This document shows positions 1 through 64,000 of a stretch of 64,000 nt of DNA, in pieces; position 1 is the stretch's first letter; each line of letters begins with the position of its first letter. The DNA comes from Polychytrium aggregatum (lineage: Eukaryota > Chytridiomycota > Chytridiomycetes > Polychytriales), in assembly GCF_025602895.1 (NCBI RefSeq), contig NW_026516218.1, positions 186,001 to 250,000 on the forward strand. The letters run 5' to 3'. The notes beneath the pieces are model-generated. The model had not been told where the DNA came from. It searched no databases and worked only from the letters and a program-made list of their open reading frames with translations. Position numbers and translations under genes: made by a program.

Positions 1-150
1 CTGCATGGAATGGATGGGGGAGTGTCCGTTGGCGGTCGGCGCGGCTCCAACGCCGCAGCGCTGCCAAGAAATGTTGCTGAACTGTATTGGTGGACATACC
101 CCGCGGAATACTGCTGCTGGTGATAAAACCCGCTAGATCAAGGAGTCCAG

Positions 151-400
151 CGTGAAGCTCGAGGAAGCTCTATCTATTTCGGACGTCGTGATCACGGGTG
201 TGCCCTCTCCAAACTACAAGATGAAGACCGCTTCCCTCAAGGACGGCGTCATTGCCATCAACTTTTCGACCTTCAAGAACTACGATCAGGACATCCAAGA
301 AAAGGCGTCGATCTTTGTGCCCTCTGTCGGCAAGGTCACGATTGCCATGCTTCAAAGGAATCTGCTGAGATGCTACGACTACATGCAATTGGCCAAGTAA
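151..400 (+). CDS. MTD1: Last exon of MTD1-type methylenetetrahydrofolate dehydrogenase (5'-partial)
   Basis: The 82-residue reading contains SDVVITGVPS, INFSTFKNY and VPSVGKVTIAMLQRNLLR, the C-terminal half of the NAD-dependent 5,10-methylene-THF dehydrogenase of yeast Mtd1 type, a cytosolic enzyme of one-carbon metabolism. The GTG at 152 is an internal valine codon, not a start: the exon appears to begin after the AG at 149-150, and bases 1-150 look intronic because they contain no Mtd1-like sequence. The remaining exons lie upstream of the window. The stop codon is TAA at 398-400. Family assignment is by remembered motif similarity; the exact 5' splice site is not visible. Confidence 0.8.
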
Positions 401-735
401 GCCTCTGTGCAGGACAGTCCGCGCAAGACACAAGAAGGAGAGGGAGAGGAGGCTCTTGGCCCCCCCCCGACCTTCTGAATACAGTGTCTGCGATCCCTAC
501 CCGCTGTAATCGACGACAGCGACACACTCTGTTGTCCAGCCGGCGAGGCGGATTGTGTTCGGGACACTGGAGGGGATGAGTTTCGACCCAGGTAACAGCA
601 TGCGGACTCTCTCGCAGAAGCAGGACTGTGCCACGAACGGTCAAAACATGTATTTGAATCATACGAGAACGAGTGACGACTCTGGGACTCGCATTGGGAT
701 GCCGTTCCCTTGGGTGCACATCGCGGAGAGCCCTC

Positions 736-1983
736 CTACAGCCGACGTGCGGCCTGGCGATCGCCAATCGAGTTCAGGTAGCTTTTCAGAAAGACGCGCT
801 GCTTCTTGGCCAGGTCCTTGATCTTGTCAATCTCGGAATCTGTCAGGAGGAAAAGCATGCGGTTGCCCTTGCTCCGGTTGACCTTGCTGTCGAGAATGAC
901 GCCGTTCTCGGTGTCCCGGTTGTCGGTTCCGAACGAATTGGAGACAATGTGCTCGATGTCAAAGGCGTGCACGCAGCAATCGGGTGACGAAAAGGGTGCA
1001 TGCTTGGCATCGGTCGCAGAGACGGTCCACAGCCCGAGCACATCTAGAATGAGCTCAATGCCATTGGAGCACTGGATGAGATGGCCGGGGCGGGTCTTCC
1101 AGTGCTCAACGATGGTCTTCTTGACCGACTCGGGAAAGACCGGGGGGCGGTCGAGGCTCTGGATGTGGGCGTCGTTGGGCCGGTCTGGATCGAGATTGGC
1201 GCGGATGAGGAACTTGAGCACCTGGTAGGCCAGCTTGCCGCGGACCTGGGTGTCCTGCAGCCACGAGGCCATGAAGGCGGGGTCCTTGACGGACGTCAGA
1301 ATCTGCTCGATGTACTTTGCTCGCTTGTACGAGAAACTTGGGGCAACCTTGAGCGAGGCGGGAGCGGTAGGTTTCCCGTGGGTGCTGGGCGGCCGCGAGT
1401 GCGAGTGCGAGTGCGAGTGCGAGTGTGGGTGCGAGTGGGAGTCGGTGGGCGACGATGTGGGCGACGTCTTGGCCTTCTTGCGCTTGGGGCCGCTGGCATG
1501 GCGGTCGCTCGGGTCGGCATCGAGGGTGCTTGGTGGCGGACTGGGTGGCTCGGGCGAGAAGAGCGAGCTCCAAATCGGACCCAGGAAGGTCGAGAGTCCC
1601 AAAAACCCGAGGATACCAGAAGCCGCCGCATCGTCGCAGGCCGCAGTGTCGTAGAGCAGCTCGTGCAGATGATGTCCGTCAAAGACAAAGTAGCGGCGTC
1701 GGTGCGAGCTCGACGATGCCGACGACAGAAACTTGAAGCCCTGGTCGCGGGCATGGGTTTCGCTCACGCACGAGTAGGAGCGATAGAGCCCAAGGATGAC
1801 GGTCTTGTCGACGTGGACAAATTCGTAGGTATAGTTGCCGCGGCCCTTGCCAGGGTCCTTGGTGCCGGTCACGACGCTGACCCGCCGACGATCCTTCCAG
1901 ACGACGAAGAGGGTGTCCTCTCTCAGACGCTCGGAGACGAGCCCCAGGAGGGTCTGCATGGATGCGTCCATGGGTGCATCCAT
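736..1983 (-). CDS. HNH-nuclease-like protein with His-Ser repeat
   Basis: Uninterrupted frame on the minus strand. The open frame extends up to 2244, but the Met at 1983 (MDAPMDASMQTLLGL) is preferred because the 87 upstream residues are low-complexity. The C-terminal third carries FDIEHIVSNSFG, then NGVILDSKVN and NRSKGN: the spacing of an HNH (beta-beta-alpha metal) nuclease, with a His after an acidic residue and downstream Asn residues, as in DUF1524/GmrSD and Cas9-type HNH modules. The centre has a basic KRKKAKT stretch (possible nuclear signal) and an (HS)n tract at 1396-1437. The N-terminal ~170 residues match no family I recognise. Neighbours are MTD1 (convergent) and the Fanzor transposon. 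The HNH call is motif-level only; nuclease activity is inference. Confidence 0.55.
   Translation of the reverse strand: MDAPMDASMQTLLGLVSERLREDTLFVVWKDRRRVSVVTGTKDPGKGRGNYTYEFVHVDKTVILGLYRSYSCVSETHARDQGFKFLSSASSSSHRRRYFVFDGHHLHELLYDTAACDDAAASGILGFLGLSTFLGPIWSSLFSPEPPSPPPSTLDADPSDRHASGPKRKKAKTSPTSSPTDSHSHPHSHSHSHSHSRPPSTHGKPTAPASLKVAPSFSYKRAKYIEQILTSVKDPAFMASWLQDTQVRGKLAYQVLKFLIRANLDPDRPNDAHIQSLDRPPVFPESVKKTIVEHWKTRPGHLIQCSNGIELILDVLGLWTVSATDAKHAPFSSPDCCVHAFDIEHIVSNSFGTDNRDTENGVILDSKVNRSKGNRMLFLLTDSEIDKIKDLAKKQRVFLKSYLNSIGDRQAARRL
1396..1437. repeat. GAGTGC hexanucleotide microsatellite coding for (His-Ser)n
   Basis: Six-base tandem repeat in frame inside the HNH-like gene; on the coding strand it reads CAC TCG, giving alternating His-Ser. 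Confidence 0.9.
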
Positions 1984-2431
1984 GGGTGCGGGAGACGGTT
2001 TGGTTTGGCGCCGGTGGGTGTGGATGTGGCAGAGCGAGAGCGAGAGCCGAGGATGCGCTGCTTTTGGATCGGGAGCAGAAGCAGATCCGACAATCCTGGC
2101 AGAGACGGTGGGGTATTTGACGGCGGCTGCCAGGGAGGCGACGGCGACGGCGACGGTGCTGTGGATGTGCTTGCGGCTGGCAGGCAGGGGCTGGTGGAGA
2201 CAGAGTTTGGTCCTGTGTATGGATGGTGCGGTGCGCCCGGACATGGGCCGCCTTGGTCTGGTGTGATTTGGTCTGGCGGCGGTCTTGGCTGCAAGAGCGC
2301 TCTGGGGTTGACAGAGGGCGACGCACGAACGAAAAGGAGACGGACGGCGCTGCGTTGTTATCGTTCCTGTGGGATCGTTCCCGTGGGCGAGTGCATCGTC
2401 GATTGTGATGAGATTATGATAGGCCTCGCTA

Positions 2432-2456
2432 CACTTTATTCAGAAAAAACGGGACA
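2432..2456 (+). repeat. Terminal inverted repeat, Fanzor side
   Basis: 25 bp starting CACTTTATTC after TA at 2430-2431. The inner 13 bases (2444-2456) are the exact reverse complement of 6035-6047; the outer part is diverged. Confidence 0.8.
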
Positions 2457-2640
2457 ATATAGCCGTTTCCATGAACATGTAGTATGTGCTGTGCTTGCGT
2501 CAAGCAAAGCCACAAGAAATAAAACAGATCACTTTGGCAGCCTCCGAGTGAAGACCGCTGGTCGCTCTCCGGTCTCCACAATCGACCTGCACACTGCGAT
2601 CATGTTGCGCGCCGCATTGACGTCGCGATTCCACACTGTC
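2432..2640 (-). ncRNA. Candidate guide-scaffold (omega-like) RNA at the Fanzor 3' end
   Basis: In TnpB/Fanzor systems the guide RNA scaffold overlaps the 3' end of the nuclease gene and runs to the transposon end, with the guide taken from flanking DNA. Here the stop codon is followed by 97 nt before the terminus. In the relic at 48.5 kb the first ~50 noncoding bases (2478-2528) are about 88% identical by eye, against ~93% in the adjacent coding part, then similarity weakens until the inverted end. No secondary structure was computed. Under this model the guide would be read from bases just below 2432 on the minus strand. Boundaries are guesses. Confidence 0.35.
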
Positions 2641-4967
2641 CGGCAGCTGGGATTCTTGCAGCTCCTGACAAAGTGGGAATTCGCAACACTGGGCGCATCG
2701 AGTCCTTCCAACCGAACTGGCTCCAGGCACTTGGAGCACACTTGCGAGGTGTTGAACTCGTTCGTCGAGACTACCTTGACGCTTCCATGATGGTGATTGG
2801 GACGGCGACGGTGGTGCTCGAACTGCTCAAAGTACCGAGCAAACCGCTGCCTCCGAGGGCTGGATGCATAGCCCTTGCCCTGTCGCCATGACGCATTGCC
2901 AAAGGCGATCACCACATCGGTCCGTATCGGGGCGTGCTTCAGGACGGCCTTGCACATCCTGTCGACGGCCACTTGGCGCCTCTTGTGGCCCGTGAAGCGA
3001 TGGTGACGGGCCTTCTTGCCAAGGTGGAAGTCGAGCTGCACTCGCAGCTCCGGTCGCAGGACATGGGTGAGATGGACCTTGAAGGCCTCCGAGGACGACA
3101 CCTTGGGCGAGGGAGTGGTCGCCATCCAGGTCTCGATGCTGAGTCGATACTTCATGGTGTTGTGCCACTTGGTGTTGGACGTATGGCCACACATTTGCTG
3201 GTAGTGGCCATTGGAGAACGAGACCACCTCGTCTTGGTGGCCCGGTGCTTGGATGACCGCCGTGAAGATGGAGCCGACTCCAGGATCGATGCCAATCCAA
3301 GTGGTACGGTTGGGGTCTGGGTTGCCGATGTGGGCCTGGATGCGTTGCTCGGCAGTCGGAGGAGGCTCGATGGTCTCGGTGTGATCGGTTCGAGGCAGAA
3401 ACTTGACGAGGCCGATGGTGCATCCAATGCCATCGGTGCTGATCTCGTAGTTGAACAGCTTCTTGTCCACGTCCCGCTCTTGGAAGAGGGAACTACGCAG
3501 CTTGAAGCAACTGCGCCAGAGACGATCCTGGTTGTTGACATCGTCCTCACCTTCTTCCTTGAGCATGTCCCTGGTGAGGCCAAGGCGCTTCTTTGGACCC
3601 AGGAGTTGCCAGAGAGTGACCGTGTCGATCTTGACATACTTGGCCTTTGTAGTGCATAGAGGGACCATCGTGCACACGGCCGGAGGAGTGTCGACGGCGA
3701 GCTGCTTGAGTGCCCAGTTGATCCTGGATGCCAGCTTGTTGATCTTGGACTTGGTGGTGCCGAGCTCCGACTTGGCCGTGGTGAACCTCTTGTCGTCGGA
3801 GGGAATGCCTTGGGTAGTGAGCTCGTCCAGCTTGGCCTGGCGCTGCAGCTCGGTGACTCGGAGGGCGGGCATGTCACAGTCGATCCACTTGTGGACATTG
3901 TCGACCATCTTGTCTCGGGCGAGGATTCTCACATGGTGTGAGAGGCGATGGAGGGCCCGGAAGCGGTCCTGGTCGCTGCTGTACTGAAACTCGTCCAGGA
4001 TGTGGCCAAAGTCCGGGTAGAGGAACTCGAGATCGGCCTTGGGTGGAGTCTGCCCTGGTTTCTCGAAGAGCTCGAGACAGGCCTCGATGGCTTCGTGCTT
4101 ATGCTTGTTGGCTGGGAAGACGGCAGCGCAGAAGCGGCGAAGGAGTCTCCAATAAGCCAGGTCGAGGTGGGTGGTGCAGTTGGTGGCATAGGCATTGACA
4201 GCCAGTGTGAGAAGCTGACTGTGAGCACCATCAGGCAGACGAGGGGCCGGAGGCAGGTCTGCGTGCCGAGTGGTCTGGTAGTCGCGAAAGGAAGCGACCA
4301 GATGCTCGTTGTATTTCTCATTGTCCCCGGTCGGGGAGAGGGCACCGGCCTGGACGATCTTGAAGCATTGGCGAATGAAAGCAGGGGTGGACTTGGAGAT
4401 GACGGGGACGGGAAGATCCTGCTCGATGCACCGGAGGATGTGCAGGTTGAGCAGCCTGGATGCCTCGAACTCGATCTGGGTCATGGCCTCGACGGTGGCC
4501 TGGATCTTGTCGCGGAGAGCGGGATTGAGACAACAGCCATCCATCGTCTGCTTGAAGCAGCTGAACTGAGGGGCGGATGACCTTCCATCCACGAGTGGGA
4601 CGACAGAACTCTTGAGGGGCCGGTATTTGGGACACTTGTTGGTGTTGCAACGTTCGTGATCGGTGCCATCGCACTGGCGACATCGCTTGCCAGTACTCGA
4701 GGAAGTAGATGGACCAGGCTCGGTGGGATCGACATCCATTGGATCTGCAGAAGCAGTGGTGGTGAGCGACGGAGCAACAGACGAACAAGCATGCGTGGGA
4801 TCAGAATACGAACCAGAGACAGGCTCCGACTGTGACTTGGCTTTCTTGGGCCTGGGTGGCCGAGGCTGGCCATCACCGGCACCCTTGCGCTTCGGAGGCA
4901 TGGGGGCACAGGATGCTGGATGCCTGCCAGTGGTACTGGTCAGAGCAGAGACTTTTTTATCGTGCAA
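2529..4967 (-). CDS. Fanzor (eukaryotic TnpB-like) RNA-guided nuclease
   Basis: Intact 812-codon frame. The Met at residue 23 (4901), followed by PPKRKG and PRPPRPKKAKS (nuclear-localisation-like), may be the true start. Residues ~25-100 are Ser/Pro-rich, followed by a Cys cluster (CRQCDGTDHERC); ~120-540 is an alpha-helical region of the type that forms the RNA/target lobe in this family. RuvC-I is WIGIDPGVGS with Asp561; RuvC-II region is VVIAFGNASW near residue 686, where Fanzors have a rearranged catalytic Glu; a zinc ribbon uses C744-x2-C747 and C770-x4-C775; RuvC-III is NRDVNAARN with Asp782. All expected core elements are present with no stop or frameshift, so the gene looks functional. 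It has its own TATA box at 5029-5034. Fanzor family identity is high-confidence; active cleavage is not demonstrated by sequence. Confidence 0.9.
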   Translation of the reverse strand: MHDKKVSALTSTTGRHPASCAPMPPKRKGAGDGQPRPPRPKKAKSQSEPVSGSYSDPTHACSSVAPSLTTTASADPMDVDPTEPGPSTSSSTGKRCRQCDGTDHERCNTNKCPKYRPLKSSVVPLVDGRSSAPQFSCFKQTMDGCCLNPALRDKIQATVEAMTQIEFEASRLLNLHILRCIEQDLPVPVISKSTPAFIRQCFKIVQAGALSPTGDNEKYNEHLVASFRDYQTTRHADLPPAPRLPDGAHSQLLTLAVNAYATNCTTHLDLAYWRLLRRFCAAVFPANKHKHEAIEACLELFEKPGQTPPKADLEFLYPDFGHILDEFQYSSDQDRFRALHRLSHHVRILARDKMVDNVHKWIDCDMPALRVTELQRQAKLDELTTQGIPSDDKRFTTAKSELGTTKSKINKLASRINWALKQLAVDTPPAVCTMVPLCTTKAKYVKIDTVTLWQLLGPKKRLGLTRDMLKEEGEDDVNNQDRLWRSCFKLRSSLFQERDVDKKLFNYEISTDGIGCTIGLVKFLPRTDHTETIEPPPTAEQRIQAHIGNPDPNRTTWIGIDPGVGSIFTAVIQAPGHQDEVVSFSNGHYQQMCGHTSNTKWHNTMKYRLSIETWMATTPSPKVSSSEAFKVHLTHVLRPELRVQLDFHLGKKARHHRFTGHKRRQVAVDRMCKAVLKHAPIRTDVVIAFGNASWRQGKGYASSPRRQRFARYFEQFEHHRRRPNHHHGSVKVVSTNEFNTSQVCSKCLEPVRLEGLDAPSVANSHFVRSCKNPSCRTVWNRDVNAARNMIAVCRSIVETGERPAVFTRRLPK

Positions 4968-5028
4968 TGGCGCGATGATCAGATCAAGGCGAGATGAGGG
5001 AAGAAAGCAGCAGGACGAAGGTGTGGCA

Positions 5029-5034
5029 TTTATA
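5029..5034 (-). promoter_or_regulatory. TATA box of the Fanzor gene
   Basis: TATAAA on the minus strand inside the transposon, in the gap between the transposase stop and the Fanzor start, 62 bases upstream of the first Met. It implies a separate Fanzor transcript rather than read-through from the transposase. Confidence 0.55.
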
Positions 5035-5103
5035 CCCGAGAGCAGGAGCCCGTCTTTGCGGGCTGGTTGGGGAAGTGACCCTGTTCAAAAATCGCCGAGA
5101 GGT

Positions 5104-5976
5104 TCAAGCCAGGGATTTGAGCGTGAAAATGGCGGCGTGATTGGGGAGCTCAACTCCAAATTGGAGGAACTCAACCCAAAATGATGGTGACTCAACCCCA
5201 AAGAAGTTCTCGATGGGATTGTAGTCGGGTGAAGCAGGTGGGGTGAAGATCACTGACCATCCTCGGCGCTCGATGCAGTCCAGGACAGCCCTTGTCTTGT
5301 GCATGCTGACATTGTCCATCACAACCACAGAGTCGTCTGGGAAGGTCGCTCGCTCAAAGAACTCGACCATCGAGTGTGTCTTGAATGATGTGGGGATGTA
5401 CATGCGATGCAGCACACCAGAGTGGTTGATGGCAAATGCAGCCGAGACAGACTTGTGTTTCATGTGATTGCGCTGGCGAAGAGGAGCACCCTTCGGCGAG
5501 TATCCGTAGAGAGAGAAAATGGATCTCCTGATCCCTGTCTCGTCGACAAAAACGAATCGCCGCAGGTCAATGGAGCGGGCCTGGTCCCTGAACTGTGCCA
5601 CTCGCTCATCCAGTCGCTTGGACTTGTAGAGGTGTGTTGCCCTCTTGTGTGAGAGACCTGCTCGGTGGATGGCAGTGTAGCAGAGTGAGAGTGATACTTT
5701 CCTCTGGAGGATGGACTCGAGCTTGCACCGCAACACAGGACCAGTCTGGAACGGGTCCTGTTCAATCAGGGTGCGAATGACTGGACATGCCTGCTCGAAG
5801 AAAGTGGATCTGCGAGCTGGGACCCGGGATGGGTCATCCAGCTTGCATCCTCGGTGCCATCGATGGATGGTGCTCTTGGATACACTGAATATGGAGGCGA
5901 CCTTACGCAGGCTATGGATGAGGGCGTAGCATCGCAATGCGGCGGTGCGAAAGTCGGATGTGTGGCGAATGGTCAT
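5104..5976 (-). CDS. Tc1/mariner (IS630-related) DD34E transposase, C-terminus atypical
   Basis: 290 residues. N-terminal helix-turn-helix (SLRKVASIFSVSKSTIHRW, residues ~22-40) recognises transposon ends in this family. Catalytic triad: FVDETG with Asp145, VVMDNVSMHK with Asp221, and SPDYNPIENFF with Glu256; exactly 34 residues separate Asp221 and Glu256 (DD34E). After Glu256 homologues normally continue for several dozen residues, but here the frame runs into three imperfect ~21 bp repeats each containing GTTGAG (about 5135-5200) and stops 34 residues later. It may be slightly C-terminally altered. Neighbour: Fanzor, same strand, 136 bases downstream. Function: cut-and-paste transposition at TA sites. 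Confidence 0.85.
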   Translation of the reverse strand: MTIRHTSDFRTAALRCYALIHSLRKVASIFSVSKSTIHRWHRGCKLDDPSRVPARRSTFFEQACPVIRTLIEQDPFQTGPVLRCKLESILQRKVSLSLCYTAIHRAGLSHKRATHLYKSKRLDERVAQFRDQARSIDLRRFVFVDETGIRRSIFSLYGYSPKGAPLRQRNHMKHKSVSAAFAINHSGVLHRMYIPTSFKTHSMVEFFERATFPDDSVVVMDNVSMHKTRAVLDCIERRGWSVIFTPPASPDYNPIENFFGVESPSFWVEFLQFGVELPNHAAIFTLKSLA

Positions 5977-6034
5977 GGCCAGCGCGCGATAACATTGGGT
6001 AACAAAATATTCGATGAATGGTCAAATACCCGGG

Positions 6035-6060
6035 TGTCCCGTTTTTTATTGGATTGCCTG
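6035..6060 (-). repeat. Terminal inverted repeat, transposase side
   Basis: 26 bp; read inward on the minus strand it begins CAGGCAATCC and ends in the shared 13-mer. TA follows at 6061-6062. The 58 bases between this end and the transposase start (5977-6034) are the only 5' leader of that gene inside the element. Confidence 0.8.
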
Positions 6061-6391
6061 TAACGACGATCAGCCACCAGATTGTATTCAAGACCGAGCT
6101 TCCAGAGGAAGCGATTGCGAACAGAAGGAGCCGCTGCACGAGCGAGACCCCCGATTAGCGAAACAAAAAGGCGCCGTGCACCACCCATTGCCAGAGACGA
6201 GATGGAACGGATGCGCTTTTTGTCGGAACAACAGATAGAAATCAATAAAAATGTGCAGCCACCAAAAAGGAGTCTGGGAGCGAGTGTATCGGGCCAACGC
6301 AACATCATACACCCGGAAGCTCCACCACTCCACCTCCACCACTCTAGATCACCGTTGCAGCCTCGGAGAGCGAGAGACAGCCTCCCTCTCT

Positions 6392-9300
6392 TTAGGCAGA
6401 GGCGGCCATCTTGTTGAGGGCGCTACCCCACTGGAACCACTCGATCTGGTTCTCGTTGAAGGTGTGGTTGACGGTGAGGTCGACGACACGGCCGTCCTTC
6501 TTGGTGAGGCGGAGGGTAAGGGGCTTGCCGGGAACAAAGTTGCTCTCAAGACCAATGATCGAGACCTTGTCGGTAGACTCGACCTTCTCGTAGTCAGCGG
6601 CGTTGGCAAAGGTGAGAGGGAGCATGCCCTGCTTCTTGAGGTTGGTCTCTGTTGAAGGAAACGCCGAGATGAGGGGGTCAGGACATCGCAGACAAGTCGG
6701 GCGAGCGGACGACATGATGCGATCGGCATGATGTGATCGCCATGATGCAATCAGCAAGCACAGACCCGCACGCATGCCGGCGAGTCGGATCAACGATCGG
6801 GTCAGTGGGCAACAGGCGGTCTCATCTTACGCACCGTGGATGCGGGCAAAGCTCTTGACAATGACGGCAACACCACCGAGGTGGCGGACCTCGAGGGCGG
6901 CGTGCTCACGGGAAGAGCCCTCGCCGTAGTTCTCGTCACCGATGACGACCCAGTTGATGCCCTTGGCCTTGAGGTCGCGGGCGGTCTTGGGGACAGCCTC
7001 GTACTCGCCCGTGATGGGGTTGAGGACAGAGTTGGCCAGGCCGTTCTCAATGTTGATGGCACCGATCAGCATGTTGTTGGAGATGTTGTCGAGGTGACCA
7101 CGGTACTTGAGCCAGGGGCCAGCCATGGAGATGTGGTCGGTGGTACACTTTCCCTTGACCTTGATGAGGATGGGAAGATCCTTGTAGTCCTTGCCGTTCC
7201 ACTTGCTGAAGGGAGTCAGGAGCTGGAGGCGGTTGGACTCGGGGCTGACCGAGACAGAGACCGAGGAGCGGTCGGCGGGAGGGGCCTGGTAGGTGTTCTC
7301 GCCGGCGTCGTAGCCGCGGGGAGGGAGCTCGGGGCCCTGGGGAGCCTGGAACTTGAAGTCCTTGCCGTCCTTGGTCTTGAGCGAGTCGGTGAGGGGGTTG
7401 AAGGTGAGGTCGCCCGAGAAGACAAAGGCGGTGACGAGCTCGGGGCTGGCAACAAAGGCGTGGGTCTGGGGGTTGGAGTCGTTGCGGCCGGTGAAGTTGC
7501 GGTTGTAGGAGGTGACGATCGAGTTCTTGTCGCCCTTCTTGATGTCCTGGCGATCCCACTGGCCAATGCAAGGGCCGCAGGCGTTGGCAAGGACAACACC
7601 GCCGATCTGGTCAAAGACATCAGACTGGCCGTCGCGCTGGATGGTGGCGCGGATCTGCTCAGAGCCAGGGGTGATGATGAACTTGGCCTTGGCGGGGACA
7701 CCGGCATCGATGGCCTGCTGGGCGAGCGAGGCGGCGCGGGCCATGTCCTCGTACGAGGAGTTGGTGCACGAGCCGATCAGGCCGACCTTCATCTCGGCGG
7801 GCCAGCCGTTCTTCTGGACGGCATCGGCGAACTTGCTGATGGGAGTGGCAAGATCGGGGGTGAAGGGGCCGTTGATATGGGGCTCGAGGGTGCTGAGGTC
7901 GATCTCGATGACCTGGTCGTACCTAGAATTGGATTAAATTGAATGGCAGGGCCGAGAAACAAAGTGGTCAGCAACAGTGGCCTGGCAACGCTCGAGGGGC
8001 GGGGGCGGATCCGAGAGGTAGAAAGCGACGGACCGACGGACGGACGGATCAGGCTCCATCGGTACAGCATACAGGATACATACTTGGCACCGGCATCGGC
8101 AGTGAGGTTGTGCTGGAACGCATCGGCCCAGTCGGCAATGTAAGGGCGGGTGGTAGCACGGAGGTAGTCGGCCATGCGTTTGCTGTAGGGGAACAGAGAG
8201 GTGGTGGCACCAATCTCGGCACCCATGTTGCAGATGGTGGCCATGCCAGTGCAGGAGATCGAGTCAAGACCAGGGCCAAAGTACTCGACGATGGAGCCGG
8301 TTCCACCCTTGACGGTCAGGATGCCAGCGAGCTTCAGGATGATGTCTGTAGCGTCGGCCCAGCGTGCGTGATTGTCAGTCAAGGGAATCAGAGGGTCGCT
8401 TCAAAGTACACACAATCGACATTGCAGGTGCATGACATGTGTACACGACGAATCGACGCGGTGCACTGCTGAATGCGCAAGCACACCCATCATGGCAACA
8501 GAGAGCACAATACACACCCTTGGGGGAGGTCCAGCCGCTGAGCTTGCCGGTGAGCTTGACACCGATGACCTTGGGGCACTTGAGCTCCCAGGGGATGTTG
8601 GCCATGACATCGACGGCATCGGCACCACCGACACCGATGGCAACCATGCCAAGACCACCAGCGTTGGGGGTGTGAGAGTCAGTACCAATCATGAGACCGC
8701 CAGGGAAGGCATAGTTTTCGAGGATGATCTGGTGGATGATGCCGGAGCCGGGGCGCCAGAAGCCAATGTTGTACTTGGCCGAGCAGGTGGACAGGAAGTC
8801 GTAGACCTCCTTGTTGAGCTCGTTGGCACGAGAGAGATCCTTGGGACCACCGAGTTGGGCCTCAATCAAGTGGTCGCAGTGGACAGTGGTGGGAACGGCG
8901 ACGCTGGGGAGGCCGGCAGACATGAACTGCAGGAGAGCCATCTGGAAAATGCATACAGCATCAGTAACACGTACAATGCCATTTCGCCGAGGATGCCGTA
9001 TCGTACTCGAGCCCAAACAAGACCGAGATGGGAAGGCCCTCGATGGCTTGTGCAGCCGCGTTTGGCCGACAGCAGCAGTGGTCACAGCAGCAAGACGAAC
9101 CTGGGCAGTGGCATCCTGGCAGGCAACACGATCGGGGCGGAGCTTGAGGTAGGAAGAGCCACGGGCAATATCCTGGTTAACAGCATCGTCCAAGTGACCA
9201 TAGACGATCTTCTCGGCAAGGGTCAGAGGGTGCTGGAGTCTGGGAGAGCAAGTGGCGGTTAGACCTTGATGGCGACAGAGCCACGGCAAAGAAAACAGAA

Positions 9301-9628
9301 GCCGAGATGGGTGCAAGAAAACGGGCTCGCCGCCCATTGGCGCCAACCCCGCCCGCGCATCTATCCGCCTGCCGCTGCGCTTGCCCAAAGGGCTCTGGGG
9401 GTCTGGGGGTGTTCTGGCAGATGGCTCACCTGTCCTTGACGATCTTGAGGTTGTTCTCAATGCGCTGGTAGTTGATGTACTGGCCCTTCTCGAGGTTCGA
9501 GATGGGAACCTGGGCAGCAGCAGAGGCAAAGGCTCTGGTGGAGATGATGCGAGAAGCGCCGCGGTGGGCAGACTGAGGGCGTCGGTAGCAAAGCGATGGG
9601 AGAGCAGACGGGCGGCCGTTAGAGACAT
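6392..9628 (-). CDS. ACO1: Aconitate hydratase, mitochondrial
   Basis: Multi-exon TCA-cycle enzyme (citrate to isocitrate). Blocks in gene order: [18 protein letters not shown] (to donor at 9429), [18 protein letters not shown] (9241-9104), [19 protein letters not shown] through [14 protein letters not shown] (8945-8520), [13 protein letters not shown] (8352-8083), [27 protein letters not shown] and [13 protein letters not shown] (7924-6837), and the last exon ending [14 protein letters not shown] (6654-6392). The Cys of GSCTNSS and the two of CGPC are the 4Fe-4S ligands. The Met at 9628 begins a plausible mitochondrial presequence ([13 protein letters not shown]), but its frame does not connect with the frame coding [20 protein letters not shown] in the same exon, so the start needs a small intron or a base correction. 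Family call is certain; 5' end is not. Confidence 0.93.
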
Positions 9629-11597
9629 GTTGTTTGGCAGGACAATACGGCGACTGCGCACCAGGTCGGTTCGTTGACAGTCAGCGTGGGATGAGCCCAG
9701 TCCAGGAAGGAGCGGGATGGCCATCGAGTCGCCAGGATCTTGGCCCACCAGCCGGCCACGATCGCATCCCATAACCAAGACGAGCTCTAACAACACCCGG
9801 AGACTGGTACTGCACGAGCGCACTCCATCCACCGAGCACTGGCCGGTTTCAGCAAACGGCAGTGCCGGGTGATTGAGGGAGGCGAGAGGCAGGGTGATGG
9901 TGGTGGTGCATATCTATCCGCATATCGACCTCCCCTGGCAGCGACGCGTGATGCAGATGGAGGGAAATGGAGGAGAATGGAGCGTGGAGCAAAGCAAGGC
10001 AGCCCAGAGGCGTAGCTACCTTCAGTTGCTGGGTCAGAAGCATCTTTCCTCAGAAGGAAGTAGGTCGGGTATGGGAGAAGGGAGGACTCGCGAAGAGGCA
10101 AAAAAAAAGTCGACACCGATAAGATGGGGGTGTGGCGATCGGAGGTTTGATATTTATGCGGCCACGGGGTGGCTGGAACCGGCGAGGCAATTCATTTTGC
10201 AGCACAGAGCGCGGCAGAAAAGAGAGAGAAAAAAAAAATGAAACGATAAGCAGGCGTGCCTGTGGGCGTGCCTGTGGGCGCGAGCAAGGCCGTTGTTTGG
10301 TCTGGAGACCTCGCAGGCGCGGCGGCGAATGTGATTTCGGGCGGTGGGGCGGCCTGATTGGCGGGCGGGGCGGCTGCTGCGCATGTGGCGGCGAGGGGGC
10401 GGGGCGGCGAGAGCGGCGAGAGAGCGACGAGAGCGAGCGAGAGAGACGCCGTCGATTGGTGAACGTCGATTGCCGCGTATCAGTTAGCGAATGTCAATTG
10501 CCGAGTATCAAATGGCGAATGTCAATCGTTGAACACCAATGTGTGAACATCAATCGTTGAGCGTCCGCGCCAAGTGCTCCAATGCAGCCGCCACGAACAT
10601 CCATCCACCGCCATCGCCGTGTCGTTATCGCCGTCGCAGGCAGCAAGGTGTCCGTGGCGGCATGGTCTGCAGGCCCGCCGGCCTTGGTCTGGAGACCTCT
10701 CCCACCGGCCTGCAGACCAAATGCGGCTGGTCTCCAGACCGCTCCCGCCAGCCTGCAGACCTTGCACAACGGGTCTCCAGACCAGCCCTGTGCCACCGCT
10801 GCCCCGGCCCGCCCGCGCACAGGCGTCTTGCTGTGCGCATCCTGTCCACTCGCCTTTGGGCCCAGACAGGACCCCGCCACAGCAGGGGGACAGATCGCAC
10901 TGCCGAGGGAGCGCCGACTCCTGCTTCTGCCTGCCTGCGTCGGCCCTCGCTGCTCGGGCTGCGGCTCCTGTCGTCTGCACATCGCTGAAGAGCTCCACCG
11001 CCTCAGTCCCGGCGCATCCGATGTGCAAATCGCCGTGGCTCTTCACATGCACGCCGCGCGACCACCTCCACCTTCGCACAGCGTCCGCTGCCTGTGGATC
11101 GCTCAACCGGCCAATCGCCCGCCGGAGAGCGTCGCACAAGATGCTTCCCACACGCCTCCGTTCGTGCGCCCTTGCTTGTGTGGGATGGGCGAGGCCGATC
11201 GATCTGGCCGAATGACTCCGATCGGCGCTCGCACTGATGGGAGGGACTCGGCCGATGAGATACTGGAGTCTCGGACCAACTCGATGGGACGGACAGCCGA
11301 GAAAAGGATTTGACCCACTTGGTTGGTGTTGGCGAGATGACATCGTGGTATACGATGTGATCGGAACACGAACGAACGGTGTGTCCTATTGTCGTTTCAA
11401 CATGCCGCACACCTGCTCGGCGCGGGCTCCCCAATGTTCTTGCCGGCTCGCTTCTGCACAGCATGCTCTGGCGCCACAGCGGCTCGTCATGACTCCGGGC
11501 ATGTGCAGAAGGACGACCAAGCCAGCCAAGTCAGCGCATGTCTCCTCCCACTACCTCGTTCGCCTCCCAAAAAATAGCCGCAGGCACCGCATCGGCC
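9629..11597. other. ~2 kb gene-poor spacer between aconitase and ATG9
   Basis: Contains the 5' leader/promoter of aconitase (AT-rich ATAAATATC on the minus strand near 10150), A-runs at 10100 and 10230, a GC-rich stretch 10310-10440 and an inverted-repeat cluster at 10299-10783. Open frames here are low-complexity and carry no recognisable domain, so I call no gene. Confidence 0.5.
10299..10783. repeat. Scattered 12-mer GGTCTGGAGACC and its inverse
   Basis: Four exact copies: GGTCTGGAGACC at 10299-10310 and 10686-10697, and its reverse complement GGTCTCCAGACC at 10729-10740 and 10772-10783, with CTGCAGACC variants in between. Able to form hairpins; no function known. Confidence 0.7.
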
Positions 11598-14500
11598 TCA
11601 GTACACCGTGCGGTTGTTCTCGTAGATTGCGTCCAGGAGCGCAAAGAGTCCATCGGTGAGCTGTGGGACGTGGCCGTTGTCGAGCAGCTCCGATGCCCCC
11701 AGCTGGGACTCGGCGCCATATCGCATGCGCAAGGTCGAATCCGCGGGCCCGTCGCTTCGTCCCGAGCCAGAGGCTGCGTTTGGATTGAGACGCGATTCAT
11801 CCAGAGCGGCTCGCTGCAAGGGACATGGTCACAGAGCACATGGCCGCAAGACATGGACCGCACAAGATCATGTAGAATCGAGTCAGTGAAACGCGAGACA
11901 ATCCGAGCCGGCCTCGAGGCATCGCCAGCACCACCAGCATCGCCAGCATCGCCAATATCGATTTGCACTTCCTACCTTGCCGGCATCGAGCTTGTCGGTC
12001 GGGAAGAACATGAGCCTGCTGTCGGCGGTTCTGGACATGATGTTCGACAGGTACATGGATCCCTCCATGTTGTTGGGCTCCCAGTCGGGGTTGTGCAGCT
12101 GCAGCAAACCGTGGTGTGGCAGTTGTCAAAGTCGGCTCAAGCCCACAATAGCCCCTCCCCTGTGCAATCAAGCAGTCCAGAGATCGGGGCTCCGAGTGCG
12201 TCTCGGTGCTGCCCGGAAATCGTGCCAGTAGAGTCTCAGATCCTCACCTTGAAGTTCAAAAACGACTGCTCCATCTTGCCGCCTTTGGACATGAAATAAT
12301 CGTCTTGGGTTCCGGTGGGGGCGCCGTACTGGAGAGATGCGGTTCACAAAGAATGGCAAATGTCGTTGCCCAACACCGGGTCACAGGGGGGGAACAGGGT
12401 CAGTCGGATGAGCAGTGTCGTGACTCGACAAGCACCTCCAACCATGAGACTGGACCCGGACCGAATGTCATCACAGGGCTCAATGCACCTACCATGGAGT
12501 TGCCGTGCTTCTTGAAGTCAAACACCGCAAACGAGCAGACGTGGCCAAGCGACTCCTCATGGACCGTAAAGTTCCGGAAAAAGTCAATGATCGCCTCGCA
12601 ACTCTTGGGCAGCGAGAAGCAAAAGATCAGCGGCACCAGGAAGATGCTCAGGATCTCTTTGAGGAAGGTCGCGACCTTGATGTCAAACAGCGACGAGAAC
12701 TCGGTTTTGACCTACGAACAATGACAGCGTGAGATATCGACAATGTGTCGGTCAACCTCTTGATGTACTACATGCCCATCAAGTGCATCCCCGCAAGGAC
12801 AGAAATCTATCCCAGCAGCGACAATCCTTTCCAGCAGTAGCAGCAGCAGCACACTCATGCTGGCCAGCTTGACAAATGCGAGGCGCAGCCAAACCGCAGA
12901 CGACTTTGCTGTCGACTCTCGGCTGCGCTCACCTCCTCGGTGTGGAGCCTCTTTTTCCACTCCGGCGGGAGATAGTGGGTATCGTTTGCAACCGTCCGGA
13001 TCAGCCGCTCGGGCTCGAAGAGCGTGTACTCGGCGGGGACCATGCCGCGACTCACGGCCAGGATCGATCCGAAGATGCCGATGTAGAACAGGACGGAGCC
13101 ACCAGGGTGGAGCTCAAAGCCGAGCAGAATGTCTTGATCTACGAGTGTGATCACCGTCAACACCGCAGCAAACGATCCTGCTATGAACGACACAAATCTG
13201 GAGAGTTGTTGTGTCTGTGAGCATGGTGGTGCCTCGCTGCTCCGTGTGTCCATCGGCCAGTTCCGCGCCCACGCCATGATTGTGGGCGAGGCACAGCGAC
13301 ACAGACGTTCCGTGATCACAGCAATCGACTCACCTGGCCAGAATGATCATCCACTCCTTGGGAAACTGCTCGAGATACTTGACCGCGTTCTCGTAGCTTC
13401 GGTTCATCCGCTCTTGCAGCAGATGAGGAAGCTCGTTGAACTCGCGGAATCGCCAAGCCGCCTCGGGCGTGTACTGCCGAGCGCTGATCTTTCCGGGGTT
13501 TTTTTGGAACTCCTGTTTCGGTCGGGGGACATTGCCAGTGATCAGGGTACCGAGCACCGCGACGGGTTTATCCCTCCACCCAAACCGGCAGCAGCATCTT
13601 TGGCGGCGGATGACGCTGGCTTGTCATATTCACCTACCTCGGCATATCGGAAGAAAAAGTACATGACCAGCAAAATGACAAGGAAGGGCGAGACAACCAG
13701 GTTGATGATGCCCATCGTGATGAAACGCTGTCGGAGCCTGCAGGGAAGTGCAAGGAGTGTTGATTGACTGCTGCTTTCCTTCCCTCTTCACAGTGGTATC
13801 CAAAGCACTGAGGTCACCCGCCAACAGCACTCCATGAGTGCCATATGCAATGCTACCCGAAGCCACAACCTAGTTGATATCCCCATTTCTGTCGCATTAA
13901 CTTTGGCCGAGCCCCGGGAGATACGTACCCATTGATCAGCGCCTCCCTGGTAAGGCCGTCCGGAAGATCGTTCGAAAGCCAGAAGGAGCACACACGTCAG
14001 TGTCAGTTCCAAGGCAAATTGAACGCAGTATGCGATAGCGGTGCAATCGGCATCAGCACCAGACAGAGAATGCCAGACAGAACAAAGTAGTGCCTATCTG
14101 TGTGTGTGTGCGTGCAATCGAACAGGCTCAAACAATCAAAAGTCAAAGGACGTTCCCGTACCTGTTCCTGTCCTTCAGGAAGTGCTTGCGCATCCTTCCT
14201 TTCTCGTCAAAGATATAGTAGAAGATGCAAAACTGCAGGTTCCACTCAATGATCTTTGTCAGGAACATGCGGCTGCCAAAGAACGGCAGGAATGGCACCT
14301 TCAGATCAAGAAGATCCTTGTTGAAGAGCGCAATCATATAGTTGTCGTATCGCATGATTCGGTTGGCGATGATGTACGAGTCCAAGTTGCCGTGTCGAGT
14401 GTCTGCGCTGGTGTTGTTGATTTCCAGGATCCGGGCGACGACATCCCGCCATTTGATGGTCTGCAGCTCAGACTGAACAGCAGGGTGAGCATCACAAATG

Positions 14501-16867
14501 TCAGAGCCGGGATGGGGCTTTCGCAGGACGGGGAGCTCGTGCTGTGGTGAACCCTCACTGTGCTCTGGGCAGCCACATTATCGCTAGGGTCGAGGTGTCA
14601 AAAGGCAGAAAGCACAGGACTCACGTTTCCGATTCCGAGCAGATCCACATAGAAGGCGTTGACCTCGAACAACTTGGGAATGTCCATAATGAGCCTCGCC
14701 ATTTGATAGACCCACCAGATGATAAAGATGATCATTGTGGTGTAAGGAATGCCATGGATCCTGCGCAATCATCAGCATCGCGTCCATGAAGACGAGTTAG
14801 AAGCCGGTTCGCATGCTTGCTCGTTACTACCACTACCACCGCTACTGCTGCTGCTACCACCACTACTGCTGTTGCTGCTTCCCGCAATCAATATGCCTTC
14901 GCCGCGGATCCAACAGCCCCTGTGAACCATTTCGCTGCCTATCGACTCTTTGCCTTGCACTATATCGCCCCCTACCTGCTGACGCAGTTTTGGTGCACGA
15001 CCTCGTAGAGGTATTTTTTGTCGTGAATCAACGGATAGTCGATGCAGTAGAACAGAAACGTGGAGAACACGACGATAAACGCCAGGATGCTGTGGGGCCG
15101 GCGTGGAAATGGTCATAGGTACGGAAAAAACATCGTGAGAATCTCTGGAGGTCACCTATCTGCTCGTGACTTGCGCCTGAGCCAACACCGGCAACCCTGG
15201 ACGATGGCAGCTCAACCTCATGCAAACGGACCATAGGATGCTCCTCGACTCATACCGCCTGCAGGGTGCAGATCGACGACTTACAACAAGTTCGTGAAGC
15301 GGGCCAAGATAATCGCATAGACACCCTTGCCGGTGTAGTGATAGTAGACCTGGCCATGAATGAGTCGGTACATCACATAGTGAGATTGGCGCAATCGGAC
15401 AGCACTACACCCACGTATCAGATCCATCTCTGATATCACCCATCATAGCGACGAAGCGTCGCAGTATACTGCTGACCAGGACGAGCACGTTTCCTTGGAT
15501 CAATACTCGGGTCCCTCCGAGTTGACGTTAGAGTCCTTCTGCCTCTCCTTGCTCCTCGTCACAAGAGGCATATGTGATGCTTACCCTAGACAGAAACTGG
15601 TCCAGATCTCGAACTTCAACCCAGATGCGATATGCGCGCTCCCGGGCCTCAAGGGTTGCCCGGGTGACCCGAGGATGTTGGGTGGATGCTGCTGATGGAG
15701 ACGTCGGCGCCCCTCCGTCACCGTGGGCACCTCGACGGGCACGGGGCCGAGGATACGGCAGCCCCAGTCCCCGCCGCAGGAGCTTTGCTGTTTTGCGAAG
15801 GTGCGAGCCCAGCAGCGACCGATACATCGGGGACGGACGCTCGCCTCGAGCCTCGAGACCTGACCGGATGGCTCGCGGGCGAACTGGGTCCATTTCGATC
15901 ATGAGCGACTGAGAAGCTTCGCCGCTGTCCGAATCATCATCGTCGTCATAGTTATCGCTACGGTCGTCATCCTCGTCATCTTCGTCGGAATAGTGGTGGG
16001 TAACGACGTTGGAGAATCGGTACGGCGCCGACGGATGCGGCACGGCGCTTGGGTCCGACTGGGGAACGACAATCGATATTCGGGCCGGGGGAGGTCCTCC
16101 GGATGTCTGCGGGATTGCATGGCTGCCAGCGGCTCCACGGCTTAGAATGCCTACAGCGGCCGAGCACCAAGAGTCCGTGATTAGTCGAGCACCGCTGTGG
16201 ATGCAGTAACACCACCGGAGCCACCGGAGACGAGCACAAGAGGGACCCTGCTCTTCCTTGGAGCAGCCAAGCGTGCAGCGACTGGGTGCAGAACGCCCTG
16301 CATCGACGACATACCAACGGGCTGGCCAAATGATTGCCTCGGGTCGACGGCACCCAGTGGCACTTCGCTTTCGACAGGCCCCATGAGGGGACCAAAGTGG
16401 GTATAGGCGCCACTGTCGCGGCTTGGTGGCGACATCGACAGGCCCGCTGACGGGCCAAATGGTGGGCGAGAGGCAGAGTCATACTGCGGAAAGAGGATGC
16501 CTGCTTGGCCCTGGAAACTTGGAGGCGGGGGTGGTGTCGGCCTCGATACAGGGCCGGCAAGAGGACCGGAAAGGGGACCTGCGCGAGTGTCGGCAAATTG
16601 TGTCGGGTCAGGGGCGGTGGCGGTCTGGTCCTCTTGGAAGGACAGCAACGGAAAGTCTGAGCCTTGGTTGTCCAAGAGAAGCGACGGGGGCGGGCCGTCG
16701 TCGTCGTCATCGTCATCGTCGTCCAAGATGCTGTTTCTTGGCGAGCGGTCGGATTGTGGGAAAGCCGGAGCGACATTGAAGGGCGGAAGCGCCGAGAGCG
16801 GATTTGGTGATGCCGGGAACTTGGAAAGGGGGCTGCTCGATGGGGGCGTCTTGGAGTGAGGATCCAT
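11598..16867 (-). CDS. ATG9: Autophagy-related protein 9 (lipid scramblase)
   Basis: About 12 exons on the minus strand. Exon 1 starts at 16867 (MDPHSKTPPSS) and codes a Pro/Ser-rich disordered tail; it ends near 16212 and resumes at 16150 (intron with CTAAT branch site). Exon 2 ends in YRIWVEVRDLDQFLSRV (donor 15584). Then YYHYTGKGVYAIILARF (15349-15285), LIHDKKYLYEVVHQN (to 14976), PKLFEVNAFYVDLLGIGN (~14760-14625), IANRIMRYDNYMIALFN (~14467-14163), ITMGIINLVVSPFLVIL (~13735-13640), ARQYTPEAAWRFREFNELPH (~13500), SFAAVLTVITLVDQDILLG and FEPERLIRTVANDTHYLPPEW (13200-12930), and IIDFFRNFTVHEESLG (12600-12500), ending ALLDAIYENNRTVY at 11598. These are the conserved core blocks of ATG9, which moves lipid at the growing phagophore. 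Some small exons are placed only approximately. Confidence 0.9.
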
Positions 16868-17453
16868 TATCAGCGGCGCTGGTGGTGAGATGGGCGGGAT
16901 GGCTGGGTGGGACTCGGGAATAGAACCAAACTGCGCGAAATGCAGGCGAGGGATGCAGCAGTGTGGGTATTGGACACTGAGACGAGCTGGGAATTGGATG
17001 CCGAATCGAACCGGGAGTCGAGTTGAGAACTGGGTTTGGAACGGGGGCGGGAATCGAATGCAGAGAGAGCCGAGGCTGATGAGGAAGGGCTTCCCAGCAG
17101 GGCAGATGGAGGAAGAGCGACAGGCAAGCAGGATGGGGCAACGACCCTGGCTTGGAGTGCGGAGCGTTCGGGCATGTCCGGCCACGAGGACAGCAACGCC
17201 GCCCGGACTGTGCCGCATCGCACTGTTTGCAGGCCGACGGCGAGTCAAATCCAGCACCATGAACCCACACGGCCGAGGCTCATGGCGCACGGCATCGCAC
17301 TGCTGCTGTCGGCCGCTGGAGTCTCGGCTCTCGTATAATTCCTTGCAACAGTCCCGCAGCAGCCTCGCAAGCAGGCATTTTGTCGCCGTGCTAGCGCCAT
17401 GCGTCCAGCGATGATCAGGAATCGACTTCTGTGGCGATCGACAGACACCCGCT
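16868..17453. other. Spacer between ATG9 start and the SWP1 stop
   Basis: About 590 bases with the ATG9 promoter. The ATG9 frame stays open upstream of 16867, but the reading (repeated FDS/RFGIQFPARL-like segments) is low-complexity and has no family match. No TATA box stood out. Confidence 0.4.
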
Positions 17454-18705
17454 TTATTTGTTGCCAGCAATGCGTCTGTTGTGGCGAAGAACGAGCGCCT
17501 GTCGTCCGATGATGAGTGTGGCCACGGCGAGCACACTGCCGTAGCCAAGGAACTGGAACAGGTTCAGGCGCACCCAGTAAAAGTAGAACAGCGTAAACCA
17601 CGAGACAAAGGTGCCGATAAAGGCCACGCCAAAGACCGAGTGGCCGACCGAGGCAAAGAGCTCTCGTACGTTGGCACCCAGGAAGCTCCATGCGCCGAGC
17701 AGAAGCACCCAAGGAGCGATCGAAAGCAGGGCAAAGACCTGGGAAATGAGAGGAAGGGGCTGCTTCTCGTCAGGTCGGAAGACGTGGTGGATTTCGGGGA
17801 GAGGGCCGTAGTGCTCGCCGTAGCTGTGCTTGACAAAGAACTCGGGGTCGGCGGGGAAGCTGAGGTTGACGTTGCCGATGGGATAGACCACGCCAGCTTG
17901 GTCAAAGCGGCCGACACTGATGGCGACGGCATAGACGCCGGGCTGGCCCTTGAAGGTCTCCTGGATGGCCTTGCTGCCCAGGGTCTGCGCGGCACCGCCG
18001 CAGATCAAAACTGTCAGCACGACGAGACATTGCAGGAAGCCAGGATCGGCCGCAGGTGCCTCAGGCCGCGACATCGTCGTCACTCACCAGGTCGATTTTG
18101 CGGAGCCCAGCAGCGCCGCTGGGGCTTTCCAGAACCAAGGTCGTAGGCAGCTGGCTGCCGGCGTGGACAAAGGTGACAAAGGTGGCCCGAGAGTCGAGGC
18201 CCTTGCCGTTGTCGTCCTTGGTCAGGGCAGAGATCGAGAGCTGCTCGTCGACCTCGACGGCGACAATGTCATCGAGCTGCTTCGGGTATTTGAGGCTGGA
18301 GGGTGCCGGGACGGGTCGCCGAGCGGATCGGTGTGTCAGCGGGATCGGTCGATGGTTGATCAAGACGCACACGAGTCGAGCATGCGCGAGCAAGCATGGA
18401 ACGGCGTCCTATCGCCAACCAGGCCGAATAAAGGCCATGCTCGACAGTCGCGAAGAAGAAGCCACCCGCGACGGAGAACAACCAGCGCCCCCCCCCCGGC
18501 AGCCATCCACGGCGCTGTGTTTCTCCGCTTGCACCAGATCAGCATGACGATCGCCGGCGCACACCTACGTTTGTGTGAGTTTTGGGCCGCTGGCGCTGGC
18601 GACACGAATCGCCACTTCCGAGACATGGACTTTGGCAGAGGCAAGAGCGACGAGCGCTGCCAGGACGATGCACAGCAGGACAGAGATACGGCTTGGGACA
18701 CCCAT
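17454..18705 (-). CDS. SWP1: Ribophorin II / Swp1, oligosaccharyltransferase subunit
   Basis: Three exons: 18705-18569, 18295-18088 and 17984-17454, with donors GTAGGT and GTGAGT, giving 291 residues, close to the usual length of the short fungal form. The N-terminus MGVPSRISVLLCIVLAALV is a signal peptide. The middle is a beta-rich luminal domain (FVTFVHAGSQLPTTLVLES). The C-terminal part has PLPEIHHVFRPDEKQPLP, the ribophorin II signature before the membrane region, followed by three hydrophobic segments (LLSIAPWVLLLGAW, VFGVAFIGTFVSWFTLFYF, LGYGSVLAVATLIIG). It acts in the ER membrane in N-glycosylation. Exon joins keep frame throughout. Confidence 0.9.
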
Positions 18706-18835
18706 GGCGGCTCGTTGGACGGGTCCGGTGGGGAGGCGAGCCTGGATAGCAGGGCGCTCCTCGAGATGGCTGAGAAAACGAGGCCGACAGGATCCAGAGC
18801 GCAGATTTCAGAATCTCGGCTGGGGTTGCGCGGCG

Positions 18836-18876
18836 GTGTGTGTGTGTGTGTGTGAGCGTGTGTGTGTGTGCTGGCT
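18836..18876. repeat. GT dinucleotide microsatellite
   Basis: (GT)n tract interrupted once by AGC, in the divergent promoter region between SWP1 and the BTB-like gene. Confidence 0.9.
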
Positions 18877-19128
18877 AGGGCTTTGGTTAGGGCTGCACAG
18901 GGTCAGGGCGCGGTGTGAAGGGGCAAGGGGACCACGGAGATGTGAAGGGCCAAGGAGATGCGAAAGGCCATGGAGGACCAAGAGCTGCTGGATGCTGCAG
19001 CCACAGTGGAATGGATGCTCTCCTGGTAGGCTCGTCTCTTCGCAGGAACTACATATACCTCGCTGACAGCACCATCCAGCTGCAGCAAGCGCTCGAGAAC
19101 CCAGACAGATTGAGGAACAACCGCAACC

Positions 19129-20178
19129 ATGTGTCCCAACACCGGCTCCGGAGCCACCAAATGCTATCTCTCTGTCACCGCGCTCTCTTCCCACGGCCCC
19201 AACGCCATACTCAACGCCTACGAGGCCAACTACAGAGTCACGCACTATCAGGCCCAGCAGCTGTCGCTCTTCTCGCACTTTTTCGAGCAGATACAGCGCC
19301 AGGATGGATGTGCAAGGCGTCCAGCAGAAGCGCATTTGTCTCCAAATGACCTGGCGCCCACCATACGCATCTCGCTTCCGATGCCCATGCATTTTGATGC
19401 GCTCCTCCACTGGCTCTACCACCAAGACGATGAAGCCATTCACCAAGCGCTCGATGGGGACGCCGACTCGGACTCTCTCGTGCTGTACTTTGGCTTGATC
19501 GAGAATGCTCGGTATCTCCTTGTTCAAGACAGCTTCTTCGAGGCCCTTGGTGTCTGGACGGGCCGCCGCTGGTCTCGTCTCTCACTCCACCTCCATCCCA
19601 AGTTCACCCACTTCCACATCCCCGAGCCCCTCATTGTGGCGGCTGTGTTGGCGGTTCCATACTCCTGCTGGCTGTATGACAGCGTCGATACACAGATGCT
19701 CGACAAGTGGGCCAACGACAATAGGTTCAAGCACAGCAAGATTACCAAGCGTCTGGGCCTGGCTTCTGGGACTGGATTCCAGCGGTTGGCTGCACAAAAC
19801 CCATCTGGGCCCCCCACGACGGACTCTGAAGCGACCTTGCACCGATTCGGCGCACCTGTGGCCAAGGGTCATCAAGACGACCACTCGATTCTCGATCTTT
19901 ACATCACTCCAGACATCGTCGGTACGCACTGCCGAGGTCTGGAGAGGCACGAGGTTACTGACGACGCCGAAAGCGACACCTTGCGTGGTGCTGACGTTGA
20001 GGATGAAGACTCGGATATCCTGAACCAAAGCTGGCCGGGCTCGAAACGAAGCCTGGCTGCACTCGCCTCCGGAGACCGCGCCGGATCGGCGAAAGGCGGC
20101 ATCCTACAGAGTGCCCTGGATACAGTGGCCATGACCGGGAGCAAGATCAAGGGCCTGGGCTACCGTCTGAAGCTGTAG
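19129..20178 (+). CDS. BTB/POZ-like hypothetical protein
   Basis: Single open frame of 349 residues. Residues ~45-150 (HFFEQIQRQDGC, RISLPMPMHFDALLHWLYHQ, LVLYFGLIENARYLLVQDS) resemble the BTB-like fold of fungal proteins in which a short peptide interval is followed by a helical pair, but the similarity is weak. The C-terminal half (from ~200) is acidic and Ser-rich, ending in a basic KIKGLGYRLKL. No signal peptide or membrane segment. It is divergent from SWP1 across ~420 bp. Function unknown; the BTB label is a low-confidence inference. Confidence 0.5.
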   Translation: MCPNTGSGATKCYLSVTALSSHGPNAILNAYEANYRVTHYQAQQLSLFSHFFEQIQRQDGCARRPAEAHLSPNDLAPTIRISLPMPMHFDALLHWLYHQDDEAIHQALDGDADSDSLVLYFGLIENARYLLVQDSFFEALGVWTGRRWSRLSLHLHPKFTHFHIPEPLIVAAVLAVPYSCWLYDSVDTQMLDKWANDNRFKHSKITKRLGLASGTGFQRLAAQNPSGPPTTDSEATLHRFGAPVAKGHQDDHSILDLYITPDIVGTHCRGLERHEVTDDAESDTLRGADVEDEDSDILNQSWPGSKRSLAALASGDRAGSAKGGILQSALDTVAMTGSKIKGLGYRLKL

Positions 20179-20634
20179 CGGCCAGAAATGCACCCTCCGG
20201 TGCTGCCACTCAAGTGCCAGTTGATCTCACGGTGGCTCGACTAACCAGACCTTATCGTCTCGAGCGCCACAGGTTCAGTCGTCAATTTGGAAGGAGGAGG
20301 GATCCTGTGTGCATGCGACACATGGTGTTGGATTGTAACAATAGATTCCGTTGATAGTTGAATGGACTTTTGGTGCATCGTCCCGGTGTTGCTTGATATG
20401 AACAGGCAAGATGCGTGCCGATATTGTCCGAGGGGCCGCTGCGGATCCATGGGATCTACGAGACTCATGGTTCTCATGGATACTTTGTGTACTGTGCTTC
20501 ATGAGCCCCATAGCTGCCCACCACGCCACCAACTCACTGTCTCTGACTGGATTCTGCACCCGCACAGCCCTGGGCTGTCCAGCGTCGCTGATGACGTGCA
20601 TGCGGTGATATCCGTGGACGCAGATGCATCCAAT
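20179..20634. other. Convergent 3' region, no gene seen
   Basis: 456 bases between the stops of the BTB-like gene and the TraB-like gene. I see no coding signature or repeat. Confidence 0.5.
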
Positions 20635-21573
20635 CTATTTGCTGTGCTGACTGTTCCATACCTTCTGGATGCCATAGACGTTGTTGCGGAAGGTCACCAC
20701 AAGAATGCGAGGGTTCGGCGTGGGCTGCTGTCGGAGGCTGGTCTGCAGCTCCTTGGCAGCTTTTGTAACTGCATCGACGACAGCCAGGGTCCCGTCGCCG
20801 ACCAAGCCTTGGTAGTAGATCGGACACCAGCGCTGGACCAGCTGCATCTGGTCAAACGTGACCCTCGGGGCAAAGATTTGATCGAGGAGCGACAGCTGCA
20901 GCTTTTTCGAGGCTTCGTCGCCCAGCCGCAAGTTGGCAGCGAACTTGAGGAAGAAGGCCGGCCCGCCTTCGCTGGCTGCCTTCTGGATCAACGAGCGAGA
21001 GACCTTGCGGAGGGCGCCTGCTTCTGCCGGAACAGAGCACATCAGTGGCTCGATCGCCACTTGCCGATAGACTGCATTCTGCGTGAGGGCTTCGTTGACG
21101 GCAATCATAGAGTCCATTCCCAGTCTGATTCCATGCACAGAGAGCATTCGGAAGGTATTCGAGTCCAGGCGAGTCTTGAGCGACTGGCCAGGCCCGGTGT
21201 TCGTGTGCTGGATCACATCCGCAGGACGCTCAGGCAGGCGCGAGAGCAAAGCAAGCTGGGTCTTGAGCCCTTCGGCAGTCTGCCGTTGCTTGTATTCCGG
21301 AGCGAAGATGACGATCGACGGAGCAATGCTCCTGACGCAGTCTTGGATGGCAGATCTGTCGCTAAAGATGGAATATTTCGACAGGCCGAGCAGATGAACG
21401 GCGACAGGCGACGCTGATCCCTGAACATAGATAAGTGGCTGGGTGCGAGCATACTGGAGCCACTCTCTGTCGGATCTCTGGATCTTGGGCTTTTGGGTCG
21501 CAAACAGCTCGATGACGGGTGTTTGGCTCCGGACGAGATGCTTGGAGAGCCACTGCAGCAACCGGGTGGTCAT
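20635..21573 (-). CDS. TraB-domain-like protein with degenerate metal motifs
   Basis: 312 residues from the Met at 21573. Its order of elements follows TraB/PrgY (human TRABD) proteins: IYVQGSASPVAVHLLGLSK, then SDRSAIQDCVRSIAPSIVIF, a helical middle (GMDSMIAVNEALTQ), and a C-terminal PRILVVTFRNNVYGIQKVW corresponding to the usual GxGHxxGI block. The signature GTAH is replaced by GLSK, the ELC after the second strand by APE, and the C-terminal GxxH His is missing, so a catalytic or metal-binding role seems lost. Assignment rests on pattern order, not on a search. Residues 1-35 are basic (LLQWLSKHLVRSQ) and might target mitochondria. Confidence 0.45.
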   Translation of the reverse strand: MTTRLLQWLSKHLVRSQTPVIELFATQKPKIQRSDREWLQYARTQPLIYVQGSASPVAVHLLGLSKYSIFSDRSAIQDCVRSIAPSIVIFAPEYKQRQTAEGLKTQLALLSRLPERPADVIQHTNTGPGQSLKTRLDSNTFRMLSVHGIRLGMDSMIAVNEALTQNAVYRQVAIEPLMCSVPAEAGALRKVSRSLIQKAASEGGPAFFLKFAANLRLGDEASKKLQLSLLDQIFAPRVTFDQMQLVQRWCPIYYQGLVGDGTLAVVDAVTKAAKELQTSLRQQPTPNPRILVVTFRNNVYGIQKVWNSQHSK

Positions 21574-22149
21574 TGGCACGGCGGGTGTGTGATCTCTGAA
21601 CGAATGTGTCGAGAGTGTGCAATCGATATCGTGCGCATGCAGCGAGTATGCGGTCGGTGCTGCAGGTCTGTGGTGAGTGCGTGGCAGATGCAGGCAAGAG
21701 CGGATAGATGGTGCGGATGCTGCGATCGCGGCGAGCTTGGCCGATCTTGAACCTTGGACGAGTGCGGGGCAGGGCAGTTTAGAGCCGACGCTTGTGAAAG
21801 GGAATGTATTGGAAACGGCAGCAGCGACGAGAGAGGCGAAGGCCGACCGTTGGCCACCCAGACAGGCAAGATCAGCGGGCCAAGGCGGGTGGTTGTGAAG
21901 AAATATATAGACATCGAAAAGCGGCAGTCGCCAATGCATCAAATGCAGATCCGGGCGATCGCGCGCAGCTCCGGACGACCTCGTCACTTTGACCCGGCCT
22001 CGTTGGGGTTGGAAAGCTTCGCGAGCTCGGCCCTAGGTCGGAACAAGACACTCAGTCGGCGAGAAAGGCGGCATGATTCTGCATCCACGCCGATCGCAGC
22101 GGCCAGCAGATGCGTTGCTGCAGGTTTGCTGCTGTTCTAGCAAGTCCGG
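21574..22149. other. Spacer upstream of the TraB-like gene
   Basis: About 575 bases holding the promoter of the TraB-like gene and the 3' end of SEM1. No other coding signal recognised. Confidence 0.4.
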
Positions 22150-22530
22150 CCCCTCCACTTGTCCTATGCTCGTGTATCGGGCAGAGTGAATGCGTGAACG
22201 GATGCATACCTCAGCTGCTTGGAGAATGCATCGTCGACATGATCCGAGTCCCAGTTGTCTCTCCAGAGAGCGGGGTCGTCGCGGTCCTCGTGGGCGACAG
22301 TCCAGTCTGCACATCGAACAGGGAGTGTCAATCGCCCGAAGCTCCATCTCGTGTGTGTGCGAGGCAGCGGGCGTGGGCAGCAGAATCGGGGCAGCCAAGA
22401 CAGGGCACCCACCATCGGTCTCAAACTCTTCAAATTCGTCGTCGTCCTCGATCTCGGGCAGCTGAGGCGGCTTGGCCGGGGCCTGCTGCGTCTGCGGCGT
22501 GGGCTGCTGGCTGGGCTTCTGGAAGCTCAT
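22150..22530 (-). CDS. SEM1: SEM1/DSS1, small acidic 26S proteasome lid subunit
   Basis: Starts at 22530 (MSFQKPSQQPTPQ). Exon 1 ends EIEDDDEFEEFETD at a GTGGGT donor near 22415; exon 2 (about 22310-22210) gives DWTVAHEDRDDPALWRDNW and then DDAFSKQLR, ending at a GTATGC donor. The paired acidic motifs (EFEEFE and DxALWxDNWD) with two Trp are diagnostic of DSS1/Sem1, an intrinsically disordered protein of the proteasome lid, TREX-2 and BRCA2-type complexes. The tiny C-terminal exon is not resolved, so the 3' end is approximate. Confidence 0.88.
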
Positions 22531-23222
22531 TGCGGAGACATGCCGGATGAAATTGATGGTGCAAGTCAACCGAACTGGACCGATTGCGAGTGGACGAGGA
22601 CTGCGCATCTCGGATCGAGTGCGGATCGAGTGCGGATCGAATGAGGATCGAATGACACACACACAAGCAGCACCGCCACTCCCGAGACACAGCCCCGGTT
22701 CGATCCGCGCGTCTCCCACTGGATCGCCACACGCACACACACACAACGCCACACTCGCCCTTTGTCCGTCTCAACTTTCCTGTCGATGACTCAATCTGCT
22801 TTCGCTGTCATCCGCCGAAAGATATAGCTGCTCTCCTGGCCCGCCTCGGCGTCGCTTCCTGCACTCTGTCGCTGACTTCTCCGGCAGCCTGTTGGCTTTC
22901 GCTTTAGCTCATCAGAAGCCCCGCTACTCCTCTCTGCTGGTCTGTGTGCGTAACCTCGGCCGAGGCTCGCTCTCTGCATCGACTCAGCTTCCTGGCGATG
23001 TCCACGCTTGGTCTCTGCTGGTCCGCTGCGCCGTCAATCGGCCCGGTCGCTGAACTGTCAGTCGGTCTGGCTCGCGGGTGCGTCGTCCGGCCTCGGCTCT
23101 CGTTATGACTGACCATCTTCACTCTTTGCTTCAACCTGGCACCTCCAGACTGCTCCGCAACCAGGCAGATCCTCATCGGCCCTTCCCATAAAATCGCCGC
23201 TGCAACCTTGAGCCCCCCGACG
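22531..23222. promoter_or_regulatory. Divergent promoter region between SEM1 and the receptor-like gene
   Basis: About 690 bases. Contains short GTGCGGATCGA direct repeats near 22620-22650, a CA-rich stretch at 22735-22750, and a CATAAAA TATA-like box at 23187-23193, 30 bases before the receptor ATG. Confidence 0.45.
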
Positions 23223-26200
23223 ATGAAGTCCGCCGTCTCCCTTTCGTTGACCTCGCTGGTCGCTCTCCTGCCGCTGGTTTCTGCAGAGGCAAAGTTTTAC
23301 TGCGAAGTACCTGCGGAAAGGTCCCGATACTGCCCGTATCGACCCACCATCTCAACCAACGTCCTGGCCGTCGACAAGTATATTGCAGGTGATGTCTCAA
23401 TCCTGCGCACGAGGGCGGCATCACAGCTACCGACAGAGCGCTGTCCGGCTGCAGGCTGAACAGCTGTGTCTGTCTGTCCCGTGCTGTTCACCCACGGATG
23501 TGCTCATGCTCTTTCCCGACCATCCTACTGCTCGCTGCTTTCAATCTACTGGTACCCCGTCCTTGGTGGAATCCCCATATCTCTCGAATATGTCCGTGCA
23601 TCGGCTTGCTTCGCCCTCGACAGATGTGATCGCGGACGTGGGCTTGAACTTTCCCGGTGCCGAAAAGACGGCGTGCTACAAGTCTCTCATCGATGTCGCC
23701 TGTGTGATCTACTTCCCCCGCTGTGATGACATCACCAAGTTCGTCTTTCGACCATGCGACACCTTCAGGTGCGGCTTGCAGTGTCTTGCTCTGATATGTC
23801 TCCCTGGTGGCACGGAGAGTCCGTGAATGCGGCATCCGACTCGGCCTGTTCCTCGAACTGACGATTTCGGTATGGCGTATAGACAGCGAATGCTGAAGGA
23901 ATGCTATCCACCCAACATGTATCTGGATCCCTCCATACTCAACTACAATTTTGATCTAGAGCTGTTTTCCGCGGACAACGCAACCTGCTCGCCCTACTCC
24001 GAAGACTTGGCTCCTTATGAATACGCCAACCCCGCCACTCTTCCCCTGTGTCCTCCACAAATCCTCCAGAGCCTCACCACCCGGTGCGACACCAGCGAAA
24101 CGGCCAAGCAAGTCCACTATTACATGCCCGAGGTTGCGTGGTCCAAAGGCATCGACGGCTCGGCCGCAGTTCCGAACCCGGAAGAATGCAGCCGCCTCAA
24201 GAACGTCCCACCGTCCCAGCTGGTCAAATGCAGTAAGTGTCTGGGTCCCTCTGTGAAATGCACAGAGTCGGGTGCGGCTACTGAGCCAGTAGGTTCGGCT
24301 GGGCCGACTGGGCAATCATCCGCATCTGCATCTGCATCGCCGGCGTTGCCGGATTCTCTGCCTCTGCCGTTTGTCCGGTGGTCGGCTGTTTTCCACTGGC
24401 ACATCGTCTCAGCCCCGGTTACGACTTTTGCCCAACATAGAATATCCGTCACCCAACGAATATGTCGGCACCATCATCAGATCGTTCACTTTCCCTGATG
24501 ATCAACTGCATATGATGTTCAAGACCGGATGCACTTCCGAGCACGGCAGAGAGATTCCAAACTGCGGGTGAGTCTTCCCAGCGCCCAACAACGCCGGGTC
24601 CGTCGTCCACCGGAACCTGGTCCATGTTGCCAAGTGGCTGTCTTACACAGCCGCACTTTTATTCGTCGCTTTTCTGACGCATTCACATCCTGTTTGCTGC
24701 AGATGGGAGTTCACAGATGACTCGGTCATCTACGTCAGCCGTATTCCTCACGTCGTGGCTTGGCTCTCTGTTGATTTCCGTGTCAATGTAAGTGTGATGT
24801 CCGGCGACGCTCGTTTCCACTCATGGCAGCTTGCCGCAGCTCCGCGGGCCGAGCTTTATGTTGGCCCACGCATCGACTCGCACGTTTATCGCGCATTTGC
24901 TGACTTTGGGCTGTGATTGCTATCCCCCTGTCCGCATTCAGTCCGTGTCTGCAAAGAATCCCGCCGCCATCTTCTCGTTCTCGAGCATTTCCAAGAGCGG
25001 CCCCGAGTCCGGCTTGCGCTTCAGGCTTGACGGTATGCTCCAGCTGGATTATGTCTTCAATCAGTCCTCCCAGCTGGGGTATGCGATTCCGCTTACTCCT
25101 GGCAAGATCCAAACCGCCCGATGGGAGTATCGCTCCCGCAACACCGCCTTTACTGGCGATAAGGCCGCCATCGAGGTGAGAACATGCCGCCACATCGGTG
25201 GAGCTGCAAATGCCGCGTCGCACGATGGATAGGTGGACGATCCGTCTCGTCAAGTGGCTGGCTGTTCGTCGAGCTGGCAAAATCAAATCGTCCAAGCTGT
25301 ATTCCATTTGATCGCCTGGGGCCACTCGACGGCCTCTCCTGATCGCATGGTATTGATGTCACTGCCCCACGGGCGCAACAAATCGCCCAACAGGTCATGG
25401 CCTTTAGTTTTGCCGAGATCGAGTGGGACTTTGGCGTTCCTCATATTCCCGAGTCGAATCCTGCCCCTGGCACATCGCGCTGTCCGCTCGCCAACTTGAG
25501 GAGTGTCGAGACTGGATGCAACGAAGCAAACACTGCCGAGAAGGTGTTTTACTATCTCCCCCCTGCCAACGAAAGCGCCCCGCTGGAGGCCTGTGATCGC
25601 ACTCTGAGCGTCCCGCAGTTCACCAAGACCCCCTGCCGTGAGTATCGATGGATATGCCGTGCTTCATCTCGTAGTGAGCTGTCATCGTAGTGAGCTGTCA
25701 TCGTAGATAGCGCCCGATTTTTGTCTGGTTGTGGCCCGGTTTCTACGTTTCGCGAGAACTCATCGCTTTGTCTATTTCGTATATGGTCAGTATACCCTTC
25801 GTCCCACTTGCCCGCCGGCACGGTCATCCGCAACTTTGACTTTCCCGACGAGCAGCGGGAGCGAATGTTCTCCACCGGCTGCAACTTCCGAAACGGAACC
25901 GCTGTTCCTGACTGCGGGTATACAGCGCGCACATCTCGATCGCATGACTGACTGGGTTGTGAGCCGAATGGAGCTGTGGGCTGGTCGCCTTGCTGAATTG
26001 CCAAGCCTATGCACTGACTGATACGTGTTTGCATAGATGGACATTTACCAATGACAACGTGCAATACAAAAGCACGCACCCTGACGTCGTTGCCTGGCTG
26101 TCGGTTGCTTTCAAGGCCGATGTGAGTCTTGACACTGCTGGCCTGAATGCAACAGCAAAGGAGCGACATGCAGCTTCGGCACTGCAAACTGGGCACGAGA

Positions 26201-27100
26201 ACGGCATCCTTACCAGTGGTCTTGTATGCTGCTTTAGCTTGGTAGCTCGGATTCCCCAGCGATCATCTATGCGTTCAAGAGCATTGCATCCAGCGGCGGC
26301 CAGTCTGGTCTGGTCTTCAAATTGGATGACGCCGTCGAGATGAGCTATGTGAACAATCAGTCCAGCGTCATCGGATACGGCGTTCCCCTGACCAAGGGCA
26401 AGTCGCAGACCGCTCGGTGGGAGTATACTGCCGGGGCCGCAGCCGCTCCCGGAGACATGGTTTCGATCGAGGTAGGCCATACTGTCGCAGGTGCCCTTGG
26501 GCCAGGTGCCCTTGAGCCAGGCGCACAAGATCAGCGGGCTAACTGCGTCTCCATGTGCATTCGGGCGGTCCCAGACCCTGTTCATCCAGTCGTCCGAAGT
26601 CACTTTCAACTGGTCCGCAGTTGTCCCGGCACCCAAGCCCACCAAGGGCACCAGCTTCGAAATCATCACAAACGCCCTGCAGACCGGAAAGACCGGCGGT
26701 GTGTCTATTGGTCTGATCGTTGTGCTTGTCGTCGTTATTGGCGGCACAATTGCAGGACTCTCGATCTTCCTGGTGAGGCGGTTTGGAGGATTTGGAAAGT
26801 CCGAATACCAGGAGCTTTTGAATCCCAAGGGCATCGAGCTGGACAACTTTGACGACGACGACGACGAGGTTAGTGCCTGGCCAAGCTCGCTTTGGTTGCG
26901 GTCGGCTGATCTTGGACATGACACTGACCAAATGCGGCGCACCCTGGCTGCTGCGCTGTTTCGAAACTGCTCCTTAGGAGTTGGAGGCCGGGTTTACATT
27001 CCTGCGCACTGCAAACGACGGTGCACGTCTGAGCGGCGATAGCATTACCCCCATCCGACCAAGCGGCGACAGCGATTCTTTTGTCAACGGGCACGAGTAG
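23223..27100 (+). CDS. Receptor-like type I membrane protein with frizzled-like CRD and two duplicated ectodomain modules
   Basis: Many-exon gene. Exon 1 codes a signal peptide (MKSAVSLSLTSLVALLPLVS) then Cys-rich YCEVPAERSRYCPY. Exon 2 (from ~23622) adds ACYKSLIDVACVIYFPRCDD and FRPCDTF; exon 3 continues MLKECYPPN. The Cys spacing and CxxxFPRC...PC pattern resemble a frizzled-type CRD, with seven Cys seen. Two homologous modules follow: GTIIRSFTFPDDQ/MFKTGCTSEHG/WEFTDD/PHVVAWLSVDFRV (24.4-24.8 kb) and GTVIRNFDFPDEQ/MFSTGCNFRNG/WTFTND/PDVVAWLSVAFKA (25.8-26.1 kb), each with a second half GLxFxLDxxxxxxYVxNQS and TARWEY. One membrane helix (IGLIVVLVVVIGGTIAGLSIF, 26705-26770) and an acidic tail ending FVNGHE (stop 27098-27100). 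Probably a surface receptor or adhesin; ligand unknown. Confidence 0.75.
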
Positions 27101-27802
27101 ATTGATGCATCGCTCGCCCGCGTTCTTCACATGCCTCATGGGGCCGTCCGAGCCCATTCTACGAGTCGCAATCGTAAGCACAGTCGCAGCCGTGTTGGCT
27201 TCAACTTCATGACTCCAACATGCTCTCCTTCCTCTGGGCATTCCCCCTCCCTGCCCAACACCAACATGACGGTGGTTGAGCACAGCCCTTATTGTATGCG
27301 TCGTCGGGGCTACAGGCGCCTTGAATAGATGTATTTGTCGACGTCTGACGTCCTTCATCCACCCCTTCTGAATGCTTGTTCATCGACGAATATCCTTGTG
27401 GGCTTGAGGGAGACACGAGAGGGAGTGCATGTGTCCGCGTTAAGATTGAATCTCTTCAGCAACACCAAGTCGTCAATTGCGCATTTTCATTCGATGCTGT
27501 AGCATCGGCGTGAGAGCGGTCTCGTGACGCATCGCTGTGATCCGTAATCCTTCCATGGGCATCGGATGCAGCGGCTATAGCCACTCTGGTTACGGAAGCC
27601 CAAAGCTGCTCTGTAAGCAACAGGCGACTTCTGAGCACGCGCGGCTGATACTCGAGCCTTGGCCGGCTGCTCCGTGACCACAGGCAAGCTGTTCTCTCGA
27701 TCAGAGCCCCTTTCGTCGCAATCCCACAGCCAGATTCTTCCGTGGCGATGTCGACCGACCAGCCACTTTGGCCGCTACTGAGGGACCTAGTAAGCCAATC
27801 CA
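27101..27802. other. Convergent spacer, no gene seen
   Basis: About 700 bases between the stops of the receptor gene and EXO1. Short open frames are unremarkable. Confidence 0.45.
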
Positions 27803-30800
27803 TTAACCACGAATGAGTGCGATGCAGACGATCGCAGCCCAGGTTCGACTCTCCGTGATCAAGCGAGTGCCGAATGCGGACAACCAAGGAGAGCAAGACG
27901 GACGAGGAGCGGCATCGCCCAACCGCGCTGCATTCTGAACGGGTGGGTGGATTGCCAACGCATCAAAGAAGAACGTACCATTTATCGACACGATGCGTGA
28001 CAACGACACGGGTTTGTAGAGCCCCGCCAGCGACCGGCGCTGAGACTCAGTACTCGCGGGCATGGTGCTGATCGGCGCCGCCGATGGCAGCGACTCGGGC
28101 TGTTGCACCGCGGCTTTGAAGTACTTGGACGCAGTCCCGACCGTGGCCGTCCGACAGCCCTCTGAACCGGCAGGTGCGGGACTCGCCGGCGGAACGGGAG
28201 ATTGAGGGATGTACACGGGATCCGGGTCGCTGCTCGGGTCGTCCACTTGTGTTGCAGATGAGCTGGGATGACTCGGGCCCGTATTCTCCTCCCGCACACT
28301 CGCGATCTGAGGCGAGAATTGAACAGATTCTGGATTGGTGCTGGGAACGAGTTCTTCGTCGAGATCGACGATTGCAGGGTCGGACTCTGTCCCTGACTTT
28401 GCCTCTGATATCGCCTCTGACTGCCTGGGTGCGGATTTCGAGCTTGGAGCTGATGCCAACTCTGACGACGGCTCCGGTGGGCTGTCCGATCCACATTTGG
28501 GGAGGTTGATTGGAATCGGCTGGACGTGGACCAGCGGCGCCACGATCCTCGCAGGTCGGATTGGTGAAAGTGGAATAAAGATCTTGGTGTTGGCCTGGGA
28601 GGGCGATGTCGGACATATCGGGGCAGTGTGCTTGGTCGCTGAGGAAAAGAAGCGACTCTGCTGCGGCGTTTGTTTGGCCGGGGTGAGGTCGGTGCTCTTG
28701 TGCTGTGGTGAAGCATTGATATTGGTGGCGTTTTTCAAGTTTAGGACTTTGAGCGGAGTGCGCTGTTGCTGTGGGCAGGGCGGTGTGGGATTGCATAGGG
28801 CGCCACGCATGGATATAATGGAGTCCACGATGAGATCATCCGATAGAGATCAAGAATGGTCAGACAAGAGATCTTGGAACAATGCGGCGGTGGGAGATGA
28901 AGCGGTCGCCATCACCAGGCGAGTCGGACAGTTGCGCTGTGCGATGTAGAGCTAAAAGCTGAACCGAGGCAGTGGTGCGTACCGGAGGTGTTGTTGTTGA
29001 TGTTGTAGGCGATTTGCTTTGGGCGTTAGGTCTATCCAGGCTCTGGTACACACTTTTGAGTGAGATTTCAACGGAATTCGAAGACAAAGCGGCCCCAGAT
29101 ACAGGACTGGTCTGGTGACCTGTTGCGCAGATCAAAGCAGAGTCGAGTTACAAACTGCAGCAGACATTCATGACAGCAGCCACCCATGACAGACACCCAT
29201 GACACCAAAGCCATCTCGGTGTGCGATCGACAGAGAGTTTTGATCCAGATAGGTGGCCTGGGTGCGATTCGCTCGATGGCACGCATGCTGAACTTACTGT
29301 GGGTTAACGGGCGGTTTTCTTTGGCGACAATGTCTTCAAACGGCTGATGTGTTTCGGGATCCAGCTCGCCCAGAGCAATCCCTCGAGCAATGTCGGCTTG
29401 AACCATGCTGGCAGCGCGCAACCACCATTGATTTTATAGAAGGGAGGCGGAGGGTCAGACAAGGCAATGTCCATGCCAGGGCAATCGCCGGTGGCGGTCA
29501 ATAGACAATGGCTAATGGACAGGGTCCAATGCACAGCGACGATACTCACGGTCCAAGAAAATCCAGGCCCCGCTCCTCTTCCGCCGTCAGTGCTAACGAC
29601 AGAGGTGTCAGATATGCCAGCGAGCGGCTTTCGGGGTCAAACACCCGCTGGTGCAGAAACGTCCACTCGGCTCGACGGAAGGATTCCTCGTAGTTTGGTG
29701 GCAGATCAGGCGCTTTGACGGCTTTGCCCCAGTTGATCCAGCTCTGGATCACTTGGTAAGCATCGCGCTTGTTCTCCAGGAACTTTGCCGCCTTCTGAAG
29801 ACCGATTCCGTGCGGAGACGCGAGATAGTCGCATCCCGACATGATGCACATTTGGCGGAACTTGGAAAAGTTCCACGATTGGGCTGCCAGCGCGGAGACC
29901 CTCATGATGTTGTCTCCGCAAATCTCGATGGCATTTCCGCCTCGATCAAGCTTGGTGATGAGCTGGGTGTTGAGCGACAAGGGTTCTTGCGGTGAGACAT
30001 TGCCTGACATATGCCCGATGCCGGCTTGCATCGAGCGGTTGCATCATCATCGCCATCATCGCCATCATCGCCATCATCGCCATCATCGCCATCATCGCCA
30101 TCATCGCCATCATCGCCATCATCGCCATCATCGCCATCATCGCACGCTCGGCGACATGATCCAGCCAGCGCCACCGCTTCGGCAGTGGATGGACACTGAG
30201 TCCGTGTTGGGGTCGATAGGAATTGACCAGCCCGAGGAGCATGGGCGCCACATACCCGCTTGACACCAAAGACGAGCAAGTCCGAGTCTTCGGAGAGCAC
30301 AGCGTCGACATATCCAGTGCGCTCGAGGTACGCCATTTGCGCATCCGCCTCGTACGGGGCAACCACAAAATTGATCTCTCGGTGCTTGAGTGCCTGTCGA
30401 GTGCACGGAGAGAGGGGCGGCCAGCGTGAGCATCCAGACGAGGCTGTCCAGCTTCGCACCAGAAATCCAGAATCAGAGGCCGTCGGCCCGTCATGGTTTG
30501 GCGCGGCTGCAGCATCCGGTGTCCAAAGCAGTGCCGGAGTTCTCTCACCTTGATGACATGGTAGGCCATGACCGGCGTAATGTTGACCGACCTTTGGAAG
30601 CACTCGATTGCCTCCAGCTTCTTTCCGGCCCGGAGAAGCTGCATGCCCTTTGCTCGTTGTTGGTCGCGGCGTCTTGGTGGTTCGGTGCGGTCGCAGCGGC
30701 CCAGGCGTTAGTCGCTGGAACGGTGCAGGTGCAAGGCATGTGCTGCGGCCTGAATGGGCTCAATGATCGACGCTGTGCTTTCCAGAGACAAGCAGTACTC

Positions 30801-31347
30801 ACTGACGACGCTCTATCTCGGTCGAGCGCTTCATTGGGAGCGGTGCTGCATTCGCATTGAACCACGGATGAGCGGAGTGGGCCAAGGAGCCAACATGGCA
30901 GGGGGAGCTGTGCGGAAACGGGCCGACTGCTACCCATGCCTTCGAAGTACATGCTCTCACCTCCATCAAAGACAATCACGGGCTCAATCTCGTGCTCTTT
31001 CAGGATGTAGACCTGTCTCATGAAAAAGTCCACGTATCTAGGCCCAAGCGATGGCGGCCGAGTCCCGAGGTCAGGATGGAGACTGGATCGGGCCGATTCC
31101 GAAAGGTGGTCCACGCGAGCAAGCAAGCAATCCACAGCATCGTAAAGCAGAGCAGACGGCAGGAGCCCATCCGTCGGCCAACTCACTTGGAAGTCTCATG
31201 GCTCTGCATCAGCTCGAGGGCACACCCGAATGCGGCCCGATGCAGCCAAACGTATCCGTCGACCGCGATTCGGAGGCCTCTGAGCTCGCTCAGATGGATC
31301 TCTCTCCGGATCTCCTTGAGGAACGGCAGCAACCCCTGGATACCCAT
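27803..31347 (-). CDS. EXO1: Exonuclease 1 (RAD2/XPG family 5'-3' exonuclease)
   Basis: Start 31347. Exon 1 (to 31197): [18 protein letters not shown] and [15 protein letters not shown], the XPG-N domain with a metal Asp. Exon 2 (31037-30961): [11 protein letters not shown] and EPVIVFDGG. Exon 3 (to ~30551): [18 protein letters not shown]. Exon 4 (to 30256): [18 protein letters not shown] and [14 protein letters not shown], the XPG-I catalytic core. Exon 5 (29962-29551): [29 protein letters not shown], the helix-hairpin-helix region. Then [19 protein letters not shown] (~29400-29300) and a long disordered tail (28.8-27.8 kb) with QQSRFFSS and TASKYFKA, both like Mlh1-interacting (MIP) peptides. 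Nuclear; mismatch repair and end resection. The final ~50 codons may be read through an intron (GTACGT near 27978). Confidence 0.92.
30045..30143. repeat. 9-bp minisatellite (CATCATCGC) x11 inside an EXO1 intron
   Basis: About 11 nearly perfect copies. The host intron runs from 30255 down to 29963 (GTATGT...CAG, phase 0, 293 nt), joining GVKR to LITKLD; it is far longer than most introns of the window because of this array. Confidence 0.9.
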
Positions 31348-31590
31348 CGGTGGCCGGCAGGGTGAGCGCAGGGAAGCCTGGGAGTGCGGGAGAGAGGGCC
31401 GATCTGAGGCCAGCGGTGCTGATGTTGGTCCGATGCTGATCTGGCGGGTGCTGGCGTGGACTGCCGATGCGCCCTGGAGCCGGACCGAGCCGGATCGAGC
31501 CCGGCCATTTCACATGGGGCATGAGGGGACCTTGGTTGGCCAAGGCAGGCCCGCTCTCCCCCTCCATCCTGCATCTACCGCCCCTGAACA

Positions 31591-33344
31591 ATGGAGGGCC
31601 TCCAGCATCTCGTCAGCCATGCGGACGGCGTCATCGCATCGCAGCAATACCAGGATCTTTTGTCGATTGTGAAAGGCAAGGGACACCGTCTGCTTCTGTC
31701 GGCAGGTCGAATAGAGGGCGGCTGGTTCCAGAGCAAAAGCGGATCCCAGGCTCGGATATGCAATCGCCCGCGAGTGCATCCTGCTCCCGTTTGGGCAGCT
31801 GTCGGACAGATGTGCTTCGATGTGCATGTCGCCTCTCGCCCGTCCTGGCGATAGCACCGCGTTGTGTGTGCGGATTTGCTAACCAACCGCTTGCGCCCAC
31901 TCCCTCCCCCATATCGGCACCCTGGTTCTGGTTGACGCACCGATCGGGGCCGCTGGGGCTATCGTTTTCTGCACGTCCACATCGATCCAGGCTTCCGAAA
32001 CGGCGCAGTCTACGGTGATTCTCTTGTGCTTTATACCGGCCGCGGGTGTCGAGCGTGTGTCTGTGGCTGGTCAGCATGACGGCGGAACACAGCCAAAGGC
32101 CATGTCGGCCCAGGCATGGTGCAGTTCCCCCACTGCTCTCTGGGCTGAAGGCCGCCTCGGCTTGTTCCCAAGAGCTCGCATCGCCACATTTCCCCCTGGT
32201 TGCCTTGGAGCAGTTATTGATGTCACCCGTTCTCTCTGCAAAGGCGCCAAAATCAGATTTCCGCATGCGCTGGTGATGACCTTGCTCTTCAGGAAGGGAA
32301 GGTGAGTTGGATACCCTCTGCTGCGATTGACACCAGGGCCCGGAACACAGATACGGCTCCGCTTGGGTCTCCCCGTGGCCATGGCATGGCTTTGTGAATG
32401 GCGAATCTGGCAGCGTCGTCACCACGATAACCCATACGACGCTGGTGGGTCGCATCGGCGCCACCGTGTCAACGGCTGGATGGAATAACCCCTCCCGCTT
32501 GCATCGCCCATGTCGGCAGCTTGTCGGAAAAGGCCAAGTTTATTCTCCGTGCAACATACCAGCACAGCCGAAACCTGGCCTTCTTCGTGGCTATCTACAA
32601 ATCCCTGATGCTTGTTCTCCGCAAGGTCCGGGGCGGCCAAGAGCATCACCTGGATTCGTTCGTCGCCGGCTTGTTTGGATCCATGTTCATCTTTGGCGAG
32701 GACAATCCGATTAATCAACAGGTATACTGAGGCAGAGAGAGCGAGAGAGTTAGCGGACTGGGGCTATGAGTCGGTGCTGAAGCTTCGCAGCAGATGCATT
32801 CGGGACAGTCTCGCCGCTATGGAGCGATATCTTCATGCGGCGGCACTTGAGGGTTGTGTGGGAGTGCACTCATCACACTGCAAACCATGGCCCTGGATGC
32901 AACCGCACTCATTGGCACATCTCTGCAATACTCCGGCAGATCAATTTGTATGTGTTCTCGCGGGTGGTTCTCGGATTCGCCAAGTTGATAACCGTCAAGA
33001 AAAAGTGGATCACGGCCCCGAGCCAGTCGTTCCGTATATTCGCCGTGGTGACTTGGGGTAGGTTCGGTTGCGGTGGAGCAGTTGGTGTCTGCTGCGGGCA
33101 AACAGTGAGCGGACTGTCGGTTGTCGTGAGGACGTGTGATGCAGATGTACAGAAGGAACCGCTGATATAGACATTGGACCACTGACAACCTCCTTGCCAC
33201 TGTCCGCATCCAGGCTGTGTGATGTGGCTTTTCCGTCATCACCGGGAGACCCTCCAAGGCTCGCTGCAAGACTCGATGCAGTATTTGTACAACGACAGCG
33301 ACATCTTTGACAACGTCATCAACTGGATTGTCTACAATAAATAG
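31591..33344 (+). CDS. PXMP4: Peroxisomal membrane protein 4 (PMP24, Tim17-like family)
   Basis: Blocks in order: MEGLQHLVSHADGVIASQQY (31591-), GAKIRFPHALVMTLLFRKG (~32245-32301, donor GTGAGT), LRATYQHSRNLAFFVAIYK and DSFVAGLFGSMFIFGEDN (~32515-32721), VFSRVVLGFAKLITVKKKW (~32945-33055), and LFRHHRETLQGSLQDSMQYL (~33220) to WIVYNK (stop 33342-33344). This matches the PXMP4 family throughout: an integral peroxisomal membrane protein of uncertain biochemical role. The join between the first block and GAKIRF lacks the usual RNG-VY segment; a small exon in the ~570-base interval was not found. Head-to-head with EXO1 (243 bp apart). Confidence 0.85.
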
Positions 33345-33779
33345 ACTTGGCTTCGGCAAGCTTGACAGAAATTGGCCTGCGTACGTCTTTCGCAAATGAC
33401 CATACCATCCCGCACGCAGATGCAAGTCACCCACTTCTGGACTCTGAATACACTCCCATACAACTCTCTCTCTCACTCTCGTCTCTGAAGCGCTGGATTG
33501 GACATGCTGCTGCTCGGGATGTTTGGCTGCACACATTGTATTCATTATTACATTAGACGAGCTTTTGAAAGTCGGCCGGATGCTAGAACAGCTCTATGTA
33601 CAGAATGGCTTTTTGATCGAACAAACACAACTGCCTTGCTTTCTCACAATATTTCAGAAACACCTTCAGGTTGTTCGAATAAACCGGTGTGCCGGATAGA
33701 CCAATGAAACACACAGGCTCCCACCCTCCCACAAATCAAAACAGTGATTTGGATGAGGCTGGATAATGTTCAAGCGCAA
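33345..33779. other. Convergent spacer, no gene seen
   Basis: 435 bases between PXMP4 and the UBA protein; shared 3' ends. Confidence 0.5.
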
Positions 33780-35867
33780 TCAAGGCTGGGAGAGAATCTC
33801 GATGCAGCGGTTGATATCGCCGGCGAGGAGAGTGAGCAGCTTGCGATTGAACTCGTCGTCCTGGAAGCCCATGGCAAGCAGAGCCTGCGCCTGCTGCTCA
33901 AAGACCACCTCGGCTCGGTTGACAAGGACGGTGTCTTCGTTGCTGATGTCCGAGGTAGCATCCGTAGCGTAGAAAATCTGGGCCTTGTCGGGCACAGCAG
34001 GAATAGCAGGCACAGCAGGCACGCTGGGGATGGTCGGAATATCGATCAAGCCAGCCTTGAAATTAGGCTCGGCAACTTGGAAGTGGACGGCGGGCGGGGC
34101 CGGAACAGCAGAAACGGCCGGAACAGCTGGAACAGCTGGCACAACAGGAACGCCCGAAACAGGGGGCACGACCGGGGCCGCGGGAATGGTGGGCACGGCA
34201 GGCACGGCAGGCACGGCGGGAATCTCGGGGATGGTCAGCGACTCCAAATCGATTGCAGGGCTGGGGCTGGAGATGATTTGGATGGCAATGCCGCTGGCGG
34301 GACGGGGACGGGTCTCGACGGGATCTTGGAGGGGTGGGGTGGCCACGGCATGAGGCTCAGACGATTTCTGATAGAGCTGTTCGAATCGGAGGCGCTGCAG
34401 ACGAAGAGCCTCTTGATAGGTCTCCTGAGCAGAGACGGGGCTCTGGGTCTGGTCGGCAAAGGAAACAACGGTGGGCTGGCCGCCGATATGCTCGAGGTCG
34501 CGCTCCACCTGCCTGAGGTCATTCTCGAGGCCATTCAGGTCCTGCTCGACCTCACGGGTAAGCTTTTCGAATTCCTGCTGAGTTTCGGGCGGAATTTGCT
34601 GGCCGTCCTCGCCTTGCTTGGCGGCACGGCGATAGTCACGCTGGGCTTCTTTGAAGGATCGCTTGAACTCTTTGAAGGCGGCACGAGTCTCGCGCTGGAT
34701 GCTGCGCCAGTCGTCGCTGTCCCAGCCGGCCCCGTGGTGACCATGATGACCATGATGGCCATGATGGGCGTGGTGGCCAAAGGGACCGTGGTGGCCGCGA
34801 TGGCCAAAGGGATCGTGGTGGCCATGAGGGCCATGAGGGCCATGAGGACCGCGAGGGCCGAAGGAGCCACGGGGGTCTTGAGGACCAAAGGGACCGCGAG
34901 GATCTTGGGGACCAAACGGACCTCGAGGATCTTGGGGACCAAAGGGACCGCGGGGATCTTGACCAAAGGCGCATCGGGGGTCGCTGCTGGGATCAAAGTG
35001 ACCAGGGAATCCGTGGTGGAGTCCTCCTCGGCCGCCGCGACCACCACGGCCCCGGCAGCCGTGCTGGTGTCCTCCTCGGCCGCGAGTGCATCCTTCGCCG
35101 CGAGCATCGGTGTATTCGTGGATGTGGTTCTGGATGTGCTCAAAGCCCACGCGGATGGTCTCACCAAACTGGGAGGGAGGGAGAGGAGGAGAGACCAGAA
35201 GTTGCGTCAGTCCTGCTGGTCCGTTTTCTTCCAAATCCATGGCCATCGATGGCCAGGGGGCGGTCAGGAGCCAGGGGCGGTGATATGGCGAGCAGCGGCG
35301 GCCAGCGGTGCCAAGACCGTGGCGCCACCCCCTGCCTCCAGAGAACGGGAAGGGGCGCCGGGACCAGCCATGCGGGTCCACACTGGCGGGGAAGCACGGA
35401 CCGGTGCTTACCTGGCTGAGAACCTTGGTGAACTGCTCGCCGAGCTCAGGGCGGGCGGCGACGGCTTCGTAGAGACCGCGGACCAGTCGGTCCAGCTCGT
35501 TGCCGAGACGCTCACCAGCGTCAATCAGGCTGGGCGACTCGCGGGGCTTGTCGGAGTCGGCAGCGCTCTTGGGAGCAGAGGAGCCGAGAGACTCTTCGAT
35601 AGCGCGAAGCTTCTCAAGCTTGGCGTTGAGCTTGACACGCTTTCTTTCGATCTTGGCACGCTTGGACTCGATCTTGCGCTGCAAGTCGTATCCGCGCAGG
35701 TTGGAGTCCGGGTCTGAGTCCGAGCTCGAACTGGAGCCCGAGGACTCCCAGATGTCCTGGGGGCTCTCCTCGGCCTGAGGCATGGACACATCCTCAGCAG
35801 CAGGCTGGTGCTGCGAGTCGTCGGGCTTGGAATCCGAGGAGGTCACGGGAATGGAGTGGACGCCCAT
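33780..35867 (-). CDS. UBA-domain protein with Gly/His/Pro-rich repeats
   Basis: Two exons: 35867-35412 and 35168-33780; intron 35169-35411 (GTAAGC...CAG). Start chosen at the Met of MGVHSIPVTSSD. Order: acidic Ser tract; coiled coil (RKIESKRAKIERKRVKLNAK); a helical segment (LDRLVRGLYEAVAARPELG); Arg-Gly box (GRGGRGGRGG); four DPRGPFGPQ repeats; a His-Gly tract (HHGHHGHHG); a second coiled coil (QEFEKLTREVEQDLNGLEND); a Val-Pro-Ala repeat tract; and a C-terminal UBA (QALLAMGFQDDEFNRKLLTL) like those of NBR1/p62. The architecture resembles selective-autophagy or ubiquitin shuttle proteins, but no PB1, ZZ or LIR was recognised with confidence. Ubiquitin binding is inferred from UBA only. Confidence 0.75.
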   Translation of the reverse strand: MGVHSIPVTSSDSKPDDSQHQPAAEDVSMPQAEESPQDIWESSGSSSSSDSDPDSNLRGYDLQRKIESKRAKIERKRVKLNAKLEKLRAIEESLGSSAPKSAADSDKPRESPSLIDAGERLGNELDRLVRGLYEAVAARPELGEQFTKVLSQVSTGPCFPASVDPHGWSRRPFPFSGGRGWRHGLGTAGRRCSPYHRPWLLTAPWPSMAMDLEENGPAGLTQLLVSPPLPPSQFGETIRVGFEHIQNHIHEYTDARGEGCTRGRGGHQHGCRGRGGRGGRGGLHHGFPGHFDPSSDPRCAFGQDPRGPFGPQDPRGPFGPQDPRGPFGPQDPRGSFGPRGPHGPHGPHGHHDPFGHRGHHGPFGHHAHHGHHGHHGHHGAGWDSDDWRSIQRETRAAFKEFKRSFKEAQRDYRRAAKQGEDGQQIPPETQQEFEKLTREVEQDLNGLENDLRQVERDLEHIGGQPTVVSFADQTQSPVSAQETYQEALRLQRLRFEQLYQKSSEPHAVATPPLQDPVETRPRPASGIAIQIISSPSPAIDLESLTIPEIPAVPAVPAVPTIPAAPVVPPVSGVPVVPAVPAVPAVSAVPAPPAVHFQVAEPNFKAGLIDIPTIPSVPAVPAIPAVPDKAQIFYATDATSDISNEDTVLVNRAEVVFEQQAQALLAMGFQDDEFNRKLLTLLAGDINRCIEILSQP

Positions 35868-36580
35868 CGCGAATGAGGTGGAGAGGATTTGGAGACTGAG
35901 AACGTGGGTGTGGAGGACGACGAGGGTCGGCTCAAAGGCGGGTGTCTGAGAGAACAGAGGCGCTGGAGACAAACCGGTGGCGGGCGTGCGACCAGGGTTT
36001 ATATGTCCGTTCCTTGGCGCTCCTTGGCTCGCCAAGGACGCTGCCCAGAAAAAGCTTGGCGTTCATGGCAGCCTCGTGGCAACGTCGGGACGGCGCGGAA
36101 GGTGGCGGAAACTCCGACAGCGTGGCGCGGGCTGCCAAGACGACACCGACCGAGGCGGCCGAGACGACGGCGGCGCGAACGAGGAGCTCCTCGCGGATGG
36201 GGTTTGCTCATGGCCTTTCGAATTGCAAGGATCAGGCCGGCCGAGATACGGCGGTTGGCGGGAGACAGGCATGCAGCGGCAAGCGCAAGCCGGGGGACAT
36301 GGGGGGGGGGCGCTGATGGTACTCACGGAGAGACGACCGAGACGAGGCGGACTGGTCCGGACTCGGTGCGTCTGGCGATGGCATCAAATGGACAGATGAG
36401 GTTCACCAACGGCATCCGCAGCAGTTTGGAATGGCAAAGGAGGATCGGGTGATGGGATTGGATGCATTTCTCTTCACCCGCCTCTGCAGAGTGGATGGTC
36501 GCTGTGGATTGTGTATTTCCATCCAAAACGCAGTCACAACCAAAAGCAGATGCAGGGCACCCCGCTTCAACCGATCTGAT
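35868..36580. other. Spacer between UBA gene start and PSD1 stop
   Basis: About 710 bases containing the UBA-gene promoter and a G-run at 36300-36309. The minus-strand frame remains open upstream of 35867 to 36035. No other gene seen. Confidence 0.4.
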
Positions 36581-38510
36581 CTAGAATCGACCCAGGCTCT
36601 GGCCAACACGGACCTTCTCGTCGTTGCTCACAGCAAACTCAAACTGCTTGGGGGCTTCAAACACCAACACCACGGTTGATCCGAGTCGGAATCCACCCAA
36701 TTCTTCGCCCTTCTTTGCCACATGTTGAGGTTCGTACAGACGCTCGGCGTAGGTGCCCAGAGGCGTGCTGAACTGGTTCGTTTGCAACCCCTGTTGGATG
36801 GGCAGCGTGGATGCAGTGGGGTCAGCAAACCACCCGCGGCATACACAGGTCCCGGCCTCGCAACCGCCAGGCTGTGGGTCTCACCTTTTCGTAGTTGATG
36901 CAAATCGATCCAACGTTGGTGGCGCCAACAGGGACCATCGAGAAGAAGCCGTGGCTCCAGCTACCGAGCAAGGTGATTCGCTCGTTCAGCACAAACAGGT
37001 TCTTGAGGTGCTCAACCATCCATGGCGACACCGAATAGAGCTCGCCTGCATACGAAACAAAGAAAGCGCATATCCGAAATCAGTGCATCATCCACAGCGA
37101 TCGACTAAAGACCGTATCGATTGCCAACAGCGCCTGCGCACTGGTCCATGCTGTGTTTCGTCCAGTCCGACACATGAGTTGTCTGTTCCTTGGAGCTAGA
37201 CAGCCGCTGGGTGGGCACACTTATCCCACAGCTGTCAGACGCACCCCGCAAGTCATGCGCTGCCCTCCGCCCAAGGCGGGTCCCGTTCTTTCACCTACAA
37301 GCGATACGTACCAACAAAGTGACGGCGGGTATCAACTATCCAGTCGGCGGGGGAATGGAAGCGATGGTAGTCGCCAGGCGCCAGATAAATCACGCAGAAG
37401 AACAGATCGTTTCCAGGCCGAATCTTGGTCCAGTCGTGCTCAGGCCGGAGCGATACGGCCTCATCTTTGGTCTGCTCCGCACTGGACGAGCGCTGGCCCA
37501 ACAGAGCATCCAACGAGTAGGTCACGCCTTTGATTTGCTCGACTTGGTCATTCACAACTCGGCCAAAATGCAGCACCCGTCCGTCTGCAGGACTGACCTG
37601 CAAGAAACAAGGGCATGGAACACCACATGAGTTTGGCAAAAGACGATGTGTTGCAAACACCCAGCATGCCCACACCCTCCACAGATCTGGATGCTTCCAC
37701 CGAACCCTGGATGCATCTGCCATCGATGGCTCACCAGCTTGGAGGTCTCGTCAATGGGCCGAGCGCCGGCCTTGAGCTCGCGATAAAAGAAGGCCCCGAG
37801 ATTGTCGTAGTGCTTGAGATCGGGATCCGCCATCTCGTCCAGGTGGCAGCCAAAGGCCTTGGAGTAGAGTCCGTAGAGTGGCTCTCGAAGAATCATGGGG
37901 ACCGTCAGGCCGTTGAGCCATCCCCATGCCCGCGAGATCAGTCGCAGAGGCAACAGCGAATAGGCGTGGATCTGCACGGTGAATCCGATATCGATAAGTT
38001 GACAGCGGGAGCCAGCAAAGCCACGCACAGCAAGAGGCCGCTCGGTCGCAAAGTAGCTATCGTCGAGGAAAGGTGGCAACAGCCGGCCCGCTCGAATTGC
38101 CACAGACTCGGTCACGGCACTTGAGCGAAGGCATACCAACAGTGATCCCTCGACAGATACGCCGGTCTGCTGGGCGACGCGACGCTTCTCGCTCTTTTCC
38201 TTGTGGATGAGATGGAAGAGAGCCAAGATTGCGACACCAGCGCCGATCGAAATGGGCTTCCAGGTGGTGCCGGGCTTGGTGCTTTGACCTGGTGAACGAG
38301 ACCCTCTATTGGTTACCAGGCAGGCACGACTGCGATCGCTGGGAGAGGTGTTCGAAGAAGATCCTCCGACTCAGGTTATCTTTGACAACATGTTGCGGCG
38401 GATGATAGTCGGCTGGGATCGGATTTGCTAACCTTGAGCAGCCGCGAGCCTCGCTGGACTCGAGGAAAACAGCCGTTGGCGAACCAGGGACGCCCGCTCA
38501 CAGCGCGCAT
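36581..38510 (-). CDS. PSD1: Phosphatidylserine decarboxylase, mitochondrial (type I)
   Basis: Converts phosphatidylserine to phosphatidylethanolamine at the inner mitochondrial membrane. Blocks: inferred first exon [20 protein letters not shown] (38510-, donor GTTAGC); a membrane segment ([17 protein letters not shown], ~38260); [19 protein letters not shown] and [10 protein letters not shown]-like [18 protein letters not shown] (to ~37737); [12 protein letters not shown] and [16 protein letters not shown] (37597-37313); [35 protein letters not shown] (~37044-36887); and [14 protein letters not shown] in the last exon. The LGST motif is the autocatalytic cleavage site that generates the pyruvoyl cofactor. 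The join of exon 1 to exon 2 does not keep frame at the AG I expected, so the start is provisional. Confidence 0.9.
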
Positions 38511-38684
38511 AGAATTGAGCGGGACGGAGCGATATGGCCGCAGAGGCAGCCCGGCCGTGGACCGCAAGCGTCGCCAGACGGAGAGAAATCATGCTCGGTT
38601 GCGACGGAGGAAGGGATGCTCAGATGCCGATCGGGGAGTTGTGTTTGGGTGACGATCAATGCGACCGCGAGCAAAAGAACCAGC

Positions 38685-38951
38685 ACACTCGAGCCAGTCC
38701 AGCGCACTCGAGCCAGTCCAGCACACTCGAGCCAGTCCGGCGCACTCGAGCCAGTCCAGCACACTCGAGCCAGTCCGGCGCACTCGAGCCAGTCCAGCAC
38801 ACTCGAGCCAGTCCAGCGCACTCGAGCCAGTCCAGCGCACTCGAGCCAGTCCAGCACACTCGAGCCAGTCCGGCGCACTCGAGCCAGTCCAGCGCACTCG
38901 AGCCAGTCCGGCGCACTCGAGCCAGTCCAGCACACTCGAGCCAGTCCAGCC
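38685..38951. repeat. 19-bp minisatellite, 14 copies
   Basis: Unit CACTCGAGCCAGTCCAGCR, where the last bases alternate between AGCA, AGCG and GGCG. Sits in the ~510 bp divergent interval between PSD1 and the SurE gene. Each unit includes CTCGAG. Because 57 bases is a multiple of three, all frames stay open and give spurious ORFs. Confidence 0.95.
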
Positions 38952-39018
38952 AGCTTGTTCCTGGCGCCGTCCTCCCATCCGTTCTGCAGCTTTGCTTGAT
39001 CCCACACCACCCACATCG

Positions 39019-40599
39019 ATGCCGCCGCCAATCCGCCATGTGCTCCTGTCCAACGACGATGGACCGCCGGACCCGAGCCGCTCGCCATACATCAAGCCGT
39101 TCGTCTTGGCTTTTGCGGAGCATTTCGGATGCAAGATAACGTAGGCGTCGGCGTTTCATGGAACCCTTGCATCTGGAGGGCCACCACACATCGAGGGTCG
39201 GATTCATGCCTTCCAAGGGGGCTTCTGTCCCAGGCACGCTTGCTGATTCTGACTCCTGTTGCTCTTCCAATCTCGATTCTCTGGACGCCGGTCTCTTCTC
39301 TCATCGTCGTCGGATGTGAAGCGTATGCATTCCGGATCGCCAGCGCTCGTGGGTCGGCAAGGGCATCGATGTGCAACAGTGCACCGTCACCGGATCCTAT
39401 TACGATCCTGTAACCGAGGCCGCGGTCTCGGAAGCCGCAGAGCCATCCGAATCCGATATGTGGACCCTGCTGAATGGTATGGAGCGCATCGGTGTCATTC
39501 GCCCGCATGCCTCTGCCGCGCTGCAATAGCGCAACCTGTCGGTGCAAGTTGGCCCACCGATTCGGCTCGGCGGGCACAAAACTGATACCCAAGCAATGCT
39601 TTATGTGCTGCCCGCCTCAGCGACGCCGTCTGCATGCGTCAACATTGCCCTGACGCATCTGGTCGACAGCAACGACATCGATCTGGTGATATCTGGTTCG
39701 TAGCCGCAACGGAGCCTTGACCTCTGCTGCTGTCCTTGCAACGAACCAACCCGTGTCTTATGCTGGCCACCAACGAGCAACCGGACTCTCATCCACCAGG
39801 TCCAAACTTTGGCCGCAACGCCTCGGTGGGCTCGACCTTGGCCTCTGGTACAATCGGCGCTGCCCTCGACGGCGCTGGCTTTGGGAAACGAGCGATTGCA
39901 CTCAGGTGAGCAGCATTGCTCCGTTTCGCTTGGCTCAGCCGACGATCATGTACAGCAGCGGCGCTTGTCGAGCGGCGTGGCTATTTTATTGCCGTTTGAA
40001 GTGCAGGGCAGTCCTACAGCCAAATGTTCAAGAATGGCATTCGAGGCTTGAGTGAAGGCTCACGCCCTTCTGCTCGCATCCCAGCTTCTCATACTACTCG
40101 CCGCCGGCCGAGATCACCAAATCATCGATCGAGAATGCCTGTGCATGGTCGATCCAGATCATCGAGCATCTGTGGGCAACCTGGGCCGACTCGGTAGAGG
40201 TGTACAACGTCAACATCCCGTTGATTGTGCCGTCCCAGCCCGGCATGACGATTCCCCGTATCCACTACACCGACTTTCACGCCGAGGCATTCCCGATGTA
40301 CAAGCGTGTTGCTGGCCCATCGCTGTGCTTTGAGTTTGCGCCAGACTTGCCGGGTCAGAACGGAGTCTCGCAAGGCTCGGATACTTGGTAAGAACCCGGC
40401 TCTATTCTCGGGCTCGTCTGCGGCTACGATGGGGGCCGCCCCCCCCCCTCGCTCAAGGGTGCACTCAGTACTATCCTTGGCTGATATGTCGCTTCTGCTC
40501 TCCAGGGCGGTCAACCAGCAATTGATCAGCATCACGCCAATGAAGAGCAGATACGAATGTGTGCGCGAGGAGCTCGAGCGTCGCCGTCGTCCTGGGTAG
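39019..40599 (+). CDS. SurE-family 5'/3'-nucleotidase (acid phosphatase)
   Basis: Starts ATG 39019: MPPPIRHVLLSNDDGPP, where the paired Asp of SNDDG bind the catalytic metal. Following exons give KGIDVQQCTVTGSYYDP (~39355-39470), SACVNIALTHLVDSNDIDLV (~39620-39700), the hallmark GPNFGRNASVGSTLASGTIG (~39800-39860) with the conserved Asn, GKRAIALS, VEVYNVNIPLIVPSQPGM and VNQQLISITPMKS, ending at 40599. SurE proteins dephosphorylate nucleoside monophosphates; yeast Pby1 has the same domain fused to a tubulin-tyrosine-ligase-like domain, not seen here. Divergent from PSD1. Confidence 0.85.
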
Positions 40600-41395
40600 T
40601 CTGTGGCTGCACCGACACGTAGATACACACAATCGACATGCAGACAAGACCCGCCGTGCGAGCAGATTGAGCGCGGCCGCGGCCGAAGGACTCATATCGT
40701 GACCATCTGGATGGCATGATCTGTTGACAGCGGATCCGCGAGCAGCGATTGTGTGCCGCTGAGTAGTGTGGTGTGGACTATCAATTCTGAAACTGGGAAG
40801 ATGTTGAGCGGATCTGAATTGGATCCAGCCGAGTCGATAGTTCGAAATGCTTCATGTTGATTCGGTTGTTATGCGATGCACTGTCACGAGCGTTGGACAT
40901 GAATTTGGATCCTTTCGATGACGAGAAGGTGACAAGAGGGCAGATGCCAGTGTTCCGCGGCCCGTGGCTTCTTGATGCCTGTGCTGAGGATGGCTGTGCG
41001 ATGGTTGAATTGGATCTGCATCTCCAGTCTGCACATTCCATTCGCAGAAACCGACAATGACAGTATTTATCGCAAATGCGATCATGCTCCTCATGGCCCA
41101 CGTCCTCTGGCCCACTACTTTATTCTTCAACGCACTGCATTCATGGCACCCATTCTCATAGTCTGCTGGCTCCGGGCGATCTTCATGCGTTGCATACCGC
41201 GACCACGACCACAGGCGAGACAGGCTCATTGGTGTCGCTGCAACGATCTCCGTGATCGGATTCGACAGCAAATGGCGGCAGCAGATGGCGGCAGCAGATG
41301 GCGGCAGCAAGGACAAGCCTGTACCCGATTTCACATGGTATATAGACACTGTTTTCAGATGATCGAATCACTCGACTGCAATGCACACACTTGCT
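40600..41395. other. Convergent spacer with a short 13-bp repeat
   Basis: About 800 bases with no recognisable gene. Three copies of ATGGCGGCAGCAG lie at 41272-41311. Confidence 0.45.
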
Positions 41396-44300
41396 TTAGC
41401 CCCATAGACCAAACCATCCCCACGATTTGTTGGCGTCCTCAGCCTTTCTCACTTCTTCGGCTCTTCTTGCTTGCTCGGCTTTTCTTGCTTCTTCCTCGGC
41501 CCGTCTCCTTTCTTCTGCTGCTCTGGCGGTGGCTTTAATTCTCCTTGACTCTGCCTCGAGCCTCCTCGCTTCATCGGCCATTTTGGCTTCCTCGACCCTC
41601 AGGTCATGCTCCTCACCGATTCGCACTTGATTTTCGATATACGCCATCAGAGATGGACTCTCAAAGATTTCTGCTGCGCGAACTTGATCCTCGGGATAAG
41701 GCGAGCTTCTGAAGTACAGAGCAATGATAAACTGCTTTTCGGGACTGTGGTGGTGGGAAGGCTGGTGGGGAGTTAGTTGGGAATATGTGGCGTGGAATGC
41801 GAGTAGCTATTCTTACCAAGATGACAGTGGGGTGGTAGGGAGCTTTGGCTGTCCACACAATGGACAAGTGGAGAGAAAAGTCGCATCGACCGAATGGACG
41901 GGTTAATTTGATATTTTGGTTGCCGTGGCGGATCCATTGAAGCTGGTTTTTGATTTCGGCCCATTCGGACGATGCCAGTGGAATATGGCTGTTGGGTGTC
42001 GCCACTTTGTCTGGGTACTGTGAGGAGCGAACAAAATTGCCGCTTTGCCGAATCCAGAGGATTTCGCTACCACCATATTGACAAGACAGTATCGACTTGC
42101 TATCGGGGCGGATGACCAAGTCGCTTACGATGCTTGTGTGCCCTTCGAGAATTTGACTCAGACTGCAAGTGATCGAGTCCCAAATTTTGATGTCTGACGA
42201 CAGAATGATTCCTTTCCTCTCAACAACCGCCACAAAGGTGCCATCAGGCGAGATTGCAGAGCGCAGTACCGCTCCATTGAAATCCGTGAAGGTTCTTTTG
42301 ATCGCACCAGTGTTAGCATCCAGATGTTTGATCGTACAATCCGACTCAATAATCACAATTGTGTTGTTGTCGGGAGCGATTGTAATGGCTGCAACATTCG
42401 AGTGTCCTGAAAAGGCCGCTTTCAACTTGCCAGCAGCGACGTCCCACACCTTGATTTCTCCGTCGCTTGCAACCGAAGCAAACCAGGTGATGTCTGGTGA
42501 AATGGCAACCAGGCACACATCTCCCGTGTGTCCCTCGATCGATTCCACTGGGCTGTTCCAATGGTTCTTGACACCCATCGTTATCAGGAACGGAATCTTG
42601 GTCTCGAGTAAGGATGAATAGGTCTTGTAAATCGCCGTCTGCTTTGGTGTGAATGCATAACCCGAGTTGTACACCTGAGGCGCACTCGCAATGATCGGGT
42701 CGGCAAACTCCAACACGAACTTATGTACATCCGTGACTATCTCCTTGGAAGCTTTGTCGAATGTTTGGGCGGGAGTATGCAAGACAATTTCCTCAAGCAA
42801 GCCAATCTGATTGACCAGATCCGGGATCACACCGATGAGCGAGCCGCATTCAAGCCAGTAGAACACATGGCTTGAAAGGAAGATGACCAGGGAATCCACC
42901 AAGCCGGATGGCTGGTACTGTCGCCAGGTGTATCGGTCAAGTGATTCATCCATCAGGCACCAGACATAATGGGTGATCCAGTGGGCAACGCTGTATCGCA
43001 GTGATGGTGTGATCTTGGCTGCGACCTTGTTCTCGAGGTCAGGGATATTGTCGTGAAAGTCGTAGATCTCGCAGAGATTGATCACTGGCTCGTGCGAGAG
43101 GATTTCCAGCAGGCACTGGGAGGCGAACGCCATGTGAAACTTGGGGGAGACATGGAACGGTTCGCTGCCAGACTCATCTCCGAGAAGATATGCGACGATC
43201 GACTTGTGTTTCTGGGCCTTGGCCATTGAGCTGCCTTGCTTATCGCGGCTCAGTTTGCCGGGGTCGAGAACGGGGCCAAGTTCCTTGATGCGCCGACGGA
43301 CGATTCGGATGTCGATGCCAAAGAGGTCAGCAATCATTCGGATGGTCAGAGGAGACTGCGATGTGGCAATGGCCGAGATGAACAAAGTGAGCTGCTGCTG
43401 GTGGCGGGACTGGGCATAGATATTGGTGAAGGCTCGTTGGTAGCTGGCACTATCGTTCTCGTTGGCGACGGCGAACCAGAGATCAAACTGGTCGTCATCC
43501 TCCTCGTCGGAATCGAAATCGGCATCGCCACCAAAGTTGAGCAGCTGCAGTGCGTCTGCCAGATTCTTGACGGGGACTGGCTTGGACGTGAGCACTGCAG
43601 CAGCCGGAGGTGTCCGGGGAGTCAATGGTTCGGGAAAGGACACCCTGGGAGCGGATACTTCTTGTGTTGGCTGGAACGACTCCAAGTGACGATGGGTGAC
43701 GATAATGGGTCTCTGTTCTCCGTCTTGAACGGGATGGATCTCAGCAGGCTGGCGGAGGATGGCGAGAATCTCGGGAAACTTGGGTCGCATGGCGGGATCC
43801 TGGTGCCAACAGCGCTCGATGAGGGCATGAATGCCGCTGGGGATGTCGTCGAACTGCTTGGGTCGGTTGCCTCGGAGGACTTGAGACTCAATGACCCTCT
43901 CCCTCATTGGCTGACCGTCGGCGGTGACCCAGATGGGCCTGCAGTTGTTGAGGACCTCGTACATGGTGATGCCAAAGGCATAGACATCGGTAGCCTTTGA
44001 CGATCCAACTGGATCGTCATAATCGAGCATCTCCGGAGCCATGTAGTCAAGGGTGCCGCCGGCTGGCTGGTCGCGGCGAGTGCGGTTGGCCGTGGCCGAG
44101 GTGTGCTTGGTGCGGGACATGCCAAAGTCAGTCACAACGGCACTGAATGTCCCATCCAGCAGCACGTTGAGGGACTTGAGGTCGCCGTGGACAATGTTGT
44201 TGCCGTGGAGATAGGCCATGCCAGAGGCGACTTGGTAGAGGAGCCGGACCTTCTCACTTATGGGACGAGGTTCAGGGGCGGTGGTAAAGTGGTTGTGGAG

Positions 44301-44585
44301 GGTGCCGTTGGGCATGAACGGAGAGACCATGAAGGGCTTGGTCGCGGTGTCGCAGGCACCAAGTAGTGGAAGGACATGGGGGTGACTGAGTCTGTGCCAG
44401 ATGCCAATCTCACGGCCAAAGTCGGCGAGCTCGTTCTGGTTGTAGCCTCGATAGAGCTGTTTGACGGCGACAGGGGCGTCATAGTATGAGGCAGTAAAAA
44501 CCTCACCGAACCCACCGGCTGCGAGTGGATTGGCAGACCGGTCGGTGATGGCATCAACGGGAATGTACCAGGGCCTGTCAGCCAT
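41396..44585 (-). CDS. TKL-type protein kinase fused to a NACHT-C-terminal/WD40 region with coiled-coil tail
   Basis: Two exons, 44585-41817 and 41761-41396; intron 41762-41816 has GTAAGA, branch CTAAC and CAG, and splicing keeps phase 0 into PSHHHSPEKQFIIALYF. 1,044 residues. Start 44585 (MADRPWYIPVD) is supported by a TATA-like box at 44678-44684. Kinase, residues ~15-290: GGFGEVF, VAVKQL, HGDLKSLN, TDFGMSR, YMAPEM. Residues ~420-640 (ISAIATSQSPLTIRMIADLF, RYSVAHWITHYVW, FVLEFADPIIASAPQVYNSG) match the winged-helix and linker part of fungal NACHT-WD40 STAND proteins, but no P-loop exists. WD40-like repeats at ~675-850 (GHTGDVCLVAIS, DGEIKVWDVAAGKL). Tail: Glu/Arg/Ala coiled coil ending WGWFGLWG. 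Likely an immune or allorecognition signalling kinase (inference). Confidence 0.8.
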
Positions 44586-44940
44586 TGGTGGAAGTGAGAG
44601 ACGGGATGAGGACAGATGCGGGTGAATACAGACGTGACGAGGGGACAAGTTTGAAGAGGAATGGCGGAATGGCAACCTATTTATCGCCCAGAAATGGGTC
44701 TCCAGACGGTATGTCGGTATACCCATACCGACAAGTCAGCATCAGCCATGTGATGCTGTTGTCAGGATACCGATATACCAAGGAATTCGAATCAAGCCAG
44801 ATCTCGACGCCTCGATAAACCAGTAACCGTCAGGAAGAGCTGCTGGGCGGAAATGAAGGGCTGTTTATATGGTAAGTTTGCAACTGTATTCCGCACTGGC
44901 TGACATCGGGGTGAACGCGGGAGGTGTGAGGTGCATTTGA
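44586..44940. promoter_or_regulatory. Bidirectional promoter of the kinase and TIR-NLR genes, with operator-like palindrome
   Basis: Minus-strand TATA-like ATAAATA at 44678-44684 and plus-strand TTTATAT at 44864-44870. Between them is a perfect inverted repeat, GTCGGTAT-ACCC-ATACCGAC (44713-44732), with further half-sites ACGGTAT just upstream (44706-) and ATACCGATATACC at ~44767-44779. Looks like a cluster of transcription-factor sites that could serve both genes; the factor is unknown. Confidence 0.5.
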
Positions 44941-47795
44941 TTGGAAGCACCACGGATCGGGCACACGGGTCTTGGCAAGAAATGGGAATCGCTGTTCTTC
45001 GGCCTCAGTCATCACGGGATCCCATCCCCCAACGAGTGGCTTTTCTCGATGGAAGTGCACCGCGCTTGTCGGCCCGTGCTCTGCCTTCCATCAACAAGAA
45101 TGCTCGCTGACATTCGCAGCCAACTCTACCACTGCCGCATCCACGGCCCCGACCACGACCTGTTCCTCTCATACAGAGTCGCCACCGATGCTGCCACCGT
45201 CCAGTCCCTCAAGGAGGTGCTGGTGGCTGTTGCCAAGCGTCGATATGGCCAAGACATTGCCATCTTTCACGACAAACGCTGCCTGGTCGACGCCAATGAC
45301 TGGCGAGACGGCTTTCTCGGCGCCCTCCCCACCAGCAAGGCCGTCTTCCTCCTCCTCAGCAAAGCCTCGATGGACCTGATGAAGGACAAGGCACTCTCCG
45401 GCCAAGAGGACAATGTCGTCCTCGAAATCAAGACCGCCCTCGATCTCAAGGATGCCAAACGCTCCCTGCCTGTCCTTCCCCTCGGTATCGCCACCAAAAA
45501 AACCAAGGACGGCGTCGATGTCTTCACTCCCTTCCTGCCGTACATGGTGTCCCTCCCCGACGACCCTGCCTTTGCCTCGCTCAAGCAGACCCTCGGTAGA
45601 ATTAACCAGATCCAATCCTTTGGCTTCCGTCCCGACCAGATGCACAAGCGAGTCTACCGCCTCCTCAATCTCATCCATCCAGTCCAAGTGGATGATAGCA
45701 CTCGCCAGGTCCTCGACTCACTCTTTTGTGACTCCAAGTTCCGGGTCGATCCCGTCCACCTCGACACTCTGCTCAAGCAACTCACCCTGACTGGCCGCGC
45801 TGTCATCTCCGGCATGGGTGGCATGGGCAAGTCTGTCCTCGCCATCCAGATTCTGTTCTTCATGATGGGCACCCTCGACGTCAGCAACAAGAGCGACCTC
45901 CTCGCCATCAAAGACGAGACCATCGGTGTCGCCCCGCAGTACCGCCAGGTCTTCTGGCTCAACTGCTCGACCGAGTCGACTGCCATCGATGGGTTGTGCG
46001 AAGTGTTCGATGGCGCGGTTGAACCAGAGAAAGTCAAGAAGCACGCCGCCAAGTTCCTCGCCAACACTCACGGCTATCTCCTGGTGCTCGACAATGTCGA
46101 TGACATCAACGTGGTCGATTCTGTGTTTGAGCACTCCAAGTCGGTCGGGTTCAGCGGCGATGTGGTGGTGACGACCCGGCTGGCCTCGCTGCCTCCTGGT
46201 GCATTCGCCAGTGCACTCAAAGCCAAGATCCCTGGCTACAAACATGACCCACTCCGTCTCGTCAACTGGGACGACTCCACCACACTCGACTACATCATGT
46301 CGTCGTCGCCAATGATTGTCCAGAGACTTGTGTCGGACGAAGCCAAGAAGTCCCTCGACAGCATCGTGGCCAAGATCAGTGGATATCCACTCGTCATCCA
46401 GACATTCATGACGTTCTACGAGAACAACGAGGTGCCGCTGTCCGATATCGAGCGGCTGTTCTCCAAGGTCCTCGAGGAGCAGGATGGCGAGGACGACACG
46501 CGATCGTCGCTCAAGGTGATTGTGGATCTATCGCTGGACTCGCTGATGAAGCGAGGGAATGAAGGTATCGAGGCAGCCAGGCTGTTCGGTGCAGTCAGTC
46601 TGGTGGCGCCGGCCAACATCCAGTTCGAGTTGATCAATGAGATTGCAGAGCAGTTGGAGCTCAAGACCGAGGGTGAGTTGCGAGTGGATCGGAGTGCAAT
46701 TGATGTCAGTGCATGGAACTGATCAGTCGCCTGTCCACAGTGGCCGATCTGATCAAGATGGTGGTCCAGAGTGGTCTCCTCCGAAGTGGAGCCGAGGGAC
46801 AGTACTCGACACACTCGCTCACCCAGCAAGTGGCTCGGGAGTATGTCCAGGCACACGATGAACTGAATGTCGAAGGAATCGAAGATGCAACTGGTGAAAC
46901 ACTGCTCGCGTTGACTGAGTCGCTGTTGGTTGATGCTTATCCGTTTACGGAGCATCTCGAAGCGTTCGCATCTGTGGTGGCAGAGAAAGGCTATACCAAG
47001 GACGTCCACCAAGAAACCGAATATCGCATTGCCCGGATGGCCGATAGCCGTGGTTATTACATTCGCGCCAAGGAACTGTATGAACAACATCTTGTCAAGT
47101 GTATTGCGTTTTACGGTACACAAGATCACCCCAATGTCGCCACCACGATCAATTGCCTCGGTGACGTCGCCTCCTCCCAAGGCAGCTACGAGGTCGCCCT
47201 CAAGCACTACCAGGAGACACTCGATATCTATACCGAGATATATGGCACACGAGAGCACCCCTCAGTCGCCACAACGATCCACTGTATGGGCAATGTCGCC
47301 GACTCCCAAGGCAATTACGAACTGGCCGAAGCTCTCTACCTCGAGGCATTGAATATCTTTGTCGAGACCTTCAATACTCGACAGCATGAACAGGTTGCTT
47401 GGACCCTCGATGCTCACGGCAAGCTCAAGTATCTCCAAGGCCATCTTTCCGAGGCGCAGATCATGCTCCAGGAAGCCTTGGACATTCTCATATCTGTCTA
47501 CAAAACACAAAGGCATCCTGAGATCGCAGCGACACTGAAAACCCTGGGTGACGTGTCCAATGCTCAAGGGGAATATGCAAGTGCACTCAACTTGTACCAG
47601 GAGGCTCTGGACATTTGGAGCCAGACCATCAAGAATCCCGAGCACAAAGATATCAAGGAAGTTACATTCAGCATAGCTGATACTGACAACAAGATTCGCC
47701 AACAATCTCATATTGTCACATCATCGTATCAGGATTTCTCTCACATGAAGGGGACTGCACATAGTCGAAGTAATCAGGACTGCCTCATTATGTAG
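44941..47795 (+). CDS. TIR - NB-ARC - TPR (NLR/STAND) receptor
   Basis: Two exons, 44941-46672 and 46741-47795. The intron 46673-46740 (68 nt, GTGAGT...ACTGAT...ACAG) joins LELKTE to VADLIKMVVQ in frame; without splicing it would look like a frameshift. Up to 928 residues; Met at 45052 or 45103 are alternative starts. TIR ~70-210: HDLFLSYR, IAIFHDKRCLVDANDW, AVFLLLSKASM, VVLEIKTAL (Glu at the position of the NADase Glu). NB-ARC ~260-570: P-loop GMGGMGKS at ~291-298, Walker B LLVLDNVDD ~381, VVVTTRL, GYPLVIQ, and THSLTQQVAREYV in place of MHD. C-terminal kinesin-light-chain-type TPRs (HPNVATTINCLGDVASSQ and relatives, four repeats). Predicted cytosolic pattern-recognition or incompatibility receptor; activity is inference. 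Confidence 0.85.
46673..46740 (+). other. Intron of the TIR-NB-ARC-TPR gene
   Basis: Starts GTGAGT and ends CCACAG; phase 1, so the split codon becomes GTG (Val). Restores one continuous NB-ARC-TPR frame. Confidence 0.85.
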
Positions 47796-47845
47796 AAGCA
47801 TGCTCATTCTCTCAAGACCCTTTCCCACTTGTGCAAAACGGATGT

Positions 47846-48250
47846 TCCAGAATCAAAGCAGAGGGGGCACTGTACCTTACTCTGGTATCAGAGGCTTGAA
47901 GCCTGCTGAACTTCCGTAGACGGGAGTGGGCATGCAGCTGTGAGAATGTTTCTCGTCCCGGTTGGCAATCGTTTTGATTTGGTTGGTTTGAGAAGCAGAA
48001 TCTTGGAAATACTCAGTTAATTTCCTGTGGCGATGATTAACTGGCGTTCATGTTGCGATTCGAGAGTCCCCCGAATGCATTCGGCCCTCTGAACAGCTGT
48101 ATATTCTTGATGTCCATGGAAATCGGGATCCCTCGGATTCTCGTCCCCTTGGACACACTATTTGGTCATGGCGTGTTCAGGACCCGGAATAACAACGGCA
48201 ATTCTGACCTCGAGCAGAGAGTGTTCCGTTTCGCTTCGGAGGTGTTGCGA
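47846..48250 (+). repeat. Diverged dispersed repeat, copy A
   Basis: Shares colinear blocks with 52620-52985: GCTGAACTT, GGTTGGCAATC, ATGTTGGTTTG-like GGTTGGTTTGAGAAGCA, TGTGGCGA-GAT-AACTGGCGT, TTTGGTCATGGC and GTGTTCCGTTTC, in the same order, orientation and approximate spacing. No open frame is shared; a decayed non-coding mobile element is likely. Lies just after the NLR stop. Confidence 0.7.
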
Positions 48251-48402
48251 GTATGAAATCGCGATTGGTTATTCCGTTGTTACATTTGGCCCTCCCGCCA
48301 ATTGAGCAGCTTTCATCACCCGTGGGCTTCATGCAGAGATCCATCACCATGCAGCCCCAATACTCATTCAAACGCCCCCTGACATTGTCGTAAATGCGCT
48401 GG

Positions 48403-48632
48403 ATCCAAGACCAGCTGCCGGACAGTATAGAATCGCGACGTCAATGCGGCGCGCAACATGATCACAGTGCGCAGGTCGATTGTGGAGACCGGAGAGCGAC
48501 CGGTGGTCTTCATTCGGAGACTGCCAAAGTGATCTGTTCTATTTCTTATAGCTTTGCTTGACGCCAGCACATTACATACTACGCCGGCAGATGGGTTGTG
48601 GGCAGGTGTCCCATTCCCCCCTGAATACAGTG
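48403..48632 (+). pseudogene. Solo end of the Fanzor transposon (truncated Fanzor relic)
   Basis: Reverse-oriented partial copy of 2432-2658. It codes the last residues of Fanzor, including NRDVNAARNM around the RuvC-III Asp, but the Trp779 codon TGG is TAG, and nothing upstream of the zinc ribbon remains. The 3' noncoding part and the inverted end (48607-48632) are retained, followed by TA at 48633-48634. Most differences are C/T and G/A transitions. No transposase or 5' end is present in this copy. Confidence 0.88.
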
Positions 48633-48908
48633 TACCGAGCTGGCCAACACAACCATGCAGATGGCACTCTCGCATCCCGCAATGAAGGCATCCCTGACGT
48701 GTTGCTTTGGGAGGATTGGCTGGGCCAGCAGACATGCTTTGTATATCATCATTCCAGTCGATGAGGTGGTAATGAATGTCACGCCCCAGTCGAGTGCAGC
48801 GGCGACTTTTCTCTGACCCGATCGCATATCCAGGCATCGGCCACCGTGTCTGGAATCGCATCTGCCGTTGCATTTGCCGCCGTATCTGCCGCTGCATCCG
48901 CACTGTCC

Positions 48909-49894
48909 ATGTCACATCCCTTTCTGGCCCTTGATCTCTCTCCGCCGATCGTGCGCTCGGAGCGAAGCTCCTCCGAATCACGGAACCGGCCTCCAAGCAC
49001 TTATGCTGTCGACCCCAGCGGCAGCGACGACGAGCAGTCCTGTCGGCTGAGCTCTCCATCTTGCCTACATCCTGCTCCAACCTCGGCCGGGGTTTCGCCC
49101 ATCGCTCGCCATCGGCAAGATGCGCATGTCTACCACGATCTTCTGACCAAGATCCACACCGCCCTCGGTCCTTCGATCCCAAGTCCAGCAGCACCCACAT
49201 CCCACAGCAACTGGCAAGTGTCAGATGGGCTCGCAGCGACACCGCATCCTTCAAGCCTGTCAGCCGGGCAGCACAGTCCTGATGGCTCGAGCAGCAGCAT
49301 CAAAATTGATTTGGAGGCAGCCGCCCCGTCGTTGCCGTCATCCCGTTCGGCTATAGCTTCGCTGCTTGAAACGATCAAACAGGCGATCGAAAACGACCCT
49401 CCTCCAGTGCTTCCGTCGAATGCCCCCGACCCTCAGCCCCGCCTTGCAGCCAAGCCTCCACGCTCTTCGACCCTGAGCCAGCCGCCTGCTGCTCCAGCAA
49501 GGCAGCGGCCTCCGCTTGGGCCCTCGAACCAGCCTGGCCTCCAGGCGGCCACCCCGCCTGTGTCCATGCCAAGGGAGATCGACAGCCTATTCTTATCGCA
49601 TCTGCAAGCCACAGGGCCTCGAATAGCGATGCCTCGAATCGAGTACGAGTCGTTTGTCTCTGAAGCCACCGAGGACACCCTAACTGAGGTAAGTGCTCCG
49701 GCTGTGGGGCTGTGGGGGCTGGAGGGACGGCGCTGGTTGGGAGGAGGCGGATCTCGGTGCTGTCGCGATGATCCGAAGCATGGCGGCTATTCGACGCGGC
49801 CATCAAATACCAACAGCCCTGTTCGATTGATCCCGGCCGCGGCCGCCTGCAGCGGAGGCTCGAGGCCATCCTGCGCAGATACTCGGGCAAGTAG
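48909..49894 (+). CDS. Ser/Pro-rich hypothetical protein
   Basis: Open frame from ATG 48909 (MSHPFLALDLSPPIVRS) to a strong GTAAGT donor at 49690. Mostly disordered, with short helical, possibly functional segments: HVYHDLLTKIHTALG, SAIASLLETIKQAIE and REIDSLFLSHLQATGPRIAM. A second exon giving RRLEAILRRYSGK (stop 49892-49894) fits phase 0 after the CTGCAG near 49853, but another acceptor is possible. No domain recognised. An expressed gene is plausible because of the consistent helices and splice donor. Confidence 0.45.
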
Positions 49895-50971
49895 GACCAT
49901 ATCCCCACCGTCGTCGCCACCGTCGTCGCCGTCGCCGTCGCCGCACGTTGCGTCGATGGTGGAGGATTCAGCCCGATGGCACCAGCAGGCGTGTGCCTGG
50001 TCGTGACTGGTTGCTTGGCCAAGGTCCTGCCGCTGCTGCCGAGACAGCGACTCTCGCAGCTCACGCAACCTGAACATGCTGTTCCCGGACCAAATGAGGT
50101 GGGGGCCACCGGATCACAATAGCGGCCGCTGCACTCCCGGCCGACTCCCACGAGATCCCAAGACAGCCTGAATCGGCATCATCCGTTCCGCCATGTGACC
50201 GGTCTCATGCACCATGGAGCTGGAGTCGGGGGTGTTGGCTGTGGAAGGCGGCTGCTGTCCTCTTGGTCGCTCTTGCCGAGAACAAACAATCCAACGAGCC
50301 CCAGCCAGGCAATGCTCACATCGTCTGCAGCCAGCGTCCGAGCCCGGAGCGATGGAGAATCGCGGGCCGCGATGCCGACAACAACCCTGGCCGTTGGGGT
50401 TATGGCCGGTGGCGCCATGCCCATGCGAGTGCTGCTCTGTTGCGAATGGTGTCAGGATCAAACAGCGCGACGGCTGCACTTGACTGCCGGGCTATGCGCT
50501 GGTGCATTGCCGTAATATCGCCGGGCATGCTCAGGCGATCACATTCTTTCTCTGGGTGTCCAGGACAGCACTCTCGTCCGCAACCCTCCCTCGGCTCGGC
50601 TCCTCCCCTTCCTCCCCCCCCCGCCACATATATCGCCGACTGCCGGCCCCGCCAGGGATGCGGGACTCGAACAGAACCGCCTTCCGCCAACGCTTGCACC
50701 CTATTGAGGGTGTCCATTCCGACGAAAAAGGCGGGAAAGCCCACCGACGCTCGCCTTGCCTCGGTCGACATCCGACTGCCGACCCTGGCCCAGGAGTAAT
50801 CCGCCGCCTCATTCTCGGACCATCCGACACCAATCCCTCTGTCGACCGCCGACCTTTCCAGGCACCTTTTGGTCTGCCCTCTCAAGCCGGCCGCTGCAAG
50901 CAAAAGGCGACTCGTTCGTCTACCGTCCGTCCATTCATCTGCTGTCCATCATCCATTTGGCGCTCGCACTC
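49895..50971. other. ~1.1 kb spacer
   Basis: Has a short GTCGCC tandem stretch (49908-49942), a C-run near 50615 and CATATATC at ~50625 upstream of the F-box gene. Open frames here are low-complexity and unconvincing. Confidence 0.4.
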
Positions 50972-52102
50972 ATGTCGAATCTCATATGCTCGAATGACAT
51001 CTTCAGCACGCTCCCTTTGGAAATCCTGATACGGATCCTCAAGTGCCTATCCACAATCCATTCGCATCTCATTTTTTCGTCGCTCTGTCGCCGGTCGCGG
51101 CATCTGCTGCTGATGCCCGAGTTCCAGCGATCCTTTGCCGAGTTCGTGTATCAGTCCGGGCGGCCGCCAAAGCCCGATCCCATCTACGGCCACCTCGTCT
51201 TCAACCACAATCCATATGCCTTTAGCGACTTGCCGGCGATGAGGAAGCTGTTCCTCAGGAGCCCGGTGAGCTACTTTGCGCAGGTGGGCCATCCCATGAT
51301 CGTCAAAGCCCTGGTCCAGGACGGCCGCTTCGACGTCAACCATGAGAACGGCAATCCGATCTGCCTCGCTGCACGGTACGGCCGCCTCGACACCCTCCGC
51401 ATCCTCGTCGGCTACGGCGCCGATATCCATGCCCAAGATGACTATCCGCTGAAGATGGCGGCTTGGTACGGCCACTTTGCCGTCGTCTCGTTCCTGCTGC
51501 AGAAGGGCGCCAACGTCCATGCCGGGCGCGACCACTCCCTGGCCATGGCGAGCTGCAACGGGCACATTGATATTGTCCGGCTCCTGCTCAAGCACGGCGC
51601 CGATGCCCATGCAGACCGGAGCTTTGCCTTGCGCCTGGCCGTCTCGACATTTCACTTTGACATTGCAAAGATCTTGCTCGAGGCCGGAGCCGACGCCCAC
51701 GTCGGCAACGATTTGGCCATGCGCATGGCCACGATGAAGCGGGACTATGACATGATCAACTACCTGGTCAACTTTGAGAGGCGCAACTCAAAGCAGACCA
51801 ACGACAATGCGCTCTCAGTCGCCACCTTTTCGATCGCTACGACCAGCGCTTTGGTTCACACAGCTCCTCTGGCGCCAGCCTCCCCGACAACTCCCACAAC
51901 TCCCACAGCTCACATTATGCCAGGCTCTCCCATCACCCCAGTCTCGCCCACCTCGCCTGCCGTCTCATTCGCATCAACCGCGCTGGCCAGCGCCTCCACA
52001 AGCACTCGATCGAAAACCGCCACGCGGCGGTCTTCGTTCAGCTGGGCCATGGCCCTCTTTGAGCCTCCGCGGCCCCAAGGAAATCCGTCAAAATCGCAAT
52101 AA
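50972..52102 (+). CDS. F-box/ankyrin-repeat protein
   Basis: Single exon, 376 residues, start ATG 50972 (MSNLICSNDIFSTLPLEIL). F-box-like N-terminus (LPLEILIRILKCLSTIHSHL). Ankyrin repeats ~110-270: NGNPICLAARYGRLDTLRIL, KMAAWYGHFAVVSFLLQKGA, AMASCNGHIDIVRLLLKHGA, FHFDIAKILLEAGADAH. The tail from ~285 is Thr/Pro-rich (PTTPTTPTAH). Such proteins are often SCF-ligase substrate adaptors and occur in large families in early-branching fungi; the partner is unknown. Confidence 0.8.
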   Translation: MSNLICSNDIFSTLPLEILIRILKCLSTIHSHLIFSSLCRRSRHLLLMPEFQRSFAEFVYQSGRPPKPDPIYGHLVFNHNPYAFSDLPAMRKLFLRSPVSYFAQVGHPMIVKALVQDGRFDVNHENGNPICLAARYGRLDTLRILVGYGADIHAQDDYPLKMAAWYGHFAVVSFLLQKGANVHAGRDHSLAMASCNGHIDIVRLLLKHGADAHADRSFALRLAVSTFHFDIAKILLEAGADAHVGNDLAMRMATMKRDYDMINYLVNFERRNSKQTNDNALSVATFSIATTSALVHTAPLAPASPTTPTTPTAHIMPGSPITPVSPTSPAVSFASTALASASTSTRSKTATRRSSFSWAMALFEPPRPQGNPSKSQ

Positions 52103-52340
52103 GGTCGAAGCGTCTCTGCCCCCATGATGAGCTGGACGACAGCGGAGGAGCTCCTACGACCTTGTCAGCAGCCCAATGCGACGATGCGGATCGGCGGTGT
52201 TTGGTGCAAGTGGCGATCGTCTTCCTGGTGTCCATCTCGGAACCTGGCAAGAGGAAAGCGCCCGAGGCCGTGGGTATGACGATATCCATGACGATATCCG
52301 TGACGATGTCCACGACGATGTCTCTGCCCAGGTCCATGTT

Positions 52341-52400
52341 AATCGTCTCTGTATCCCCAGCGCCCATGTTGAATCGTCTCTGTATCCCCAGCGCCCATGT
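52341..52400. repeat. Direct repeat of 29 bp, two copies
   Basis: AATCGTCTCTGTATCCCCAG plus CGCCCATGT occurs at 52341-52369 and 52372-52400. Just before it, GACGATGTCC/GACGATATCC short tandem motifs run from ~52285. Confidence 0.85.
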
Positions 52401-52619
52401 ACACATCCATGTTTTGCCCCTTCCCCACCTGCCTCTTTGCAGAACTGTACTATATTTGCACCATCACCTGTGTGTCCTCGCCAAAAGCACCTGTTTCTGG
52501 ACACTGGTTCGTTCCGCTTCATCAATACTCGACGATTCAGCCAGGGTTAATGACGTCCGCCTCGATATCACGCACCGGCTCTCCACACAGGCCCTTGTCC
52601 TTCTGCATCTTGGCCGATA

Positions 52620-52985
52620 TTTCTGGCAACAGCCATTCCAGAAAACCCCCGGCAGTATCATCCTTTTCTGGCATCAGAAGCCTGAAGCCCGCTGAACTTG
52701 TGCGGGCCTCAGCGGGGCAGCGACTGTTTCTGGTTCTGGTTGGCAATCCCTTGGGTTATGTTGGTTTGGGAAGCATGGTCTTGAATGCACCCGGTCGATC
52801 TCTTGTGGCGACGATCGACTGGCGTACCGGTCTCAAAATAGTCGGCCTTCTCTAGTCGCTTGGCTTGCGGGCGCTGTGAGCACACCATCTGGTCATGGCT
52901 GCGATAAGGGTGGGTCTGTATTCAGGGCCAGATATTGGCAGCAACCCCGGACTCAAAACAGGGTGTTCCGTTTCAACGTGGGTGC
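52620..52985 (+). repeat. Diverged dispersed repeat, copy B
   Basis: Colinear partner of 47846-48250, same strand. Copies differ by many substitutions and small indels. It is located downstream of the F-box gene. Confidence 0.7.
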
Positions 52986-53456
52986 GCTGTGCAGTCCATG
53001 CTGGCACCCATGCAGGGTATTCAGAACAAAGGTCAAATGCTCCCTTGCTAGCGGTAGTTCGGATGTGCTGCGTCTGGGCCAATGTGGTCGCCATCACACT
53101 GCAAGCCATCGGGCTGCCGCATTCTGTAGCCCGTCGCTGCCTTCGTCCTTGTTTGCGAATGCATGCAATTCTCCATCAGTACCGTTTATTCAAGGCCGTG
53201 CCTCCAAAGACGGATACGGCGTCGATAATTGACGGCATCGGCGGAGCAGGCGAACAGTCGATGGTCGTCCATTCATGAGCGCTGCTTGAGCCCTGGTGAT
53301 ATGCTGGCACTGCCACACTGCCAATTTGCTCGTGCCTGTGCTTCGTGGATCCGTTACTCGACAGTAAAACAAGCATCGATTGCAGGTCGCTTCAGCTGTC
53401 ATTCAGCACCGAGATGCCTCTATTTGGCGACTGGATTGGGTATCCTGCCACAGCCA
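52986..53456. other. Spacer, no gene seen
   Basis: About 470 bases between the dispersed repeat and the FNBP4-like stop; no coding signature. Confidence 0.4.
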
Positions 53457-56323
53457 TCATGCAGGCGGTGTTGGTGCTTCTCCCTCAGGCGGCTTCTCAG
53501 ACCCTTCGGCTCCCTCAGCTTCTTCGGGCTCCTTGCGCTTCTTTCGCTCGCCCAGCGGGGCAAAATTAGGGTTGTGCTTTGCAACGCTCGTGCTACGTGG
53601 CCAAATGTACACCATCAGGTCACAGCACATGAAGAGTCACACCCAACAAGCTTCATCCGATTCAGGAGCATTGAGAGACTGTGTCGTACATCACACTTGC
53701 ATACAGCAAGTCTTCTCCCTGGGCTGGTTTGCAAAGTACATACCTCTGCTGCTGCTGCTCAGCCCATTCCTGCAGATCAAGCTGGGGCTCGTCCTCGCTC
53801 TCGTCTTCGGGGCGATTGAGTTCTTCGCTGACTTGCTTCCATTTATCCAGCAACATGGCCTAAAACGGACCATTTTTGGAATCGGGGAGGCGGATGAATG
53901 GGGAGGCGGATGAATGGGGAGGCGGATGAATGGGGAGTGGATGAATGGGGAGGTGGAAACAAACACGGGCTCAAAGATCAGTCTCGATTGCAACCCACGC
54001 CACTTTGTGTTGGATGACAGATAGGATGACGGCGGAGAGGAGCGATGCAGTGACAGTAGTTTACCGTCGAGGATTTGACATGTGCTCGCTTGACCTTCTT
54101 GACCAGCCTTTTGATGGGTGGCGATGCGGCAGCACCGACATGCTGGCTCCCGCCTGGTGACGGCGCCTCACCATCCGACATGTCCATGTCCTCGCCTGCT
54201 CCCTGAGCGTCCGTCGACGGGGGTGGCGGAGGCGGAGGAGGGGCAATGTGATCGTCTGGGGGCGGCGGCGGCGGCGGCTCGGCGGTGGAGGGGAGTCCCT
54301 GCTCAGGTAGAGTCCAAGAGGTCAAGCCCTGTGTTATGGCCAAGACAAAGCCGGTGAGTCGCGAACTGTGATCGCTTCGACGATCGCCACATAGATGCCG
54401 GCCCACCATCGATCCAAGAAGCTATCGCTGTGGACACACAAGAACAGAGCACCGCACAGCAGCTGCTAATGTGCTGTCACGGCACGGCAGCACAGCAACG
54501 GGCTGGCTATTCGATGCTTACCGTGGACTCTTGGATGTAGTAGTACGTCATGCTGCTTGCGTCCCAGATGGCTCTCCAGGTTGCTGGGGCAGCATACGCT
54601 GTAGAACGAAATCATGAGTATGAGACGCGATGGATACTGTCGATCGACAAGCTCCCGCTTTCTTGAGGCTGAACGACCCAAGAAGACCAAAGCAAAGTAA
54701 AGCACAGCAAAGCACAGCAGCTTGAGCAGACTTTGATAAACAGAGCAAAAGCAGCGGCTGCCATGTCCCGATGATCAACGACAGCGTCCACAGCCAATGC
54801 CAGTTTCCGCAGCCAAAGATAGCACCCGCAGCCAAAGAAAGACAGATGCATACCTTCGAGCGAAGCAACAACAGCTTCCCAATGCGTCGTGATCTCGGCA
54901 AAGTATCCGTCCTTCAGGGCGCCCTTGCCCCAATCCCAGCGCCGGACGGCGTACTCTTTCTTGCAGACTCGGATTTTTTCCTTTTCGTCGTTTGTAAACG
55001 CGCCCGGCATCAGTACGAGAGCATCGAGCTTGGCGAGGACTGCTCCCGAGGTATGCTCGAGATGTGAGTTGGCTGGTGGAGGCTGCATCGGAGTTTGGAA
55101 GGAGTAAGGCGTGGGTCTGAAAAATATCGATGCCCCGGGACGCGGGTGGAGGAGAGCACTCGGGGATTCAGGAAAGGGAGATGCCCACAAGGTCGAGCCG
55201 GTGGTCCAGTTCCAGTAGATCCACGTTTCCGAGTTCTCGTCCCAGAATGGCTCCCACTGGCCGTGCGGGTTGGCCTCGGTCGGGGCTTGGATGCACTCGG
55301 TCGCCGAGGCCGACTGGGTTTCAGCAAATGGCATGAGAGGGGCAGAGCTTCCGTGGCCGACAGCGCCTGACTGGATTCCAAACAATAGATTACTGTCCAT
55401 TGCTGTGCTGGTGCCGATGGAAGGGTCGGGCCGGGTATGGTCGAGAGCGACGGCAGCGGCAGCCTCGTCTTTGAACGGAACATCGCTTGGCTCTGGTGCA
55501 AGGGCAAAGGAAAGAAACGACGGCATTTGGGCTCTGTTAGCTCGGACCCGTTGAGATTGAGCCTGGACGAGCGACCCGCAGGATTGCCAGTCGATCAGAG
55601 ATGCTGCTGGGGCGGGGAGCCAAACGCACTCGGGATGCCAAAGGCAACAACTGGACATATCAAGTCCTTTGGCTGTCAGAGGACGCTGTCGCAGAACGCT
55701 GCAAACTGCAAAAGGACGTGAGTGGCGTTGGAGAAGCGTAGCTTGAGTCTTATCAGGCTTTGCTGCTCAGATTCCTCGGCTCAGACTCGGTTGCGCATAT
55801 TCCGTTGCATGACAGAGAGCCTATATAGATCGTGTGGCTGGGCTGGTTGAGGAGGATACTGGCGGTCCACTGCTTGGGCGGACTGCCTGATGGGCTCGGC
55901 TGACGCATTCACGAAAGCTGTAACTCCCGCCATCGAAATCGGAGAGTCGCAGGACAGCGATCTTCTGCAGACAACGGCAAGTGGAAGCGGGATGCCTATG
56001 CTTGCTCAGTGCCTCACTTGGTGACTCGAAATATCGGCCGCAAAACGGGGGTCCTTCAACTGACCTGTGGATACGGAGACCCGGCCCGCACCGTCGGCCG
56101 ACAGGAAGCCTTGTGTTTGCAGCAGAGGGCTGTTGGCGTTATGGCTGTCGCTGGCGACGGCTTCATTGCCACTATTATCGCTGTCGTCGTCGTCGTCCGA
56201 GTACATGCTCAGACTAAGCAGAGGGTTGATGCTCTTGGACACCGGTGCAGGCTCCGGCTTGGGTGCAGGCAACGGACGCCGTCGCTTCGGCGGATCGATC
56301 GCGAGAACTATTCTCCTTGACAT
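53457..56323 (-). CDS. FNBP4-like protein with two WW domains
   Basis: Exons read on the minus strand: likely start 56323 (MSRRIVLAIDPPKRRRPLP, then INPLLSLSMYSDDDDDSD), a donor GTCAGT near 56078, a middle exon around 55.6-54.86 kb with the first WW (GQWEPFWDENSETWIYWNW), a second WW (TWRAIWDASSMTYYYIQES, ~54600-54520), LTSWTLPEQG with polyproline (54330-54230), KRLVKKVKRAHVK, DKWKQVSEELNRPEDESED (53850), and C-terminal NFAPLGERKKRKEPEEAEG ending near 53457. WW domains bind Pro-rich partners such as formins and splicing factors in this family. Linking the first exon to the rest is an inference from family order; frame at that join was not resolved. Confidence 0.65.
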
Positions 56324-57145
56324 GTCTGGAGCACGGGCTGGGATGATGCCGATGGCGACAGGGTACGGTCGCCAAGCAGGTCGCCAAGCAGATCGCCAAG
56401 CAGGTCGATGCAACGATCGGCGGATAGCACTATCAAGCCGATGCCAATCAGGCCGATGCCGGGCTGCATTTTCTTCCTGCTTCTGGTCATGTGAGTATCA
56501 GCCTGATGAGCGCCACAGCCAGTCCAAGCTGCGCATGGAGAGTAATCATGGGATAATACCATTGAATCATACCATTGAATAGCACCATTGAATAGCACCA
56601 TTGAATAGCACCATTGAATAGCACCATTGAATAGCAACAGCCGGCTCTGTCTGGCGCCCCCGAACACAGCACACCGCACGGCCCCGAGCGCCTTGGCTGC
56701 GCCTTTGGTCGTGTCTGCAAGGGGAAAGTGATCCAACGTGCCAGGGGGCCATTGCCAGAGCATCCAGGCTGTCCATGTCGCCCATCTGTCCGTCCTGCAA
56801 TGGGTCGCATCTGCCGGCGCTGCATCGGTGCATCTGCATGCATCTGCATGCATCTGCCCACCCCGGCCCGTATCGGCAGCGTCCATCTGGGCAGACAGGA
56901 TGTCCGGCTCTCCAGGGACTGGTCGAGTGGTCGGTTTGCTCGCCTTGAGGCACTCTTCGAGACATCGACCAGCACCCCGAACGTGGACCTGAGAAGATAA
57001 GGCTGGCAGCCGAGTCGAGCCGAGCCAAGCACCGCCATCGGTCCTGCTCGCCGAGTGACCCATCCATATATCGTCCGGCCGCACTGCCCTCCCCCGGGTC
57101 GCTTGTCTCTGCCTCTGCCTCTACTGCTGCTGCTGCCCAGGACCC
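56324..57145. other. Divergent region between FNBP4-like and NRPS-like genes
   Basis: About 820 bases. Holds the 13-bp array at 56558-56635 and short GCATCT tandem copies at ~56829-56855. No gene seen. Confidence 0.45.
56558..56635. repeat. 13-bp tandem repeat, six copies
   Basis: Unit ACCATTGAATAGC; the first copy ends CAT instead of AGC. Confidence 0.95.
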
Positions 57146-60100
57146 ATGCTTGCCAAGTGCTTTGCCTGCCTCCCTCTCCGGCGACCCGACCAGCGAACCA
57201 TTCTCGTGCGGGAGAGCGATTTCATCCGGCCGCCGCTCTCGTCGCAGGAGCACTCCATCCGCCCGTCGTCGCCTTCGACCAAATTCGGCCCCTGGCACCA
57301 CCCCCTTGAGACCTTTGTCAATATGGCAGCGCACGAGCCCGACTGCCTCATGGTCTCGACGCTGGAGAGCGGCGAGCTGCAGCAGTACACCTATCGCCAA
57401 GTCTGGGATCGGGCATACTCGATCGCCCAGGGTCTGAAGGAGCTGGAGGTCTGGTCTCCGGGACTTGACGTTGTGGGCCTGCACTGCGAGCCCGAGGCGC
57501 ACTGGGTGTTCTTCACTCTGGCACTCTGGATCCTGGGGAAGTACGTGCCATTGCAGCCGTTTGCTCTGATATCCACCACCACGGCATTCACTTGCGCTGC
57601 CAAAGCGATCCAGCTCGCTCACCGTCTCGGCTCGTCCGTTTCTGCCTTGGCAGGAAGCCGATCTACTTTGCCCTCAACTGGTCTGCCTCTGTCCGCAAGA
57701 TCGTGAGCGACAGGTACCTGCTGCTGGACCGCTGGAGTGCTGCCGCTGCCACTTCGGTCTCGATGCCACTTCAGCCTCGTCGTCGCTGAAAGGCCTGCCC
57801 ATCTGTCCATCTGCCCTTGGCTATCAAGGCTGCGCGTCAGGGTCATCCTCTATGCCTGCACCAAGCCTGGCCGCATCGACGGCGTTCAAGCCATCGACGG
57901 GACCCAGTTTCCGCTGCTGAACAGAGTCCCATTCCCATCGTTGGAGATCTGTGCTCCGGTGCAGGAATGCATCGCTTATGCAGCGACATCTGGAACCACA
58001 GGTACGGTCGACTGCCACCACGCCCGACAGCATCCCCGACAGCATGTCCGCTATCGAAGCCGTCTGATCCAGAAGACTCACGACATCTGCTGACCCAAAC
58101 CATCTCGGATGCAGGCGTGCCCAGAACGTAAGGCGACTCATTGTTACTGCAGGCGCGCTGTGCTCGATGCACATCCGTCGATGTCAATGCCACTGTTTCG
58201 GAGGCAGCCGTTGACTCGGTGTGATTCCTGTGTTCGCGCAGATACCCGATTCCTCATCGCGCCGCCATCAGCGTCGTTGACAATTGGCCCCGACTCTACG
58301 GATCGATGGGAGTGACTCAGGTAGACTGGTGTTGGTGGTGGTGCAGCAATCGGCCGCCATGCCTGATTTGTTATTGCTTGGACTGACCAGATCTCGCATC
58401 GATACTCCCTCGCATCGGCACAGGCTCCTTCCTTTGGCGGCTCGGGGCTCGGTACCATCGTACCGACCCCGTACCTCAAAGGCTCGCTCTGGTTTCCAAA
58501 GCCTACACAGAGCGTTACTGAGCGTGCGCGCGAGTTGATGAGACTCTTTGATGCTGGACTCGAGATTGCGTTCATGGTAAGTCCGCCCCCCCCCAATACC
58601 GCTCAGCCTGTCCAAGAAACCGCCCCATTCGAATGTGCACACCGAATCTCTTGCACATGATCATGCGCTGGAGACGAGTCTATCGCCCACGAGTACCGCC
58701 AGCCAAGCACCGGTGTCTATCGCGGTCGATGGAGCCCTGGGAAGTAGCTAACACATCACTCCGATCCCGTCGGTTGTGTGGCTCGCTCTGCAGACGCCTT
58801 CGTTCGTCAAATTCTTCTTCAAGATTGTCATTTCCGACAGACAAAGCGCCCAGTGGCCGTTCGTAACACGGATCATCATGGGCGGTGAAGTCATTCAGAC
58901 AAGCGTCGTTGACCTGGTGAAGAGGCACATGCCGAATGCCAGCATACGCTGCGTCTATGGCTCAGCCGAGGTCAGTGAGTCAGTGAGTCAGTGAGTCAGT
59001 GAGTCAGTGAGTCAGTGAGTCGATCGGTGACCGCGGTGACCGTGGTAATCGATCAGCAAAGTGAACCGAAAGAATGTGCAGGGTGCTGGGGTCGTGTGCA
59101 AGTTTCGTCCTCGGGTCCGAGCTGTGTGCTCACGTCCTCTTTGGCGGTCCAGACCTCCATCATTCAGCTGTTTGTCTTTTCGACGATCGAGCCCCAGGAT
59201 CCCACTCCTGAGACGATCGTCTACACTGCCAACAATCCAAAGCACCGGTGCATCCTTCTGGATGAGCAGGGCCGCTTGATCAACACCGTCGAGCGCAAAC
59301 GCGGGATTCTAGGCTTTGCCTTGCCCAAGGACGACCCCATTCAGCGACACCCAAACTTCCAAGATTCGGACAACGCACACCCACTAACGGCCTTTGGATT
59401 CCTCGATGACGGATCGCCCCGGGTCTGCACTATGGATGAAGTCGAGCTCCTCGGCGAGAACAAGTTTACCGTGATCGGCAGGTGCGTTCCATTGGAGTTG
59501 ATGCGATCAGCTCGATTCGGCATGGAAATGTCTGGATCACGGCAAGTGATCTGCAGGGATATGTGCCCCCACCATGTTCGTGGTCATATCTCTGGCATGC
59601 TGTGGGGCCCATCGCCAAATCCAGTTTGGTACAAATACTCATGCACCATCCCATCATGGACGCAGATATGGAAGAAAAGTCAGAGTCAATGATACAGTAC
59701 TGGACCTGCAGATGCTCGAGGACCAGCTCCTCAAACAGATCGGAACCATCGCCATCGACTGCAGCTTTGTGCTGGCGCCAGACTCCCAAATCGTGCTCCT
59801 GTACGCCCCAAAGAAGGTGTCCGGCACCCCGCTCACCTCAAAACAGATCTTGGACATGGTCGAGACCATCTTCAAGTACCAGAACCTGCCAAAGTTTTCT
59901 ATCAGTCGCTGTCTCGAGCTGGAAGAGCTGCCGTTCAGCGAGTCCGGTAAACGCGACATGCAGATTCTCAAGAACATTGTCGCCCGGGCCGATGTCTACG
60001 AGCTGGCAACATCGTTTCCGTTGCTGCCATCGGACATATCGCTCCGAACGCAGATTGCGCGCAAAGTGTCGCACCTGGGATGCTGCATCCTCGAGATTGC

Positions 60101-61812
60101 CCTGCTCGATGGACGCGACTACGACATCTGCAGCGTCGGTTTTGATTCCATCTTAACGGCGCGCCTGTCGCTGACGCTCAAGGACGAGTACGGCGTCGAT
60201 GTCAACCCGTTTGTGCTGCTGTCGCCTGGAGTCACCCCTCTCCAGATTGCCGACATGATCGTCGAGGCCACTGCCCATGGGAAAATGGCACCCAGGCTTC
60301 CTACGCTCGACCTGGCCAAGGAAGTTGCAAAGTACGACGACAAGACGGTCTCGGGAGCATCGCTTCAGCCATTCCGATTCTCAGCCGCCCCAAACAAGAT
60401 CCTCCTGACAGGTGCGACGGGGTTCCTTGGGTCTTTTATCCTGTCCGAGCTGATGGCGTCGTTTCCAAGGTCCAAGATCGCATGCCTCGTGCGAGCCGCT
60501 GACGACACCGAGGCAACACAGAGACTCTGGAAGGATGTCAAGATTGCGACAATGTCCGCATCGCCGCGAGAAAACAGCGGTTCGGAGTACAGCGAGCGCA
60601 TCGAGGCTTACGCCGGCAATCTCAGCTCCGAGCACTGGGGCCTGAGTCCAGAGAAGTGGAGGCATCTCGCCGAAAGCGTGGAATTGATCATTCATCTGGG
60701 AGCAGAGGTCTATCGCGCATGCTCATACGACAAGCTCGTCAAAACCAATGTTCTCGGAACGCTCACAGCCCTGCGACTGGCCACCACTTGCCGCTTGAAG
60801 GCCGTGCACTACATCTCGACGATGGATGCTCTTCCGTGGTCCACCAAGGCGTCGCAAGAGATCTTCCAAGAGAAAATGTATTCGGACTGGAGCGTCTCGG
60901 GCGGATACGCCCAGACCAAGTGGGTGGCCGAGCATCTCGTCGACCGAGCCCACGCCCGGGGCGTACCGGCGACGATCATTCGGCCCAGCGGAATCGTGGG
61001 CGACACTATCTTTGGTGGTAAGTGTCGAGGTATTTGGCATGGCCAGCTGAAAGAATGGACAGTCCCATGGAGCGTACTCGTCCTGCAGTCTCAATGGCGC
61101 ATGCGTCCTGTCATTGCAACGGCACAAGCGCGCGTCGATTCGCAGCAACCGCTTGCTCACGACTCTGTGTGCATATCCAGTTTGCAACAAAGACGAGTAT
61201 ATCTGGAAGTACGTCAAGGGATGCATCCAGCTGGGCGTGGTTCCTGTCGCCGACAGCAACGTCAATTTGAATCTGGATCCGGTTGACTATGTGGCCAAGG
61301 CCGTCGTTGCGATTGCCGGCTCGCAGGCAGCCCTAGACCAGTACATATTCCACATCAACGATCCGATGAGAAGGTGAGCCGTTGCTTTGACTGTCGTGCT
61401 CTGGCGGAGCGGCAAGGCCGCAGAGGAGCCTGAGCACTTTACCGAGTCATCGTTCCTGCGCCCACTCATGCGCCCATCCATCTCGATTGCCAACACAACC
61501 ACCGCTGCACCCAGATTCACGGAGGAGGATCTGTTCCAGATTGTGCTGGATATGGGCTGGCCCATTCGCTTCGATACCCGCGAGACCTTTGAGCAACTAA
61601 CGTCAAGCCCAGACTGTCTTGAATCGCATTCGCTTCTTCCGCTTCTCCACTATATCCCCCGGAGAACATTCGTCGGTGACAATGCGCACACACGATCGGT
61701 TTTTGCGTCGGCGGGCCCGCCCATGTTCAAAGCGATCCGCCGGAGCCTTGCCTATCTCGTCGAGGCCGGTTACCTGCCGGTTCCGCCGACGCAGAGGGCG
61801 CAACGGGAGTGA
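57146..61812 (+). CDS. NRPS-like adenylation - carrier - thioester-reductase enzyme
   Basis: Multi-exon. N-terminus MLAKCFACLPLRRPDQ. Adenylation domain pieces: LETFVNMAAHEPD, YAATSGTTG (~58000, ATP loop), HRAAISVVDNWPRLYGSMG (~58260), FVKFFFKIVISDRQS and IRCVYGSAE (58800-58970), intron 58971-59167, then STIEPQDPTPETIVY, MDEVELLGENKFTVIGR. Carrier domain: YDICSVGFDSILTARLSL (~60120-60170), Ser for the phosphopantetheine arm. Reductase: LLTGATGFLGSFILSEL (NADP loop, ~60405), HYISTMDALPW, GGYAQTKWVAEHL (YxxxK), RPSGIVGD. Ends QRAQRE at 61812. It should activate a carboxylic or amino acid and release it as an aldehyde or alcohol, like Lys2 or CAR-type enzymes; substrate unknown. Upstream A-domain exon joins are partly unresolved. 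Confidence 0.8.
58971..59018 (+). repeat. 8-bp tandem repeat beginning at an intron donor
   Basis: Six perfect copies of GTCAGTGA; the first G is the first base of the intron 58971-59167 (phase 0, YGSAE|LFVFSTIEP). Confidence 0.9.
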
Positions 61813-62105
61813 AAGTGCGACGGACCGACTGGCCTCTCGTTGCCGTCTCGGCGTGACGCTGATTGACACATCGTCGACAGTGCTGCCGGTGCCCAATATA
61901 CGATATGGCTTCCAGGAGCGATGATTGCCATGCGGGGTGGTGCTCTGGGGACACAGTGGCGGTGACGGTGCGCCGTCCACAAACCGCCAGCGTTCTCGTC
62001 GCATCGACCTCGGCCTCGACGCCCTTGCAATCCGCTGTGCTGCGCTCGGATCCTGGGCGCCGTAGAACCTGCTCGACGGCCTTGTCGAGCAGCCTCAGTC
62101 TCGAT

Positions 62106-62210
62106 GTCGGATTTCAGCGTCGGATTTCAGCGTCGGATTTCAATATCGTATTTCAATATCGTATTTCAATGTCGGATTTCAATGTCGGATTTCAATGTCG
62201 GATTTCGGTG
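62106..62210. repeat. 13-bp tandem repeat upstream of pirin, eight copies
   Basis: Unit GTCGGATTTCAAT with variants ending AGC and starting ATCGT. It lies ~270-370 bp upstream of the pirin ATG. Confidence 0.95.
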
Positions 62211-62308
62211 TCGCACCAGCGGCGTTTGTCATCCGGTGCGCCGCCGCTCATTTGTCAGCGGTTTGTCAGCCAAGCCGCACCGCTCCCTGGGTCTGGCGCG
62301 CATGACGC

Positions 62309-62316
62309 TATTTAAG
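62309..62316 (+). promoter_or_regulatory. TATA-like box of the pirin gene
   Basis: TATTTAAG, 167 bases upstream of the ATG at 62476, following the 13-bp array. Confidence 0.4.
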
Positions 62317-62475
62317 GGCCGGTCGGCCCGACTTGGCCAGATCGATTCCGCATCAAAGCAAGCACCGCCTGCACAATCCAGCCCGTCTCTGCGACCTGCT
62401 CGCTCTCAGCCCCCGTATCGAGCCAACCGCACATTGAGCCCACCGACCTCCATACCGAACCAGCACACCAATACC

Positions 62476-63818
62476 ATGACCGGCCTCGTCAAGAACCCCA
62501 TCAAGCTCATCGAGAAGCTCTCGATCCCGTACAAAACCCTCGACCCATTCCTGTTCTGCGTCTACCACAAGGACCTGTATCCGCCCGGCAACGAGCAGAT
62601 GGAGCCACCCCGACGCGGCAACGGTAGCGACTTTGACCCCAACCAGGACTACCGGATGTACCACGGCCGACGCATTCCCGGCTTCCCGCAGCACCCCCAT
62701 CGCGGCTTCGAGACCATCACCGGTGTGATGGAGGGCGTCATCGACCACAGCGACTCGAAGGGCGGCGCCGGCCGGTTCGGCAACGGCGACCTGCAGTGGA
62801 TGACGGCCGGCCGAGGCATCGTCCACGGCGAGAACTTTCCGCTCGTGAACCAGGACAAGCCCAATGTCAACCGCTTCTTCCAGATCTGGCTGAACCTTCC
62901 GGCCAAATCCAAGATGGTGGAGCCGTCATATGGTACGTGAGTGCGTGAATGCGTGAATGCGTGAATGCGTTAATGTGTGAATGCGTGAATGCGTGAATGC
63001 GTGAGTGCGTGAGCGATTGCCCTCGCTGGCATTTCCAAATGACCACCAGCGGCGCGTCCGGTGCGTGCAATCGTCTCGCTTCAGCGCATAGGCGGCCATT
63101 CCACTCGGTCTTGCATCGTTGCTTTCCTGCCAGGTTCAATCTTTGCTAATCCGACCGCTGTCGTTGCCTTCACTGCTGTGGGTACCTTCGCCAACCTCGC
63201 ACGGTTGGAACGGGATGACATCGCCGCGCATTTCGCCACCGCGCAGTGATGCACTGGGGTGAGAAGATCCCGGTTCATGTCGAGGATGACGGCAAGGCCA
63301 GGGTCACAATCTGGGCTGGCGAGCTCTTTGGCAAGAAAGCCTTGCCGCCCACCAAGGACTCGTGGGCGGCCGACCCAGCCCACCACGTCGGCGTTTTCTT
63401 CATCCAGCTGCAGCCGGGCGGGTCGTTCACCTTCCCGGCCTCGAGCTCGGCCACTCTGAATCGCACCTTTTATGTCTCGGAGGGTCCGCTGGTGCAGCTG
63501 GCCGTGAGCGGCACCGAAGTCAAGGACATTCAGAACAACCACTGTGTCCAGGTCGATCCGCTGCAGCCCCTGGTCTTCAAGAATCCCTCCGAGTCCGGCC
63601 AGCCCGTTGAGCTCCTCCTGCTCCAGGGCGAGCCCATCAACGAGCCCATTGCAAAGTACGGCCCGTTCGTGATGAACACCCACGCCGAGATCCAGGAAGC
63701 CTTTGACGAGTACCGCAGGACCGAATTTGGTGGCTGGCCGTGGGACGCCGATGCCGTCGTTTTCCCACGTGAGAAGGGACGTTTCGCCATCGTCAACAAG
63801 AAAGAAATCCGGCCCTGA
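62476..63818 (+). CDS. Pirin-family bicupin protein
   Basis: Two exons, 62476-62932 and 63247-63818; splicing gives PSYVMHWGEKIP and 342 residues. N-terminal cupin: DPFLFCVYHKDLYPPG, FPQHPHRGFETITGVMEG, with the metal-binding His pair of HPHRGFE and the later His of GRGIVHGENF. C-terminal cupin: VGVFFIQLQPGGSFTFPA, RTFYVSEGPLVQL. Ends KKEIRP. Pirins are nuclear/cytoplasmic iron-binding proteins, some with quercetinase activity; specific role here unknown. The long first intron (314 nt) begins with a tandem repeat. Confidence 0.92.
62933..63012 (+). repeat. 8-bp tandem repeat beginning at the pirin intron donor
   Basis: Ten units of consensus ATGCGTGA starting with GTACGTGA exactly at the 5' splice site of intron 62933-63246. 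Confidence 0.9.
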
Positions 63819-64000
63819 GCTATTGCTTTGTTTCAACAATATAGCGAGCTATTCCACGTACTCACAATGGACCGCGTTCACTGATACTCTCCCGTTTGGC
63901 GGGGACTGCCTCTGGGAGCGTCATCGCGGAAAGGGGAGGGGTGCTGGCGCCTGCACATTGAGGGCACGGCGGGCGGCTCCATATCGTCCCTCCGAGCCTG

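What the first reader, a model, noticed from the sequence alone, without database searches (positions are those of the whole stretch)
2432..6060. Fanzor RNA-guided nuclease packaged in a complete Tc1/mariner-type transposon
Seen: one TA-flanked element with 25/26 bp inverted ends holds an intact Fanzor frame (Asp561, Asp782, four zinc-ribbon Cys) and a DD34E transposase, both on the minus strand. Known: Fanzors are TnpB descendants found in eukaryotic transposons, and some have been shown to cut DNA with a guide RNA. Inferred: this copy pairs cut-and-paste movement with nuclease-driven retention or homing, and both genes look recent enough to be active.
Basis: partly seen in the sequence, partly recalled or inferred. 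Interest (0 to 1): 0.92.

Follow-up and report, generated by a model that had tools for sequence, protein, structure and literature searches.

The report
Chytrid jumping gene carrying RNA-guided nuclease
A chytrid fungus carries about 250 copies of a mobile element that holds both a cut-and-paste enzyme and a Fanzor RNA-guided nuclease, and these copies appear to keep overwriting one another, which makes the unknown job of Fanzors in nature testable.

Summary
TA-[2432..6060]-TA is one element with a Fanzor gene and an IS630/Tc1-mariner DD34E transposase between shared ends. It holds 247 Fanzor and 251 transposase motif copies, plus short derivatives that keep the Fanzor-side end.

One correction: this copy's transposase lost its C-terminus; the family's full form has 310 aa, so the window copy probably moves only in trans. 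The Fanzor is intact (790 aa, start at 4901), and the family's Fanzor is under purifying selection.

Two results go beyond the finding. Insertion sites read 5'-TTA in 204 of 214 ends, against 12% of TAs in the window, on the Fanzor-upstream side only, where a TAM would lie. At all 10 long-element sites compared in two haplotypes, flanks are near-identical (5/5451 differences) but interiors differ (643 of about 30,600), once full-length against MITE: copy-to-copy conversion, unless assembly mixing explains it.

Fanzor plus mariner transposase in one element was already known (PMC3627910), so this is a new member. RNA-guided retention is plausible, not shown.

The parts
2430..2431 (.). TA target-site duplication, Fanzor-3' side; the filled junction reads GTG|TA on the minus strand
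   Evidence: TA in 47 of 50 3' flanks
2410..2429 (-). predicted guide region (first 20 nt of flank after TA)
   Evidence: inference from the SpuFz1 layout, PMC10432273 section 7; no RNA data
2432..2456 (-). Fanzor-side inverted end, 25 nt; perfect core 2444-2456
2432..2597 (-). putative guide-RNA (wRNA/fRNA) segment: 97-nt 3' UTR plus the last Fanzor codons; the least that is kept in the 19 MITE copies examined
   Evidence: pi 0.025 after the stop against 0.051 in the 5' end and 0.072-0.078 at fourfold sites; predicted stem-loops z -1.9 to -2.2, no covariation
2529..4901 (-). Fanzor CDS, 790 aa (MPPKRKG... start); D539 (DPG), E715, D760, C722 C725 C748 C753
   Evidence: start set by stops upstream of it in other copies
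5104..5976 (-). IS630/Tc1-mariner transposase, 290 aa, D145 D221 E256 present, family C-terminus lost
5166..5193 (-). junction region of the net ~110-bp deletion that removes the transposase C-terminus (type B element)
6035..6060 (-). transposase-side inverted end, 26 nt; perfect core 6035-6047
6061..6063 (-). TA duplication plus the conserved T: 5'-TTA on the minus strand = predicted TAM
   Evidence: T at -3 in 44 of 49 flanks and 204 of 214 ends genome-wide

Best explanation
Shown: shared ends and TA duplication, 247 Fanzor and 251 transposase motif copies, mostly open and selected Fanzor frames among the copies read, short derivatives that keep the Fanzor-side end, a one-sided 5'-TTA insertion motif, and different element content in two haplotypes behind near-identical flanks. 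Inferred: the window copy is moved in trans by copies with the 310-aa transposase. The element's 3' end is transcribed as a guide RNA whose guide is the flanking host DNA. TTA is the TAM, present in the empty site and absent at the filled 3' junction (GTG|TA). After the transposase excises a copy, Fanzor cuts the empty site, and the gap is refilled by copying an element, often switching to another of the ~250 templates. That would hold sites filled while scrambling their content.
For: Ends, TSD and family. Copy numbers: (reversed-pattern controls 0). Fanzor signature (DPG; Glu six residues before the CxxC) matches the definition in passages of PMC10711439. Selection: dN/dS 0.286 for Fanzor (24 intact copies) and 0.204 for transposase residues 1-259 (16 copies); spectrum-corrected N/S 0.36, 217 nonsynonymous variants against a neutral 95% range of 300-336. 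TTA. Precedent: the SpuFz1 TAM is CATA, and its elements carry a conserved CA just upstream of the 5' end, ghost elements included (PMC10432273). Content differences: 643 in about 30,600 element positions against 5 in 5451 flank positions, 10 pairs (test). L060/L087: 60 of 61 differing columns lie between 564 and 1568. All 19 MITE copies examined (14 sites) keep at least 166 nt of the 3' end.
Against: No expression or cleavage data. T at -3 may be the transposase's own preference: MITEs without Fanzor show it too (13 of 15 by my tally of the list, one site counted twice). Gene conversion among repeats needs no Fanzor. LD is so short that assembly mixing must be considered. Stem-loops of the 3' end show no compensatory change, and one pair is broken in 9 of 33 rows. 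No empty allele was found, so retention after excision was never seen. Predicted guides hit no other held target. No fold comparison was possible. The sequence match to SpuFz1 is weak (E 0.49 and 0.11).
Confidence: 0.55

Rival explanations
1. Fanzor is a passenger or weak helper. The transposase alone prefers (W)TTA targets, and ordinary ectopic gene conversion among ~250 similar copies causes the differences between haplotypes.
For: The motif is about as strong in MITEs without Fanzor (13 of 15 flanks, tallied from the list, one site twice). Conversion among dispersed repeats is common in general (recalled). Short MITE pairs differ less (4 of 5 identical), as tract length alone would predict.
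Against: A pure passenger should not keep N/S at 0.36, and the Fanzor's dN/dS of 0.286 is not far from the transposase's 0.204. Tc1/mariner target preferences are usually palindromic (recalled), while here the 3' side shows no significant mirror A (10 of 50, p 0.08).
Confidence: 0.3
2. The within-element haplotype differences and the very short LD are an assembly artefact: consensus mixing among repeat copies.
For: LD falls to the permutation baseline within 25-40 bp, which is extreme for conversion tracts. In 4 of the 7 complete pairs the two haplotypes differ by 2.9-3.2%, against a mean of 4.0% between unrelated sites. How the assembly was made is not known to me.
Against: Structural differences at one site (3601 against 307 bp, 1110 against 3634, 3498 against 3634, 3736 against 3653) are hard to make by base mixing. 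L060/L087 has one differing column outside 564-1568. LD declines smoothly from 0.64 at 1 bp. No N runs in the DNA held.
Confidence: 0.25
3. The family is an old, dying one; open frames are survivors and nothing is active now.
For: The 15 sites compared in two haplotypes are filled in both; mean divergence between sites 4.0%; only 9 of 27 transposases read have the 310-aa form.
Against: 25 of 31 read loci, chosen as best-scoring, keep an open Fanzor frame; TSDs nearly intact; the N/S ratio is low among variants shared by copies (0.26) as well as among singletons (0.45).
Confidence: 0.2

Closest known systems
Fanzor1-Mariner elements PGv-1 and PUl-1 (Bao & Jurka 2013, PMC3627910; passages read)
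   Same: Mariner-type transposase and Fanzor1 in one element, TA duplications.
   Different: PGv-1 is described there as single-copy and viral, with a third (GIY-YIG) protein; here about 250 copies in a fungal genome and two genes.
Spu-1 / SpuFz1 of Spizellomyces punctatus (PMC10432273; section 7 and passages read)
   Same: Chytrid; conserved bases just upstream of the 5' end that belong to the TAM (CA there, T here, before TA); 'ghost' elements that keep the guide-RNA end.
   Different: No transposase was found inside Spu-1 ends; 42 loci with full (19) or partial Fz genes there; TAM CATA there, TTA predicted here.
GtFz1 of Guillardia theta (PMC10432273, PMC11423790; passages)
   Same: TAM begins TTA (TTAAN / TTAA).
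   Different: Only the TAM is compared, and ours is predicted; no sequence comparison made.
IS630 family transposases (NCBIfam NF033545)
   Same: The 310-aa transposase of locus L059 scores 119.1 bits against a cut-off of 100; TA duplication.
   Different: Eukaryotic, carries a Fanzor, outer parts of the two ends differ from each other; the window's own 290-aa form was not run against this model.

Membership tests
Tc1/mariner-IS630 | TA target-site duplication | tested here: met
   47 of 49 5' flanks, 47 of 50 3' flanks
Tc1/mariner-IS630 | terminal inverted repeats | tested here: met
   13-bp perfect core in 25/26-nt imperfect ends; 743 genomic 13-mers
Tc1/mariner-IS630 | DD34E/D catalytic triad in a DDE_3 domain | tested here: met
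   D145, D221, E256; PF13358 E 6.1e-22
Tc1/mariner-IS630 | full-length transposase in the window copy | tested here: not met
   C-terminus replaced; family form 310 aa, database homologue P0005 shares its RA(M/I)RFW end
Fanzor | RuvC D-E-D with DPG motif and the Glu six residues before the first zinc-ribbon Cys | tested here: met
   D539-P-G, E715 then FNTSQV then C722, D760, against the definition in passages of PMC10711439
Fanzor | D-X(125,275)-[TS][TS]XX-C4 zinc finger-X(5,50)-RD | tested here: met
   D539, T718 S719 QV C722 C725 C748 C753, RD at 759-760; motif from the PMC3627910 abstract
Fanzor | Fanzor1 rather than Fanzor2 | tested here: inconclusive
   Carried by a DDE element and long (790 aa); C-terminal match to SpuFz1 only E 0.11; no tree, no fold
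OMEGA RNA-guided nuclease system | guide RNA transcribed from the element's 3' end into flank | not testable with these tools
   No RNA data; the segment is kept in the 19 MITE copies examined and less diverse than the 5' end; no covariation
OMEGA RNA-guided nuclease system | TAM next to the target, lost on insertion | tested here: inconclusive
   TTA in 204 of 214 ends, filled 3' junction GTG|TA; cleavage not tested
Nuclease-driven retention/homing | empty sites refilled by templated repair | tested here: inconclusive
   Sites compared in two haplotypes filled in both, contents different; no empty allele among the 40 of 559 candidates scored

The most novel reading that the evidence does not exclude
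An RNA-guided refill system runs in a eukaryotic genome. Breaks made at TTA sites by transposase excision and Fanzor cutting are repaired by copying from any of ~250 dispersed elements, so every site stays occupied while its content is continually overwritten, and the copies recombine almost like a sexual population (LD gone within 25-40 bp). MITEs that keep only the guide-RNA end would use the Fanzor in trans.
Probability: 0.2. Interest if true: 0.88.

Novelty: new member of a known kind. Interest (0 to 1): 0.62.

Why it matters
The biological role of Fanzors is stated to be unknown (PMC10432273, passages). This genome offers about 250 natural copies with transposase and Fanzor together, deletion derivatives without Fanzor, a candidate TAM readable from insertion sites, and paired haplotypes in which element turnover can be measured against near-identical flanks. 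That makes retention, conversion and trans-use of the nuclease testable in one chytrid.

Tried and rejected
Self-targeting guides (elements nested in other copies) as the cause of breaks inside elements: the 49 unique predicted guides gave no TTA-preceded match (16 nt, up to 2 mismatches) in the DNA held at that point, and only a few 12-nt near-matches inside elements, none after TTA. Compensatory change in the 3' stem-loops: none. Rfam: no match in 2200-6300 at E up to 1. Viral relatives: 42 pattern matches in viral contigs, none confirmed; phage records none. Protein relatives of the whole Fanzor: none at E 1e-3; with residues 440-790, 4 hits, two of them P. aggregatum gene models and two proteins from unnamed contigs at 30-32%. 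Fanzor1/2 tree not built: no named references could be fetched. Fold not predicted: the tool was off. L071 as a fresh deletion of its allele L055: its ends are closer to L055 (3 mismatches, 2 gap bases) than to any other MITE, which speaks for that; its junction is the one seen at seven other MITE sites, which speaks for conversion of the middle only. I favour conversion but this is not settled.
Full report
What is there. The element lies at TA-[2432..6060]-TA. Its two ends, 25 and 26 nt, share a perfect 13-mer and differ outside it. The minus strand encodes a transposase (5976-5104) and then a Fanzor (4901-2529). The listed 812-aa Fanzor frame starts at a TTG; the true start is most likely M23, because many other copies have an in-frame stop before it and keep MPPK (30 of 31 loci; L053 has lost the ATG). 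The Fanzor protein is 790 aa with a basic N-terminus, PF07282, DPG at D539, E715 six residues before C722, C725, C748, C753, and D760. These are the features that PMC10711439 gives for Fanzors (passages), and they fit the motif in PMC3627910 (passages).

The transposase. The 290-aa window protein has the DDE triad but not the family's C-terminus. Of 27 loci whose transposase I translated, 9 have a 310-aa form ending IVKHQYRK...RAMRFWG. That C-terminus is shared in part by the database homologue P0005, and the L059 form passes the IS630 cut-off (119.1 bits against 100). The window element is a 'type B' derivative with a net deletion of about 110 bp. It is best read as moved in trans.

The genome. 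Two of the four hits are named Polychytrium aggregatum gene models on contigs of 1,154,014 and 438,330 bases, the lengths of C375 and C323 here. The window is C68:186001-250000 of a 64.7-Mb assembly. C363 looks colinear with C68: four transposase sites recur at an offset near 17 kb. The left flank of the window element matches it with 4 mismatches and a few small indels over 2431 bp. So the assembly seems to hold both haplotypes at least in part, and copy numbers include both.

Copy number. The 13-mer occurs 743 times (reversed control 2). A 44-mer at the Fanzor RuvC-I motif occurs 247 times and a 30-mer at transposase D145 251 times, each with up to 3 mismatches. The Fanzor-side end with TA occurs 276 times. 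The protein search scored 56 Fanzor copies of 1319 first-look candidates, all at 94% identity or more. Of 31 loci read in full (the window's own among them), 25 keep an open Fanzor frame (24, plus L063 with 788 aa); apart from L063 these were the best-scoring ones, so the share is biased upward.

Selection. Among 24 intact Fanzors mean dN/dS is 0.286; for transposase residues 1-259 in 16 copies it is 0.204. With the mutation spectrum taken from fourfold sites, the Fanzor shows 217 nonsynonymous variants against a neutral 95% range of 300-336, N/S 0.36 of neutral. Choosing intact copies biases this a little. Fanzor function has probably mattered to the spread of these elements.

Insertion motif. 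In 49 5' flanks (duplicates removed, except that the pair L070/L080 remained) the base before the TA is T in 44; -4 is A or T in 37. In the rest of the window T precedes 274 of 2220 TAs, both strands. Genome-wide, 204 ends read TTAC and 10 read (A/C/G)TAC before one exact family of end sequences (haplotype duplicates counted, mutated ends not). The other side shows no significant mirror preference (A at +3 in 10 of 50, p 0.08). SpuFz1 elements have a conserved CA before their 5' end and a CATA TAM (PMC10432273), so the natural reading here is a TTA or WTTA TAM. On insertion the 3' junction becomes GTG|TA, which lacks the T and so would protect the filled site. The alternative, a one-sided preference of the transposase, is not excluded; MITEs without Fanzor show the T too (13 of 15 flanks by my tally).

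Short derivatives. All 19 MITE copies examined (14 sites; the 17 places plus L007 and L027) keep about 97 bp of the transposase-side end and at least 166 bp of the Fanzor-side end; two larger derivatives (L064, L065) keep about 663 and 446-447. The retained 3' piece is the last Fanzor codons plus the 98-nt UTR, where Fanzor guide RNAs lie. Ghost elements with working guide RNAs are known from S. punctatus (PMC10432273). Diversity is lower there (0.025) than in the 5' end (0.051); the way I picked ends favours intact 3' ends, so this is soft. RNA folds are modestly stable without covariation.

Content differences between haplotypes. I compared 15 sites present twice with near-identical flanks. 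Five were found by flank or motif overlap among long loci or MITEs already held (the window/C363, L033/L051, L044/L052, L039/L056, L055/L071), five were fetched out of the second places (two of these, L038 and L064, because coordinates hinted at a different size), and five are MITE pairs. At all 10 sites with a long element in at least one haplotype the interiors differ: 643 mismatches in about 30,600 positions (for L033/L051 the 5' flank could not be separated; 287 bases taken off), against 5 in 5451 flank positions. I left out the 3' flank of L044/L052 (41 of 1164), which holds a piece of a second Fanzor family. Four sites differ clearly in structure: 3601 against 307 bp, 1110 against 3634, 3498 against 3634, 3736 against 3653. 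A fifth is likely from coordinates alone: the L036 site has 3735 bp on C375 and about 1.1 kb on C93. Four of five MITE pairs are identical; one has 6 mismatches. In seven pairs with both elements complete, 65-81% of differing positions have both states in at least two other copies (75 of 115, 90 of 120, 13 of 16, 70 of 107, 81 of 107, 27 of 40, 41 of 61), and the number with a private state is 26, 16, 2, 25, 22, 10, 17. In L060/L087, 60 of 61 differing columns fall between 564 and 1568, like a conversion tract; some of these lie in a badly aligned indel stretch, and another aligner counted 36 mismatches. Differences also cluster in the other pairs, but so they do in five pairs of unrelated sites. 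LD among 24 copies falls from r2 0.64 at 1 bp to baseline by 25-40 bp. This is good evidence for exchange between copies, with a caution: LD this short can also come from consensus mixing during assembly. The structural differences argue against that as the whole story.

Empty sites. A query of 33 joined flank pairs gave no continuous match; only 40 of 559 candidates were scored. Twelve of the 33 sites appeared at a second place. For seven of these I hold both copies and both are filled; for the other five, coordinates put an element end beside the flank. The L044/L052 site was not among the hits, so the list is incomplete. No empty allele was seen, but the search was not exhaustive.

How it probably works. 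Excision by a full transposase leaves a break or a rejoined TTA site; Fanzor with the flank-derived guide would cut the rejoined site; repair copies an element back, with template switching among ~250 copies. Gap repair from other genomic sites after excision is known for P elements (recalled). Every step after the sequence facts is inference.

What is known. Fanzor1 with Mariner transposase in one element is described in PMC3627910 (PGv-1, PUl-1), so the kind is known. No paper in the held library contains both 'Polychytrium' and 'Fanzor' (0 papers). None of the passages I read describes these copy numbers, a TTA motif or such haplotype differences for a Fanzor-mariner family; I read no paper whole, and subscription papers are mostly missing from the library.

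Noticed in passing
L044 and L052, about 4114-4484 on the Fanzor strand: A second, about 68% identical Fanzor-family fragment lies just beyond the element's 3' end; the aligned 3' flanks of the two haplotypes differ at 41 of 1164 positions.
   Followed up: partly
P0001 and P0002 (public gene models of P. aggregatum): Two public gene models, one named male sterility protein and one with an F-box domain (PF00646), contain Fanzor C-terminal pieces (67% and 53% identity), perhaps annotation fusions across insertions of a second Fanzor family.
   Followed up: no
L047, around 4051-4245 on the Fanzor strand: A different short element with the same 13-mer core but another 3' end sits against the Fanzor element, flanked by an 11-bp direct repeat TATTCTTCGCA.
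   Followed up: no
window 736-2244, minus strand: A 502-aa frame next to the element with a sub-threshold HNH_4 match (E 0.0011, 19.3 bits, cut-off 22) at residues 427-463.
   Followed up: no
MITEs L069, L070, L078, L080: Their deletion junction holds a 34-nt filler matching element positions 174-207 at 94%, which looks like a templated insertion left by break repair.
   Followed up: partly
contigs C68 and C363 of the genome: Two apparently colinear contigs at an offset near 17 kb share four transposase sites; at the 279-kb site the transposase match has two TGA stops in C68 and none in C363.
   Followed up: partly
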